NCBI GenBank assembly: GCA_947631015.1 | Contig: CANRJS010000012.1 | Location: forward strand, 1-51,467 | Reading direction: 5' to 3' | DNA: 51,467 nucleotides | Source of the DNA: an uncultured Clostridia bacterium | Lineage (GTDB): Bacteria > Bacillota > Clostridia > Oscillospirales > JAAYOS01 | Shown: piece after piece, positions 1-51,467 of the stretch | Layout: the number at the start of each line of letters is the position of its first letter | Numbering within the stretch: position 1 is the first letter of the stretch | Position numbers and translations under genes: made by a program | The notes under the pieces: generated by a model | Seen by the model: only the letters and a program-made list of their open reading frames with translations | What the model was told of the DNA's origin: nothing | The model's database searches: none

Positions 1-180
1 GTACAAAGGGGAGAAAACTTTGTTTTCTCCCCTTTGTGTGCTTTTTGGTTACTTTTTGCACAAGCAAAAAGTAACGCGGGGTGCGGGGGCGCAGCCCCCG
101 CAAAGTAGTGGTGAGGCTCAGCCTCACTTAGGGACGCGGGGTCGCCCCGCAGATTCCTGCGGGGTCTGCCCCGCTATACG
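1..180. repeat. Hairpin train at window edge (locus A)
   Basis: This gene-free stretch holds six consecutive inverted repeats: 3-17/23-37 (15 bp, loop CTTTG), 49-59/64-74, 83-90/94-101, 111-117/121-127, 136-141/145-150 and 159-164/169-174. The last two share the same GCGGGG/CCCCGC arms with different loops. Loops are mostly 3-5 nt. It resembles in style the hairpin mosaics near 9.2, 13.9, 20, 31 and 47.3 kb, although I see no clear shared linker with them. Bases 181-238 hold nothing recognisable. It could terminate the converging NIF3-like transcript, since the minus-strand gene ends at 239. Confidence 0.75.
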
Positions 181-238
181 GGTGTGGGCTCTGTCCACTC
201 GGACGTGGGGCTTGCTCCTGCGATTTCCCGCGAAAATT

Positions 239-1081
239 TTAGACTATTCCGCTGATGCGGACGATCTCGATGCCCTTCTTCTCCCACGCGTCGAGGATCT
301 GGTTGAAGCCGAGCGAGTCGCTCGCCATGTGTCCCGCGACGATGAAGTTGCACTTGTTGAGCTTGCGGAGCCCCTCGAGAACGTCGGGGGTGGCGTGCAT
401 CGTGACAAACGTCCCGACGCCGGCGTTGGTCTCGGCTATGTACTCGTCAAGCGACGGAGCACCGACGCCGTACATCTCGACGTATATCTTACCTGCGGGG
501 CTGTCCTTCGTGCCGACCCAGACCTCGGGCTGCTGACCCTCGAGAGCTTCCTTGTACTCACGGATGGTCATCAGCTCGTCTATAACGTCGCCGACGGTGC
601 AATCCGGCTTGCGCTCCATGAGCGCGTCCATACGCTTCTGGGTATACCACTCGGCGAGCATGTCCGCCGGGGTGTGGAACGCCACGTCATTGATGTCGAG
701 GAGCTTCGCCGCGTCGTGCATCATCGTGCGGTTGCGGGAATGCATTCCCTGCGAGCGCTTGACGTCGTTCGCGTGGGCGAGCTTGTACGCCTCGTTTGCC
801 GGAACGCCGCACTCCATCAGCTTCTTCATGTGGTCGCGCGCGAACAGGTCGCCGACGTGGCTGTTCAGGATGCCGGCCGGATGGTGCTGCGCCACGCAGT
901 CGAAGCCGAGCTGCTTTGCTATCATCAGCATGGACTCGTTCATGTCGATGCCCGCGAGGATCTTCTTTACCTCTTTGCCGTTGTCGTAGACTATGCCGGA
1001 ATCCTCCGGCATGGAGTCAAGACCGATCATGTCGAGTACCATCTGATACATTTCTTTGACTGTCATGCCCATAGTTTTCAT
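239..1081 (-). CDS. NIF3-like dinuclear-metal protein
   Basis: A 280-residue protein resembling the NIF3/YqfO-DUF34 family, whose members form toroidal hexamers with a di-metal site; their biochemical role is unsettled. The C-terminus has NFIVAGHMASDSLGFNQIL (about residues 244-262), like the C-terminal metal-ligand helix of NIF3 proteins. An internal DCVAQHHPAG (about 60-69) is like the usual D-x-x-HHP ligand segment. The ATG at 1081 follows a CGGAG ribosome site. A good promoter lies upstream on the minus strand (1117-1145). It is transcribed alone, divergently from rsmA. Family assignment is by motif; the exact substrate is unknown. Confidence 0.6.
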   Translation of the reverse strand: MKTMGMTVKEMYQMVLDMIGLDSMPEDSGIVYDNGKEVKKILAGIDMNESMLMIAKQLGFDCVAQHHPAGILNSHVGDLFARDHMKKLMECGVPANEAYKLAHANDVKRSQGMHSRNRTMMHDAAKLLDINDVAFHTPADMLAEWYTQKRMDALMERKPDCTVGDVIDELMTIREYKEALEGQQPEVWVGTKDSPAGKIYVEMYGVGAPSLDEYIAETNAGVGTFVTMHATPDVLEGLRKLNKCNFIVAGHMASDSLGFNQILDAWEKKGIEIVRISGIV

Positions 1082-1116
1082 CTCCGTTAAAAATTTTGCA
1101 AACGTACTGCAAATTT

Positions 1117-1145
1117 ATTATATATCACCTCGGCGGAGATAGCAA
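1117..1145 (-). promoter_or_regulatory. Sigma-A-like promoter of the NIF3-like gene
   Basis: On the minus strand: TTGCTA (1140-1145), 17-nt spacer, TATAAT (1117-1122), about 36 nt before the ATG at 1081. Confidence 0.7.
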
Positions 1146-1320
1146 CCGAGAAGCGAAAATTTTTCAAAAAATCCGCAAAAGCTCCGTATATCCGGCGGTT
1201 CGCGCGATACCGGGAGCGCGCGGGCATACGGCAAGAGTGGAAAAACATACACAAAGCTCCGCAGGACCGGCGGCGCAGCGAAGAATTTCTCCGCAGCCGC
1301 GCTCTGCGCGCGAATTTGCT

Positions 1321-1349
1321 TTGACATTGAGCGGAAACTGTGATATGAT
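1321..1349 (+). promoter_or_regulatory. Consensus sigma-A promoter of rsmA
   Basis: TTGACA at 1321-1326, 17-nt spacer, TATGAT at 1344-1349. Transcription would start near 1356, which rules out ATG codons upstream in the open frame and supports the rsmA start at 1375/1381. Confidence 0.85.
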
Positions 1350-1380
1350 ATGGATAATGGGAGGACTGGGAGGTATGCCG

Positions 1381-2232
1381 ATGGATTTGCGCGAGACCGG
1401 ACGTATACTCGAGCGTCACGGCATACATCTCAAAAAGTCGCTCGGACAGAACTTCCTCGTTGACCCATCGGTTCCCCGGCGCACCGCCGAGGCCGCCGCA
1501 CCCGAACCGGGCTTCGGCGTGCTCGAGATAGGTCCCGGAGCCGGCGCGCTCACCGCGTCGCTTGCGGAGCGGGCGGAGAAGGTCGTCGCAGTTGAGCTCG
1601 ACCCGAGGATGCTCCCGGTACTCTCCGAGGCGCTTGCGGACTTCCGCAACGTCGAGATAGTCGAGGGCGACGCGCTGAAGCTGGACATCGCCGAGACAGT
1701 CCGCTCACGGCTCGGAGGACTGCGCCTCGCCGCCGCCGCGAATCTCCCGTACTACGTCACGACGCCGCTCGTGGAGCGTCTGCTCGAGACACGGCTCTTT
1801 GAGCGGGTGTGCGTGATGGTACAGCGCGAGGTCGCACGGCGAATGGTCGCCGAAGCCGGCAGCGACGACTACGGAGCGTTTTCGGTATACTGCCGGTATT
1901 ACGCGGAGCCGAAAATACTTTTCGGCGTTAGCGCGGGATGCTTTCTCCCACCTCCGAAGGTCGAGAGCGCGGTGGTGCTTTTCGAATGCCGGAGCGCCCC
2001 GCCGGATGGGATAGAGAGCGCCGTGGAGGAGCGGGACTTCTTCCGCCTCACCCGCGCGGCGTTTTCGGAGCGGAGAAAGAAGCTCTCGGGGCTTGCCGCA
2101 AGGGAGTTCGGAGTATCGAAGGAGACCGTCGAGCGCGAGCTCGAGGAGATGGGCCTTCGGCCGGACGTCCGGGGAGAACGCCTCTCGCTTTGGGAGTTCA
2201 TTTCTCTTGAAAAGCGCCTCACGGGACGTTGA
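1381..2232 (+). CDS. rsmA: 16S rRNA dimethyladenosine transferase RsmA/KsgA
   Basis: RsmA dimethylates two adjacent adenines near the 3' end of 16S rRNA (A1518/A1519 in E. coli numbering) using SAM, a late step of 30S assembly. The protein shows LKKSLGQNFLVD near the N-terminus, the SAM-binding LEIGPGAGALT (motif I) and the catalytic NLPYYVTTPL (motif IV). Its 283 residues match the family. The frame is open far upstream, but the promoter at 1321-1349 excludes those starts. ATG 1381 sits 7 nt after GGGAGG (1368-1373); ATG 1375 is the alternative. pckG follows 94 nt downstream. Confidence 0.96.
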   Translation: MDLRETGRILERHGIHLKKSLGQNFLVDPSVPRRTAEAAAPEPGFGVLEIGPGAGALTASLAERAEKVVAVELDPRMLPVLSEALADFRNVEIVEGDALKLDIAETVRSRLGGLRLAAAANLPYYVTTPLVERLLETRLFERVCVMVQREVARRMVAEAGSDDYGAFSVYCRYYAEPKILFGVSAGCFLPPPKVESAVVLFECRSAPPDGIESAVEERDFFRLTRAAFSERRKKLSGLAAREFGVSKETVERELEEMGLRPDVRGERLSLWEFISLEKRLTGR

Positions 2233-2287
2233 GACGCGCAAAACGGATGAAAACGCGAGCTTCGCGTTTCATATAGTTCTTGTTGGA

Positions 2288-2309
2288 AAGTTAAAATTTT
2301 TTAACTTTG
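2288..2309 (+). promoter_or_regulatory. AT-only hairpin abutting the pckG ribosome site
   Basis: Arms AAAGTTAAAA (2288-2297) and TTTTAACTTT (2300-2309) pair perfectly and end directly against the Shine-Dalgarno sequence GGAAAGGAG (2310-2318). It may regulate translation or stabilise the 5' end. No convincing separate promoter for pckG was found in 2233-2287. Confidence 0.45.
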
Positions 2310-2326
2310 GAAAGGAGTAATTCAGT

Positions 2327-4105
2327 ATGTCCGCACTTACCACAAACAAGGCCATACTCAGCTGGCTCGACGAGCAGGTAAAGCTGCTCAAGCCGGATGA
2401 GGTCGTATGGATCGACGGCAGCGAGGAGCAGTACGCCGCCCTTCGCAAGGAGGCCGTCGAGACCGGCGAGATGACTCTCCTCAACCAGGAGAAGCTCCCG
2501 GGCTGCCTGCTCCACCGCACGGCGGAGAACGACGTCGCGCGCGTCGAGAACCGCACCTTTATCTGCACTCCCACCCGCAAGGAAGCCGGCCCGACCAACA
2601 ACTGGGTCGAGCCCGGCGAGATGTACGCCAAGCTGAACGCCCTCTATGACGGCGCGATGAAGGGCCGCACCATGTATGTCATCCCCTACTCGATGAGCGT
2701 CGTCGGCAGCCCGTTCGCGAAGGTCGGCATCGAGGTCACCGACTCCATCTATGTTGTCCTCAACATGGCCATCATGACCCGCGTGGGCAAGGAAGTCCTC
2801 GACGTGTTCGGTGACGATCCGAACTTCATCAAGGGTACCCACGCTAAGAAGGACGTCAACCCCGAGGAGCGCTACATCGTCCAGTTCCCGCAGGACAACA
2901 CCATCTGCTCCGTCAACTCCGCTTACGGCGGAAACGTCCTGCTCGGCAAGAAGTGCTTCGCGCTCCGCATAGCGAGCTACCTCGGCCGCAACGAGGGCTG
3001 GATGGCCGAGCACATGCTCATCCTCGGCATTGAGAACCCGAACGGCGAGATCCGTTACCTCACCGCGGCCTTCCCGTCCGCGTGCGGCAAGACCAACCTC
3101 GCCATGCTCATCCCGCCCGAGGGATACAAGAAGGCCGGCTACAAGGTCTGGTGCGTCGGCGACGACATCGCGTGGCTCCGCATCGGTCCGGACGGCAGGC
3201 TCTGGGCGGTCAACCCGGAGAACGGCTTCTTCGGTGTCGCGCCCGGAACCAACGAGAAGTCCAACCCGAACGCTCTTGCCTCCACCAAGAAGAACGCCAT
3301 CTTCACCAACGTCGCGCTCAACCTCGACGACAACACCGTGTGGTGGGAGGGTCTCGACAAGAATCCGCCCGAGCACGCCATCGACTGGAAGGGCAACCCG
3401 TGGAACGGCAAGGAATCCACTGAGAAGGGCGCTCATCCGAACAGCCGCTTCACCGCGCCGGCCATCAACTGCCCGTGCATCTCGCCCGAGTTCAACAACC
3501 CGCAGGGCGTGCCGATCAGCGCTATCGTGTTCGGCGGCCGCCGCGCCAAGACCGCTCCGCTGGTTTACCAGAGCTTTGACTGGAACCACGGCGTGTTCGT
3601 CGGCTCGATAATGGCCTCCGAGACCACCGCCGCCGCTGCCGGCGCCGTAGGCGTTGTCCGCCGCGATCCGATGGCCATGCTGCCGTTCTGCGGCTACAAC
3701 ATGGGCGACTACTTCGGCCACTGGATAGAGATGGGCAAGAAGATCCCGAACAAGCCGAAGATATTCAACGTCAACTGGTTCCGCACCGACGAGAACGGCC
3801 ACTTCATCTGGCCGGGCTTCGGCGACAACCTCCGCGTCCTCGAATGGATAATGAAGCGCGCCTTTGACGAGGTCGACGCTGTCGAGACCGAGATCGGCTA
3901 CATGCCGAAGCCGGAGGACATCAACATCGAGGGCCTCAGCGACGTCACGCTCGACACCATGAAGAGCCTGCTGTCGGTCGACAAGGAGCTCTGGAAGGAA
4001 GACGTCAAGAACATCAAGGAGTTCTACGCCAAGTTCGACGAGTTCGACACTCTGCCGCAGGAGCTCAAGGACGAGCTCGCAGCGCTCGAGAAGCGCCTCG
4101 GCTAA
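2327..4105 (+). CDS. pckG: Phosphoenolpyruvate carboxykinase (GTP)
   Basis: Interconverts oxaloacetate + GTP and PEP + CO2 + GDP. In fermenting anaerobes it commonly runs in the carboxylating direction. The 592-residue length fits the GTP-dependent class rather than the shorter ATP class. The P-loop/kinase-1 motif FPSACGKTNLAML starts near residue 249, with the reactive Cys of GTP-PEPCK at about 253. The N-terminal TPTRKEAGPTNNW and PYSMSVVGSPFAKVG segments are also typical. A strong GGAAAGGAG precedes the ATG. The gene ends in a clear rho-independent terminator. Codon use is highly biased to C/G third positions, as expected of a highly expressed gene. Confidence 0.97.
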   Translation: MSALTTNKAILSWLDEQVKLLKPDEVVWIDGSEEQYAALRKEAVETGEMTLLNQEKLPGCLLHRTAENDVARVENRTFICTPTRKEAGPTNNWVEPGEMYAKLNALYDGAMKGRTMYVIPYSMSVVGSPFAKVGIEVTDSIYVVLNMAIMTRVGKEVLDVFGDDPNFIKGTHAKKDVNPEERYIVQFPQDNTICSVNSAYGGNVLLGKKCFALRIASYLGRNEGWMAEHMLILGIENPNGEIRYLTAAFPSACGKTNLAMLIPPEGYKKAGYKVWCVGDDIAWLRIGPDGRLWAVNPENGFFGVAPGTNEKSNPNALASTKKNAIFTNVALNLDDNTVWWEGLDKNPPEHAIDWKGNPWNGKESTEKGAHPNSRFTAPAINCPCISPEFNNPQGVPISAIVFGGRRAKTAPLVYQSFDWNHGVFVGSIMASETTAAAAGAVGVVRRDPMAMLPFCGYNMGDYFGHWIEMGKKIPNKPKIFNVNWFRTDENGHFIWPGFGDNLRVLEWIMKRAFDEVDAVETEIGYMPKPEDINIEGLSDVTLDTMKSLLSVDKELWKEDVKNIKEFYAKFDEFDTLPQELKDELAALEKRLG

Positions 4106-4121
4106 AAAATCGCAAAGCGAA

Positions 4122-4150
4122 GGGAGAGGGCAAAGCCCTCTCCCTTTTTT
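4122..4150 (+). terminator. Rho-independent terminator after pckG
   Basis: 10-bp stem GGGAGAGGGC/GCCCTCTCCC (4122-4131/4135-4144), loop AAA, then six T. A second short hairpin (GCGGGC-TTC-GCCCGC) follows at about 4151-4165. Confidence 0.9.
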
Positions 4151-4168
4151 GCGGGCTTCGCCCGCAAA

Positions 4169-5854
4169 TCATATCATCGCTTTGTCCGCCGCCCGTCCGA
4201 GTCCCCAGACGCCTGCGGCGCTTCCCGCGGCTGCCGTGAGCACCGCCGCGAGGACGCCCGGGAGCATTCCCCAGAACACCGCCGCAAGCGCGCCGGCGCC
4301 TCCCACGAGCACCCCGATGAGCAGATTGAGAAGCATCCCGAAAAATCCGTTCGCGTTCTGCTTCACGGCCTCCGCCTCGTTCTGCCAGACGAGCTTCGGG
4401 CGGACGGCGTCGACAAGCATTCCGAGCGCCGCCGTACCTATACCGGCGACCGAAGCGGCAAACGCCGCCGCGAGCATCGTCACCCAGTACGCGGGAAGCA
4501 GCACCGTAAGCACCGCCGCCGTCAGCAGAACGGTCACCGCGTTTGCCGCCGCCGAGACAATGAGCTTGCCATAGCAAAGCGTGCTCATCCTGAGCGGCAT
4601 CGCCTTCAGCCGCTCCAGTCCCTCTCCCTCGCGGCTTATCGCGGTCGAGGCCGCGATGTTTGCAAACGTCGCAAAGAGCATTATCCCGAGCGCGCCCGCA
4701 AAGACGTACCGCGCCGGAACATCGCCCAGCATCACCGCAAAGAGCCGCATCGCCCCGACGCCCGCAAGTTCCGGCCCGAGATTCTCCCCCGCGCTCGCCT
4801 TTGTCATGAACGGTATAAGCAGTATCATGAGCGGGAATATCACGGCGCCGAGCAGACAGTTCATCGCGTATGTGGGAGAGCGGAACAGACCGTACCTCTC
4901 GCGCCGCATACAGGCGAGCACCGGGTTCTTCGCCGTCATGCTGTTCGCGCTCAGGCGGGCCTTCCTGCCGCCGCGCTTTGCGGTCTCGCGCGAGGCGAAA
5001 ACGCTCCTCGAGTAGGTTCTCGAGCCTACAATACCGGTGAGCGCGAGCGCCGCCGTGCAAATCGCGAGGTAGAGCAGACCGTGCAGAAGCGCGCTCGCCG
5101 TGCCGCCGTCCGCCGCTATCGCCTCCGCCGCCCACGCGGCGGGCGGGAAGACCCGGCTCGCGCCCGCAAGGACGTCCCCCGCGCCGCTCATGACCGACGT
5201 AATCCCGTCGAGCCCCATGCGCCCCGTCATCTGACCGATAATGTTTCCGCCGAGAGACAGCGTAATACCCAGCAGGAAGCCCATGACGGTCATGAATGTC
5301 TCGCGGTGGCGCATGAACACCGCCGAGCGCATGAGAAGAAGCGCGAGCACCGTCGCGACGGCGAGCGGCAGCGCCGGCAGGAGCAGCAGCACCGCCACGC
5401 CGGCGAGCACCGAAAGCACCCCTCCTCCCGCGATCAGCATATAGCACACGAACGCGGGAAGCGCGATAAAGAGCGATACGGCGAGCTCGCCGAAATACAC
5501 AAACATGAACCGCGCGAAGAACACCGCGCCGCTGCGGAGCGGCAGCGCCGCGAGCAGTTCCGCGTCGTTTGCGCTGAAGAGCGTGCCAATGACCGACGCT
5601 ATGCTGAAAAACAGCGTCATCACCATCGACGCGAGGAACACACCGAACAGTCCGAGCGCAGCCCGCCCGGCGGTGTCAAGGCCGCGGAGCATTTCGAAGC
5701 ATGCGGTGCTCCACATCGCTTCGAGCACCGCAAACGAGAATATCATAAGGACCGTTACCGCAATACGTCCCCCGCCGCTTTTCGCCTTGGCCCCGAACAT
5801 CGTGCGGAGGCGCTGGCGCAGCAGCACCGAGAAAACTATCCTAAAGTCACGCAT
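4169..5854 (-). CDS. ABC exporter permease subunit
   Basis: A 561-residue, very hydrophobic protein with about ten or more predicted membrane segments and the N-terminal RIVFSVLLRQRLRTMFG typical of large ABC-2-type or 'putative ABC exporter' permeases. It lacks any ATPase motif. It is encoded directly after, and overlapping by 8 bp, the ATPase gene (5847-6575), so the two are surely translationally coupled and form one transporter. No substrate can be read from the sequence; Ecs-type or antibiotic/lipid export are possibilities. Confidence 0.8.
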   Translation of the reverse strand: MRDFRIVFSVLLRQRLRTMFGAKAKSGGGRIAVTVLMIFSFAVLEAMWSTACFEMLRGLDTAGRAALGLFGVFLASMVMTLFFSIASVIGTLFSANDAELLAALPLRSGAVFFARFMFVYFGELAVSLFIALPAFVCYMLIAGGGVLSVLAGVAVLLLLPALPLAVATVLALLLMRSAVFMRHRETFMTVMGFLLGITLSLGGNIIGQMTGRMGLDGITSVMSGAGDVLAGASRVFPPAAWAAEAIAADGGTASALLHGLLYLAICTAALALTGIVGSRTYSRSVFASRETAKRGGRKARLSANSMTAKNPVLACMRRERYGLFRSPTYAMNCLLGAVIFPLMILLIPFMTKASAGENLGPELAGVGAMRLFAVMLGDVPARYVFAGALGIMLFATFANIAASTAISREGEGLERLKAMPLRMSTLCYGKLIVSAAANAVTVLLTAAVLTVLLPAYWVTMLAAAFAASVAGIGTAALGMLVDAVRPKLVWQNEAEAVKQNANGFFGMLLNLLIGVLVGGAGALAAVFWGMLPGVLAAVLTAAAGSAAGVWGLGRAADKAMI

Positions 5855-6575
5855 AGTCGTCCTCCGTGAGCTCGAGGAACAGACTCTCGAGGCTCTCGTC
5901 CTTGCCGCCGCGCAGCTCCTCGAGCGTCCCCACCGCGACGAGCGATCCGTTCCTTATTATGCCTATCCTGTCGCAGAGCTTCTCTGCGACCTCGAGGACG
6001 TGCGTCGAGAAGAACACGGTGTTCCCCGCGGCGGTGTGCGCCCGCATCTCGTCCTTCAAAAGCGCGGAGGATTTGGGGTCGAGGCCGGTCATCGGCTCGT
6101 CGAGAACCCACAGCGGCGGCGCGGGCAGCAGAGCCGCCGCTATGAGAAGCTTCTGTTTCATGCCGTGCGAATAGGTGTTTATCCTCTCCCCCGCCGCGTC
6201 CGCTATCTCGAACATCTCGAGATACTTCGCGGCGCGCTCGCGCCGCTCCTTTGTCGGAACGCCGTAGACGTCCGCCACGAAATCCATGTACTCCTGCCCC
6301 GTGAGGCGGTCGTAGGTGTCATGCACGTCCGGGACGTAGCAGAAGTTCCGCTTTGCGGCGATGGGGTCCTTTGCCATGTCCGCGCCGCCTATCTCTATCC
6401 GCCCCTCGTCCGGGCGGAGTATCCCGCAGAGCATCTTTATCGTCGTCGTCTTGCCCGCGCCGTTCGGCCCGATGAAGCCGAATATCTCTCCCCTGCGGAC
6501 GTGCAGGTCAAGAGACTTCACCGCCGGCACGGCGCTCTTTGCGTAGGTTTTTGTTATCCCTTCCAACCGAAGCAT
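5847..6575 (-). CDS. ABC transporter ATPase subunit
   Basis: A 242-residue nucleotide-binding subunit. Walker A is GPNGAGKTTTIKML, the Walker B region is LWVLDEPMTGLD, and the switch histidine is in VFFSTHVLEVAEKLC. The signature loop is INTYSHGMKQKLLIAAALL, with SHGMKQ instead of LSGGQ, as in drug/ABC-2-type export ATPases. The ATG at 6575 follows a GGGGAGG ribosome site. It is the first gene of a two-gene minus-strand operon with the permease at 4169-5854, read from the promoter at 6624-6652. Confidence 0.93.
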   Translation of the reverse strand: MLRLEGITKTYAKSAVPAVKSLDLHVRRGEIFGFIGPNGAGKTTTIKMLCGILRPDEGRIEIGGADMAKDPIAAKRNFCYVPDVHDTYDRLTGQEYMDFVADVYGVPTKERRERAAKYLEMFEIADAAGERINTYSHGMKQKLLIAAALLPAPPLWVLDEPMTGLDPKSSALLKDEMRAHTAAGNTVFFSTHVLEVAEKLCDRIGIIRNGSLVAVGTLEELRGGKDESLESLFLELTEDDYA

Positions 6576-6602
6576 CTTGTTTTCCTCCCCGGCAAAAATG
6601 TC

Positions 6603-6652
6603 GCGCCTCTTCGGCGCAACTATATATTACCCCTGTTGTGAGTAAATGTCAA
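6603..6652 (-). promoter_or_regulatory. Promoter and leader hairpin of the ABC exporter operon
   Basis: Minus strand: TTGACA (6647-6652), 17-nt spacer, TAATAT (6624-6629). The short leader contains a GCGCC/GGCGC hairpin around 6603-6617, just before the ribosome site of the ATPase gene. Confidence 0.8.
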
Positions 6653-6670
6653 TCCCCTTTTTGAAAAATT

Positions 6671-7387
6671 TTATCGCTCTCTCGGACGAATGCTCGCCTC
6701 GCCCGCGCGGAGGCGCTCGGTGCGTCCGTCCTCATACTCCACCTCGAGCGAGTAGTCCCGCGCGAGGCGCAGCGCGCGGGCGGGTACGCCCGCGTCCTGC
6801 GGCAGGCGCTTCACGAGTATGTCCTTTCCCGGCGTGACGCAGCACCTTTTGTACTCCGAAAACACCGTATTTTCGTCTGAAACGAGCGTTTCCAGCTCGC
6901 AGAGGAACATTTCCGCCGTCTCCTCGGGAGAGGCGGCGCGGCCGCCCTCAAGCGTGACGCTCGTGCAGACGTCCCGCAGCTCCGCCGGGAAGTCCTCCTC
7001 CCGCTGGCAGAGGTCTATGCCGATGCCGAGTATGGCGCGCCTATCGCGCAGCTCGACAAGTATCCCGCAGAGCTTACGCCATCCGTCCGGCCGCTCCGCG
7101 ATAATATCATTTACCCACTTTATTCCGCATTCCGCGCCGAGCGCGGCGACGACGCGCCGCGCGGCGACCGCCGCCGCCGGCGTGAGCCACGCGAGGCTCC
7201 CGTCCGCCGGCAGAACGACCGAGAGGTACATACCGAGCCCCTCCGGCGACTCGAAGCTTCGCCCTAGACGCCCCTTGCCCGCCGTCTGGCGGCGCGCGAG
7301 CACCGCGCTCCACTCGGGCAGCGGCGTGCGCTTGAGGTATTCGTTGGTGGAGTCCACCTCGTCAAGAATGTATATGGAATGTCTCAT
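6671..7387 (-). CDS. birA: Biotin--[acetyl-CoA carboxylase] ligase (monofunctional)
   Basis: Makes biotinyl-5'-AMP and transfers biotin to the acceptor lysine of carboxylase or decarboxylase carrier proteins. The 238-residue protein begins directly with the catalytic domain (DEVDSTNEYLK). It carries the biotin-binding QTAGKGRLGRSFESPEGLGM and KWVNDIIAE segments, followed by a small C-terminal domain. There is no N-terminal winged helix, so this is the short enzyme that is not itself a repressor. ATG 7387 was chosen because it opens the conserved domain; upstream in-frame sequence lies inside the neighbouring gene. It overlaps that gene (7362-8657) by 26 bp, implying co-translation. Confidence 0.93.
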   Translation of the reverse strand: MRHSIYILDEVDSTNEYLKRTPLPEWSAVLARRQTAGKGRLGRSFESPEGLGMYLSVVLPADGSLAWLTPAAAVAARRVVAALGAECGIKWVNDIIAERPDGWRKLCGILVELRDRRAILGIGIDLCQREEDFPAELRDVCTSVTLEGGRAASPEETAEMFLCELETLVSDENTVFSEYKRCCVTPGKDILVKRLPQDAGVPARALRLARDYSLEVEYEDGRTERLRAGEASIRPRER

Positions 7388-8657
7388 CGTCCCAGTCCTC
7401 CCCATGCTGCTTGCGGTATATCCTCTCCCGCTCGAGGTCGCGGTACTCGACCTCGAACGGCTCCGAGCCGTCGTCCGTCTGTATGAGCAGCCGCTCCGAG
7501 CCGCCGCGCCGGAGCTCCGCTGCATCCTCCGGCGAGACCGGAAGCTGCCCCGTCGCACGCAGCCACGCATCGCGCGGCGCGGGCGGGTCGAGCGGCGGGT
7601 AGCCGGACGTCTCGCTCCCGGCGGAGGACGCCTCTGTGCCGCGCTCGAACTCGAGCTCCCACGCGCCAAGCTCGCGGAGTATCGCCTCCGGCTCGTCCTC
7701 CGTGCCGGCGGGCACTTTCATGTATATCTTCCCGGACGGGAAGCACAGAACGCCGACGCGGCGTCCCGTCGCGCGCAGAACGGCGTCCGCGAACGCCCCC
7801 AGCGTCATGCCCGCCTTCGGCGCGGCGAGGCCGTATGGCATCCTGCCGCCTATGACGTCAAAGCCCATGTCCCGGAAGCTCGTCTCGAATCGGACGCGCC
7901 ACCGGAGCGCCGCCCGGCGGCGGAAATCGAAGCCTTCCGTGTCGCCGAGCTCCGCCGCCGCCACCGCATACTCCCGCGCGGACGGCAGTTCCACGCCGAG
8001 CGTCCTCCGCGCCGCCTCTATTCGCTCCGCATACTCCCGCGAGCATATAACGAACGCCATGTCGAACCCGCAGAGCGAGTAGGCAAAGCGCAGGCTGCGC
8101 AGAGAGATAAGATTTTTGTGCTTTTCCATGAGCGGCACGGCGCTGAGCTCGGTGAAGTCGGCAAACGCCTCGTCTATAAGGAACGGCTCGTCCCACCGGG
8201 TCTCGGCAAGCTCGTCTGTCTCCCTTACCGTCAGCTCCTGCCCGAAATCGTTCGGCGAGCTTACGATAAGCGGCAGAGCCGCGAGGTCGGCCGCCGCCGC
8301 ACAGTCGGCGGCGGCGCCGTGTCTGCCGCGCGGAGCCGGCTCGACCGGTCGAGCGCCGTACTTCTCCGCAAGCCGGCGGAATATGCCGCGCGACGGCGCG
8401 GGCAGGACAAATTCCCTGTCCCCGAACAGCGCACGGAACAGGCACTCCGCCGCGTCCTCCGCGTCCCGGAAGGCCGCGACGGACAGATCGTCCGGGACAC
8501 CGCGCGTCTCGCGGAACAGCCGAACGGCGAGCGTCGCCGCGTCCTCCGTGCGGGGGAGATCCTCCTCCCGCGCGAAGGCCGCTTCGAGCGCCCTAACATT
8601 CGGGCAATATGCCGCCCTGCCGATATCCGTCCGCAGGTCTCTCTCGGAAAACGTCAT
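7362..8657 (-). CDS. Aminotransferase-like (HisC/CobD fold) protein lacking the PLP lysine
   Basis: A 431-residue protein whose middle part aligns by eye with fold-type I aminotransferases of the HisC/CobD type. SSPNDFGQELT (about 133-143) corresponds to the NPNNPTG loop, and FLIDEAFADF (159-168) to the DEAY motif. In the block NLISLRSLRFAYSLCGFDMAF the residue matching the Schiff-base lysine of R-T-L-S-K-A-F is Phe (about 191), and the following phosphate-binding Arg is Asp. It is therefore unlikely to be a normal PLP enzyme. The C-terminal ~90 residues are an acidic extension outside the family. ATG 8657 has an AAGGAGGA site 5 nt upstream. It is the first gene of an operon with birA. Confidence 0.6.
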   Translation of the reverse strand: MTFSERDLRTDIGRAAYCPNVRALEAAFAREEDLPRTEDAATLAVRLFRETRGVPDDLSVAAFRDAEDAAECLFRALFGDREFVLPAPSRGIFRRLAEKYGARPVEPAPRGRHGAAADCAAAADLAALPLIVSSPNDFGQELTVRETDELAETRWDEPFLIDEAFADFTELSAVPLMEKHKNLISLRSLRFAYSLCGFDMAFVICSREYAERIEAARRTLGVELPSAREYAVAAAELGDTEGFDFRRRAALRWRVRFETSFRDMGFDVIGGRMPYGLAAPKAGMTLGAFADAVLRATGRRVGVLCFPSGKIYMKVPAGTEDEPEAILRELGAWELEFERGTEASSAGSETSGYPPLDPPAPRDAWLRATGQLPVSPEDAAELRRGGSERLLIQTDDGSEPFEVEYRDLERERIYRKQHGEDWDDETFHIHS

Positions 8658-8798
8658 TGTTCCTCCTTGCCGCCGGCCGGCGCGCCGCTTCGGAAAAGTC
8701 CGGTTTACCGTACACGCGCCGGCGCCGCCGCAGACGGCGGCCCTCCGCATATCCGCGCACGGTTTTTCTGCTCTGCGCCAATATCCGTATCTGACTGC

Positions 8799-8827
8799 AT
8801 TGTATCACGGAACTTTTTCCTTGACAA
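8799..8827 (-). promoter_or_regulatory. Minus-strand promoter of the aminotransferase-like/birA operon
   Basis: TTGTCA (8822-8827), 17-nt spacer, TACAAT (8799-8804). The leader to ATG 8657 is about 135 nt. Its -35 box overlaps that of the plus-strand promoter at 8821-8849. Confidence 0.75.
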
Positions 8828-8849
8828 GCAGGCAGGTCGGGCGTATTAT
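8821..8849 (+). promoter_or_regulatory. Plus-strand promoter of the small unknown gene
   Basis: TTGACA (8821-8826), 17-nt spacer, TATTAT (8844-8849), about 50 nt before the ATG at 8901. The -35 hexamer is shared with the divergent promoter. Confidence 0.8.
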
Positions 8850-8900
8850 TGTTTCGTATGAATTATTACCTCACCTTTGAGCGCAAAAGGAGCTGTTTAT

Positions 8901-9215
8901 ATGCCAAAGGATCATCTTCTCTGCGGTAAAACGGAAATAATCGCAACTCAGCTTATGGGCAACCAGTGGCGGCAGGTCTCCGCCCGCGCCGACAGGATAA
9001 AAAGCATTCGCTTCGACTATGTTGACACCAGAAAGCTGCTGCTTTTTAAGGGGCGCGACGAGCGCATCACGGTCGAGGTGAGCGGCGGTATGCCGGTGAC
9101 CTTCCTCCGCTCCGCCGAAAAGGGCTATTTTGACGAATACAAGGAGCGCCTCCGCGAGTTTGCATACAATAATAAGATAACTTTCCATGACGACGTAGTT
9201 TCCCAAACGGTCTAA
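8901..9215 (+). CDS. Small protein of unknown function
   Basis: I do not recognise this 104-residue protein. It is soluble, with alternating beta-like strands (IKSIRFDYVDTRKLLLFKG; ITVEVSGGMPVTFLR) and a final helix DEYKERLREFAYNN, an arrangement loosely like small bacterial PH-like domains. ATG 8901 is preceded by AAAAGGAG 9 nt upstream and by a good promoter; the upstream in-frame ATG has no ribosome site. The last four codons and the stop codon (SQTV-stop) form the left arm of the first hairpin of the array at 9202-9680, so the 3' end of its mRNA is that hairpin. Confidence 0.7.
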   Translation: MPKDHLLCGKTEIIATQLMGNQWRQVSARADRIKSIRFDYVDTRKLLLFKGRDERITVEVSGGMPVTFLRSAEKGYFDEYKERLREFAYNNKITFHDDVVSQTV

Positions 9216-9680
9216 AGACCGTTTGGGAGCCCTTTCAATTGAAATGCTCGGGGCAAATGAATTGCCCCTGCGCGAAGTTAGCGGCTTCGCCGCTAACTTC
9301 AACCGCGCGAACTGGCGCGGAAAACGGTCTGAAAGACCGTTTGGGAGCCCTTTCGATTGAAATGCTCGGGGCAAATGAATTGCCCCTGCGCGAAGTTAGC
9401 GGCTTCGCCGCTAACTTCAACCGCGCGAACAGGCGCGGAAAACGGTCTGAAAGACCGTTTGGGAGCTCTTCCAATTTAAATGCTCGGGGCAAATGAATTG
9501 CCCCTGCGCGAAGTTAGCGGCTTCGTCGCTAACTTCAACCGCGCGAACAGGCGCGGAAAACGGTCTGAAAGACCGTTTGGGAGCTCTTCCAATTTAAATG
9601 CTCGGGGCAAATGAATTGCCCCTGCGCGAAGTTAGCGGCTTCGCCGCTAACTTCAACCGCGCGAACTGCGCGGAAAACGA
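9202..9680. repeat. Tandem array of four 118-bp hairpin units (locus B)
   Basis: Four near-identical units have a constant 118-bp period; the conserved ATGCTCGGGG lies at 9244, 9362, 9480 and 9598. Each unit contains four inverted repeats: AAACGGTC/GACCGTTT; GGGGCAA-ATGAA-TTGCCCC; GAAGTTAGCGGC-TTC-GCCGCTAACTTC; and CCGCGC/GCGCGG. Units 1-2 have GCCCTTTC and units 3-4 GCTCTTCC in the linker, so the array seems to have grown by duplication. Unit 3 has a single C-to-T change in the third stem. Open frames across the array are artefacts of the repeat. Related single units with other stems occur near 13.9, 20.4-20.7 and 31.1 kb. Confidence 0.95.
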
Positions 9681-9718
9681 ATTGTATTTATCATCCCGCC
9701 GTATATGCGATTTCTCTC

Positions 9719-9754
9719 GCCTTCCCCGCGCACGGACGCGGGGAAGGCTTTTTT
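9719..9754 (+). terminator. Rho-independent terminator after the hairpin array
   Basis: 12-bp stem GCCTTCCCCGCG/CGCGGGGAAGGC (9719-9730/9737-9748) followed by six T. It isolates the PMT operon from upstream transcription. Confidence 0.88.
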
Positions 9755-9774
9755 GCGTTCCGCGCCGAAAGCGG

Positions 9775-9803
9775 GTGACATTGCCTCTTCTTTGGTGTAT
9801 AAT
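9775..9803 (+). promoter_or_regulatory. Promoter of the PMT-like glycosyltransferase operon
   Basis: GTGACA (9775-9780), 17-nt spacer, TATAAT (9798-9803). A GC-rich palindromic leader (GACGCGGGCGG.../CCGCCCGCGTC) lies between the start site and the gene. Confidence 0.78.
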
Positions 9804-9877
9804 ATGTAGACGCGGGCGGCACTTATCCGCGCCGCCCGCGTCTAAAAGAGTATAATTCGCCGAGAAGAGGTTTTTAT

Positions 9878-12277
9878 ATGATACACCCCGCGTTCGTCCT
9901 TGCCATTCTCACTGTGGCGGGCGTCTGCTATATGCTGTACAGGTACCACGCCGCGCTCACGGGCGGCGCGCTCCCACCCGTCCCCGAGGATACGGATCGT
10001 GGCTCCGCGCCGCAGGACGGAGACGCGGAGGACGCGTCGTGCGAGCCGGCGGAGCCGGACGAGAGTCGTGCTCTTTTCACATCGCCTGAATTAAAGGTCG
10101 AGGACGCGGACTGTGACGCCGCAGCGCCGCAAGGCTCCGGATCCGATGAAGACGGCGCACTCCCGCAGGTTCGCCCGGCGGACAGTCCCGCACGGGACAC
10201 AGATGCGCCCGCGCGGAAACGCAGACATTGCCGCACGCCGCTCCGCTTTCCCGCGATACACCGCATGACGCGGCGGGATGCGCTTCTCGCGCTGCTCATC
10301 ACCGCCGTCTACGCGCTTGTCGCGTTCTCTAACCTCGGCGACACCGTCGCCCCGCAGAGCTTCTACCGGTTCACGAAGGACGAGCCGTCGCTAGTGATAG
10401 ACCTCGGCGCGGAGTATCCCGTGAGCCGTATCTTCTACTACACCGGGTCGTTTCACGACCCCTCCGCCTCGAGCGGCGGATTTCAGGGCTACTACATGTC
10501 CCTCTCCCGCGACGGCGAGGAGTGGGCGGACTGCGGCGTGCTCAAGCAGGTACACTCCAACACCTTCCACTGGGTCGACGAGGCGGTGACTCCGAGCGAG
10601 GAAAATCCCGGCTTCGACCTCTCCGCCGTCCGGTATATCCGCCTACGGGTCCAATACACGCCGATGGAGCTCGGCGAGGTCTGCGTGCTCGACGCGGAGG
10701 GGAACGTCATCCCCCCGGACGGCTTTTCCACCGTGCCCTCCGCTCCCGCGCTCTTTGACGAGCAGGAGCTGAAGCCGGACGCGCCGGACTACATGAACTC
10801 CATGTACTTCGACGAGATATATCACGCGCGGACGGCGCGCGAATTTCTGCTCGAGGATCCGGTCTACGAGAACACCCATCCTCCGCTCGGGAAATCCATT
10901 CTCTCGCTCGGCATACTGCTCTTCGGCATGACGCCGTTCGGGTGGCGCTTTATGGGAACGCTCTTCGGCGTGCTCATGGTTCCGTTTGTGTACGTCCTTC
11001 TCAGGAATCTGTTCGGCAAGACGTGGCTCGCGGTCTGCGGAACGCTCATGGCGAGCTTCGAGTTCATGCATTTCGTCCAGACGCGTATCGCCACGATAGA
11101 TACCTACGGCCTGTTCTTCACGATACTGATGTACTTCTTCATGTACCGCTTCCTCGCGGCGGGGTACGACGCGCCCGCGCGAAGCCGCCTCGTGCCGCTC
11201 GCGCTCTGCGGACTCAGCTTCGGGCTGAGTATCGCGAGCAAGTGGACGGCGTTCTACGCGGCGGCGGGGCTTGTCGTGCTGTACGTCATCGGCGCCGTCA
11301 CCGAGGGGATACGCCTCTCGCGCGAGGGGCGCGCGAAGGAGTATCTGAAGAAGCTCGCGGCGGTGCTTGCGGTGAGCGTGCTGTTCTTCGTTCTCGCGGC
11401 GGGCGCGATATACTATTTCAGCTACATCCCCTTTGCCGCCGGAAACGGCAGGGAGATGAGCTTTGCCACCGTCTGGAACAACCAGGTCTCTATGTGGAAC
11501 TACCACTCCGGCCTTGAGGCGACGCACACCTACCAGTCGAGCTGGTGGCAGTGGATGCTCGACGGACGCCCGATACTCTACTACCGCTCAAGCGAGTACG
11601 CCGCGGACGGTTCCATATCCGCCGTGCGGAGCTTTGCCTCCTTCAACACGCCCCTCATAAGCTGGGCGGGTCTCGCGGCGCTCATTTCGCTTGTCGCGGC
11701 GCTCTATCGCGGCGCGGACCGCCGTATTCGCTTCGCGGGTATGCTCTGCGCGGTGCTCGCGGCGGCGGGCTTCGCGGGGCAGATCGTCGCCTTTATCGCG
11801 AGCGGCTTCGAGCAGTTTACCGACCGTCTCTGCTCCTTCATCTTTGCGGGAGCCGCCGTCGCGGCGGTCGCGCTGCCATTCCTCAGCCGGACGCGCGCGG
11901 AGACCCGTCCGCGCGACCTCTTTATCGTCGTCGGGACGCTCGCGCAGTTGCTTCCGTGGATACCGGTGACGCGCTGCACCTTCGCCTACCACTACTTCCC
12001 GACGAGCTTCTTCCTAATTCTCGCGCTCTGCGCGGTCTTTGACCGCTGGGACGAGGCTTCCGCCCACGCGGCGGACACGCCGCCCGGCGGAGTGACAGTC
12101 GTTTCCGGCGTTCGAGGGAAGTGGCTCGCCCTGAGCGAGGGACGCCGCGCCGCCGCTGTCTTCACCGCCGCCGTACTGCTGCTCTTTGCGCTGTTCTACC
12201 CCTACCTCTCGGGAGCCACCGCGCCGATGTGGTACTACAAGGCGTTCATCGGATGGTTCCCGAGCTGGCCGATATGA
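9878..12277 (+). CDS. PMT/ArnT-type polyprenyl-phosphate-dependent glycosyltransferase
   Basis: A 799-residue integral membrane protein of the GT-C fold. After one N-terminal membrane helix and a ~95-residue Pro/Asp/Ala-rich cytoplasmic linker comes the PMT module. The acidic catalytic-type motif YFDEIYHARTAREFL (about 309-323) and NTHPPLGKSILSLGILLFG are followed by about ten further membrane segments and a PMT C-terminal SWWQWMLDGRPILYY-like region. Between the second helix and that motif lies ~120 residues resembling a discoidin/F5-8C beta-sandwich (PSLVIDLGAEYPVSRIFYY; VRYIRLRVQ). It likely transfers a sugar from a lipid-phosphate donor to protein or wall polymer outside the cell. ATG 9878 follows GAAGAGG. 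A PHP phosphatase gene follows 38 bp downstream. Confidence 0.88.
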   Translation: MIHPAFVLAILTVAGVCYMLYRYHAALTGGALPPVPEDTDRGSAPQDGDAEDASCEPAEPDESRALFTSPELKVEDADCDAAAPQGSGSDEDGALPQVRPADSPARDTDAPARKRRHCRTPLRFPAIHRMTRRDALLALLITAVYALVAFSNLGDTVAPQSFYRFTKDEPSLVIDLGAEYPVSRIFYYTGSFHDPSASSGGFQGYYMSLSRDGEEWADCGVLKQVHSNTFHWVDEAVTPSEENPGFDLSAVRYIRLRVQYTPMELGEVCVLDAEGNVIPPDGFSTVPSAPALFDEQELKPDAPDYMNSMYFDEIYHARTAREFLLEDPVYENTHPPLGKSILSLGILLFGMTPFGWRFMGTLFGVLMVPFVYVLLRNLFGKTWLAVCGTLMASFEFMHFVQTRIATIDTYGLFFTILMYFFMYRFLAAGYDAPARSRLVPLALCGLSFGLSIASKWTAFYAAAGLVVLYVIGAVTEGIRLSREGRAKEYLKKLAAVLAVSVLFFVLAAGAIYYFSYIPFAAGNGREMSFATVWNNQVSMWNYHSGLEATHTYQSSWWQWMLDGRPILYYRSSEYAADGSISAVRSFASFNTPLISWAGLAALISLVAALYRGADRRIRFAGMLCAVLAAAGFAGQIVAFIASGFEQFTDRLCSFIFAGAAVAAVALPFLSRTRAETRPRDLFIVVGTLAQLLPWIPVTRCTFAYHYFPTSFFLILALCAVFDRWDEASAHAADTPPGGVTVVSGVRGKWLALSEGRRAAAVFTAAVLLLFALFYPYLSGATAPMWYYKAFIGWFPSWPI

Positions 12278-12315
12278 CGACGGGATTTACTGGGCTTTAA
12301 GGAAAGGGCTTTCGT

Positions 12316-13197
12316 ATGCGTTTTGTCGACACTCACACCCACACATTCCCGTTCTCCCCGGACGCCGGAGCGTCGCTCGAGGAGCACGCGGCCGCCGCCG
12401 AGCGGCTGGGTCTCGTCGGATTCATCCTCACCGACCACTGCGACATGGTCCCGTGGCAGGACGTAGGCTGCGCGCCGTACTGGGCGGACTTCGACCGCGA
12501 CCGGAGCTTCGACATACTCTGCGAAGTCCGCGAGCGGCACCCCGGGCTGTACATCGGCTTCGGCGCGGAGCTCGGCGAGTGGTACGCGGACGTCAAGCCG
12601 GACGAGGCAGTTCCGCCTAAGTACGGGGCGGACGGACGTCTGCTCCCGCCGCACGCGCCGGTGCGCTCGGACGCGATAGCGTCCGACCCTCGCCTTGACT
12701 TCCTGCTCGGCAGTATGCACACCGTCCGGCGCGAGGACTTCTACCGCATGACCTTCACGAGCGAGGAGCAGTGTGCGGAGCTGCTTCGCCTGTACGCGGA
12801 GCGGCTCGTTTCGCACTGCGAAAGCAGCCCCATGGACGCGCTCGCACACCTCACGTATCCGCTCCGCTACATGCGGCGTGCGGGCTTCCGCGCGGAGCTC
12901 ACACGGGAGCGGGACACCGTCGCGGAGGCGCTCCGCGCCCTCGTGCGGCGCGGGAAGGCGCTCGAGGTGAACACGAGCGGTCTGCGTCAGGGTCACGGCG
13001 AGACGCTTCCCGGGAAATACTGGCTCGAGCTCTGGCGCGACCTCGGCGGCGAGCTCGTGACTCTCGGCTCGGATGCGCACTATTCGCGCGACCTCGCGGC
13101 GGACTTCGGCGCGGCGGCGGAGCTGCTGCGCGCGTGCGGGTTCCGCTACGCCTTCTACTACCGCGAGCGCCGCCCTGTCGCCGTCCCGCTCGGCTGA
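12316..13197 (+). CDS. PHP-domain phosphatase, histidinol-phosphatase type
   Basis: 293 residues with the full PHP metal-binding pattern: DTHTHT (N-terminus), LTDHCDMV, GFGAELGEW, LGSMHTV, SHCE and the C-terminal GSDAHYSRDLAADFG. These coordinate a tri-metal centre that hydrolyses phosphate esters. Similarity is strongest to HisK-type histidinol phosphatases, which dephosphorylate L-histidinol phosphate, but no other his gene is nearby, so another substrate is possible. It lies 38 bp after the PMT gene with its own GGAAAGG site, probably in the same transcript. Confidence 0.82.
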   Translation: MRFVDTHTHTFPFSPDAGASLEEHAAAAERLGLVGFILTDHCDMVPWQDVGCAPYWADFDRDRSFDILCEVRERHPGLYIGFGAELGEWYADVKPDEAVPPKYGADGRLLPPHAPVRSDAIASDPRLDFLLGSMHTVRREDFYRMTFTSEEQCAELLRLYAERLVSHCESSPMDALAHLTYPLRYMRRAGFRAELTRERDTVAEALRALVRRGKALEVNTSGLRQGHGETLPGKYWLELWRDLGGELVTLGSDAHYSRDLAADFGAAAELLRACGFRYAFYYRERRPVAVPLG

Positions 13198-13243
13198 CAG
13201 GCTCAAAACCCGCCTGCCGCGGGCAAAATCCGCGCGGCGGCGC

Positions 13244-13272
13244 TTGACCGCAGTCGGAATAAGTGGTAAACT
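13244..13272 (+). promoter_or_regulatory. Promoter of rpiB
   Basis: TTGACC (13244-13249), 17-nt spacer, TAAACT (13267-13272), about 80 nt before ATG 13354. Confidence 0.7.
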
Positions 13273-13353
13273 GTCAGTGGAAACCGGCGCGCCCGCCCCG
13301 TCGCGGCGCGCGGAGGCTGTCCGACAGCCTTGGAAATACGGAGGGGTCATATA

Positions 13354-13797
13354 ATGAAGATCGCCATCGCCTGTGACCACGGAGCGCTCGAGCTCAAGGA
13401 ATATCTCAAGACCCTGCTCACGGAGCTCGGCCACGAGGTAAAGGACTTCGGCACGCACACCCTCGAGCGCTGCAACTATCCCGAGATAATAACGCCCGCC
13501 GTGCGAGCGGTTGCCGCCGGCGAGTACGAGCGCGGAATAGTCATGTGTACGACCGGCATCGGCGTCAGCATCGCAGCGAACAAGATACGCGGCATACGCT
13601 GCGCGCTCTGCACCGGCGTCTGGCAGGCGGAGATGACCCGCCGCCACAACGACTCAAACGTCCTCGCCCTCGGCGCGGGCATTACCGGGCCGAACCTCGC
13701 GGCCGAGATAGTGAAGACGTGGCTCTCAACCGGCTTTGACGGCGGACGTCACGCCACGCGCGTCGGTATGCTCACCGAGCTCGACGAGGAGCGTTAG
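13354..13797 (+). CDS. rpiB: Ribose-5-phosphate isomerase B
   Basis: Interconverts ribose-5-phosphate and ribulose-5-phosphate in the non-oxidative pentose phosphate pathway. The 147-residue protein matches RpiB/LacAB: IACDHGALELKE at the N-terminus, VMCTTGIGVSIAANKIRGIR (the usual CGTGIG with Cys kept), and RRHNDSNVLALGAGI with the phosphate-binding Arg and His. Sugar-specific LacA/B or allose relatives have the same fold. ATG 13354 follows GGAGGGG; the earlier in-frame ATG at 13330 would place that site inside the gene. It has its own promoter and terminator. Confidence 0.93.
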   Translation: MKIAIACDHGALELKEYLKTLLTELGHEVKDFGTHTLERCNYPEIITPAVRAVAAGEYERGIVMCTTGIGVSIAANKIRGIRCALCTGVWQAEMTRRHNDSNVLALGAGITGPNLAAEIVKTWLSTGFDGGRHATRVGMLTELDEER

Positions 13798-14194
13798 CTA
13801 GCTCCCGGCGCGGACAATGCGCGCTCCGCAGTTTTGATTTGCCGGGAGGGCAGGAACCTTGTTCCCGCCCTCTCTTTGCCGCTCACAACAATGGATCCCG
13901 CCCGTCTTGTGACAGGCGGGGTTTTGGTTTGTGAAGAGTTTGTCCCAAACGCTCCAAAGGAGCGTTTGGCGCCCTTCCGAGTAAAATGCTTCTCCAAACG
14001 GCGCTTCGCGCCGTTTGGGGACATCCCTGATCGAATGCCCGTGCGGAACACGAGGGCGCCGGCATATTCCGCATCGGAACACACTCAGCCCTCGTGAGCT
14101 TTACCCGCTTCACGGGCAAAGCCGAACATTGATATGTGAAATCCACGGTTTTGCCGCAGGCTTCAGCCGCACAGACAGGCGGGGCCGGACAAGC
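13798..14194. repeat. Hairpin-rich spacer with scaffold repeats (locus C)
   Basis: After rpiB come CTCCCGGC/GCCGGGAG (13802-13809/13841-13848), a GAGGGC...GCCCTC hairpin plus T-rich tail (about 13846-13876), and a second terminator-like hairpin at 13897-13924. Next are two copies of the 'CCAAACG...CGTTTGG + CCCTTCCGAGTAAAATGCTT' module. One has arms CCAAACGCTCC/GGAGCGTTTGG (about 13943-13967) and the other CCAAACGGCGC/GCGCCGTTTGG (about 13993-14018). From 14053 to 14130 it matches, inverted, the module repeated in locus D (CATCGGAACA...CAGCCCTCGTGAG, then a stem 14099-14107/14113-14121, then GCCGAACATTGATATG). No gene is visible. Confidence 0.8.
13897..13924 (+). terminator. Terminator-like hairpin downstream of rpiB
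   Basis: Stem CCCGCC(C)GTC/GAC(A)GGCGGG closed by TTGT and followed by TTTT. An earlier GAGGGC/GCCCTC hairpin ends at about 13872. Confidence 0.65.
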
Positions 14195-14232
14195 AAAAAG
14201 GATGCTGCCGGCAAGCGGCAGCATCCTTTTTT
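14195..14232 (-). terminator. Bidirectional terminator of the Gfo/Idh/MocA gene
   Basis: 16-bp stem AAAAAGGATGCTGCCG/CGGCAGCATCCTTTTT (14195-14210/14216-14231) with T-runs on both sides. It serves the minus-strand oxidoreductase gene ending at 14267. Confidence 0.88.
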
Positions 14233-14266
14233 ACATATTAATACTGTATCGGGTATCTCTCCGCTA

Positions 14267-15379
14267 TCAGTCGAAGTAGACGGCCTTGCCGGTGCGGTTC
14301 GACTCATAGATGGCGTCGAGGATGCGGGTGACGGTGTACGCCTGCTCGGCGGTGACGAACAGGTCGTTCTCGCCCTTCAGAGCGCCGACCCAGATCTGCG
14401 CCTCGCGGCTCGGCTCCGGGGAGCCCGCGCCGAATCCCGGGATGAACGGCGGAATCTTCTGGCCGACCTTGGTGATGGCCTGCTGGCCGGCGACGACATG
14501 GTTAAGCGTGACGCCGTCATAGGTGTCAAGACCGCCCTTGGTGCCGCACAGAAGAACCATGCCCGGCTGCTGAGCCATGTTGAGCGCCCACGAGCACTTG
14601 AGGTAGATGGTCGCGCCGTTCTTCATCTTGATGAAGCCCATGGCGCTGTCCTCGACCTCGTAGGTCTTGTTGTCCCACGGATCGGGCTTGCCGCGATAGT
14701 TGGTCTGCCCCTGATGCTCCGGGTCGAGCAGGGTGCCGAGCTTCTCGAACGCCGTGCCGACGACGACGGCCGGCTCGTAGTTGTTCATCATCCAGAGGGT
14801 GAGGTCGAGCGCGTGAGTGGCGATGTCGATAAGCGGACCGCCGCCCTGCTTCGACTTGTCGGTGAACACGCCCCACGTAGGAACGCCGCGGCGGCGGATA
14901 AGCGAAGCCTCGGCATAGTAGATGTCGCCGAGCCAGCCCTCGTCGACGACCCTCTTCGCGACGGCGTTCTCATGGAAGTGACGGTACTGATAGCCTATCG
15001 TCAGCATCTTGCCGGTCTTGTCGCGGGTGTCGAGCATACGCTTGGCGTCTTCCTTGGTGGCGGCCATCGGCTTCTCGCACAGGACGTGCTTGCCGGCCTC
15101 CATCGCGGCGCAGCTTATCTCGCAGTGGGAGACGTTCGGGGTAAGTACGTGTACGGCGTCGATAGTCGGGTCGGCAAGCAGCTCGCGATAGTCGGTGTAG
15201 ACCTTCGCGCCGGGATCGCCGTACTCGGCGGCGGCCTTCTGCGCGCGCTCCTCGATAAGGTCGCAGAACGCGACGAGCTGTGCGCCGTTGACCTTCTCCT
15301 GCGCCATGCCGGGCAGGTGCTTCTGGTTGGCTATGCCGCCGCAGCCGATGAAGCCGATACGGACAGTGGACTTGCTCAT
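14267..15379 (-). CDS. Gfo/Idh/MocA family oxidoreductase
   Basis: A 370-residue NAD(P)-dependent dehydrogenase of unknown sugar or inositol substrate. The N-terminal Rossmann fold has RIGFIGCGGIANQKHLPGM, and the family EKP motif is in VLCEKPMAATKEDAKRML. The C-terminal alpha/beta domain holds GGGPLIDIATHALDLTLWM, where the catalytic histidine is expected. ATG 15379 was chosen because GAGGAAT lies just upstream and the Rossmann motif follows immediately; the extra upstream codons in the open frame are out of family. It is monocistronic, with its own promoter and terminator. Strong third-position GC bias suggests good expression. Confidence 0.93.
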   Translation of the reverse strand: MSKSTVRIGFIGCGGIANQKHLPGMAQEKVNGAQLVAFCDLIEERAQKAAAEYGDPGAKVYTDYRELLADPTIDAVHVLTPNVSHCEISCAAMEAGKHVLCEKPMAATKEDAKRMLDTRDKTGKMLTIGYQYRHFHENAVAKRVVDEGWLGDIYYAEASLIRRRGVPTWGVFTDKSKQGGGPLIDIATHALDLTLWMMNNYEPAVVVGTAFEKLGTLLDPEHQGQTNYRGKPDPWDNKTYEVEDSAMGFIKMKNGATIYLKCSWALNMAQQPGMVLLCGTKGGLDTYDGVTLNHVVAGQQAITKVGQKIPPFIPGFGAGSPEPSREAQIWVGALKGENDLFVTAEQAYTVTRILDAIYESNRTGKAVYFD

Positions 15380-15461
15380 AATTATTCCTCCGTTTCTTAT
15401 TCTGCTTTCGGAAAATGTCACAAGACAGACTCCGAGTAAGCGATTTCAGTTTAGCAATAAT

Positions 15462-15490
15462 ATAATAATACATAATCCTGTTTTTGTAAA
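15462..15490 (-). promoter_or_regulatory. Promoter of the Gfo/Idh/MocA gene
   Basis: Minus strand: TTTACA (15485-15490), 17-nt spacer, TATTAT (15462-15467). Confidence 0.75.
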
Positions 15491-15558
15491 GGGGGAAATT
15501 GCAGATTTTTCTCGCGGCGGGAATTTTCGGCGGCCGCGGCGTTCCGCGCAAATTCCTC

Positions 15559-15588
15559 TTGCATAATTTATCCTGTTTGTGCTACAAT
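15559..15588 (+). promoter_or_regulatory. Promoter of the RNase J gene
   Basis: TTGCAT (15559-15564), 18-nt spacer, TACAAT (15583-15588). It diverges from the oxidoreductase promoter, about 70 bp away. Confidence 0.72.
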
Positions 15589-15594
15589 ATGTAT

Positions 15595-15820
15595 AACAGT
15601 CAGGTTTTTCCGGCGCGGAGCACGCCGCCGGACTTACGATGTGATCCACGCGGGAGTCCGCGTACTATATACCATACAGGCGCGCGGGAGCGCGGCGCAC
15701 GGCACCGAGGTGCCGGTATTTTTGGTGCCCCGCCGGACAGCGCGCGGCGGCGGACGAGACACGTCCGCTTCCGTCCTGCCGAAATATGCGCGCCGGCAAA
15801 AAAGGAGTTTTTATTACTTT
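15595..15820 (+). promoter_or_regulatory. Long GC-rich 5' leader of the RNase J mRNA
   Basis: If transcription starts near 15595, the leader is about 225 nt. It contains self-complementary stretches, for example GGCACCGAGGTGCC at about 15701-15714 and GCGCGCGGGAGCGCGGCGC at 15681-15699. The ATG at 15821 has an AAAAGGAG site about 13 nt upstream. No upstream ORF with a ribosome site is evident. Long leaders permit self-cleavage control in RNase E mRNAs; the parallel here is inference only. Confidence 0.4.
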
Positions 15821-18052
15821 ATGAGCGAAAACAATCGCATACCCAAGAGGCGCGGACGTCCGCCCAAGTCGGAAAGCCGCCGCCTCCCGGCGGAGGAGTT
15901 CGGCGTCGCCCGCACTGACGGGGCGGAGAGCGCCGCAAAGCAGACCGCGCCCTCCCCGCAGACAGCGCCCGCATCGCAGACGGCGGCCTCCGGTCAGAAC
16001 CGCACGGCCCGTCCCGCCGAGGGCGCGCAGAGCGCCCAGAACACTCAGCCCGCGCCCAAGAGACGCGGACGTCCCCCGAAGAACAGGGACGCGCAGACGC
16101 AGCAGAAGACGCCGACGGACGGCGCGTCCGCCGCAAAGCAGCAGTCCGCAGAGAGCGCGCAGAACGGACAGAATCCGCAGCCCGCGCCGAAGCGTCGCGG
16201 CCGTCCCCCGAAGAACCGCAATATCCCGGCGCAGCAGCCCGCCGAAGCGGCGGAGAAGCAGCAGCCGGAGCGGAAGACCATCCGCGCCGACGCCTACCAC
16301 GCCGGCGGCACGCGCAGGACGGCGCGCGGGGCTTCGCCCGCGCCCGACCGCGCCGCCCCCGAGCCGACGCCGGTTCCTCAGCCCGCTAAGCCCCGCTCGA
16401 TAAGCGGCGGCAAGCTGAGGATAATCCCGCTCGGCGGCCTCAACGAGATAGGAAAGAACGTCACCCTCTACGAGTACGGGGACGACATCATCGTCGTCGA
16501 CTGCGGAATGAGCTTCCCCGAGGAGGATATGCTCGGTGTCGACATCGTCATGCCCGACCTCAGCTATCTCTTTGCAAACAAGCACCGCGTGCGCGGCGTG
16601 TTCATTACCCACGGGCACGAGGACCACATCGGCGCGGTGGCGTATATGTGCCGCGAGATGAATCCTCCGATTTACGCGACGCCGTTCGCGCGCGGACTGA
16701 TAGAAGGCAAGCTCGAGGAAGCGTCGCTCCTGCGCGGCGCGAACCTTGTCACCATCCACCCCGGCGAGCGCGTCCGCGCGGGCGCGTTCGAGGTGGAGGC
16801 GATAAACGTCAACCACTCCACGCCGGACGCCGTGTCCTACGCCATAACGACGCCGGCGGGCGTCGTCATACAGACCGGCGACTTCAAAATAGACTCCACC
16901 CCCATCGCGGGCGACATGATCGACCTCGCGCGCTTCGGCGAGTACGGGCGGCGCGGCGTCCTCGCGCTTCTCTCGGACAGCACCAACGTCGAGCGCCCCG
17001 GCTTCACGATGAGCGAACGCGCCGTCGGCGAGACGCTCGCTGGGCTCTTCCGGGGCTGCCACCAGAGAATAATCATAACGACGTTTGCCTCGAACGTCCA
17101 CCGTATACAGCAGATAATCGACGCGGCCGTCGCAAACGGGCGCAAGGTCGCCATCACCGGCCGCTCGATGGAGAAGGTCATGGCGCTCGCCGTCAAGCTC
17201 GGCTACGTCAACCCGCCCGCCGGAACGCTCATCGACATCGATGCGATAAAGAGCGTGACGCCGTCCAAGCTCGTCATCGTCACGACCGGCAGCCAGGGCG
17301 AGACGCTCTCCGCGCTCAGCCGCATGGCGTTCGGCACGCACAGGCAGGTGTCGGTCGGCGCGGGCGACCGCGTGATAATTTCCGCCTCCTCCATCCCCGG
17401 CAACGAGAACTCCATATCCCGCGTCATAAACGAGCTCATGCGGCGCGGCGCGGACGTCGTGTACCGCCAGCTCGGCGCTCTGCACGTCTCCGGCCACGCC
17501 TGCCAGGAGGAGCTGAAGGTCATGCTCGGGCTCGTGAAGCCCACCTACTTCATGCCGGTGCACGGCGAATACAAGATGCTCCGCACCCACGCCGACCTCG
17601 CGCGTCAGATGGGCGTCTCCCCAAAGAACATAATCATCGGCGAGAACGGGCGGGTCGTGGAATTCGGCCCGAAGGGCGCGCGCCTCGCTGGCAGCGTCCC
17701 GGCGGGACAGGTATTGCTCGACGGAACTCTCGGCAACGACATCGGCGACAGCATCCTTCGCGACCGACGGATACTCTCGGAGGACGGCGTCGTCGTCGCC
17801 GCCGTGACGGTGGACACGCGCGCGGGACAGCTTCTCGCCGCGCCGGAGGTGATAGCGCGCGGGTTCGTCGCCCCGGAGGGGCGGAACCTCATGCGCGAGC
17901 TTGAGGACATCGTCGCCGCCACCGCCGAGGACAATCTATACTCCAACGACCTCGGAGGTCTGCGGAGCGCCATAAGAAGCAAGGTCTCCGACCATATATG
18001 GCGCACAACGCGGCGCCAGCCGCTCGTCATAACGCTGGTCTCGGAGGCATAG
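15821..18052 (+). CDS. rnj: Ribonuclease J with AT-hook-like N-terminal extension
   Basis: RNase J is the endo- and 5'-3' exoribonuclease central to mRNA turnover and rRNA maturation in Bacillota. The metallo-beta-lactamase/beta-CASP core starts near residue 195 (KLRIIPLGGLNEIGKN). It has the zinc motif THGHEDHIGAV, the beta-CASP LLSDSTNVERPG and ITTFASNVHRIQQI segments, and HVSGHACQEELKVML. The total is 743 residues against about 555 for the core. The extra ~190 residues are low-complexity (Ala/Gln/Pro) with three copies of PKRRGRPPK (near residues 6, 80 and 120), each like an AT-hook. ATG 15821 opens this extension, preceded by AAAAGGAG. ychF follows 52 bp downstream. Confidence 0.93.
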   Translation: MSENNRIPKRRGRPPKSESRRLPAEEFGVARTDGAESAAKQTAPSPQTAPASQTAASGQNRTARPAEGAQSAQNTQPAPKRRGRPPKNRDAQTQQKTPTDGASAAKQQSAESAQNGQNPQPAPKRRGRPPKNRNIPAQQPAEAAEKQQPERKTIRADAYHAGGTRRTARGASPAPDRAAPEPTPVPQPAKPRSISGGKLRIIPLGGLNEIGKNVTLYEYGDDIIVVDCGMSFPEEDMLGVDIVMPDLSYLFANKHRVRGVFITHGHEDHIGAVAYMCREMNPPIYATPFARGLIEGKLEEASLLRGANLVTIHPGERVRAGAFEVEAINVNHSTPDAVSYAITTPAGVVIQTGDFKIDSTPIAGDMIDLARFGEYGRRGVLALLSDSTNVERPGFTMSERAVGETLAGLFRGCHQRIIITTFASNVHRIQQIIDAAVANGRKVAITGRSMEKVMALAVKLGYVNPPAGTLIDIDAIKSVTPSKLVIVTTGSQGETLSALSRMAFGTHRQVSVGAGDRVIISASSIPGNENSISRVINELMRRGADVVYRQLGALHVSGHACQEELKVMLGLVKPTYFMPVHGEYKMLRTHADLARQMGVSPKNIIIGENGRVVEFGPKGARLAGSVPAGQVLLDGTLGNDIGDSILRDRRILSEDGVVVAAVTVDTRAGQLLAAPEVIARGFVAPEGRNLMRELEDIVAATAEDNLYSNDLGGLRSAIRSKVSDHIWRTTRRQPLVITLVSEA

Positions 18053-18104
18053 CACCGCCGCCCGCGCGCGGGCGGAACAACGTAAATGCAAGGAGCTAAC
18101 GGAA

Positions 18105-19205
18105 ATGAAACTCGGAATCGTCGGACTTCCGAACGTCGGCAAGTCCACCCTTTTCAACGCTATCACCAACGCCGGCGTGGACGCGGCAAACTACCCCTTC
18201 TGCACGATAGAGCCGAACAAGGGCGTCGTCGAGGTGCCGGACAGCCGCCTCGACCGCCTCGCCGAGCTCTACCACCCCAAGAAGGTCACCCACGCGACGG
18301 TGGAGTTTGTCGACATCGCGGGTCTCGTGCGCGGGGCGAGCAGGGGCGAGGGTCTCGGCAACAAGTTCCTCTCCCACATCCGCGCCACCGACGCGATAGT
18401 TCACGTCGTCCGCTGCTTTGACGACCCTGACATCACCCACGTCGAGGGCTCGATAGACCCGCTGCGGGACATCTCTACCATCGACCTCGAGCTCGGCCTT
18501 TCCGACCTCGAGGCGGTCGACCGCGCGATAGAGCGCACCGCGAAGGCGGCAAAGGCCAACCCGAAGAAGCTCGAGCCGGAGCTTGCGTGGCTGCGCGGTC
18601 TCCGCGAGCATCTCAACGACGGCAAGCCCGCCCGCTCCTTTGCGGAGCCGAAGCCGGAGGACTCCGATGCTCTGCGCGACCTGAGCCTCCTCACCGCCAT
18701 GCCGGTGATATACGTCGCAAATATGGACGAGGACGGCTTCGTCTCGCGCGACACGAACGACTACTACCTCGCGGTGAAGCGCCACGCCGACGAGGAGGGC
18801 TCCGGCGTCATACCGATATGCGCCGCCATGGAGCAGGAGATCACCGCCCTCGACGACCCGGAGGAGCGCCGCGAGTTTCTTGAGACGCTGGGGCTCGAGG
18901 AGAGCGGCCTTGACCGCCTGATACGCGCGGGGTACAGCCTGCTGGGGCTTATCAGCTTCCTCACGGCGGGCGAGCCGGAGGTCCGCGCGTGGACGATAAC
19001 GAAGGGTACCACCGCTCCGCAGGCGGCGGGGAAGATACACTCCGACATCGAGCGCGGCTTCATCCGCGCCGAGACGATAGACTACGAGAAGCTCCTCGAG
19101 TGCGGCAGCCTCGCGGCGGCGCGCGAGAAGGGTCTCGTGAGGAGCGAGGGACGCGACTACATTATGCAGGACGGAGACGTTGTGCTCTTCCGCTTCAACG
19201 TCTAG
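18105..19205 (+). CDS. ychF: Redox-regulated ATPase/GTPase YchF (OLA1 family)
   Basis: A 366-residue universally conserved P-loop protein that binds ribosomes and prefers ATP. G1 is GIVGLPNVGKSTLF, G3 FVDIAGLVRGASRGEGLGN, and the G4 region VIYVANMDEDGF (N-M-D-E, typical of YchF rather than NKxD). There is a central coiled coil and a C-terminal TGS domain (FLTAGEPEVRAWTITKGTTA ... MQDGDVVLFRFNV). The length is standard. It lies 52 bp after rnj with an AAGGAG site 10 nt before the ATG, and is probably co-transcribed with it. Confidence 0.97.
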   Translation: MKLGIVGLPNVGKSTLFNAITNAGVDAANYPFCTIEPNKGVVEVPDSRLDRLAELYHPKKVTHATVEFVDIAGLVRGASRGEGLGNKFLSHIRATDAIVHVVRCFDDPDITHVEGSIDPLRDISTIDLELGLSDLEAVDRAIERTAKAAKANPKKLEPELAWLRGLREHLNDGKPARSFAEPKPEDSDALRDLSLLTAMPVIYVANMDEDGFVSRDTNDYYLAVKRHADEEGSGVIPICAAMEQEITALDDPEERREFLETLGLEESGLDRLIRAGYSLLGLISFLTAGEPEVRAWTITKGTTAPQAAGKIHSDIERGFIRAETIDYEKLLECGSLAAAREKGLVRSEGRDYIMQDGDVVLFRFNV

Positions 19206-19231
19206 CGACATACCGCAGATTTGCGCATATC

Positions 19232-19270
19232 CCCGCGCCCGTGTGCCGTGCGCACGGGCGCGGGTCTTTA
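19232..19270 (+). terminator. Terminator/attenuator between ychF and the DUF1624-like gene
   Basis: 12-bp stem CCCGCGCCCGTG/CACGGGCGCGGG (19232-19243/19253-19264) followed by TCTTTA and immediately by the AAGGAG ribosome site of the next gene. Confidence 0.75.
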
Positions 19271-19281
19271 AGGAGCACACC

Positions 19282-20016
19282 ATGGACAAGTCCAAGCGTA
19301 TCGACCTCATAGACGCGGCGCGCGGCCTCGCCATACTACTTATGGTAATACACCACGCCCTGTATGACGCGGTGTATTTTCTCGGCGCGCCGAGCTGGTT
19401 CTTTTCGAACCCCGTCTTTACCCCGCTCAGCCGGTTCTTCGAGGTAGTGTTCATACTTCTGAGCGGCGCGAGCTGCCGCTTCTCGCACTCGAACATACGG
19501 CGCGGGCTGATTTTCCTCGCGGGAGCGGCGGCGGTGAGTGTTGTCACGTATTTCATAGGAAACCCCGTGCGGTTCGGGATACTGCATCTTCTCGGCTCTG
19601 CGGCGGTGGGCTTCGGGCTTTGGCAGAAAATAAGGGCGCGGATGCGCCTGCCGCAGGTCTCACGCCGGACGGCGGACATCCTCCGCGCGGCGCTCATAGT
19701 CTGCTGCGCCGCGGCGTTCGCGCTGCTCTGGAATCCTGTATACCACCACGTCTACGACTTCAGGTGGTTCGGATGGCTCGGATTTACCTACGAGGGCTAT
19801 TTCTCGAGCGACTGGTTCCCCGTCCTGCCGTGGATATTCGTCTACATCGCGGGGAACGCCGTCGGGCTGTGGATAGTCGAGGGGCGCTTCCCCGAGAAAT
19901 TCTATACGACGAAGGTGCCGTTCCTCGCGGCGGCGGGACGGCACACACTCTGGATATACCTTCTGCACCAGCCGGTGCTGTACGGGATAACAATATTAAT
20001 CGCGGCAAATAGGTAG
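19282..20016 (+). CDS. DUF1624-like (heparan-alpha-glucosaminide N-acetyltransferase-type) membrane protein
   Basis: A 244-residue protein with about seven membrane helices. The start RIDLIDAARGLAILLMVIHHALYD is characteristic of the DUF1624/acyltransferase-3-like superfamily, where the conserved His in the first helix is thought to take part in acyl transfer across the membrane. The end WIYLLHQPVLYGI is also typical. The substrate is unknown. ATG 19282 follows TTTAAGGAG. The last four codons and the stop are the left arm of a perfect 25-bp palindrome (20001-20053), so the transcript ends in a very strong hairpin. Confidence 0.82.
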   Translation: MDKSKRIDLIDAARGLAILLMVIHHALYDAVYFLGAPSWFFSNPVFTPLSRFFEVVFILLSGASCRFSHSNIRRGLIFLAGAAAVSVVTYFIGNPVRFGILHLLGSAAVGFGLWQKIRARMRLPQVSRRTADILRAALIVCCAAAFALLWNPVYHHVYDFRWFGWLGFTYEGYFSSDWFPVLPWIFVYIAGNAVGLWIVEGRFPEKFYTTKVPFLAAAGRHTLWIYLLHQPVLYGITILIAANR

Positions 20017-20735
20017 GGCGCGGATTTTATCCGCGCCCTACCTATTTGCCGCGAGAAGTTCACTTGGAATTGCGCAAGCGCAATTCCAAGTGAAGCTGTC
20101 GGATAGGGCGAAGCCCTACCGACAGCATGCGCTCCGCTTCGCGCCGAGTTTTCCGCCTTCGGCGGAAAATCGACGCACGCTCCGCGAGAGGAGTAAATTT
20201 CGCCGTACATGCCGCCGAAATTTACTGATTGGAATTCTTTCGCGGCACAGCCGCGAAACTCTGCGAGGCGCGCGGAAATGGGCGCAGCCAAATTCTGTAC
20301 TATGTTCGGCTTTGCCGCTTACGGCAAAGTTCACGAGGGCTGAATATGTTCCGATGAGGAACGTGTGGGCGCCCTTGTGTTCGGGAGCGAGCATTTCAAT
20401 TGGAGGGGTCACCAAATGGCGCTCTGCGCCGTTCCGCCCAACAATGCGCTCAAAGTCGGGCAATATTTGCAAAGCAAATATTGCAAGCGAGGGCTGTACA
20501 ATGTCGGATGAAGAATTGGTTCGCGCCCTCGCGGTTCGCAGCGGTTGAAGTTAGCGGCTTTGCCGCTAACTTCGCGCAGGGAAGTCATATCAATGTCCGG
20601 CTTTGCCCGCGAAGCGGGTAAAGCTCACGAGGGCTGAATATGTACCGATGAAGAATTAGTGGGCGCCCTCGTGTTTGCCCCGAGCATTTTAATTTAAGGG
20701 GTCCCCAAGCGGCGTGAAACGCCGCTTGGGTATTC
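20001..20735. repeat. Large hairpin mosaic (locus D)
   Basis: About 720 bp without a gene. In order: perfect 25-bp stem 20001-20025/20029-20053; 16-bp stem 20059-20074/20079-20094; GCTGTCGG-A-TAGGGC-GAA-GCCCTA-CCGACAGC (20095-20126); TTTTCCGCC-TTC-GGCGGAAAA (20149-20169); 11-bp stem 20192-20202/20216-20226 with a 13-nt loop; TTTCGCGGC-ACA-GCCGCGAAA (20238-20258). Then come three inverted-orientation modules. Their central stems are CTTTGCCG/CGGCAAAG (20310-20329), GCAATATTTGC/GCAAATATTGC (20460-20484) and CTTTGCCCGC/GCGGGTAAAG (20601-20623). Also present are a locus-B-type stem GAAGTTAGCGGC-TTT-GCCGCTAACTTC (about 20547-20573) and a closing AAGCGGCG/CGCCGCTT hairpin (about 20706-20729). Bases 20736-20819 hold nothing recognisable. 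Confidence 0.92.
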
Positions 20736-20819
20736 CGATAATGCCGTCCCATTGTGAAAACCGCCTAACTTGCTGAGTTTCCCGACGTTTTTTTGTACAT
20801 AAAAATTATCCCTTCCCTA

Positions 20820-20847
20820 TTGCTTTTTCGGGGTGCTGTGGTAAAAT
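20820..20847 (+). promoter_or_regulatory. Promoter of the heterodimeric ABC exporter
   Basis: TTGCTT (20820-20825), 16-nt spacer, TAAAAT (20842-20847). Confidence 0.65.
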
Positions 20848-20929
20848 AAGCGAAGTCGTAAACGCTTTCACCCTTTAGCAGCGCCTTTGAGGAGGGATTT
20901 TTCTGTTAATCAAATGGGCATACGGCTGG

Positions 20930-22639
20930 ATGGGCAAAAACAAGTGGCGGCTCATCCTTTCGATCGTTTTCAACATTGCGGGCGTCATAGCGATGACGGC
21001 GGAACCCTACGTCATCAAGGACATCGTCAACGAGGTGCTCATGCCGCTCAGGTTCGAAAAGCTCATCCCGATGCTCTCTCTCGGCTTCGGGGTCGGCTTT
21101 ATCTTCATCGCCTGCCGCTACTTCCAGGCAATACTCGGCGAGCAGGCGGCACAGGCGGCGGTGTACAACGTCCGCAGCGCGCTATTCGAGCGGCTGCTCA
21201 AGCAGTCGCCCGGGTTCTACGCCACCAACCGCTCCGGCGACATCATCAACAAGTGCACCGGCGACGTCGACTGGATAAACCACTTCATCTGCTACGTCAC
21301 GCCTAAGTGGGTCGAGATGGTGCTGATGCTCATCGCGGCGCTCGTCGTCTTCTTCTCGATAAACTGGCTGTACACCCTCATTCTCTTTGCGGTGACGCCG
21401 TTCAGCGCGATAGTCGCCATGAAGCTGGCGCGCTCGGTCCGTCCCGCCTTTGCGGACGCCCGCGAACAGCTTTCCAAGCTCAACACCGTCGTGCAGGAGA
21501 ACATCTCCGGCAACCGCGTGGTCAAGGCGTTCGTCCGCGAGGACTACGAGATGGACAAGTTCCAGAAGGAAAACCAGGAGTACAAGCGCCTCAACATCAA
21601 GGCGAACATGATCTGGCTGAAGTACGGCCCGGTGATAGACTCCATCGCCTCCATCATGACCGTGCTGAACCTCACCGTCGGCGGCACGCTTGTTGCCCTC
21701 GGCATGATAGACATGGGCTCGCTCTCGCTCTTCCTCAGCCTCGCGTGGGCATTAAACGAGCCGATGATCCTCGTCGGAACGCTCGTAAACGACACTCAGC
21801 GTTTCCTCGCCTCCTGCGAGAAGGTCATGGGTCTCTACTACACGAAGCCGGACATCGAGAACCCCTCCGTCGATCACTCCCCGGAGGAGGCGCACGGCGA
21901 GGTAGAGTTCCGCGGCGTCTCGCTCAGCTACGGCTCGCTCAAGGTGCTTGACCATGTGAACCTGCATGTAAACGCGGGCGAGACGGTCGGCATAATGGGC
22001 CCCACCGGCTCGGGCAAGACGAGCCTCGTCAACCTCATCCCGCGCTTTGTGGACGTCACCGAGGGCGAAGTCCTGCTTGACGGCGTAGACGTCAGGGACT
22101 ACGACCTTCAGGAGCTCCGGCGGCGCGTCGGCCTCACGATGCAGGACGTGTTCCTGTTCTCGGACACCGTCGAGTCAAACATCGTCTACGGCGTGCCGGA
22201 CCTCGAAATGGACAAGGTCATAAAGGCGGCGAAGGTCGCCGATGCGGACGGCTTCATCCGCGAGATGCCGGACGGCTACGACACGATAGTCGGCGAGCGC
22301 GGCACCGGTCTCTCCGGCGGTCAGAAGCAGCGCATAAGCCTCGCCCGCGCCATCGCGAAGGACGCGCCGGTGCTTATACTCGACGACACGACCTCCGCCG
22401 TCGACATGGAGACCGAGCAGGCGATACAGAAGGAGCTCGCCTCGCTCGAGCGCCGGGCGACGACCTTCATCATCGCCCAGCGCGTGAGCTCTGTAATGCA
22501 CGCGGACAAGATAATCATTCTTGACAACGGAAAGATAGTCGAGCAGGGCACGCACAGCGAGCTGATGCGGAACAAGGGCTACTACTACAACACCTGCATC
22601 CTCCAGCACGGCGTCATGGAAGAGGAGGTGAGCGCATAA
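20930..22639 (+). CDS. ABC exporter half-transporter with degenerate ATPase site (TM287/LmrC type)
   Basis: At least 569 residues: a six-helix type IV exporter membrane domain followed by an ATPase domain with GPTGSGKTS, GTGLSGGQKQRISLARA and the Walker B VLILDDTTSAVD. The catalytic Glu is replaced by Asp and the switch His by Gln (TTFIIAQRVSS). This is the hallmark of the degenerate half of heterodimeric exporters (TM287, LmrC, BmrC). ATG 20930 has no ribosome site. A CTG at 20903 lies 6 nt after GAGGAGGG in the same frame and would add LIKWAYGW, so the true start may be CTG 20903. The stop overlaps the next start (TAATG). Confidence 0.93.
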   Translation: MGKNKWRLILSIVFNIAGVIAMTAEPYVIKDIVNEVLMPLRFEKLIPMLSLGFGVGFIFIACRYFQAILGEQAAQAAVYNVRSALFERLLKQSPGFYATNRSGDIINKCTGDVDWINHFICYVTPKWVEMVLMLIAALVVFFSINWLYTLILFAVTPFSAIVAMKLARSVRPAFADAREQLSKLNTVVQENISGNRVVKAFVREDYEMDKFQKENQEYKRLNIKANMIWLKYGPVIDSIASIMTVLNLTVGGTLVALGMIDMGSLSLFLSLAWALNEPMILVGTLVNDTQRFLASCEKVMGLYYTKPDIENPSVDHSPEEAHGEVEFRGVSLSYGSLKVLDHVNLHVNAGETVGIMGPTGSGKTSLVNLIPRFVDVTEGEVLLDGVDVRDYDLQELRRRVGLTMQDVFLFSDTVESNIVYGVPDLEMDKVIKAAKVADADGFIREMPDGYDTIVGERGTGLSGGQKQRISLARAIAKDAPVLILDDTTSAVDMETEQAIQKELASLERRATTFIIAQRVSSVMHADKIIILDNGKIVEQGTHSELMRNKGYYYNTCILQHGVMEEEVSA

Positions 22640-24459
22640 TGGCACGCAACAAGTTCAATATCGACGAGGAGCTGGAAGCGCCGTTTAACTGGCAGCAGTT
22701 CAAGCGCTCGTTCGTGTACATCAAGCGGTACAAGAAGCAGGTCGCGCTCGCGTTCCTCGCGAGCGGCATAGCGATACTGCTTGGACTTCTCAGCCCGAAG
22801 ATACAGCAGTGGGTCATAGACGACTTCATACCCAATAAGCAGATAGCGCTCATCGTCAGCTTCGGCGTCGGATACCTGCTTTTGCAGATAGTCATAATCA
22901 TCTTCAACAGGATACGCTCCAAAATTTCGATAAACATCGGTCAGTCGATGATAACCGACATCCGCACCGACGTCTACGAGCACCTGCAGAAGCTTGGCTT
23001 TGACTACTACGACAGCCGCCCGCACGGAAAGATCCTCACCCGCGTTATAAACTACGTCAACTCGGTGGCGGACTTCCTCACAAACGGCCTCATCAACGCG
23101 ATACTCGAGTTCATGAACATGTTCTTCATACTGTTCTTCATGCTTGCGACTTCGCCGAAGATGACCCTCGTCGTGCTCGCGGGACTGCCCGTCTTCCTCA
23201 TCTACATAGTTATCACCAAGCCGAAGCAGCGCCGCTTCCGTCAGGTCCGCGCGAACAAGCAGTCGAACACCACCGCATACCTCGCCGAGAACATCAACGG
23301 CGCGCGCGTCACTCAGGCGTTCGCGCGCGAGAAGATGAACGACGGCATCTACAACGGCCTCCTCGGCGAGACCCGCCACTACTATCTGCGCGCCGTCTAC
23401 CTCGGTCACGGCATGTGGCCGATGAGCGCGATAATCATGCGCCTCGTGCAGAACGCCCTGTATATCTGCGGCGCGTTCCTGTTCCTTGACGACTTCGTCG
23501 TGGGCGGCACCTTCCAGTTCGGTATGCTCACCGCCATGGTGCAGTACTCCAACCGCTTCTGGGGACCGATACAGCGCCTCGGCAACCTCTACAACCAGCT
23601 CCTCGACACGATGGCCTACCTCGAGCGTATCTTCCAGCTCCTCGACGAGCCCATCTCGGTCGACGACGAGCCGGGTGCGGAGGAGATTCCTCCCATTGAG
23701 GGCGGCGTGAAGTTTGACAAGGTGCTCTTCGAGTACGAGAAGGGCGTGCCGGTGCTCAAGCACGTCAGCTTCGACGTCGCTCCGGGCGAGTCTATCGCTC
23801 TCGTCGGGCCGACCGGTGCGGGCAAGAGCACGATAATCAACCTGCTTTCGCGGTTCTACAACGTCACCGAGGGCGCTGTCACCATTGACGGGCACGACCT
23901 CCAGCATGTCACGCTGAAGAGCCTCCGCCGGCAGATGGGCGTCATGCTCCAGGACAGCTTCATCTTCTCGGGAACGATAATGGACAACATCCGCTACGGC
24001 CGTCTCGACGCCACCGACGAGGAGTGCATCGCCGCGGCGAAGGCCGTCCACGCGGACGAGTTCATCCGCCAGATGGAAAACGGCTACTACACCGAGACGC
24101 GCGAGCGCGGCGACGGGCTCTCCGCCGGTCAGAAGCAGCTGATAAACTTCGCGCGCACGCTTCTTTCCGACCCGCGCATACTCATCCTCGACGAGGCGAC
24201 GAGCTCGATAGACACCAACACCGAGCAGCTCGTCCAGGAGGGCATCGCGGCTCTGCTGAAGGGACGCACGAGCTTTATAGTGGCGCACCGCCTCTCGACG
24301 ATAAAGAACTGCGACCGCATCATGTACATCGAGGCGGGCGAGATAGCCGAGCAGGGCTCGCACGCGGAGCTGATGGCGTCTAAGGGTCTCTACTACAAGC
24401 TCTATATGTCCCAGCTCGAGCAGCTTCGCGGCATAAGCGAGGCGCAGGCCGCTTCGTAA
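22639..24459 (+). CDS. ABC exporter half-transporter with canonical ATPase site (TM288/LmrD type)
   Basis: 606 residues: an N-terminal amphipathic segment, six membrane helices, then an ATPase domain with GPTGAGKST, GDGLSAGQKQLINFART (LSAGQ signature), canonical Walker B ILILDEATSSID and switch VAHRLSTI. It pairs with the preceding degenerate half to form an asymmetric heterodimer that probably exports a hydrophobic drug, lipid or peptide; the substrate is not visible. The start codon overlaps the upstream stop by one base, so translation is coupled. A GAGGAGG ribosome site lies inside the upstream gene's end, and a strong terminator follows. Confidence 0.95.
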   Translation: MARNKFNIDEELEAPFNWQQFKRSFVYIKRYKKQVALAFLASGIAILLGLLSPKIQQWVIDDFIPNKQIALIVSFGVGYLLLQIVIIIFNRIRSKISINIGQSMITDIRTDVYEHLQKLGFDYYDSRPHGKILTRVINYVNSVADFLTNGLINAILEFMNMFFILFFMLATSPKMTLVVLAGLPVFLIYIVITKPKQRRFRQVRANKQSNTTAYLAENINGARVTQAFAREKMNDGIYNGLLGETRHYYLRAVYLGHGMWPMSAIIMRLVQNALYICGAFLFLDDFVVGGTFQFGMLTAMVQYSNRFWGPIQRLGNLYNQLLDTMAYLERIFQLLDEPISVDDEPGAEEIPPIEGGVKFDKVLFEYEKGVPVLKHVSFDVAPGESIALVGPTGAGKSTIINLLSRFYNVTEGAVTIDGHDLQHVTLKSLRRQMGVMLQDSFIFSGTIMDNIRYGRLDATDEECIAAAKAVHADEFIRQMENGYYTETRERGDGLSAGQKQLINFARTLLSDPRILILDEATSSIDTNTEQLVQEGIAALLKGRTSFIVAHRLSTIKNCDRIMYIEAGEIAEQGSHAELMASKGLYYKLYMSQLEQLRGISEAQAAS

Positions 24460-24481
24460 GCCTCTTCTCCCGCAAAAAACA

Positions 24482-24519
24482 AAAAAGAGGGTCGGATATA
24501 TCCATCCGACCCTCTTTTT
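24482..24519 (+). terminator. Rho-independent terminator of the ABC exporter operon
   Basis: 16-bp stem AAAAAGAGGGTCGGAT/ATCCGACCCTCTTTTT (24482-24497/24504-24519). Confidence 0.92.
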
Positions 24520-24543
24520 GCACCGTCCGCCGGCATTTACGTC

Positions 24544-24572
24544 TTGACCCGGCTCGGAAAATACTCTATAAT
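24544..24572 (+). promoter_or_regulatory. Promoter of ricT
   Basis: TTGACC (24544-24549), 17-nt spacer, TATAAT (24567-24572). The leader is about 95 nt. Confidence 0.8.
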
Positions 24573-24673
24573 ATCTCTGTATACAACCGCTTCGCCGTGC
24601 GAAGCGTCCGAATATTGCCGCCGTGCGCGGCCCGATACTTTTATCGTTCTTATGAACGGAGGATATAAATATA

Positions 24674-25783
24674 ATGACTGAGATCGTTGGAATACGTTTC
24701 CGCGGCATGGGCAAGACCTACTTCTTCGACCCGTGCGGCGAGAAATTCCGCGAGGGCGACCGCGTGGTCGTAGAGACGGCGTCCGGCACCGAGCTCGGCG
24801 AGGTGACCGCCGCGAACCAGTTCGTCGATGACGAGAAGATAGTCCCCCCCTTCCGCAAAGTCCTTCGCCCCGCGGGTGAGGACGACCTCGCGGAGGCGGA
24901 GGCGCGCCGCTGCGAGGAGCAGGCGGCAAAGCTCTACTGTCAGGAGCGCGCGGACGCGCGCGGGCTGGATATGCGTGTCATAAGCGCGGAGAGGTCGCTT
25001 GACGGAACAAAGATGGTGTTTAACTTCGTCAGTGAGAACCGCGTCGACTTCCGGGAGCTCGTGCGCGACCTCGTCGGCCAGTACCACACAAGGATAGAGC
25101 TGCGGCAGGTCGGCGTCCGCGACAAGGCGAAGATGCTCGGCGGCATCGGCGTCTGCGGCAGGCCGTTCTGTTGCTCGCAGTTCCTCAAGGATTTTCACCC
25201 CGTTTCGATAAAGATGGCAAAGGATCAGAACCTCTCCCTCAGCCCCACCAAGATAAGCGGCTCTTGCGGCAGGCTCATGTGCTGCCTGAAGTACGAGCAG
25301 GAGGCGTACAGCGAGCTCCTGAAGACCACGCCTAAGCTCGGCAGTCTCGTCCGCACGGCGGACGGAGACGGCACCATCACCGCGATAAGCCTGCTCCGCC
25401 GTCAGGTTCGGGTCCTACTCGAAAAGGACACCGAGTTCTCGGCGAAGTATTACCCCATTGACGACATTGAGATACTGCGCTCCGGCAAGGCTCACTCCAA
25501 GCCCGCCGTCCGCGAGGATGACGATGCGTACTCCGGCGCGGAGGATGCGCCCGCACCCCGGCGCCCATCCCGCCCCGAGCGGACGGAGCGTCCCGCCCGC
25601 TCGGCGGAGCCTGCGGGATCCGTCCCGCAGGACGGGGACATGGGGGACGACATTCCCGCCCCCACCGACACGGAGGCTCCCGCCGAGCGCCGCCGCCAGC
25701 ACCGCAGAGGCGGTCGTGGCGGACGCACCCATCGCAGCGGCGGAAGCAGACCTCAGCCGTCCGACGGCGCGCCGGAGGCGTAA
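24674..25783 (+). CDS. ricT: RicT (YaaT), PSP1-domain protein with Arg/Pro-rich tail
   Basis: In Bacillus, RicT with RicA and RicF forms an iron-sulfur complex that adjusts RNase Y cleavage. The PSP1 domain is clear. The conserved cysteine clusters GVCGRPFCCSQF (Cys161/166/167) and SGSCGRLMCCLKYE (Cys198/203/204) are the expected cluster ligands. Residues 1-275 match the whole B. subtilis protein. The further ~95 residues are low-complexity, with RRRQHRRGGRGGRTHRSGG near the end, like an RGG RNA-binding tail. ATG 24674 follows an AACGGAGG site. It is followed by a GH13 gene after a hairpin. Confidence 0.92.
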   Translation: MTEIVGIRFRGMGKTYFFDPCGEKFREGDRVVVETASGTELGEVTAANQFVDDEKIVPPFRKVLRPAGEDDLAEAEARRCEEQAAKLYCQERADARGLDMRVISAERSLDGTKMVFNFVSENRVDFRELVRDLVGQYHTRIELRQVGVRDKAKMLGGIGVCGRPFCCSQFLKDFHPVSIKMAKDQNLSLSPTKISGSCGRLMCCLKYEQEAYSELLKTTPKLGSLVRTADGDGTITAISLLRRQVRVLLEKDTEFSAKYYPIDDIEILRSGKAHSKPAVREDDDAYSGAEDAPAPRRPSRPERTERPARSAEPAGSVPQDGDMGDDIPAPTDTEAPAERRRQHRRGGRGGRTHRSGGSRPQPSDGAPEA

Positions 25784-25838
25784 CGCCGCTTTGCGGCAGC
25801 CACGCCTGCTTTGCCGCTGTCGCTGAATGAAGCCTATA

Positions 25839-25870
25839 AGTGGAAAAAGTCCGGGCGGACTTTTTCCACT
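25839..25870 (+). terminator. Hairpin between ricT and the GH13 gene
   Basis: Arms AGTGGAAAAAGTCCG/CGGACTTTTTCCACT (25839-25853/25856-25870), then GTCTTTTG, then the GAGGAGG ribosome site of the next gene. Probably a partial terminator or attenuator. Confidence 0.65.
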
Positions 25871-25894
25871 GTCTTTTGAGGAGGCAAGTTCCCC

Positions 25895-27841
25895 ATGCAT
25901 CCTGTTTACAACTCACGTTCTCCGCTCTGCCGCGCCCCGGTGGGCGCGGTCCCGAGCGGCACCGTCGTGCGCTTTCGGGCATACCCCGAAAGCTACCGCT
26001 TTCCCGTGCGCGGATATATCGTTCTCTGGACGGACGGCCGCACTCCCCGCTCCGTGCGGATGACGCACCACGGCCGCTTCGAGGACCGCGAGGTCTTTGA
26101 GGTCGACATTCCGACCGAGGACTACGCCGGCATCGTCTTTTACTTCTTCCGCTTTGAGAACGAGGGCGGCTCCTTCTGCTACGGCGCGCGCATCGGCCGC
26201 ACCGGCGGTGAGGCGGAGTTTGCGGCTTCCTTCTCCCCGAACCCCTATCAGCTCACGGTCTACTCCCCCGCCTCGGCGGCCGCCGCGCCGGAGTGGTTCG
26301 GCGACGGGGTGACATACCAGATATTCCCCGACCGCTTTGCCCGCGCCGGCGCGCCCCTCTCGCAGGACGACGTCCTCGCGGACGGCACCTCCATGCGCGC
26401 CCGTCAGCGCATAGCGCGCGCGTGGGGCGATGACCCCGACCCCTCCCCCGAGCTGTTTGACGGGAGGATGCAGGTAACAAACCGGGACTTTTTCGGCGGT
26501 AATCTCGCCGGGATCACGGAAAAACTGGACTATCTCGCCTCTCTCGGCGTGACTACGATATACATGAACCCCATCTTCGAGGCGTTCTCGAACCACCGCT
26601 ACGACACGGCGGACTATGAGCATGTCGACCCGCTCCTCGGCACGGAGGAGACGCTCGGGACGCTCTGCCGCGAGGCGCACGCGCGCGGTATGCGCGTCCT
26701 GCTCGATGGCGTCTTCAACCACACCGGCTCGGACAGCCGCTACTTCAACCGCCTCGGACGGTACGGGGACGGTGGCGCATTCCGCTCCAAGGAGTCGCCC
26801 TACTACAATTGGTACCACTTCACCAAGTGGCCGCGCTCCTACGAAAGCTGGTGGGGCATGGACAGCCTTCCCGCCGTAAACGAGAGCGACCCCGTCTACC
26901 GCGAGTACATAGCGGGAGAGAACGGCATCATCCGCCGCTGGCTTCGCGCCGGGGCGGACGGCTGGCGGCTCGACGTTGCGGACGAGCTACCCGACTCCTT
27001 CATCGCGGAGATAAAGCGCGCGGCTCTTGCCGAGAAGCCGGACGCCTTCGTCCTCGGCGAGGTCTGGGAAGACGCGTCGAGCAAGATAAGCTACTCGGTC
27101 CGCAGAAAGTACATCCTCGGCGTGGACGGCTCCCCCGCGCTCGACGCGGTGATGGGCTACGTCTTCCGCACCGCCGCCCTCCGCTACCTCAGGGGCGGCA
27201 GCGCCGCAGACTTCCGCGACGAGATGGAGGACCTGCGGGAGAACTATCCCCCCTACGCCACCCACAACTCGATGAACATACTCGGAACGCATGACACCCC
27301 GCGCATCCTCACCCTGCTCGGCACGCCGGACGAGGTGTGGGAGGGTCCCAAGGAGACCCGCGCGAAGCTCGTCTGCGCGCCGGAGGATCGTCCCCGCGCC
27401 GTCAGACTGCTAAAGGTCGCGGCGGCACTCCAGTTCTGCTATCCCGGCAGTCCCACCGTCTACTACGGCGACGAGGCGGGTCTCGAGGGCTCGGAGGATC
27501 CGTACTCCCGCCGCACCTTCCCGTGGGGAAAGGAGGACGGCGACATACTCGCGCACTACCGTCTGCTCGGCGAGGCGCGCCGCCGCTATGAAGCCCTGCG
27601 GCGCGGCTCGATAGAGTACCTCGCGGCAGACGGCGGCCTTCTGGCCTTCCGCCGGGAGGTGAAGGACGACCCCGCCGTGCCGCCGGTCATATTCGCATCA
27701 AACGTCTCGGACGCGATGCTTCCGCTGAACCTCGAAGCCGGAAGTGTCTGGCGCGACCTCCTCACCGGCGCGATCTTCTCGGAGGCGTTCGTCATACCTC
27801 CCCGCACCGCGCGGATACTCGTCCCGGAGGCAAAGCTGTGA
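25895..27841 (+). CDS. GH13 alpha-glycosidase (neopullulanase/cyclomaltodextrinase type)
   Basis: 648 residues. An N-terminal ~130-residue beta-sandwich (CBM34-like) precedes the GH13 barrel. The four conserved regions are visible: DGVFNHTG (I), GWRLDVADE (II, nucleophile Asp), LGEVWED (III, acid/base Glu) and LGTHDTPR (IV, transition-state Asp), plus YQIFPDRFA at the barrel start. A short C-terminal beta domain follows. There is no signal peptide, so it is probably a cytoplasmic maltodextrin hydrolase. ATG 25895 follows GAGGAGG. The stop overlaps the GTG of mnmG (GTGA), an unexpected translational link between a glycosidase and a tRNA-modification gene. Confidence 0.92.
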   Translation: MHPVYNSRSPLCRAPVGAVPSGTVVRFRAYPESYRFPVRGYIVLWTDGRTPRSVRMTHHGRFEDREVFEVDIPTEDYAGIVFYFFRFENEGGSFCYGARIGRTGGEAEFAASFSPNPYQLTVYSPASAAAAPEWFGDGVTYQIFPDRFARAGAPLSQDDVLADGTSMRARQRIARAWGDDPDPSPELFDGRMQVTNRDFFGGNLAGITEKLDYLASLGVTTIYMNPIFEAFSNHRYDTADYEHVDPLLGTEETLGTLCREAHARGMRVLLDGVFNHTGSDSRYFNRLGRYGDGGAFRSKESPYYNWYHFTKWPRSYESWWGMDSLPAVNESDPVYREYIAGENGIIRRWLRAGADGWRLDVADELPDSFIAEIKRAALAEKPDAFVLGEVWEDASSKISYSVRRKYILGVDGSPALDAVMGYVFRTAALRYLRGGSAADFRDEMEDLRENYPPYATHNSMNILGTHDTPRILTLLGTPDEVWEGPKETRAKLVCAPEDRPRAVRLLKVAAALQFCYPGSPTVYYGDEAGLEGSEDPYSRRTFPWGKEDGDILAHYRLLGEARRRYEALRRGSIEYLAADGGLLAFRREVKDDPAVPPVIFASNVSDAMLPLNLEAGSVWRDLLTGAIFSEAFVIPPRTARILVPEAKL

Positions 27842-29769
27842 CGCCCCGCTACGAGGCGGGACGCTTCGACGTCGCGGTGATAGGCGCGGGTCACGCGGGA
27901 ATAGAGGCGGCGCTCGCGTCGGCGCGCCTCGGCGCAAAGACCGTCGTCTTCTCGATAAGCCTCGACGCCGTCGGCAACATGCCCTGCAACCCTTCGATAG
28001 GCGGCATCGCGAAGGGCTGCCTCGTCCGCGAGATAGATGCCCTCGGCGGCGAGATGGCGCGCGCCGCCGACGCCACGTGCATACAGTTCCGTCTGCTCGG
28101 CCGGGGCAGGGGCCCCGCCGTCCGCTCCCCGCGGGCACAGGCGGACAGGACCGCCTACCGCTCTTACATGAAGCGCGCCCTTGAGCGCGAACCCAACCTC
28201 TCGGTAAAGCAGGCCGAGGTCGTCTCCATTGAGACGGAGGACGGCCGCGTCTCGGCGGTCGTGACGGCGCTCGGTGCGGTCTATCGCGTGAAGTGCGTCG
28301 TCTGCGCCACCGGCACATTTCTCGGCGGGAAGATATTCGTCGGCGAATACTCCCGCGAGAGCGGCCCGGACGGGATGTTTCCCGCCTCCGAGCTGACAAA
28401 AAGCCTCGTCTCGCTCGGTCTCGGGCTCCGGCGCTTCAAGACGGGCACGCCGCCGCGTGTCCTCGCCTCGAGCGTGGACGTCGGTCGGATGGAGGTGCAG
28501 GAGGGCGAACGCGACCTTTCGCCGTTCAGCTTCTCCACGCCCGCCCTCCCCGAGAACCGGGCGATCTGTTACCTCACATATACAAACGAGCGGACGCACG
28601 ACGTCATACGCTCTCATCTCGACCGCTCGCCGCTCTACGGCGGTGATATAGTCGGCGTGGGACCGAGATACTGCCCGTCCATTGAGGACAAAGTCGTGCG
28701 CTTCGCTTCAAAGACGCGGCACCCCGTATTCGTCGAGCCCACCGAGCTCGGCGGTGGGGAGCTCTACCTTCAGGGTCTCAGCTCCTCCCTCCCCGAAGAA
28801 GTGCAGCTTGAGTTCGTTCACACCATTCCCGGCCTTGAGCGCGCGGAGTTCACCCGCCCCGCCTACGCGATAGAGTACGATTGCGCCGACCCGCTCGAGT
28901 TTGACAGCTCGCTTGCCCACCGGAAGATAGGCGGTCTGTACGGCGCGGGGCAGTTCCTCGGCACCTCCGGGTACGAGGAGGCGGCGGCACTGGGACTTAT
29001 CTCCGGGGCAAACGCCGCGCGGCGCGCCCTCGGCCTCGAGCCGGTGACGGTCGACCGCACACAGGGCTACGTCGGTGTGATGATCGACGACCTTGTGACG
29101 AAGGGCGCGGCGGAGCCCTATCGGATGATGACCTCCCGCTCGGAGCACCGCCTTGTGCTCCGTCAGGACAACGCCGACCTGCGGCTCACCGTCGTCGGGC
29201 ACAGGCTCGGGCTTGTGCCGGAGGAGCGGGTGCGCGCGGTCGAGGAGAAGTACGCGCTCGTCGGCCGCGAGCTCCGGCGGCTGGAGAGGATAACCGTCGT
29301 GCCTTCGCACGCGGCGAATGTTCCACGTGGAACCTCCACCGCCGCCGAGTATATAGAGGAGCTGTCCGGGGATCCCTTCGAGCATCCCTCCAAGCTCATA
29401 GATCTGCTCCGCCGTCCCGGCGTCTCCTACGACGTGCTCGCGCCCTGCGATCCGGAGCGCCCGCCGCTCCCCGCCGATGTCTGCGAGCAGGTCGAGATAG
29501 CCGCCAAGTACGAGGGCTACATCGCCCGCGCCGACGCGGAGCGCGCGGCGGCGCAGCGCGCGGAGGACGTTCTGCTCCCCGAGGACATAGACTATCTCTC
29601 CCTCGAGGGGCTGCGTATCGAGGCGCGGCAGAAGCTCGCCGCCCGCCGCCCAAGGACGCTCGGCCAGGCGGGGCGGCTCGAGGGCGTCAACCCTGCCGAC
29701 ACGGCGGCGCTGATGCTCTATCTTGAACAGCGGAGGAGGTACGGCCATGACGACGGCGGAGATTCGTGA
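27838..29769 (+). CDS. mnmG: tRNA U34 carboxymethylaminomethyl synthesis enzyme MnmG (GidA)
   Basis: The FAD-dependent partner of MnmE that installs cmnm5U34 in tRNAs for split codon boxes. 643 residues (family about 620-640). It shows the FAD-binding VAVIGAGHAGIEAALASARL, the GidA signature GNMPCNPSIGGIAKG and VLRQDNADLRLT. The start is GTG 27838, overlapping the GH13 stop by 4 bp; the reading starts MTPRYEAGRFDVAVIG. A parS-like palindrome lies inside the gene at 29319-29334 (codons for NVPRGT). rsmG overlaps its 3' end, the usual mnmG-rsmG pair. Confidence 0.97.
   Translation: MTPRYEAGRFDVAVIGAGHAGIEAALASARLGAKTVVFSISLDAVGNMPCNPSIGGIAKGCLVREIDALGGEMARAADATCIQFRLLGRGRGPAVRSPRAQADRTAYRSYMKRALEREPNLSVKQAEVVSIETEDGRVSAVVTALGAVYRVKCVVCATGTFLGGKIFVGEYSRESGPDGMFPASELTKSLVSLGLGLRRFKTGTPPRVLASSVDVGRMEVQEGERDLSPFSFSTPALPENRAICYLTYTNERTHDVIRSHLDRSPLYGGDIVGVGPRYCPSIEDKVVRFASKTRHPVFVEPTELGGGELYLQGLSSSLPEEVQLEFVHTIPGLERAEFTRPAYAIEYDCADPLEFDSSLAHRKIGGLYGAGQFLGTSGYEEAAALGLISGANAARRALGLEPVTVDRTQGYVGVMIDDLVTKGAAEPYRMMTSRSEHRLVLRQDNADLRLTVVGHRLGLVPEERVRAVEEKYALVGRELRRLERITVVPSHAANVPRGTSTAAEYIEELSGDPFEHPSKLIDLLRRPGVSYDVLAPCDPERPPLPADVCEQVEIAAKYEGYIARADAERAAAQRAEDVLLPEDIDYLSLEGLRIEARQKLAARRPRTLGQAGRLEGVNPADTAALMLYLEQRRRYGHDDGGDS
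29319..29334. promoter_or_regulatory. parS site within mnmG
   Basis: TGTTCCACGTGGAACC, one base short of the perfect 16-bp palindrome TGTTCCACGTGGAACA and a close match to the Bacillota parS consensus. Probable ParB/Spo0J binding site. Confidence 0.85.
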
Positions 29770-30448
29770 CGCGCTCGCCCCCGCAGGGCTGGACCTCCCG
29801 GATGAGACGTGCGGGCGTCTTGCCGCGTACTGCGAGCTTCTCCTCGAAGGAAACCGCGAAATGAACCTTATCGGCCCCGCAACCGAGAGCGACATGGCAA
29901 CGCGGCACATTCTCGACAGTCTCGCGCCCCTGCGCGCGGGGCTGCGTGCGCCGCGCCGCCTCATCGACGTCGGCAGCGGCGCGGGGCTTCCCGGGATACC
30001 GCTCGCCATCGTCCTGCCGGACACGGAGGTCGTGCTTTTAGACTCGCTCGGCAAGCGCTGCGCCTTCCTGCGCAGGACGGCTGAAGCGCTCTCCCTTTCA
30101 AACGTGACCGTAGTTGAGGCGCGCGCCGAGGAAGCGGCGCACACGCCGCTCCGTGAGAGCTTCGACGCCGTGACGGCGCGCGCCGTCACGAAAATGAGCG
30201 CCCTCGCGGAGCTCTGCCTGCCGTTTCTTAGGACAGGCGGAGTCTTCTGCGCCTACAAGACCGCGCGCGCAGAAGAGGAGACCGCGGCCGCCGCACGCGT
30301 AGTCCGCATACTCGGCGGCGAGCCGATGCCGCCGTTTGATTACGAGCTGAGCGGCGCTGCGATGCGGCTCGTCCTGCTCGGCAAAAAGTCGCCCACTCCC
30401 ATGAAATACCCCCGACCCTGGGGCAGTATTAAAAAGTCCGAGCTGTAA
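29747..30448 (+). CDS. rsmG: 16S rRNA G527 methyltransferase RsmG (GidB)
   Basis: Methylates N7 of G527 in 16S rRNA (E. coli numbering) with SAM. The 233-residue protein shows NREMNLIGPATESDMATRHI near the N-terminus, the SAM motif LIDVGSGAGLPGIPLAI, LLDSLGKRCAFL and the later AVTKMSALAELCLPFL. ATG 29747 follows GGAGGAGGT and lies 23 bp inside the end of mnmG. In many Bacillota the next genes are noc and par; here a VOC gene and a hairpin mosaic intervene. Confidence 0.95.
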   Translation: MTTAEIRDALAPAGLDLPDETCGRLAAYCELLLEGNREMNLIGPATESDMATRHILDSLAPLRAGLRAPRRLIDVGSGAGLPGIPLAIVLPDTEVVLLDSLGKRCAFLRRTAEALSLSNVTVVEARAEEAAHTPLRESFDAVTARAVTKMSALAELCLPFLRTGGVFCAYKTARAEEETAAAARVVRILGGEPMPPFDYELSGAAMRLVLLGKKSPTPMKYPRPWGSIKKSEL

Positions 30449-30478
30449 CATTTTTTGTGTAAAGAAAGGAGTGTTCGT

Positions 30479-30985
30479 ATGAGTATCAGCAAATTCGGTC
30501 ATCTCGCGTACACATGTCAGGACCTTGACGCCTCGGTGAAGTTCTACCGCGACGTCCTGGGGCTCCGGCAGAAGTTTGTCATCTACTACGGCGACTGGCT
30601 CGACCACATGAAGCGCACCGCCGAAGCAGAGGGCCGCGCGCTCGCCCCGGCTTTCGAGGCAAGTCTCGAAGCCAAGCGAAACACCGCCTGGATAGCCTAC
30701 TTCGAGATAGGCGAGGGCGCGTTTATCGAGCTCTTCGACCGCGGCGGAGCTACCGAGACCTTTGTCCCGGACGGGCGCTACTTCAACTTCCAGCACATGT
30801 CGCTCGTCACCGACGACATACACGCACTCGAGCGGCAGCTTCGCGAGAAGGGCGCGCCGATAGACAGCGCTCCGGCGCTCGGCCTCGAGCACACGTGGCA
30901 GATGTGGTCGCACGACCCGGACGGCAACAAGATAGAGTTTATGGAGTACACGCCCGAGTCCTGGCAGGTCGCGGGGCGGGAATAA
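30479..30985 (+). CDS. Glyoxalase-type (VOC family) protein
   Basis: 168 residues forming two beta-alpha-beta-beta-beta halves. The metal ligands expected of glyoxalase I are at His8 (FGHLAYTCQDL), Glu84 (AFIELFD), His106 (FQHMSLVTDDI) and Glu153 (NKIEFMEYTPES). It may be a lactoylglutathione lyase or an epimerase/dioxygenase relative; glutathione is often absent in this group of bacteria, so another substrate is likely. ATG 30479 follows AAAGGAG 6 nt upstream. It is 30 bp after rsmG and probably the last gene of the ricT/mnmG transcript; hairpin mosaic E follows directly. Confidence 0.85.
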   Translation: MSISKFGHLAYTCQDLDASVKFYRDVLGLRQKFVIYYGDWLDHMKRTAEAEGRALAPAFEASLEAKRNTAWIAYFEIGEGAFIELFDRGGATETFVPDGRYFNFQHMSLVTDDIHALERQLREKGAPIDSAPALGLEHTWQMWSHDPDGNKIEFMEYTPESWQVAGRE

Positions 30986-30988
30986 CCA

Positions 30989-31253
30989 CTCACGGAAAAC
31001 AGGTCACGGGCCTTGCCCGCGACCTGTTTTCCGTGAGACCGCCGGACAGAGCGAAGCTCTGCCAGCAGAAGGCGCTTACGCTACGCAATTCCCACGCGGT
31101 CGTCGACCGCGTGGGAGCCCTTCCGATTAAACGTGCTCGGGCGAATGAATCGCCCAGCGCGATGTTGCCTGCGGCAACATCAACCTCGCGAACAGGCGCG
31201 GAGCCGCTGACGCGGCGAAACTCTGCGAGGCTTATGGATGCGTTGCAGAGTTT
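30989..31253. repeat. Hairpin mosaic (locus E)
   Basis: Starts 3 nt after the VOC stop. 17-bp stem 30989-31005/31021-31037; CAGAGC-GAA-GCTCTG (31047-31061) in a GCCGGA...CCAGCAG frame like locus D. Then one full locus-B-type unit with different arms: CCCACGCGGTCG/CGACCGCGTGGG (31091-31115), GGGCGA-ATGAA-TCGCCC (31139-31155), GATGTTGCC-TGC-GGCAACATC (31161-31181), and the invariant CGCGAACAGGCGCG. Then GCCGC/GCGGC plus AAACTCTGCGAGGC (31203-31231), the element also found in loci D and F. AAACTCTGC pairs with GCAGAGTTT at 31245-31253. Confidence 0.92.
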
Positions 31254-31266
31254 GCCGGTCAAGCAG

Positions 31267-31298
31267 AAAGGCGGTTCCCGCGAAGGGAACCGCCTTTT
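31267..31298. terminator. Bidirectional terminator between the VOC and kinase genes
   Basis: 13-bp stem AAAGGCGGTTCCC/GGGAACCGCCTTT (31267-31279/31285-31297), with T-rich exits on both strands. It serves the convergent genes on either side. Confidence 0.85.
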
Positions 31299-31323
31299 GT
31301 CGTTCGACGCTAAGTCGCGCCGT

Positions 31324-31821
31324 TTATACGCTTTCAAGGAACCGCCGCACCTCGCGGCGGTTTTTCAACACCGTCACCTCGGCCACCGTGCCTTCCAGCG
31401 CCGCAAGGAGCTTACTGCGCTGTGAGCCATTGAAGCCCCAGACGTAGCGCATGAACTCCGCGTCGAAGCGCTCGGGGCAGCCGTTTCCCATGTCCGGGCG
31501 GCTCCTACCGTGGTTTATGATGACCCGCTTCAGCACCCCGAACGTACAGCGCAGCCTGCCGAAGTCGAGGAATATCACCGTATCACAGTATTTCAGACGC
31601 AGCGGGAGGGTGCGGGAATAGTTCCCGTCGATTATCCAGCGCGGTTTTTCGAGCTCCGCTGAGAGCAGAGCGTCAAACTCCTCCTGCGGAGCCTCGGTCC
31701 AGCCCGGCCGCCAGTGCAGCCGGTCAAGATTCACGAGCGGGAGCCCGAGCTTCTTCGAGAGCTCCGCCGAGAGCGTCGTCTTCCCCGCGCCGGGACAGCC
31801 TATCACAAGCACACGTTCCAT
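31324..31821 (-). CDS. Small P-loop kinase (adenylate kinase/FlaR-like)
   Basis: 165 residues with the Walker A VLVIGCPGAGKTTLSAELS at the start, then LPLVNLDRLHWRPGW, WIIDGNYSRTL, VIFLDFGR and a basic lid-like segment (LKRVIINHGRSRPD). This pattern is that of the 'topology modulation'/adenylate kinase-like family of uncharacterised nucleotide or small-molecule kinases. ATG 31821 has a GAGGTG site upstream and begins exactly at the P-loop strand; an upstream in-frame ATG lacks one. It is transcribed alone. Confidence 0.8.
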   Translation of the reverse strand: MERVLVIGCPGAGKTTLSAELSKKLGLPLVNLDRLHWRPGWTEAPQEEFDALLSAELEKPRWIIDGNYSRTLPLRLKYCDTVIFLDFGRLRCTFGVLKRVIINHGRSRPDMGNGCPERFDAEFMRYVWGFNGSQRSKLLAALEGTVAEVTVLKNRREVRRFLESV

Positions 31822-31993
31822 CCGGAACACCTCTTTTCGCGAAAAGTAAAACCCAGTATAACACATTCCCGCGAAAAGAGCAAGGCTTTCATGTCAATAT
31901 CAAAGCGTCGGACAGCGTCTGTCAATTCGGGATGCGGCTTGTACCGTTCTTCCGGCAATACGGTTCTTTTGGCCTGAAATTATTCGGGAAATG

Positions 31994-32704
31994 TTACTTG
32001 TCTTTGTTTATTCTATCCATATAGCCGGCTGTAATGATACCGGCAGGCAAAGCTACAATTGCGATGCCAACAAACGATGATATCATCGTAACCATTCTTC
32101 CGACCGTCGTTACAGGGTAAATGTCGCCATATCCCATTGTGGTAAGGCTCACTGTCGCCCAATATACAGCTTCGAAAAAATTGTCAAAGGTTTCGGGTTC
32201 TACATTGAAGATGACCAGCGCAGAAATCAGTACATATCCTATGGCCATTGAGCAGACTGCCAACAGCGGTGTTCGCTGATTATGTATTACATCTCTGATT
32301 ATCCGAACGCTGCGGGCATAACGCAGCATCTTAAAAGAGCGGAATACCCGAAAGGTTCGAAACAGCCTTAACAGTTTCACAAGCCTGATGCCCGGAAGAA
32401 GAGACGTAAACGACGGCAGAATAGCAAGGAGGTCTATCAGCGCCATAGGAGTAAGCGGGTACAGTAAAAAAGAAGCGGCGCCTTTTTTCAGTTGATAGTC
32501 GGCGGTGAAAAGCCGCAACGCATAGTCAATGATAAAAACAGTAACGGTGACATAGTCTATGATATTCAGAAAAGAGTTGGTCTGTTTGAAGGCCAAAGGA
32601 ACTAGGCTTGCCAGAATGACCGCCATCATTAATGAATCATATACGGCGCTCGCTTTGTCGCCTTCCTTTGCGATTTCAATAAGTTCATAAATTTTGTGTC
32701 TCAT
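31994..32704 (-). CDS. Voltage-gated potassium channel subunit
   Basis: A 236-residue six-helix ion channel. Helices S1-S3 are followed by an S4 sensor with regularly spaced Arg/Lys (IRLVKLLRLFRTFRVFRSFK, about 106-125). The pore helix and K+ filter TTMGYGD are at 188-194, and an inner helix ends with GIAIVALPAGIITAGYM. Compared with KvAP-type channels it is short and has no cytoplasmic RCK domain. Two adjacent ATGs (32707, 32704) are possible; 32704 gives 6-nt spacing from CGGAGG. The region from about 31.9 to 33.5 kb is visibly less GC-rich than its neighbours, suggesting transfer. Confidence 0.9.
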   Translation of the reverse strand: MRHKIYELIEIAKEGDKASAVYDSLMMAVILASLVPLAFKQTNSFLNIIDYVTVTVFIIDYALRLFTADYQLKKGAASFLLYPLTPMALIDLLAILPSFTSLLPGIRLVKLLRLFRTFRVFRSFKMLRYARSVRIIRDVIHNQRTPLLAVCSMAIGYVLISALVIFNVEPETFDNFFEAVYWATVSLTTMGYGDIYPVTTVGRMVTMISSFVGIAIVALPAGIITAGYMDRINKDK

Positions 32705-32770
32705 CATTTGCCTCCGCAATAATACTCGGCGCTTTGTGCGTGAAGTCACTGTACCCGGATGGATAGACAC

Positions 32771-32799
32771 ATTGTATCGCAATATCTGGGCGAACGCAA
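32771..32799 (-). promoter_or_regulatory. Promoter of the potassium channel gene
   Basis: Minus strand: TTGCGT (32794-32799), 17-nt spacer, TACAAT (32771-32776). Confidence 0.7.
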
Positions 32800-32990
32800 G
32801 ATATTACAAACCTTATGAAACGAAACTTCTGTACAGCGCAGCCGCCGCATCTTTCTTGATCGCCTGATCCGCAGAGACGCTGTGCGGGAAAGCAGACGCA
32901 TATAAGTCCGCCTTCCTTGTCCTTTCGTGTTAATGTATATCCCAAAAGCAACTTTCCGTTGGCAGGATACGGCGTGAGAAAACACTAAAA
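32800..32990 (-). other. Gene-free stretch with possible coding remnant
   Basis: No complete gene is visible. On the minus strand one frame ending at the TAA 32813-32815 reads about 33 codons with GC-biased third positions (…ADLYASAFPHSVSADQ…AAALYRSFVS). It looks like the C-terminal scrap of a lost gene but has no start, and upstream it runs into a stop. It could equally be chance. Confidence 0.25.
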
Positions 32991-32991
32991 A

Positions 32992-33022
32992 TAACCGCCT
33001 CTTTCGGTATCAAGAGGCGGTT
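32992..33022 (-). terminator. Terminator of the small membrane protein gene
   Basis: 11-bp stem AACCGCCTCTT/AAGAGGCGGTT (32993-33003/33012-33022), followed on the minus strand by ATTTTTAG. Confidence 0.8.
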
Positions 33023-33061
33023 TTCTTTGCAGAAACGGAGGTTCCTTACGAAATATCCGTA

Positions 33062-33448
33062 CTAATCTTTCGTGTGAGGCTTTTCGGCGGCCGGCTTCTT
33101 CGGCGGCAGCCACATATCGAGATAGACGTGATTTCCGAACAGAAAGACCGCAATGCCGGCAACGATAAGAAGCCCCCAGAGCGCTTTTGTAATACGCTGT
33201 ATGTAGTATATCCCTATCAAATCACCGATGCCGCTGATTATAAATGCCGCGCTGCCCAGAAATAGATCGACCCGACGTGTTGTGAGATAGCCGCGGGGGT
33301 TTCTCAGACGCGCTTTGATAAGCCCCGCGACATGATCCGGCATAAGAAGGCGCTGCGGCCGAAAAAACGAAATTATCATTTCTCCGATGGAGAGGGCACC
33401 CACCGTAATTTCCAATATGCCGCAGATGATACCCAAAATATCCGGCAT
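33062..33448 (-). CDS. Small membrane protein of unknown function
   Basis: 128 residues with three clear hydrophobic helices: near the N-terminus (ILGIICGILEITVGALSIGE), in the middle (LFLGSAAFIISGIGDLIGIY) and near the C-terminus (LWGLLIVAGIAVFLFG). Between the first two is a basic loop (RPQRLL ... KARLRNPRGYLTTRR). The tail PPKKPAAEKPHTKD is charged. I do not recognise the family. It has its own consensus promoter and terminator. Like the potassium channel gene it is less GC-rich than the surroundings. Confidence 0.65.
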   Translation of the reverse strand: MPDILGIICGILEITVGALSIGEMIISFFRPQRLLMPDHVAGLIKARLRNPRGYLTTRRVDLFLGSAAFIISGIGDLIGIYYIQRITKALWGLLIVAGIAVFLFGNHVYLDMWLPPKKPAAEKPHTKD

Positions 33449-33514
33449 TCCGTGCGCCTCCTCTCTGACGGCCGCTGGCCTTATGTCCGCGGTGCGGTTC
33501 TCCCGATATGTGTT

Positions 33515-33543
33515 ATTGTATCATTTAATAATAAATTTGTCAA
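33515..33543 (-). promoter_or_regulatory. Promoter of the small membrane protein gene
   Basis: Minus strand: TTGACA (33538-33543), 17-nt AT-rich spacer, TACAAT (33515-33520). Confidence 0.82.
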
Positions 33544-33651
33544 GCTGCTCCGAGACAGGCTCCTGTTTTCCGCTCCGACCGCTGCCGTACAGCCCGAAAA
33601 TCGGCAGAAATATATGGAATCAATGCTTTTCCGCTCTGCACGGGCAAAGGA

Positions 33652-33685
33652 ACGGGCGGCACGTTCACAGCGCCGCCCGCTCCTT
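33652..33685 (-). terminator. Terminator overlapping the 3' end of noc
   Basis: Arms CGGGCGGC/GCCGCCCG flank the noc stop codon and are followed on the minus strand by GTTCCTTTG. The last codons of noc are therefore part of the hairpin. Confidence 0.55.
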
Positions 33686-34486
33686 TCTCACCGCGTGCGG
33701 TATGCGGACAGTGACGGTCAGTCCGTCCTCGCTCTCCTGCTCCTCGGCGGACACGTCCACTCCTGCCGACTTCATCAGCTTCACCGCCTCGCGGAGAGTG
33801 TTGAGGAATATCCGAACGTCTCTCAGCACCAGCTTTCTCCGCCCCTTCGGCGTCGGCGCGGGTCGCTCCTCCCTCATCTCCGCGACGAGCGCTTCGGTCT
33901 CCGCGACCGTCAGTCCCTCCTCTATGACCGTCCGCGCCGCCTCGCTCCGCGCCTCGGCGTCTCCCAAGGCCAACAAGGCGCGGGCGTGACGCTCGGTGCA
34001 GCCCGCACGGCGGAGCGCGTCAAGGATCTCCGGCTCAAGCCGCAGTATCCGAAGCTTGTTTGCCACGGCAGACTGTGACAGCCCCAAGCCCTGCGCCGCC
34101 TCCTCCTGCGAGAGGTTGTACTCCGCTATGAGCCGACGTATGCCCTCCGCCTGCTCTACAAAGTCCAGGTCCTTTCGCTGAAGGTTTTCCACGAGCGCAA
34201 GGAGCGACGAGCGCTCGGCGTCCGCCTCCACCTCGACGCAGGGCACCTTTTGCAGCCCCGCGAGCTTTGCCGCACGCAGACGGCGCTCCCCCGCTATCAG
34301 CTCCCATTCCCCGCCGTACCGGCGCACGGCGAGCGGCTGGAGCACGCCGTTTTCCCGTATGCTTGCGGCGAGGCTCCGCAGCGCCTCGTCCCCGAACTGC
34401 GTTCTCGGCTGGTTGGGGTTCGGGCGTATAAGCTCCACCGGTATGTATTTCAGTCTGTTCCCAAGCGGTCTGTCCGCAAGGCGCAT
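33665..34486 (-). CDS. noc: ParB-family nucleoid occlusion protein (Noc-like)
   Basis: 273 residues of the ParB/Spo0J/Noc family. The N-terminal CTP-binding domain has NPNQPRTQF and the GERRLRA motif (66-72). A helix-turn-helix follows at about 126-147 (SQEEAAQGLGLSQSAVANKLR), then a C-terminal dimerisation part. Its position, divergent from parA-parB and near mnmG-rsmG, matches Noc, which binds DNA and blocks division over the nucleoid. It lacks the long N-terminal amphipathic tail of B. subtilis Noc, so a role as a second ParB cannot be excluded. ATG 34486 follows AAAGGAGGAGAG. Confidence 0.85.
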   Translation of the reverse strand: MRLADRPLGNRLKYIPVELIRPNPNQPRTQFGDEALRSLAASIRENGVLQPLAVRRYGGEWELIAGERRLRAAKLAGLQKVPCVEVEADAERSSLLALVENLQRKDLDFVEQAEGIRRLIAEYNLSQEEAAQGLGLSQSAVANKLRILRLEPEILDALRRAGCTERHARALLALGDAEARSEAARTVIEEGLTVAETEALVAEMREERPAPTPKGRRKLVLRDVRIFLNTLREAVKLMKSAGVDVSAEEQESEDGLTVTVRIPHAVRKERAAL

Positions 34487-34527
34487 CCTTCTCTCCTCCT
34501 TTGAGCGGGCTTGTCCCTTTGATTTGT

Positions 34528-34555
34528 ATATTATCAGACTTTTTGGAAATGTAAA
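34528..34555 (-). promoter_or_regulatory. Promoter of noc
   Basis: Minus strand: TTTACA (34550-34555), 16-nt spacer, TAATAT (34528-34533). Confidence 0.65.
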
Positions 34556-34669
34556 GCGGGAAATATCGCACGAAAACTCACAATTTGAGAATTATCGACA
34601 CGATTTCCTTTGTTTCAACTCATTCTCTGCCGAAAGCTGCGGCAGGCTGTCGAACGATTTCTTTTCCCC

Positions 34670-34697
34670 TTGCGTTACGGGGAATTTGTGTTATAAT
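34670..34697 (+). promoter_or_regulatory. Promoter of the parA operon
   Basis: TTGCGT (34670-34675), 16-nt spacer, TATAAT (34692-34697). The parS palindrome at 34718-34745 lies in the transcribed leader. Confidence 0.75.
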
Positions 34698-34717
34698 AAG
34701 GTGTACATAAAACAGTA

Positions 34718-34745
34718 CGGCGACGTTCCACGTGGAACGTCGCCG
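34718..34745. promoter_or_regulatory. parS site embedded in a 28-bp perfect palindrome before parA
   Basis: The core CGTTCCACGTGGAACG (34724-34739) matches parS. The symmetry continues outward through ACGTTCC.../GGAACGT and flanking CGGCG/CGCCG to 28 bp. Lying just after the parA start site, it may serve both as a ParB loading site and as an operator or leader hairpin. Confidence 0.85.
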
Positions 34746-34775
34746 GTAAGCGGCAACGCTCGGAGGATATCTTCT

Positions 34776-35543
34776 ATGTCAAGGGTGATCGCGGTCGCAA
34801 ACCAGAAGGGTGGCGTCGGAAAGACGACCACCTGCGTCAACCTCACGGCCGCGCTGCATCAGCTCGGCTTTAAGGTGTTGCTCTGCGACCTCGACCCGCA
34901 GGGGCAATCCACCTCCGGCACCGGCGCGGACAAGAACGACGGCAGCACCATTTACGACGTTATCTGCGGAAATGCGGAGGTGCAGAGCGTCGTCCGCCGC
35001 ACCGACTGCGGCGACGTTATCGCATCCAACAAGACGCTCGCGGGCGCGGAAATAGAGCTCGTCGGCGTCGAGGCACGCGAGAAGGTCGTCTCGACCGCGC
35101 TCGAGCCGTTGAGAAGCGGCTACGACTTTATCATCCTTGACTGTCCCCCGTCGCTCGGGCTGATAACGCTGAACGCTCTATGCGCGGCGGACGGCGTGCT
35201 CATCCCGGTGCAGTGCGAATATCTGGCCCTCGAAGGACTTGCCGACATCATGTACACGCTTCGGCTCGTCCGCTCGAAGCTCAATCCCTCCCTCGAGCTT
35301 GACGGCATCCTTCTCACGATGTACGACTCGCGCACGAACCTCTCCGCGCAGGTCGCGGAGGAGGTCAAGCGCCACTTCCCCGGCAAGCTCTGCTCTGCGG
35401 TCATACCGAGAAACGTCCGTCTGAGCGAGGCGCCGAGCTTCGGGCGCTCCATATTCGACTACGACCGCTCGAGCCGTGGTGCGGAGGCGTACCTTCGCCT
35501 CGCGGGCGAGCTTGCGCGCAAATTTTCCGGACAGGAGGTATAA
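34776..35543 (+). CDS. parA: Chromosome partitioning ATPase ParA (Soj)
   Basis: A 255-residue Walker-type ATPase that dimerises on DNA with ATP and is stimulated by ParB, driving origin segregation and DnaA control. The deviant Walker A is ANQKGGVGKTTTCVNL with the signature Lys, Walker A' is LLCDLDPQGQSTSG, and Walker B is FIILDCPPSLGLITLNAL. The length is that of small chromosomal Soj proteins without an N-terminal HTH. ATG 34776 follows CGGAGGA. parB starts 3 bp after its stop. Confidence 0.96.
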   Translation: MSRVIAVANQKGGVGKTTTCVNLTAALHQLGFKVLLCDLDPQGQSTSGTGADKNDGSTIYDVICGNAEVQSVVRRTDCGDVIASNKTLAGAEIELVGVEAREKVVSTALEPLRSGYDFIILDCPPSLGLITLNALCAADGVLIPVQCEYLALEGLADIMYTLRLVRSKLNPSLELDGILLTMYDSRTNLSAQVAEEVKRHFPGKLCSAVIPRNVRLSEAPSFGRSIFDYDRSSRGAEAYLRLAGELARKFSGQEV

Positions 35544-35546
35544 CCT

Positions 35547-36479
35547 ATGTCGCCAAAAAAAGGACTCGGACGCGGGCTTGGCAGTCTTTTCGGAGACTCC
35601 GTGCCGCCGGACGCGGAACCCTCTTCCGCCGGAGACGGTGGCGGGACGCTTCTCCGCGTTGTCGACGTGTTCCCCGACCCCGATCAGCCGCGAAAGTCCT
35701 TTGACCGGGACGCGCTCGAGGCACTCGCGGACAGTATCCGCCGCTACGGGGTGCTTCAGCCGATAACCGTGAGACGGCGATCGCCGGAGGACGGCTATCT
35801 GATAATCGCGGGAGAGCGCCGCTGGCGCGCCGCGCGGATGGCGGGTCTCGAGGAGATCCCGGCGCACGTCATTGAGGCGGACGACCGCCTAGCGGCAGAG
35901 CTCGCGCTTATCGAGAATCTTCAGCGCGAGGATCTCAATCCCATCGAGGAGGCCGAGGGCTACCGCTCACTCATAGAAGGCTTCGGCTTTACACAGGACG
36001 AGGTCGCGGACACCGTCGGCAAGGCCCGCACGACCGTCACGAATTCGCTCCGCCTACTCACTCTCGGCAACGAGGTGAAGGAGATGGTCCGCGAGGGACG
36101 CATCTCCGCCGGACACGCCAAGGGACTTCTCACGCTCCGCCCGGAGCAGCAAAGGTCGGTCGCGATGGACACTATCGCGCGCGGGCTGAGCGTGCGCGAG
36201 GTCGAAGCGGCAGCGAAGAAGATTCGCCTCGCCGAGGAGCGGGCAAAGAAGGGCCAGCCTGCAAAGCCTGCGGGCTCGCGCGAAAAGAAGGCCGCCCCCG
36301 CCGGAAGCGTAGAGAGCTACCTTAACTCGATATCCGACGATTTGAGCCGCCTCTACGAACGGAAGGTGCGCGTCACCGGCGCGGGCAAGCAGGGCAAGGT
36401 CGAATTCGAGTATTATGACATGAAGGATCTCAAACGAATACTCGAGGTATTTTTGGGTCTCGCCGGAGGTAATGAGTGA
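35547..36479 (+). CDS. parB: Chromosome partitioning protein ParB (Spo0J)
   Basis: A 310-residue parS-binding CTPase clamp. The N-terminal basic KKGLGRGLGSLFG is the ParA-stimulating peptide. The CTP pocket includes DPDQPRKSF and GERRWRA (89-95), and the parS-reading helix-turn-helix is FTQDEVADTVGKARTTVTNS (about 150-169). A Lys/Ala/Pro linker precedes the C-terminal dimer domain. ATG 35547 is preceded by AGGAGGT inside the parA end. Its stop overlaps the next start (TGATG), so three genes are coupled. Confidence 0.97.
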   Translation: MSPKKGLGRGLGSLFGDSVPPDAEPSSAGDGGGTLLRVVDVFPDPDQPRKSFDRDALEALADSIRRYGVLQPITVRRRSPEDGYLIIAGERRWRAARMAGLEEIPAHVIEADDRLAAELALIENLQREDLNPIEEAEGYRSLIEGFGFTQDEVADTVGKARTTVTNSLRLLTLGNEVKEMVREGRISAGHAKGLLTLRPEQQRSVAMDTIARGLSVREVEAAAKKIRLAEERAKKGQPAKPAGSREKKAAPAGSVESYLNSISDDLSRLYERKVRVTGAGKQGKVEFEYYDMKDLKRILEVFLGLAGGNE

Positions 36480-37123
36480 TGCCGGGAGAAAATGGGAACA
36501 ATAACAAAAAAAAGACCAGCTTTCTTGTGATATATGCGGTCAGTCTTCTTACGATAGCGCTCGTGCTGCTCCTGCTGAGCTACTTCCAGCAGCAGCGCGC
36601 AAACGAGCAGATAGGCAGCCTCGAGAAGAAGCACGACATCTTCTCAACCTCGGCGCTTCAGTCGATAGACGAGATGCGCGAAGAGCTTTCCGAGCTTGAG
36701 ACCAAAAATCAGGAGCTCGAAGCGTCGCTCGCAAGCGCACAGTCGGAAAACCGGAGCCTAGAAGAAAAGAACGGCGAGCTCGAGAAGAAGGTCTCTACTC
36801 TCGAGGACGATTCGCGCGACCTGCAGAACCGCATATCCGAGCTGGAAAAGACCGCCGAGGACAACAAGGCGCTCTCCGCCGATCTTTGGCGAGTTGTCTC
36901 GCTCGTCGGCGGCAAAAAGTACGCGGAGGCCGCCGATATCGCCGCGCAGCGGCACACTGAAATTGCGGCGGCGTTCTCCGGGAGCGCGGAGGGCTCGGCG
37001 GAGGCGGAGTTCTACGTGGCCTATCTCGCAGCGCTTGACCGGCTGGAGGCTCGGGGCTCTGTAGAGCTTGAACGAGACGAAAACGACGCAGTCATAAACG
37101 TAAGTATCCCGGAAAAGGGGTAA
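36479..37123 (+). CDS. Membrane-anchored coiled-coil protein of the parAB operon
   Basis: 214 residues, family not recognised. A short polar N-terminus (MPGENGNNNKKK) is followed by one membrane helix (FLVIYAVSLLTIALVLLLLS, about 15-34). A ~95-residue coiled coil (about 40-135, rich in Glu/Lys/Leu: ELETKNQELEASLASAQSEN) leads to a small helical C-terminal domain (LWRVVSLVGGKKYAEAADIA ... AYLAALDRLEARG) reminiscent of TPR-like helices. The topology (type II, coiled coil outside) recalls DivIC/FtsL- or EzrA-like scaffolds, but no motif proves it. GTG 36476 is an alternative start. It is coupled to parB and followed after 18 bp by serS. Confidence 0.75.
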   Translation: MPGENGNNNKKKTSFLVIYAVSLLTIALVLLLLSYFQQQRANEQIGSLEKKHDIFSTSALQSIDEMREELSELETKNQELEASLASAQSENRSLEEKNGELEKKVSTLEDDSRDLQNRISELEKTAEDNKALSADLWRVVSLVGGKKYAEAADIAAQRHTEIAAAFSGSAEGSAEAEFYVAYLAALDRLEARGSVELERDENDAVINVSIPEKG

Positions 37124-37141
37124 TATAGGAGGAACATCAAG

Positions 37142-38428
37142 ATGCTTGACATTCGATACATCAAAGAGAACCCGGAGGAGGTCATCGCCCGCGCGGCAAA
37201 GAAGCTGAAGGACGTCCGCGAGGACGTCTACCGCCTCATCGAGCTGGATGCGTCCCGCCGGGCGCTCATAGCCAAGGGCGACGAGCTGAAGGCAGAGCAG
37301 AACCGCGCCTCGAAGCTCATACCTCAGATGAAGAAAAACGGCGAGGACACGACAGAGATCCTCGCGAAAATGAAGGAGATAAGCGCGGCCGCCGCGGCGG
37401 CGGACGCCGAGCTCCGCGAGGTCGAAGCGGAGTACAGCGTCACCCTTCTCGGCCTGCCTAACCTGCCGGACGACGACCTTGTCGCCGGCGGCAAGGAGGC
37501 AAACGAGCCTATACGCTACTACGGAGAGCCCCACAGGTTCGACTTCGAGCCGAAGGATCACGTCGAGCTCTGCGAATCTCTCGGCCTCATCGACTACTCC
37601 CGCAGCGCAAAGCTCGCCGGCAACGGCTTCTGGATATACAAGGGCATGGGCGCGCGGCTCGAGTGGGCGCTTCTCAACTACTTTATCGACATACACGTTG
37701 CGGACGGCTATGAGATGATCCTTCCGCCCCACATGCTCCTCGAGGAGTGCGGCGTGACGGCGGGTCAGTTCCCGAAGTACAAGGATGAGGTCTACCACAT
37801 CGCAAATCCGACCGACGACCGCTTCCGCTTCATGCTCCCGACCGCAGAGACCGCCCTAGTGAGCCTGCACCGCGATGAGATACTGAGCGAGAAGGATCTT
37901 CCGAAAAAGTATTTCGCCTACACCCCCTGCTTCCGCCGCGAGGCCGGAAGCTACCGCTCCGACGAGCGCGGTATGGTGCGCGGCCACCAGTTCAACAAGG
38001 TCGAGATGGTGCAGTACACCCTGCCCGAGAAGTCGGACGAGGCGTTTGAGGAGATGGTCGGAAAGGCGGAGGCGCTCGTGAAGGGTCTCGGCTTCCACTT
38101 CCGCACGGTGAAGCTCGCCGCCGGAGACTGCTCCGACCTTATGGCCCGCACCTACGACATCGAGATACACATTCCCTCGATGAACGGCTACAAGGAGGTC
38201 TCCAGCGTTTCCAATGCCCGCGACTTCCAGGCGCGCCGCGGCCGCATGCGCTTCAAGCGCGATGGCACGGACAAGACCGAGTTCCTGCACACGCTGAACG
38301 GCTCCGGTCTCGCCACGAGCCGCATCTTCCCCGCCCTCGTCGAACAAAACCAGCGGAAGGACGGCTCGGTCGTGGTGCCGGAGGTCCTCCGCAAGTACCT
38401 CGGCGGCATAGAGCTTCTTACAAAGTAA
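37142..38428 (+). CDS. serS: Seryl-tRNA synthetase
   Basis: A class II synthetase of 428 residues that charges tRNA-Ser (and tRNA-Sec). The N-terminal long coiled-coil arm (about 27-105) is followed by the catalytic domain with motif 2 YFAYTPCFRREAGSYRSDER and motif 3 NGSGLATSRIFPALVEQNQ. ATG 37142 is preceded by TAGGAGGA. No T-box leader is present; the gene is expressed from the par operon or an internal promoter not clearly seen. mnmE begins 2 bp after its stop. Confidence 0.97.
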   Translation: MLDIRYIKENPEEVIARAAKKLKDVREDVYRLIELDASRRALIAKGDELKAEQNRASKLIPQMKKNGEDTTEILAKMKEISAAAAAADAELREVEAEYSVTLLGLPNLPDDDLVAGGKEANEPIRYYGEPHRFDFEPKDHVELCESLGLIDYSRSAKLAGNGFWIYKGMGARLEWALLNYFIDIHVADGYEMILPPHMLLEECGVTAGQFPKYKDEVYHIANPTDDRFRFMLPTAETALVSLHRDEILSEKDLPKKYFAYTPCFRREAGSYRSDERGMVRGHQFNKVEMVQYTLPEKSDEAFEEMVGKAEALVKGLGFHFRTVKLAAGDCSDLMARTYDIEIHIPSMNGYKEVSSVSNARDFQARRGRMRFKRDGTDKTEFLHTLNGSGLATSRIFPALVEQNQRKDGSVVVPEVLRKYLGGIELLTK

Positions 38429-38430
38429 CC

Positions 38431-39813
38431 ATGGATACGATATTCGCCCTCTCCACCGCGCCCGCCCGCAGCGGCGTGGCGGTGATAAGAATATCCGGAA
38501 AAGACGCGCACGAGCTCCTCGGGCGCGTCTTTCGCACGCGCTCGGCAATGGCTCCGAGGGTGATGACGCTCGGCGTCCTACGCGACCGGGACGGCGAGAC
38601 GGTAGACCGCTGCCTCGCGGTCATTTTCAGTGGCAGGGCAAGCTATACCGGCGAGGACTCGGCGGAGCTCCACCTCCACGGCTCGCCCGCCGTCATATCC
38701 GCCGCGCTTGAAGCCCTTGCCGAGGTCGGAGGCCGCCCCGCCGAGGCCGGAGAGTTCACAAAGCGCGCCTTTCTCAACGGCAAGCTCGACCTCAGCGAGG
38801 CGGAGGCCGTCGGCGAGCTTATCGCGGCGGAGACCTCGGATTCCGCGAGGAACGCCGCCGCGATGCTCGGCGGCGCGCTCGCCGACCGTCTTCGCTCGGT
38901 ATACGATAAACTTACCGATATTCTTTCGCACCTCGCGGCGGAGGTAGACTACCCGGAGGATGACATCGACCCCCTCACCCGCCGGGACGCGATAGAGGAA
39001 ATGTTTCACGTGGAACATTCCCTTGAGGAGATCCTTTCCCGTTCCGAGCGGGCCCGCGCCTTCACCCACGGCGTCGAGTGCGTCATACTCGGTGCGCCGA
39101 ACGCCGGAAAATCCACTTTGTTTAATGCCATACTCGGCGAGGAGCGCGCTATTGTCACCTCTGCTCCCGGCACGACGCGCGACCTTCTTCGCGAGCACAC
39201 ATCGTTCGGCGGCGTACCGCTCCGCCTTACCGACACCGCCGGCCTCCGCGACGCCTGCGACGAGGCAGAGAGGATCGGCGTCTCCCGTGCCGAGACGGAG
39301 GCCGCCTCGTCCGCACTTGCCCTTCTCTGCATCGACCGCTCCGCCCCGCCCTCCACGGAGGAGACGCGGCGCGCTGTTCGTGCGGCAAGGAGCGCCGACC
39401 GCGCGATAGTCGTTGCTACAAAGTGCGACCTCCCGCCGGACGGCCGCGCCTTACAGACAATATCCGCCGCGGCGGAGGAGCTCCGCTGCGGCACGGTCGA
39501 GCTGTCCCTTTTGAGTACGGACGGCAAATCAGATCCGCTTTCCCCGCTCGAAAACGAATTGAGACGCCTCTACGACCGGGGCTCGCTCCGCTTTGACGGA
39601 ACGCTTCTTAGTTCCGCGCGGCAGTTTGCAGCAGCCCGCGCCGCCTTGGAAGCGGCAAGAGCGGCAAGGACGGCGCTTGAGCGCGGTGTCGAGACCGACG
39701 TCGCCCTCACCGATGCGGAACGGGCCGCTTCCCGGCTCGGAGAGCTCTTCGGACGAGCCGCGCCGCAGGACATAATAGACAAGGTATTTGCCAACTTCTG
39801 CGTCGGAAAATAG
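38431..39813 (+). CDS. mnmE: tRNA modification GTPase MnmE (TrmE)
   Basis: A 460-residue partner of MnmG in cmnm5U34 synthesis. The N-terminal tetrahydrofolate-binding domain (TIFALSTAPARSGVAVIRIS) is followed by a helical domain interrupted by a G domain: G1 GAPNAGKSTLFN, G3 DTAGLRD, G4 TKCDL. The C-terminal FCVGK contains the catalytic-type Cys of the C(I/L/V)GK motif. A parS site (39002-39017) encodes MFHVEH, about residues 191-196, a sequence found at the same place in many MnmE proteins of parS-bearing Bacillota. ATG 38431 follows the serS stop by 2 bp with no separate ribosome site beyond the end of serS. Confidence 0.97.
   Translation: MDTIFALSTAPARSGVAVIRISGKDAHELLGRVFRTRSAMAPRVMTLGVLRDRDGETVDRCLAVIFSGRASYTGEDSAELHLHGSPAVISAALEALAEVGGRPAEAGEFTKRAFLNGKLDLSEAEAVGELIAAETSDSARNAAAMLGGALADRLRSVYDKLTDILSHLAAEVDYPEDDIDPLTRRDAIEEMFHVEHSLEEILSRSERARAFTHGVECVILGAPNAGKSTLFNAILGEERAIVTSAPGTTRDLLREHTSFGGVPLRLTDTAGLRDACDEAERIGVSRAETEAASSALALLCIDRSAPPSTEETRRAVRAARSADRAIVVATKCDLPPDGRALQTISAAAEELRCGTVELSLLSTDGKSDPLSPLENELRRLYDRGSLRFDGTLLSSARQFAAARAALEAARAARTALERGVETDVALTDAERAASRLGELFGRAAPQDIIDKVFANFCVGK
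39002..39017. promoter_or_regulatory. parS site within mnmE
   Basis: TGTTTCACGTGGAACA matches the parS consensus at all symmetric positions but one. Confidence 0.88.
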
Positions 39814-39818
39814 TATTC

Positions 39819-40568
39819 TTACTCGGTTTTGCTTTTCAGAAATTCCATAGTTGCCCATCCGGCGACGCCGTCCGCATAGAGCCCGTTTTCCGATTGGCAG
39901 CGCCTCAGCGCCGCCTCGGTGGCGGGCCCGAATTTTCCGTTCGGCTCGGCGTCGAGATATCCGAGGTCGTGAAGCATCGTCTGAAGCTCGAGCACATCCG
40001 AGCCGGTCATACCGCTTTTCATACCTCGGAAAGACACGGAATCGTACTTTATATAGATAGGCGTTCCGTAGCTCACAAGCCCCTTCAACTCAGCGACGTC
40101 CTTATTCAGCATCCTTATACATCCGTGCGACGCGTTGACCTTCCCTATCGTCCAGGGCTCCACCGTACCGTGTATACCGAACTTTCCCCACGGACAGCTT
40201 ATCGCTATCCAGCTTCCGCCGAAGCCCTCGCCCCAGTCCCCTTCGCCTAGGGTCCGCCACTCCCCCAACGGAGACGGCGTGCTTTTCTTTCCGCCGGAGC
40301 AGGGCCAGGTCTTTTCGACCTCGCCGTCCTTATACAACGTGAGCGTAAGCGCGTCCAGATCCACGAGTATGCTTCTCCCGTGCTCCGCAGGAGAAAACGC
40401 CGGCATCTGATAGAGCGGGTAGTACGGAAGTTCCTCTATTTCCGGAAAATATTTATGTATTAGCCACGCGTCGAGAAATCCAAGAGTCAGCGTCGCAAGG
40501 GCGATCGCCGCCATAAGTCCTATCAAAGCCGCGGCTTCAAGGACGGCTTTTTTTCTTATAACAAGCAT
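39819..40568 (-). CDS. L,D-transpeptidase (YkuD) with peptidoglycan-binding domain
   Basis: 249 residues. One N-terminal membrane anchor (about 10-34) is followed by a YkuD domain with His133 and the catalytic SHGC (147-150) in NASHGCIRMLNKD. Residues about 184-245 form a PG_binding_1 domain (GSDVLELQTMLHDLGYLD ... YADGVAGWATMEFL). It would form 3-3 cross-links or attach proteins to peptidoglycan outside the membrane. ATG 40568 follows a CGGAGGAG site that is itself palindromic (TCTCCGGAGGAGA). It converges with mnmE, with only 5 bp between the two stops. Confidence 0.93.
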   Translation of the reverse strand: MLVIRKKAVLEAAALIGLMAAIALATLTLGFLDAWLIHKYFPEIEELPYYPLYQMPAFSPAEHGRSILVDLDALTLTLYKDGEVEKTWPCSGGKKSTPSPLGEWRTLGEGDWGEGFGGSWIAISCPWGKFGIHGTVEPWTIGKVNASHGCIRMLNKDVAELKGLVSYGTPIYIKYDSVSFRGMKSGMTGSDVLELQTMLHDLGYLDAEPNGKFGPATEAALRRCQSENGLYADGVAGWATMEFLKSKTE

Positions 40569-40884
40569 AATTTTCTCCTCCGGAGAATAAACATATATTT
40601 TACACAGACTTATTCTTTCCTGTTGAGGAAAAATGTCGAAAACCTTTCCACAGCGGAAATCAGGAAATATATCAATAAAGTATGTGGATACACGGCCCCG
40701 TATTCATCAACCTTTTTAACACCCTCCTGATACCTCAAACTCTTGCCGCAGAGACGTTTCGCATCTTTCCCCACAATCCGCAATCCCTAAAGACTACTCC
40801 CGCTCCTAAAAAATATGATATACTTCTTTCTTTTATGAGTGAAATTTTTGTTTTCTTTATTTTTTGAGAAAACCTGTGCAAAAC
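40569..40884. other. AT-rich spacer between the L,D-transpeptidase and TtcA-like genes
   Basis: No gene is seen. On the minus strand an extended -10 (TGTGTAAAAT, about 40599-40608) may start the transpeptidase transcript. TGTGGATAC (about 40682-40690) is one base off a DnaA box, and CTTTCCACA lies about 35 bp away, but no cluster typical of an origin exists. The stretch 40810-40880 is strongly AT-rich. Confidence 0.4.
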
Positions 40885-40914
40885 AAAAAATGACGCGGAG
40901 ACCTCTCCGCGTCA
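40885..40914 (-). terminator. Terminator of the TtcA-like gene
   Basis: 10-bp stem TGACGCGGAG/CTCCGCGTCA (40891-40900/40905-40914), followed on the minus strand by six T. Confidence 0.82.
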
Positions 40915-40962
40915 CTCTTTCGGGAAATATCGTTTTTTGCGTCAGTCCCTAGTCTCTATACC

Positions 40963-41673
40963 TCATTCTATCCTCCAGTCGGGAACTCCGCCGCGCTGCA
41001 TCGCCGTCAGTATCCGTTCCTTCAATTCCGGAAATCTCTCTCGCAGCTCGCGGATGAGCTCCTTTGTCTCTTCGCGTTTCGTGTTCCCGTCTGCGGGACA
41101 CACCTTTTCCGCCACCGGAAGACCGAGCTCCCGCGCGAGCTTCGAGCATCTCCACTCGTCGCAGTATATAAGCGGCCTTATGACCGTTATCCCGCTCCTG
41201 TCGAGATGCGTAACGGGAGAGAAGCAGGATACCCGTCCCTCATAGAAAAGGCTCATCAGGAAGGTCTCGACCGCGTCGTCGAGGTGGTGCCCGTAGGCGA
41301 CCTTGTTGCAGCCTAGACTTCTCGCAGCGTCGTTTATCGCGCCCCTTCTCAGCTTTGCGCAGAGCGAGCAGGGATGTTTTTCCTTCCTTATATCGAAAAC
41401 TATCTCCTTTATATCCGTCTTTACCACTGTATACTTCACGCCGAGGACGGCGCAGTATTCGGATACAGCCGAATAGTCGAGCCCGAAGCCGGCGTCTATC
41501 GAAACGGCGTGCAGGCCGAAGCGCTTGGGATAGAACTTCGCAAGCGAAGCGAGCGCCGTAAGCGTCACGAGCGAGTCCTTCCCGCCCGATACCCCGACGG
41601 CCAAAACGTCTCCGTCGCTTATCATCTTATAGTTGTCCACTGCTTTGCGGACAAGTCCCAAAAGTCTCTGCAC
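40963..41673 (-). CDS. ttcA: TtcA-like PP-loop tRNA 2-thiolation enzyme
   Basis: A 236-residue PP-loop ATPase of the TtcA/TtuA group, which thiolates tRNA (s2C32 in TtcA) using an iron-sulfur cluster. The PP-loop VGVSGGKDSLVTL is at residues 27-39, the cluster-type CSLC is at 102-105, and a later Cys (VCPADGNTKR, Cys192) may be the third ligand. GHHLDDAVETFLM is a typical later motif. GTG 41673 was chosen as the start because CGGAGG lies 7 nt upstream. The longer frame from ATG 41754 starts in AT-rich non-conserved sequence. Exact tRNA position is inferred from family. Confidence 0.88.
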   Translation of the reverse strand: MQRLLGLVRKAVDNYKMISDGDVLAVGVSGGKDSLVTLTALASLAKFYPKRFGLHAVSIDAGFGLDYSAVSEYCAVLGVKYTVVKTDIKEIVFDIRKEKHPCSLCAKLRRGAINDAARSLGCNKVAYGHHLDDAVETFLMSLFYEGRVSCFSPVTHLDRSGITVIRPLIYCDEWRCSKLARELGLPVAEKVCPADGNTKREETKELIRELRERFPELKERILTAMQRGGVPDWRIE

Positions 41674-41788
41674 GGCGGCGCCTCCGATAAAAATTAAAAA
41701 TTGAAAGTGAGCATGAGCAAGAACAAACGCGAATAGCGGAGAAAACAGGAGCACTCAAAAACATAATCCGAATTTCGCAAAAAAACTA

Positions 41789-41817
41789 TTGACAGTCAAA
41801 AAATGTTGTGGTATAAC
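41789..41817 (+). promoter_or_regulatory. Promoter of the rplM-rpsI operon
   Basis: TTGACA (41789-41794), 17-nt spacer, TATAAC (41812-41817). Confidence 0.85.
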
Positions 41818-41823
41818 TAATCC

Positions 41824-41988
41824 TGCACCGGTAAAGGGCGGTTTTGCGTCCGTTCGGACCCGTTACCCGCACGGATATTGTACCGCAATGCCGGCAAACC
41901 GTCAATATTTTTGAGAAGCGCTCATGCGCTCTCCCAAAGCAAACATTGCAGCGATCCCTAAACGGGATGATCGAACGGAGGAAGAAAA
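41824..41988 (+). ncRNA. Structured leader of rplM-rpsI (L13-leader candidate)
   Basis: About 165 nt between the promoter and the rplM start contain several short inverted repeats (for example GGGTC/GACCC-like pairing around 41858-41872 and GATCCCT/AGGGATC-like around 41949-41972). Bacillota rplM-rpsI operons usually carry an L13 ribosomal-protein leader RNA that binds L13 and represses expression. Position and length agree; the structure was not modelled. Confidence 0.5.
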
Positions 41989-42426
41989 ATGCCCACCTTT
42001 ATGGCAAAAGCAGCGACTTATGAGCGCCATTGGTATATCATCGATGCCGCTGGAAAGCCGCTCGGACGTACCGCCGCCCTTGCCGCGTCGATTCTTCGCG
42101 GCAAGCATCGCCCCGACTTCACCCCTCATGTTGACTGCGGAGACTTTGTCATCATAGTCAACGCGAAGGATGCGGTCCTCACCGGCGGCAAGCTCGGCAA
42201 GAAGGTCTACTATCATCACAGCGGATGGGTCGGCGGTCTCAAGGAGACCCGCTATGACCGTCTGATGGCCACCCGTCCGGAGTTCGCGATGGAGCTCGCG
42301 GTCAAGGGTATGCTCCCGCACAACACTCTCGGCGCGAAGGCGTTCCAGCGCGTTCACATCTACGCCGGACCGGAGCATAAGCATGCGGCTCAGAAGCCGG
42401 TACCCTACGAAGGAGGAAATAACTGA
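41989..42426 (+). CDS. rplM: 50S ribosomal protein L13
   Basis: 145 residues: an early-assembling 50S protein. Typical segments are [56 protein letters not shown] and [23 protein letters not shown] 41989 follows ACGGAGGAAG. The stop overlaps the rpsI start by one base (TGATG), the standard rplM-rpsI coupling. Confidence 0.99.
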
Positions 42427-42830
42427 TGTATACTCCGAAGAAGCCTTACCACTACGGCACCGGCCGCCGCAAGAGCTCGGTCGCCCGCGTACACGTCTAT
42501 GAGGGCGGCACCGGCAAGATAACCATCAACGACCGCGACATCGACAAGTACTTCGGTCTTGATACCATGAAGATAATCGTCCGCCAGCCGCTCGTCGCCA
42601 CCGACCTTCTCGGCAAAGTCGACGTCGAGTGCAAGGTCCAGGGCGGCGGCTTCACCGGTCAGGCCGGCGCTATCCGCCACGGCATAGCCCGCGCCCTGCT
42701 CAAGATGAACGAGGAGTTCCGCCCCGTCCTCAAGCAGGCCGGCTACCTCACCCGCGATCCGCGTATGAAGGAGCGTAAGAAGTACGGCCTGAAAGCAGCC
42801 CGTAAGGCTCCGCAGTTTAGCAAGCGCTAA
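42426..42830 (+). CDS. rpsI: 30S ribosomal protein S9
   Basis: 134 residues: 30S head protein whose C-terminal tail reaches the P-site tRNA. It shows [48 protein letters not shown] and the universal SKR C-terminus. GAAGGAGG lies in the end of rplM. A rho-independent terminator follows about 45 bp downstream. Confidence 0.99.
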
Positions 42831-42874
42831 CCTTTCAAAAACTTTAGACGCTACTACTGCTTGCAGTTGAATTT

Positions 42875-42904
42875 GCCCCCGGGAATTTCCCGGGGGCGCT
42901 TTTT
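42875..42904 (+). terminator. Rho-independent terminator of rplM-rpsI
   Basis: 9-bp stem GCCCCCGGG/CCCGGGGGC (42875-42883/42889-42897), then GCTTTTT. Bases 42905-43111 are AT-richer than average and hold nothing recognisable. Confidence 0.92.
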
Positions 42905-43111
42905 ATGCTTTGTCAGATTTCACGCAGACAAATATAACCGCAAAATCGGATTAAAACCTCCGAGCCGTTCTCATTTCGGCTGCAAAGAGAAAATTTTCCA
43001 CATTTAACATATCTGCATCATTTTCGGCTTTGCGAGTTGATGTTCCCGATGATTGTAATACGGGAGCCGCATCGGTGATCAGAAGCTTTTGTCGATTCGG
43101 AAAAACAAAAA

Positions 43112-43852
43112 TTAAATTATTTCCGCAAACAAATACGCATGATCCGGTTTTCCGATCGGTGCATTCTTGTCATAGTCAGAGTATTCCGGCTTTTTTGTAA
43201 AAGCCAGTCCTTCTCCTATTGCAATATGGTCTATCGCCACAAACCCTAAAGCACTATGCTCTTTATGTCCCGGGCGGAGATCCATCCCCATTGATATTTT
43301 TCTGCCCTCCAAATCCGCTTTTATCTTTTGGTAACTGAAATAATATTGACCCATGTCCTTTCCGTATTCCGAAAGAATACGGGCATGATTCCAATCGCCG
43401 GCGAGTATTATTCTTGATTTATCTTGCATGTTATCTATGTAGGCGATTACGGCATTCCATTGATTTAATCGGTTCTTAAAATCTTCTAAGCTGCTATTTG
43501 ATACCAATATTCGGAAAACTATAATATCGTAACTTTCGTCGTCCTTAGATGCTCTGAAGTGCAGAAAATGCGGATCACTCATTCTTTTGATAACTTCTAC
43601 AGTATAGTCGTTTTTGATATAGCAAAGAATTCCACGATTATTGTGCCCAAATAGTGCCGTAATTCTTTTATACCCTTTCCGAGAAAACTCATGCAAATAT
43701 TCTTCGTCCAAACATTCCATATACTCCACATTACAATAGAGGTCTGCCGCATACTGCAGCTGCGCTTCGGCGACATTTGTCGAAAGGCTGTAATCCAAGT
43801 TAGTTCTGCCATTCTCAACACGCAAATTCAAGCTGCTCTCAAGTACCCTCAT
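43112..43852 (-). CDS. Endonuclease/exonuclease/phosphatase (EEP) family protein
   Basis: 246 residues with the EEP (DNase I/AP endonuclease-like) metal and catalytic residues: LAGDWN (Asp153, Asn155), FVAIDHIAIG (Asp208) and KPDHAYLFAEI (Asp237-His238); Glu46 in YMECLDEEY may be the N-terminal metal ligand. No N-terminal signal peptide or extra domain is present. The DNA is clearly AT-richer than the flanking genes and codon use differs, so recent transfer is likely. Natural role is unknown: DNA repair, RNA or lipid phosphodiesterase are all possible. A GAAAGGG ribosome site lies about 10 nt before the ATG. Confidence 0.75.
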   Translation of the reverse strand: MRVLESSLNLRVENGRTNLDYSLSTNVAEAQLQYAADLYCNVEYMECLDEEYLHEFSRKGYKRITALFGHNNRGILCYIKNDYTVEVIKRMSDPHFLHFRASKDDESYDIIVFRILVSNSSLEDFKNRLNQWNAVIAYIDNMQDKSRIILAGDWNHARILSEYGKDMGQYYFSYQKIKADLEGRKISMGMDLRPGHKEHSALGFVAIDHIAIGEGLAFTKKPEYSDYDKNAPIGKPDHAYLFAEII

Positions 43853-43903
43853 ACTCCCGGTACCCTTTCTTTTTTATTTGAGAACTGTGCGGCAAAGACG
43901 TGT

Positions 43904-44500
43904 TTATTCCGCCGTGAAGGTCATGCCGTTGAACCGGCTCGCGGCGGACGGAACATCGGTCTTCAATACCATCTCCGCGGCGTCCGCCGCACCGGCGCAC
44001 GCCGCGCGGACGGTCCTCAGCTCTCCGGGCGGAAAATGTCCCGTTACCCAGTTAATCAGCTCGTCGCCGCGAGCCTCCCTGCCGCCGACGCCTATGCGTA
44101 TCCTCGGAAAATTCTGCCCGCCGAGCTGCGCGATTATCGACTTGAGGCCGTTGTGACCGCCTGCGCTGCCGTCCGCGCGGACGCGGATCTTCCCGAGAGG
44201 TATCGAGATGTCGTCGCAGAGCACGAGCACGCGGTCGTTTGGAACCTTGTAGTAGAACGCCGCCGCCATTATCGCGTCGCCGGACAGGTTCATAAATGTC
44301 TGCGGCTTCATCAGAAACAGCTTCTTGTCGCCGAGCTTCGCCTTGCCGCAGAGGGCGTTGAAACGCTTAGACGTGACCGAGGCTCCGAGCCTCTCCGCAA
44401 AGATGTCGAGCGCCATAAAGCCCGCGTTGTGGCGGGTGTTCTCATAGTTTGCGCCGGGATTTCCCAGTCCGGCGACGATGTAATCAAAGGGGGATGTCAT
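43904..44500 (-). CDS. pth: Peptidyl-tRNA hydrolase
   Basis: 198 residues. Frees tRNA from prematurely released peptidyl-tRNA. The catalytic His is His24 in NPGANYENTRHNAGF. MKPQTFMNLSGDAI, DDISIPLGKIRVRADGSAGG and GGHNGLKSI are the substrate-groove motifs. ATG 44500 follows GCAGGAGAA. It lies 63 bp downstream of the GlmU-like gene on the same strand, reproducing the glmU...pth...mfd neighbourhood of Bacillus, with proS and mfd now on the opposite strand. Confidence 0.97.
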   Translation of the reverse strand: MTSPFDYIVAGLGNPGANYENTRHNAGFMALDIFAERLGASVTSKRFNALCGKAKLGDKKLFLMKPQTFMNLSGDAIMAAAFYYKVPNDRVLVLCDDISIPLGKIRVRADGSAGGHNGLKSIIAQLGGQNFPRIRIGVGGREARGDELINWVTGHFPPGELRTVRAACAGAADAAEMVLKTDVPSAASRFNGMTFTAE

Positions 44501-44563
44501 TTCATTCTCCTGCTTATTGTGATAACTAAAAGTAATATAGTAATATCTAATATCCGAAGCGTA

Positions 44564-45547
44564 TTATTTGCTCTCGTGCTTTGCCCTGTACCGCTTCACC
44601 CAGTTCTCTTTGTTTACCGTGTACGCGCGGCCTATCGCAAGCGCGTCCTCCGGCACCTCGTCGGTGACGGTCGTGCCGGCCGCCGTAAACGCTCCCTCGC
44701 GGACGGTCACCGGCGCGACGAGGTTCGTGTTGCAGCCGATGAACGCGCCGTCCTCTATAGTCGTGCGGTGCTTCTTGTACCCGTCGTAGTTACAGGTGAC
44801 GGTGCCGCAGCCGAAGTTTACTCTGCTCCCGACGTCACTGTCGCCGACGAAGGTGAGATGGCTCGCTTTGGTGCCGTCCCCGATGTTTGAGTTCTTGAAC
44901 TCGACGAACGCCCCGACGCGGCAGTGCTCGCCTATTACGCAGTGCGGGCGGACGTGCGCGAACGGCCCGACGGTCGTGCCCTCCCCTATCCTGCTGTCGT
45001 AGACCTGCGAGGCGTTCACCGTGACGCCGGAGGATATCTCCGAATTCTCGATTATCGAGTTCGGGCCGATGACCGCGCCGGAGCATATGACCGTCCTGCC
45101 GCGCAGTATACAGCCGGGAAGCACCGTCGCGCCCGGTTCGACCGTGACCGTCGGCGCAATGAAGACGGTCGCGGGCCCGGCTATACGCACGCCGGAAGCG
45201 AGGAGCCGCGCGACGACCTCACGGCGAAGCTCCTCCTCCGCCTCCGCGAGCTTTGTAAAATCGCGGTAAAGGACGGCGGCGGGCGAGAGCGTTCCGCTCT
45301 CGAGCGTCTCCTTCAGCGTCTCGGGGGTGAAGAACACCGGCTCGCCGAGTTCGAATACGTCGCCCACCCCGTCCGTGAGGGACGGCGCAAGCACGGAGTG
45401 CATCTCCTCGTCCGCCCCGCCATAGACGACCTTCGCGCCGATGCTCTCAAGGGAATGTGCGAGGTGTACGAAAAGCGGCGTAAAGAGGACTTGCGAGCGC
45501 CAGAGCGCTTCGGTTTCGGGACAGACGGTGAGCTTCAGGGTCAGCAT
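44564..45547 (-). CDS. GlmU-like glucosamine-1-phosphate acetyltransferase without uridylyltransferase motif
   Basis: 327 residues. From about residue 120 onward it matches the left-handed beta-helix acetyltransferase half of GlmU (GPATVFIAPTVTVEPGAT; VGPFAHVRPHCVIGE; VGAFVEFKNSNIGDGTKASH; CNYDGYKKHRTTI; LVAPVTVREGAFTAAGTTV), including the catalytic His of KASHLTF. The first ~115 residues are only a remnant-like alpha/beta segment and lack the pyrophosphorylase motif LAAGxGTRM; GlmU is normally ~450 residues. It may make GlcNAc-1-P only, leaving UDP transfer to another protein. ATG 45547 follows AAGGAG. Confidence 0.85.
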   Translation of the reverse strand: MLTLKLTVCPETEALWRSQVLFTPLFVHLAHSLESIGAKVVYGGADEEMHSVLAPSLTDGVGDVFELGEPVFFTPETLKETLESGTLSPAAVLYRDFTKLAEAEEELRREVVARLLASGVRIAGPATVFIAPTVTVEPGATVLPGCILRGRTVICSGAVIGPNSIIENSEISSGVTVNASQVYDSRIGEGTTVGPFAHVRPHCVIGEHCRVGAFVEFKNSNIGDGTKASHLTFVGDSDVGSRVNFGCGTVTCNYDGYKKHRTTIEDGAFIGCNTNLVAPVTVREGAFTAAGTTVTDEVPEDALAIGRAYTVNKENWVKRYRAKHESK

Positions 45548-45726
45548 GGGAATTACTCCTTATATAGATAGTGTGAAAACATCTTGATTTCGCGGCGGCT
45601 CGGACGACCCGCCGCGGCGCGGGACGCGCGCCATATACTACATATTATCACAGAAGCGGAAAAAAAGCTACATTCGGGACGTCTTTCCGGATAAATTTTC
45701 GGCGCGGCGAGCCCCGGCGCCGCGTA

Positions 45727-45755
45727 TTGACAAAACCGGGCGGCGCGGATATAAT
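45727..45755 (+). promoter_or_regulatory. Perfect-consensus promoter of proS
   Basis: TTGACA (45727-45732), 17-nt spacer, TATAAT (45750-45755). Confidence 0.92.
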
Positions 45756-45761
45756 ATGTGT

Positions 45762-45885
45762 ACACGCGCGGCGGAAGCCGCCGGAAAATACGGCAAACAG
45801 CGGCGGAAGCGCGCGAAAAACCTCGTAAACCTGTCCCTCGGGACTTTTTATATGCGGGTTCGCTCCCGCGAAAGGAGAAATTAAA
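45762..45885 (+). promoter_or_regulatory. proS leader
   Basis: About 124 nt. It contains a small GTCC-CTCG-GGAC hairpin followed by TTTTTA (about 45833-45850) and a GCGGG/CCCGC hairpin (45854-45869) directly before AAAGGAG. No T-box motif (AGGGTGG-type) is visible, and the leader is too short for one. A simple attenuator is possible. Confidence 0.4.
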
Positions 45886-47325
45886 GTGGCGGACAAGAAA
45901 AAGCTCGTTGAGGCGATAACCTCGCGCGACGTTGACTTCGCGCAGTGGTACACCGACGTCGTGACGAAGGCCGAGCTTATTGACTACTCCCCGATAAAGG
46001 GCTTCACGATAATGCGCCCGTACGCGTGGGCCATATGGGAAAACATCCAGAATCTCTTTGACGCGGAGTTCAAGCGCACCGGGCATGAGAACGTCTCGAT
46101 GCCCCTGCTCATACCGGAGAGCCTGCTTCAGAAGGAGAAGGACCACGTCGAGGGCTTCGCGCCGGAGGTGGCGTGGGTCACTCACGGCGGCGAGGCGAAG
46201 CTCGAGGAGCGGCTCTGCATCCGTCCCACGAGCGAGACGCTGTTCTGCGACCACTTCTCCCGCGTCGTGCAGAGCTACCGCGACCTGCCCAAGAAGTACA
46301 ACCAGTGGTGCTCGGTCGTGCGCTGGGAGAAGACGACGCGCCCGTTCCTGCGCGGCCGTGAGTTCCACTGGCAGGAGGGTCACACCCTCCACGAGACCCG
46401 CGAGGAGGGCGAGCAGGAGACCCTGATGATGCTCGACATCTATGCCGACATCGCGGAAAACGCGCTCGCCATGCCGGTCATAAAGGGACAGAAGACCGAG
46501 TCGGACAAGTTCGCCGGCGCGGAGGCGACCTACTGCATCGAGAGCATGATGCACGACGGCAAGAGCCTCCAGGCGGGCACGACCCACTTCTTCGGGGACG
46601 GCTTCTGCCGCGCCTACGACATACAGTACACCGGCCGAGACAACAAGCTCCATTATCCGTTCCAGACCTCGTGGGGCGTCTCGACACGCCTCATCGGCGG
46701 CATCATCATGACCCACGGGGACGATAACGGACTGCGCCTGCCGCCCGCCGTTGCGCCGATACAGATCGTCGTCGTGCCGGTGGCGACGCACAAGCCCGGC
46801 GTCATCGAGGCCGCTGAGGCACTCGTCGAAAAGCTCGCGGCCGCCGGCATCCGCGCGAAGGGCGACTTCTCGGATAACAGCCCCGGCTGGAAGTACGCCG
46901 AATATGAGATGAAGGGCGTGCCGCTCCGCCTCGAGATTGGTCCGCGCGACATCGAGAACGGCGTCTGCATGGCCTCGAAACGCACCGGCGGAGAGAAATT
47001 TGCGATACAGCTCGACACTGCGGCGGAGGGCGCAAAAGCCGCCCTTGACGATGTACAGCGCGAGCTCTACGAGCAAGCGCTTCAGAACCGCGCGAGCCGC
47101 ATTTACACAGCAAAGACCCTCGAGGAAGCGGCGGAGAAGGTACAAAACCGCATGGGCTTTGTGAAGATGATGTGGTGCGGGGACGAGGCGTGCGAGGACG
47201 CCGTCCGCGAGAAGGTCGGCATCCAGAGCCGCTGCATCCCGTTCGAGCAGGAGCAGGTCGGCGACGTATGCCCGGTCTGCGGAAAGCCCGCAAAGCATAT
47301 GGTGATCTGGGGGCAGTCGTATTGA
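45886..47325 (+). CDS. proS: Prolyl-tRNA synthetase, archaeal/eukaryotic type
   Basis: A 479-residue class II synthetase. The length and the C-terminal zinc-type domain (MWCGDEACEDAV ... DVCPVCGKPAKHMV, ending in Tyr) identify the ProS type common in archaea, eukaryotes and many Clostridia, which lacks the bacterial editing insertion. Motif 2 is CSVVRWEKTTRPFLRGREFH and motif 3 GVSTRLIGGIIMTHGDDNGL. The start is GTG 45886, with AAAGGAG 9 nt upstream. Its transcript runs into hairpin mosaic F. Confidence 0.96.
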   Translation: MADKKKLVEAITSRDVDFAQWYTDVVTKAELIDYSPIKGFTIMRPYAWAIWENIQNLFDAEFKRTGHENVSMPLLIPESLLQKEKDHVEGFAPEVAWVTHGGEAKLEERLCIRPTSETLFCDHFSRVVQSYRDLPKKYNQWCSVVRWEKTTRPFLRGREFHWQEGHTLHETREEGEQETLMMLDIYADIAENALAMPVIKGQKTESDKFAGAEATYCIESMMHDGKSLQAGTTHFFGDGFCRAYDIQYTGRDNKLHYPFQTSWGVSTRLIGGIIMTHGDDNGLRLPPAVAPIQIVVVPVATHKPGVIEAAEALVEKLAAAGIRAKGDFSDNSPGWKYAEYEMKGVPLRLEIGPRDIENGVCMASKRTGGEKFAIQLDTAAEGAKAALDDVQRELYEQALQNRASRIYTAKTLEEAAEKVQNRMGFVKMMWCGDEACEDAVREKVGIQSRCIPFEQEQVGDVCPVCGKPAKHMVIWGQSY

Positions 47326-47326
47326 T

Positions 47327-47741
47327 TTCGCGGCGAATCGCGCTCGCTTCGCTCGCTTACCAATTCGCCGCGAAGCTGTCGGACAAGGCGCAGCCTTGCC
47401 GACAGCATGCGCTCCGCTACGCGCCGAGTTTTTTGCCTTCGGCAAAAAATCGACGCGCGCTCCGCGAGAGGTATTTTTCCCGACGTACACGCCGCCGGGA
47501 AAAATGATTTGACTCTATTTGCCGCCTTCGGCGGCGAACTCTGCGAGGCGGACGATTCTCGCGCGGAAGCGCGAGAATCGAAATACGGGTTCTCTGACTT
47601 TTCAGAAGCTGCGCAAGGTGATGGATTCTTCCCCCGCGCGGAAGGTTCCACATGGAACATCCTCCCGACGTGAACAGGCGCGGCGGCAGCCGCGCGAAAC
47701 AACAGAATACCCCTATACGCCCGACGAAGTCGGGCGTATAG
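47327..47741. repeat. Hairpin mosaic (locus F)
   Basis: Begins 2 nt after the proS stop. 12-bp outer stem 47327-47338/47363-47374; GCTGTCGG-A-CAAGGC-GCA-GCCTTG-CCGACAGC (47375-47406); TTTTTTGCC-TTC-GGCAAAAAA (47429-47449); 10-bp stem 47473-47482/47496-47505 with a 13-nt loop; GCCGCC-TTC-GGCGGC plus GAACTCTGCGAGGCG (47521-47550); 12-bp stem 47553-47564/47569-47580. Then come the parS-like palindrome (47644-47659), GCGCGGC/GCCGCGC (47678-47695) and a 13-bp stem 47713-47725/47729-47741. Linkers match locus D nearly base for base while the stems differ. Confidence 0.93.
47644..47659. promoter_or_regulatory. Degenerate parS-like palindrome before mfd
   Basis: GGTTCCACATGGAACA differs from parS by a G-to-A in the central CACGTG and at the first base. 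Binding by ParB is uncertain. Confidence 0.45.
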
Positions 47742-47773
47742 TCGTCTCTATTTATTACGTGGAGTATTATTAG

Positions 47774-50700
47774 ATGCAGAAATTACTTGACGCAATCGGA
47801 AAACTGCCGGAGTACCGCGTCCTCGCGGAAGCGCTCGAGCGGGGCGAGAGCCCCGTCGCGGCGGGAGGACTGGGCGCGGTACACAAGGCGCTCGTCGCGG
47901 CGGCGCTCGCCCGGGATACCGGACGGCCGCTTTTCCTCGTCTGCCCGGACGACGAGGACGCGAAGAACGTCGCGGCGGACTGCGCCTCGCTTCTCGGTGA
48001 GGCGGTCGTCCTCCCGCCGAGGGAGTTCGACTTCGCGGGGGTGGAGGCGAGCTCGCGCGAGTGGTCGCACCGCCGCATAGCGGCGCTCGAGGCGATACGG
48101 AACGGTGCGTGCGCCGTCGCAAGCGTCGAGAGCGCGTCCGCGCGGACGCTCCCGCCCGACGCCTTCCGGCGTCTCCGCCTCGAGATAACGCAGGGGATGA
48201 CCCTCGACCCGGATGCGCTCGTCGATTTGTTGGAGTCGTCCGGCTACGTGCAGTCCTACGCCGTCGAGGGCGTGGGGCAGTACTCCCGCCGTGGCGGGAT
48301 AGTGGACTTCTACTCCCCCTCCGAGGAGCTTCCGATACGCATAGAGTTCTGGGGGGACGAGGTGGACACGCTCGCTCCGTTCGACCCGCAGACCCAGCGG
48401 CGCGGGGACGCGGCGGAGCGCTGTCTGCTCCTTCCCGCGTCCGAGACGGTCGTGAGCGCGGCGGAGGGCGGCGCGGACGGCGTAGCAAAAAAGCTCCGCG
48501 CCCTCGCCGCGCGCCAGAAGGAGGGCGCGCTGAAGACGACGCTCCTTGAGGACGCCGAGCGCTTCGAGAACCTCCGCTCCTTCCCCGCCGCCGACCGCTG
48601 GCTGGATTTGATATATGACGAGTTCGCGACGGCGATGGACTACCTTCCCCCGGACGCGCTCGTCGTCCTGTTCGAGCACCGCCGCTCCTCCGAGCGCGGA
48701 AGCGCGCTCGAGTGGCGGAACGGCGAGGACATAACAGACCTGCTGAAAAGCGGAAAGCTCCATCCCCGCCACGCGAAATTCTACGAGGACATAAACGAAC
48801 TGTACAGACGCGCCGCCGATATACCGTTCGTATATCTGGACAGCTTCATCGGCTCGGGCTATCCCGTCCCGCCGAAGCGGCTCGAGACCTTCTCGATACG
48901 CCAGCTCCCGAGCTACGGCGGCAGTCTCGACACCGCCGCGAGCGAGGTGCGGCACTATCTCGACGAGGGCGAGGGCGTCGTCCTGCTCTCGGCGGACGAG
49001 CACCGCGCGCGGCGGCTGATGGAGCTGCTGTTCGAGCGCGGCATAAACGCCCAGCTCGACTACGAGCTGAAGGAGCTCCCGCAGCCGGGACGTTCCCGCA
49101 TAGCGCTCGGACGGCTCACCGCCGGCTTCGAGCTGCCGGAAGCGGGGCTCGCCGTCATGACCGAGGGGCAGATCATCCGCGAGGGACGCTCCTCGAAGCG
49201 GAAGCCGGCAAAGAAGTCGGCGGCAAACCGCGTCAAGAGCTACGCCGACCTAACGGCGGGCGACTACGTCGTCCACGACGACTACGGCATAGCGCAGTTT
49301 GTCGGCATAGAGACCCTCGAGGTGGACGGCGCGAAGCGCGACTACGCGAAGCTCCGCTTCCTCGGCACCGACGTGCTCTACCTGCCCGCGACGCGGCTCG
49401 ACGTCATATCGAAGTACATCGGCGCGGGAGAGGCGACGGAAGTCCGCCTCTCGAAGATGGGCGGCGCGGAGTGGAAGCGCTCGAAGTCCCGCGCGAAGGC
49501 GGCGGCAAAGGAGCTCGCGGGCGAGCTGATAAAGCTCTACGCCGCGCGGGCGCGGACGGAGGGCGTCGTCTGCGAGCCGGACGACGCGATGCAGCGCGAG
49601 TTCGAGGAGCGCTTCGAGTTTGACGAGACGCCGGACCAGCTCGCCGCCGTGAAGGAGATAAAGCGGGACATGGAGCGTCCGGTCCCGATGGACCGCCTGC
49701 TCTGCGGCGACGTCGGCTTCGGCAAGACCGAGGTCGCTCTCCGCGCGGCGATGAAATGCATACTCTCGGGCATGCAGGCCGCGATACTCGTCCCCACGAC
49801 CGTCCTTGCGCAGCAGCACTACCTCACCGCGTCCCGCCGCTTTGCGGGCTTTGCCGCGAACATCGAGGTGATGAGCCGCTTCCGCACCCCGGCGGAGCTG
49901 AAGCGCGTCGCGGCGGCAACGGCGGCGGGTCAGGTCGACCTGCTCATTGGCACGCACAGGATACTCCAGAAGGACGTGAGCTTCAAGAAACTCGGTCTGC
50001 TCATAGTGGACGAGGAGCAGCGCTTCGGCGTCATGCACAAGGAGCGCCTCAAGGAGATGAGCCGGGGCGTGGACGTCCTCACCCTCTCCGCTACGCCGAT
50101 ACCCCGCACCCTCAACATGGCGCTCAGCGGCATCCGCGACATGTCGGTGCTCGAGGACCCGCCGCGCGACCGTCTGCCGGTGCAGACCTACGTTCTCGAG
50201 CAGGACCGCGCGATACTCACAGAGGCGATGCGCCGCGAGATAGGTCGCGGCGGGCAGGTGTACTACCTGCACAACCGCGTCGAGACGATAGACCGCACCG
50301 CCGCGCGTATCCGCGCGGACCTCGGCGGAGAGGAGAGCGGCATAGTCGTCGCCACGGCGCACGGTCAGATGAGCGAAAAGGAGCTCGGCGACGTGATGGA
50401 CCGCGTCGAGCGCGGCGAGGTCCAGGTGCTCGTCTGCACGACGATAATCGAGACCGGCATAGACATCCCGAACGTGAACACCCTCATCGTCGAGGACGCG
50501 GACAGGTACGGCCTCGCGCAGCTCCACCAGATACGCGGGCGCGTCGGACGGAGCCGCCGCCGCGCCTACGCCTACCTCTGCTACAGGAAGGGCAAGGCGC
50601 TCTCCGACATAGCGGAAAAGCGCCTCACGGCGATACGCGAGTTTGCGGAGTTCGGCGCGGGCTTCAAGATAGCCATGCGCGACCTCGAGATACGCGGCGC

Positions 50701-51337
50701 GGGGAATCTCCTCGGCGCGGCGCAGTCCGGCCACCTCAACTCGGTGGGCTACGACATGTACCTCAAACTTCTCGAGGACGCCGTCCTCGAGGAGCGCGGC
50801 GAGAAGCCCAAGAGCTCCGGCGAGTGTACGGCCGACCTCGCAATCGAGGCGCGCATACCCGAGAGCTACATCGCAAACTCCGGCGAGCGAATGGACCTCT
50901 ACCGCCGGATAGCGCTCGCGCGCACCGAGGACGAGGCGAGCGAGCTCATCGACGAGCTCTGCGACCGCTACGGCGACCTGCCGCGCGAGGTGTATGCGCT
51001 GCTCCGCGTGGCGCTGCTCCGCGCGAAGGCGGGCGCGGCGGGCATCCGCGAGATTGCTCAGAAGGGCGACACCGTCCGCTTCTACCTCGACGAGGAAGCG
51101 CTCCGCTCGGAGGAGGCGGGCGCGGTGTCGATAGAGGCGGTGAGCCGCGTCTGCACCGAACCGAAGTACCGCAGCGTCCTCCGCTTCGAGGCGGGACGCT
51201 CGCGGCAGAGCGGCGGCGCGTCGCCGGCGAACTCCCGCGCGCCCGGCGCGGGACGTCCCGCGCTCGCGCTGAAGCTCCCGCGCGGCGCGGACGTGCTCGA
51301 CGCGGCCGAGAAGTTCGTGGACGAGCTGATAAAGTAA
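47774..51337 (+). CDS. mfd: Transcription-repair coupling factor Mfd
   Basis: A 1187-residue DNA translocase that removes stalled RNA polymerase and recruits UvrA. The N-terminal UvrB-like module (FYSPSEELPIRIEFWGDEVD) is followed by the RNA polymerase-interaction (CarD-like) domain (KSYADLTAGDYVVHDDYGIA, about 490-510). The RecG-like helicase has Walker A LLCGDVGFGKTEVALRAAMK, LLIVDEEQRFGV and SATPIPRTLNMAL. The C-terminal TRCF domain closes the protein. The length is typical. ATG 47774 has a GTGGAG site upstream. No clear promoter was found in the hairpin-rich spacer, so read-through from proS is possible. Confidence 0.97.
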   Translation: MQKLLDAIGKLPEYRVLAEALERGESPVAAGGLGAVHKALVAAALARDTGRPLFLVCPDDEDAKNVAADCASLLGEAVVLPPREFDFAGVEASSREWSHRRIAALEAIRNGACAVASVESASARTLPPDAFRRLRLEITQGMTLDPDALVDLLESSGYVQSYAVEGVGQYSRRGGIVDFYSPSEELPIRIEFWGDEVDTLAPFDPQTQRRGDAAERCLLLPASETVVSAAEGGADGVAKKLRALAARQKEGALKTTLLEDAERFENLRSFPAADRWLDLIYDEFATAMDYLPPDALVVLFEHRRSSERGSALEWRNGEDITDLLKSGKLHPRHAKFYEDINELYRRAADIPFVYLDSFIGSGYPVPPKRLETFSIRQLPSYGGSLDTAASEVRHYLDEGEGVVLLSADEHRARRLMELLFERGINAQLDYELKELPQPGRSRIALGRLTAGFELPEAGLAVMTEGQIIREGRSSKRKPAKKSAANRVKSYADLTAGDYVVHDDYGIAQFVGIETLEVDGAKRDYAKLRFLGTDVLYLPATRLDVISKYIGAGEATEVRLSKMGGAEWKRSKSRAKAAAKELAGELIKLYAARARTEGVVCEPDDAMQREFEERFEFDETPDQLAAVKEIKRDMERPVPMDRLLCGDVGFGKTEVALRAAMKCILSGMQAAILVPTTVLAQQHYLTASRRFAGFAANIEVMSRFRTPAELKRVAAATAAGQVDLLIGTHRILQKDVSFKKLGLLIVDEEQRFGVMHKERLKEMSRGVDVLTLSATPIPRTLNMALSGIRDMSVLEDPPRDRLPVQTYVLEQDRAILTEAMRREIGRGGQVYYLHNRVETIDRTAARIRADLGGEESGIVVATAHGQMSEKELGDVMDRVERGEVQVLVCTTIIETGIDIPNVNTLIVEDADRYGLAQLHQIRGRVGRSRRRAYAYLCYRKGKALSDIAEKRLTAIREFAEFGAGFKIAMRDLEIRGAGNLLGAAQSGHLNSVGYDMYLKLLEDAVLEERGEKPKSSGECTADLAIEARIPESYIANSGERMDLYRRIALARTEDEASELIDELCDRYGDLPREVYALLRVALLRAKAGAAGIREIAQKGDTVRFYLDEEALRSEEAGAVSIEAVSRVCTEPKYRSVLRFEAGRSRQSGGASPANSRAPGAGRPALALKLPRGADVLDAAEKFVDELIK

Positions 51338-51344
51338 AAAACGA

Positions 51345-51383
51345 GGCCTGCCGCGAGATTTTGCTTCGCGGCAGGCCGTTTTT
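51345..51383. terminator. Bidirectional terminator after mfd
   Basis: 12-bp stem GGCCTGCCGCGA/TCGCGGCAGGCC (51345-51356/51366-51377) with TTTTT on the plus strand and AAAAAA preceding it for the minus strand. Confidence 0.88.
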
Positions 51384-51467
51384 CAACCTGCGAAAAGATA
51401 TTGCCTGTACACCACCAGCATATACGCGGCCTTGACACCCAGGTACGCGAACACTGCAAAGCACAGC
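51383..51467 (-). CDS. C-terminal end of a membrane protein (partial)
   Basis: The minus strand reads 27 codons open from the window edge to TGA 51383-51385, giving a hydrophobic segment (CFAVFAYLGVKAAYMLVVYR) and the short tail QYLFAG. It looks like the last membrane helix of an integral membrane protein convergent with mfd. The bidirectional terminator just beyond its stop supports a gene here. Nothing more can be said from this fragment. Confidence 0.45.
   Translation of the reverse strand, partial: LCFAVFAYLGVKAAYMLVVYRQYLFAG

Follow-up and report, generated by a model that had tools for sequence, protein, structure and literature searches.

A five-hairpin gene-end repeat of an uncultured Clostridia bacterium with stems exchanged at orthologous sites

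The bcr1 repeat of the Bacillus cereus group is chromosomal and intergenic, about 150 bp long and present in tens of copies, and it combines a conserved fold with traits of a mobile element. It is listed in PMC2267715, citing Okstad et al. (2004). Together with the REP/BIME sequences and the selfish MRSC-65-2 motif, bcr1 is the closest known kind to the repeat reported here. REP/BIME sequences, associated with RAYT, are extragenic palindromes occurring many times per genome, with a conserved bulge or mismatch and a possible role in mRNA (PMC3733652, PMC8266576). Higgins et al. (1988, as cited in PMC8266576) had already put forward gene conversion for REP sequences. The MRSC-65-2 motif, as characterized in PMC11109978, is found in dozens of copies per genome, shows strong covariation, and was judged to be selfish and possibly relevant as DNA. 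Palindromic repeats of Volvox organelles and double-hairpin elements of fungal mitochondria have also been described (PMC2670323, citing Paquin et al., 2000).

The present repeat shares features with each of these. Compared by description alone, it resembles bcr1 as an intergenic, chromosomal multi-copy repeat with a conserved fold, but the organism is unrelated, and the listing of bcr1 reports no stem exchange at orthologous sites. With REP/BIME it has in common the number of extragenic palindromes and the conserved mismatch or bulge in the stem. However, a REP is a single hairpin of 20–40 nt with a GTAG or CGTC tag, whereas five hairpins with linkers, at least about 176 nt, are found here; neither tag is a conserved end in the element alignments, and the Y1 transposase of the REP/RAYT system was not detected in the genus. 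Many copies per genome and strong covariation recall MRSC-65-2, which as portrayed in its source consists of a single long stem carrying a UYCCGG repeat instead of several hairpins, and is given there without an analysis of orthologous sites. The organelle repeats are similar in their recurrent short loops, varying stem lengths, nesting and spread in non-coding DNA, but are organellar, shorter and without a linker scaffold. Finally, template switching within a hairpin (PMC8794818) likewise keeps both arms complementary by simultaneous change; it acts inside one hairpin and moves no stem between loci. The unusual part of the present case is the wholesale exchange of stems at one site between species with approximately 95% identical flanks.

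Architecture, copy number and distribution

The element was found in a 51,467-nucleotide stretch of DNA, the whole of which was analysed and is called the window. Its loci D and F are two of about 100 copies of one element in a 1.9-Mb uncultured Clostridia genome. The element is about 180–230 nt long and consists of hairpins A to E, conserved linkers between them and the 3' end CTCTGCGAGGC (Table 1).

The alignment of locus D (20095-20270) with locus F (47375-47550) covers 176 nt and has zero net length change. Stem sites differ at 29 of 84 positions (35%), with changes on both arms, and the hairpin preceding each locus is wholly different (TTCACTTGGAATTGCG... at D, TTTCGCGGCGAATCG... at F). 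The sequence-only reading from which the analysis started had linkers and loops kept base for base and the differing stems fully complementary. The first part applies to the linkers, the tail and the loops of hairpins B, C and D (5/75 sites differ), but not to the spacer between hairpins D and E (7/11) or to the E loop (3/3). The second applies to hairpins B, C and D, perfectly paired in both loci except at fixed bulge or mismatch positions; hairpin E, which also differs between the loci, contains one G-T pair in the locus F copy.

Hairpin D keeps a 7-nt loop (YRCAYGY-like), a CG/CG closure and a mismatch position (usually A.C), and hairpin B keeps a bulged A. In locus D, CCGTACATGCCGC comprises the one mismatch and then the CG/CG closure round the 7-nt loop. 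The stop codon of the upstream gene (20014-20016) lies within the 5' arm of the first hairpin. Compared with shuffled sequence, the fold of 215 nt around locus D gave z = -9.1 (as RNA) and that of 231 nt around locus F z = -7.1 (as DNA). In the predicted fold of locus D, linker 1 pairs with the tail region and closes a junction round the hairpins, which suggests that the linkers may not be simply single-stranded.

Table 1. Features of loci D and F and adjoining modules (window coordinates)
Feature	Position	Strand	Remarks
First hairpin, locus D	20002..20052	+	24-bp perfect stem, 3-nt loop; from sequence
Hairpin A, locus D	20059..20094	+	TTCACTTGGAATTGCG CAAG CGCAATTCCAAGTGAA; from sequence
Hairpin B, locus D	20095..20126	+	3-nt loop GAA, conserved bulged A
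Linker 1, locus D	20125..20148	+	GCATGCGCTCCGCTTCGCGCCGAG; predicted pairing with tail in junction
Hairpin C, locus D	20149..20169	+	TTTTCCGCC/GGCGGAAAA
Linker 2, locus D	20170..20190	+	TCGACGCACGCTCCGCGAGAG
Hairpin D, locus D	20192..20226	+	stem AGTAAATTTCG/CGAAATTTACT round CCGTACATGCCGC
D-E spacer, locus D	20227..20237	+	not conserved
Hairpin E, locus D	20238..20258	+	TTTCGCGGC/GCCGCGAAA
Invariant 3' tail, locus D	20259..20269	+	CTCTGCGAGGC
D+E module, locus D	20187..20270	+	covariance-model match, 79 bits
Modules of other families downstream of locus D	20271..20800	+	e.g. GTTGAAGTTAGCGGC..GCCGCTAACTTCGCGCAG
Hairpin A, locus F	47327..47374	+	starts two bases past upstream stop codon (47323-47325)
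Hairpin B, locus F	47375..47406	+	
Hairpin C, locus F	47429..47449	+	TTTTTTGCC/GGCAAAAAA
Hairpin D, locus F	47473..47505	+	ATTTTTCCCG/CGGGAAAAAT round ACGTACACGCCGC
Hairpin E, locus F	47518..47538	+	TTTGCCGCC/GGCGGCGAA
Invariant 3' tail, locus F	47539..47549	+	CTCTGCGAGGC
D+E module, locus F	47467..47550	+	covariance-model match, 85 bits

A BLAST-type search of the own genome returned 62 matching pieces, and a covariance model (R1) of the 85-nt D+E module found 102 at E <= 0.01, of which about 65 were strong; the family is therefore not confined to the copies first seen. With the same model, similar copy numbers were obtained in three of the four other species of the genus and zero modules in the fourth, G003, where the flanking genes are about 80% identical. 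Across the order, the D+E module, which is the 3' part of the element, was present in 23 of 245 genomes, mostly from one family (f13) and the own genus; it recurs in scattered Oscillospiraceae-related genomes, and the named carriers are genomes of Oscillibacter, Flavonifractor, Papillibacter and Avoscillospira.

The repeat had at the outset been assigned to no described class, and this assessment stood. At the gathering score no Rfam family matched in the window or in the modules at ten loci belonging to other genera, and searches of open-licence literature, including that on Oscillospiraceae, turned up neither the family nor stem exchange at orthologous sites, a weak negative given that scope. 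Rfam matches at low threshold were mostly microRNA models placed on perfect hairpins and were judged to be chance. The malK-I RNA (RF03069) was found on an Oscillospiraceae contig (L113:472-656), away from and unrelated to the repeat. No similar DNA was present among 50,697 phage and 72,556 plasmid records, and the matches of a 14-base loop pattern in viral contigs were all without the tail. No terminal inverted repeat was apparent in the element alignments.

Exchange of stems at orthologous sites

Sister species of the genus allow the element to be compared site by site. For genomes G000 and G001, 21 orthologous pairs with flanks 88–99% identical could be parsed. In the D stem both arms had changed in 13 of the 21 pairs and one arm alone in three; the figures for the E stem were 13 and two. 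The earlier observation that arms change as units thus extends from two loci of one genome to the same site in sister species. At several sites just one of hairpins D and E had changed. Differences amounted to 28% in the D arms, 22% in the E arms, 6.5% in the loop and 0.9% in the tail; the value for the linkers (25.9%) is inflated by fixed windows laid across indels and was set aside. All 13 changed D stems fall into five recurrent types (AAATTTCG, TTTTTCCG, TTTTCCCG, TTTCGGCG and TTTTTGCC).

The extent of the swap varies by site, from D alone or E alone to everything. All hairpins differ between near-identical flanks in the pair L023/L235. In L018/L224, E and the spacer are exchanged alone, A to D being unchanged except for single bases, while in L015/L221 hairpin A and the outer part of B differ and C to E are identical except for one base. 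Tract boundaries lie in conserved linkers, with some inside a loop, where they result in a mismatched chimeric hairpin; in L019/L225 the upstream linker bases and the D 5' arm differ, leaving such a chimera. At the site of locus D, G004 has the unique 3' junction in common with G000 and different hairpins, G001 carries a nested mosaic, and G002 is without the element, the single case of an element-free orthologous site.

The first hairpin at this site (orthologues L277, L278 and L279) also varies between species: it is near-identical in G001, G002 and G004 and has a different stem in G000. As the stop codon lies inside this exchanged hairpin, the last codons and the stop codon of the protein change with it. 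Ordinary hairpins adjoining the element are mostly 90–100% conserved at the same sites; those with poor conservation are for the most part modules from the other repeat families.

Pairing is also maintained across distant genera, in support of the first reading of the two loci. In an alignment of 33 diverse copies, including distant genera, double changes occur at 16 of the 22 pairs, and 106 double-change cells were counted compared with about 32 in shuffles and 7–25 with the partners slid. Among approximately 1,810 stem pairs there were 10 G-U pairs (0.6%) and 15 A-C mismatches, whereas tRNAs from the same loci had 35 G-U in 437 pairs (8%), in a control whose tRNA finder itself disfavours A-C. 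Since G-U is as rare as A-C, unlike in the tRNAs, the stems behave as Watson-Crick palindromes without the G-U tolerance typical of RNA.

Association between segments was expressed as bias-corrected Cramér's V for 96 modules (D and E) and 33 full-length copies (B); values for hairpin C were disregarded, its arms being badly parsed. V reached 0.81 (95% interval 0.74–0.90) for the two D arms and 0.79 for the two E arms; for the D 3' arm against the E 5' arm it was 0.00 (bootstrap up to 0.29). The outer arms of B, 20 nt apart, gave 0.90, and the outer and inner parts of one B arm, 2 nt apart, 0.51. Linkage tracks pairing more than distance. Mixed-arm D stems are a minority of the 93 parsed. In stem B, the outer part occurs in new combinations with the inner part, and the two arms remain matched throughout.

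Gene-end position and origin of the mosaic

Naive ORF calls were unusable for orientation and were replaced by calls from a codon model trained on 12 genes of the window. None of 117 copies lies inside a called gene. Of these copies, 92 share their strand with the upstream gene and 23 lie opposite to it (p = 6e-11); for the downstream gene a strand bias is absent. In other genera, 31 of 35 copies are in sense and four in antisense orientation. The D module most commonly starts 136–153 nt past the stop codon, so that hairpin A begins a few bases from it. Because of this sense position behind stop codons, the element is putatively transcribed, and a transcribed 3'-UTR structure is its likely candidate role. 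If transcribed, it would be a structure shared by the 3'-UTRs of about 100 genes and would add a new feature to the gene ends of common gut bacteria. A scan with strict criteria detected intrinsic terminators downstream of 10 of the 117 copies, and no copy (0/117) had a terminator-like site inside the element. In most copies the 5' arms of A to E are T-rich and the 3' arms A-rich, which is opposite to the arrangement in an intrinsic terminator, whichever strand is read.

We favour, with a probability of roughly 0.6, a mosaic gene-end repeat in which ectopic recombination or template switching exchanges hairpin modules among dispersed copies, and selection or templated correction keeps the pairing. 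Each hairpin would be an exchangeable module bounded by conserved linkers, and linker-bounded segments would be copied from other copies of the family by ectopic gene conversion or by template switching during replication. Stems would thereby be swapped as units, with linkers, loops and the neighbouring genes left in place. Imperfect chimeras would stay rare because selection favours a perfect stem or because templated (quasipalindrome) correction repairs them. Exchange between copies is suggested because changes come in blocks, stem types recur, boundaries fall in conserved segments and chimeras exist. The exchange itself is shown; recombination as its agent is inferred from this mosaicism, no donor–acceptor event with long identical tracts having been traced. 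A second, pairing-restoring force appears to be needed because of the long-term covariation, the rarity of mismatches and the reassortment within stem B. The latter is unpredicted by simple tract exchange, so that correction or stepwise compensatory change must contribute. Selection for pairing, or a mechanism rewriting both arms together, had been offered as explanations on first inspection. The arms do change together, but the new stems are mostly pre-existing recurrent types; with boundaries in linkers or loops, it is simpler to suppose copying from other copies than a device for rewriting the two arms.

The repeat, with about 100 copies in each genome and close sister species, is a natural system for counting stem exchanges at individual sites. 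Whether perfect palindromes stay complementary by selection, gene conversion or template switching, a question usually argued from slowly evolving RNA genes, becomes testable here. It is also a warning: block exchange between repeat copies can yield covariation and so inflate the evidence for RNA function.

The claim, made from the two loci, that ordinary repeats never behave in this way was too strong, as conserved loops with covarying stems are the normal signature of structured RNA. A functional 3'-UTR RNA whose stems change pair by pair through compensatory substitution would account for the order-wide covariation, the conserved 7-nt loop and mismatch or bulge positions, the sense orientation at gene ends and the deep predicted fold. 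Of the features expected from structured RNA, covarying stems are found, but G-U pairs are not tolerated above A-C mismatches and such intermediates are nearly absent; their rarity does not favour selection on RNA, while the gene-end sense position does. Moreover, between flanks about 95% identical, most D changes comprise 3–5 bp on both arms simultaneously and lead onto recurrent types. Because of these block changes we consider ordinary RNA evolution unlikely as the sole cause.

Templated rewriting, in which one arm serves as the template for the other during template switching (quasipalindrome correction) and selection plays no part, is a process known to create and maintain hairpins (PMC8794818). 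Near-perfect Watson-Crick stems without a preference for G-U would follow from it, as would an association between arms that exceeds that between adjacent bases of one arm. It cannot explain why a few stem types recur at many sites or how loop and spacer variants come to be swapped along with the stems, and is unlikely as the whole explanation. Loop inversions, the best signature of template switching, numbered 74 among 1,616 differing pairs in an oriented count made without a null; we make no claim from them.

A dedicated, structure-guided process could swap whole hairpins between copies, cassette-like and acting on secondary structure instead of sequence, each gene end receiving one of a few interchangeable stems. 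It would predict an association that peaks between pairing partners and not between neighbours, as was found. We regard such a process as improbable.

Movement of a REP-like element by a Y1 (RAYT/TnpA_REP) transposase that recognizes the hairpin, with repeated insertion and loss behind stop codons, appears very unlikely. The distribution is patchy across the order, with one congeneric species lacking the module, presence and absence alternate between species at locus D, and the conserved mismatch of stem D resembles REP bulges (PMC8266576). However, partial swaps retain part of the old copy, and none of the genus's five genomes matched Y1_Tnp (PF01797) at E <= 1e-5, with 5 of 14 control genomes positive. 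The missing detectable Y1 transposase speaks against a REP/RAYT system working now; a past or unrelated transposase could still have been involved.

The genome assemblies are for the most part fragmented (20–220 contigs for the own and sister genomes, at least two of them apparently metagenome bins) and may contain misjoined short repeats, but that short-read assemblers joined different copies is highly improbable as the explanation: independent assemblies agree (G001, G002 and G004 have a common variant against G000 in the first hairpin of locus D), other kinds of hairpin at the same loci are mostly conserved, and the D+E module occurs in Papillibacter cinnamivorans DSM 12816, Flavonifractor sp. 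An10 and Oscillibacter sp. MSJ-31, which are not labelled as bins.

Neighbouring repeat families

The modules downstream of locus D (20271..20800) recur at many loci of the genome with exchanged stems. In many copies of the element a second and a third repeat family follow past the tail (L018, L205, L022 and window positions 20480-20600) and show the same behaviour. Their scaffold reads GTTCGCGCGGTT-stem-GCGCAG..CGAGCATTTCAATC..GGGCTCCC-stem, with AAGTTAGCGGC, AAGTTGCTTGCC and AAATTCGGCGC as exchanged stems. A hairpin repeat at positions 9205-9679 of the window, with four tandem copies, a period of 118 bp and 96% match (GAAGTTAGCGGC..., GGGGCAAATGAATTGCCCC, CCAAACGGTC...), is related to the modules downstream of locus D but in reverse orientation.

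A further module, GTCGGGACGTCGGCGC..GGTTCGAGGGCGCATTG, is located inside hairpin D, where it replaces the 5' arm (L107:1276-1382, L201:9529, L049:2319, L043 and L208). These occurrences suggest a nested insertion at a fixed site. The copy in L107 is flanked by GTACAA/TTGTAC.
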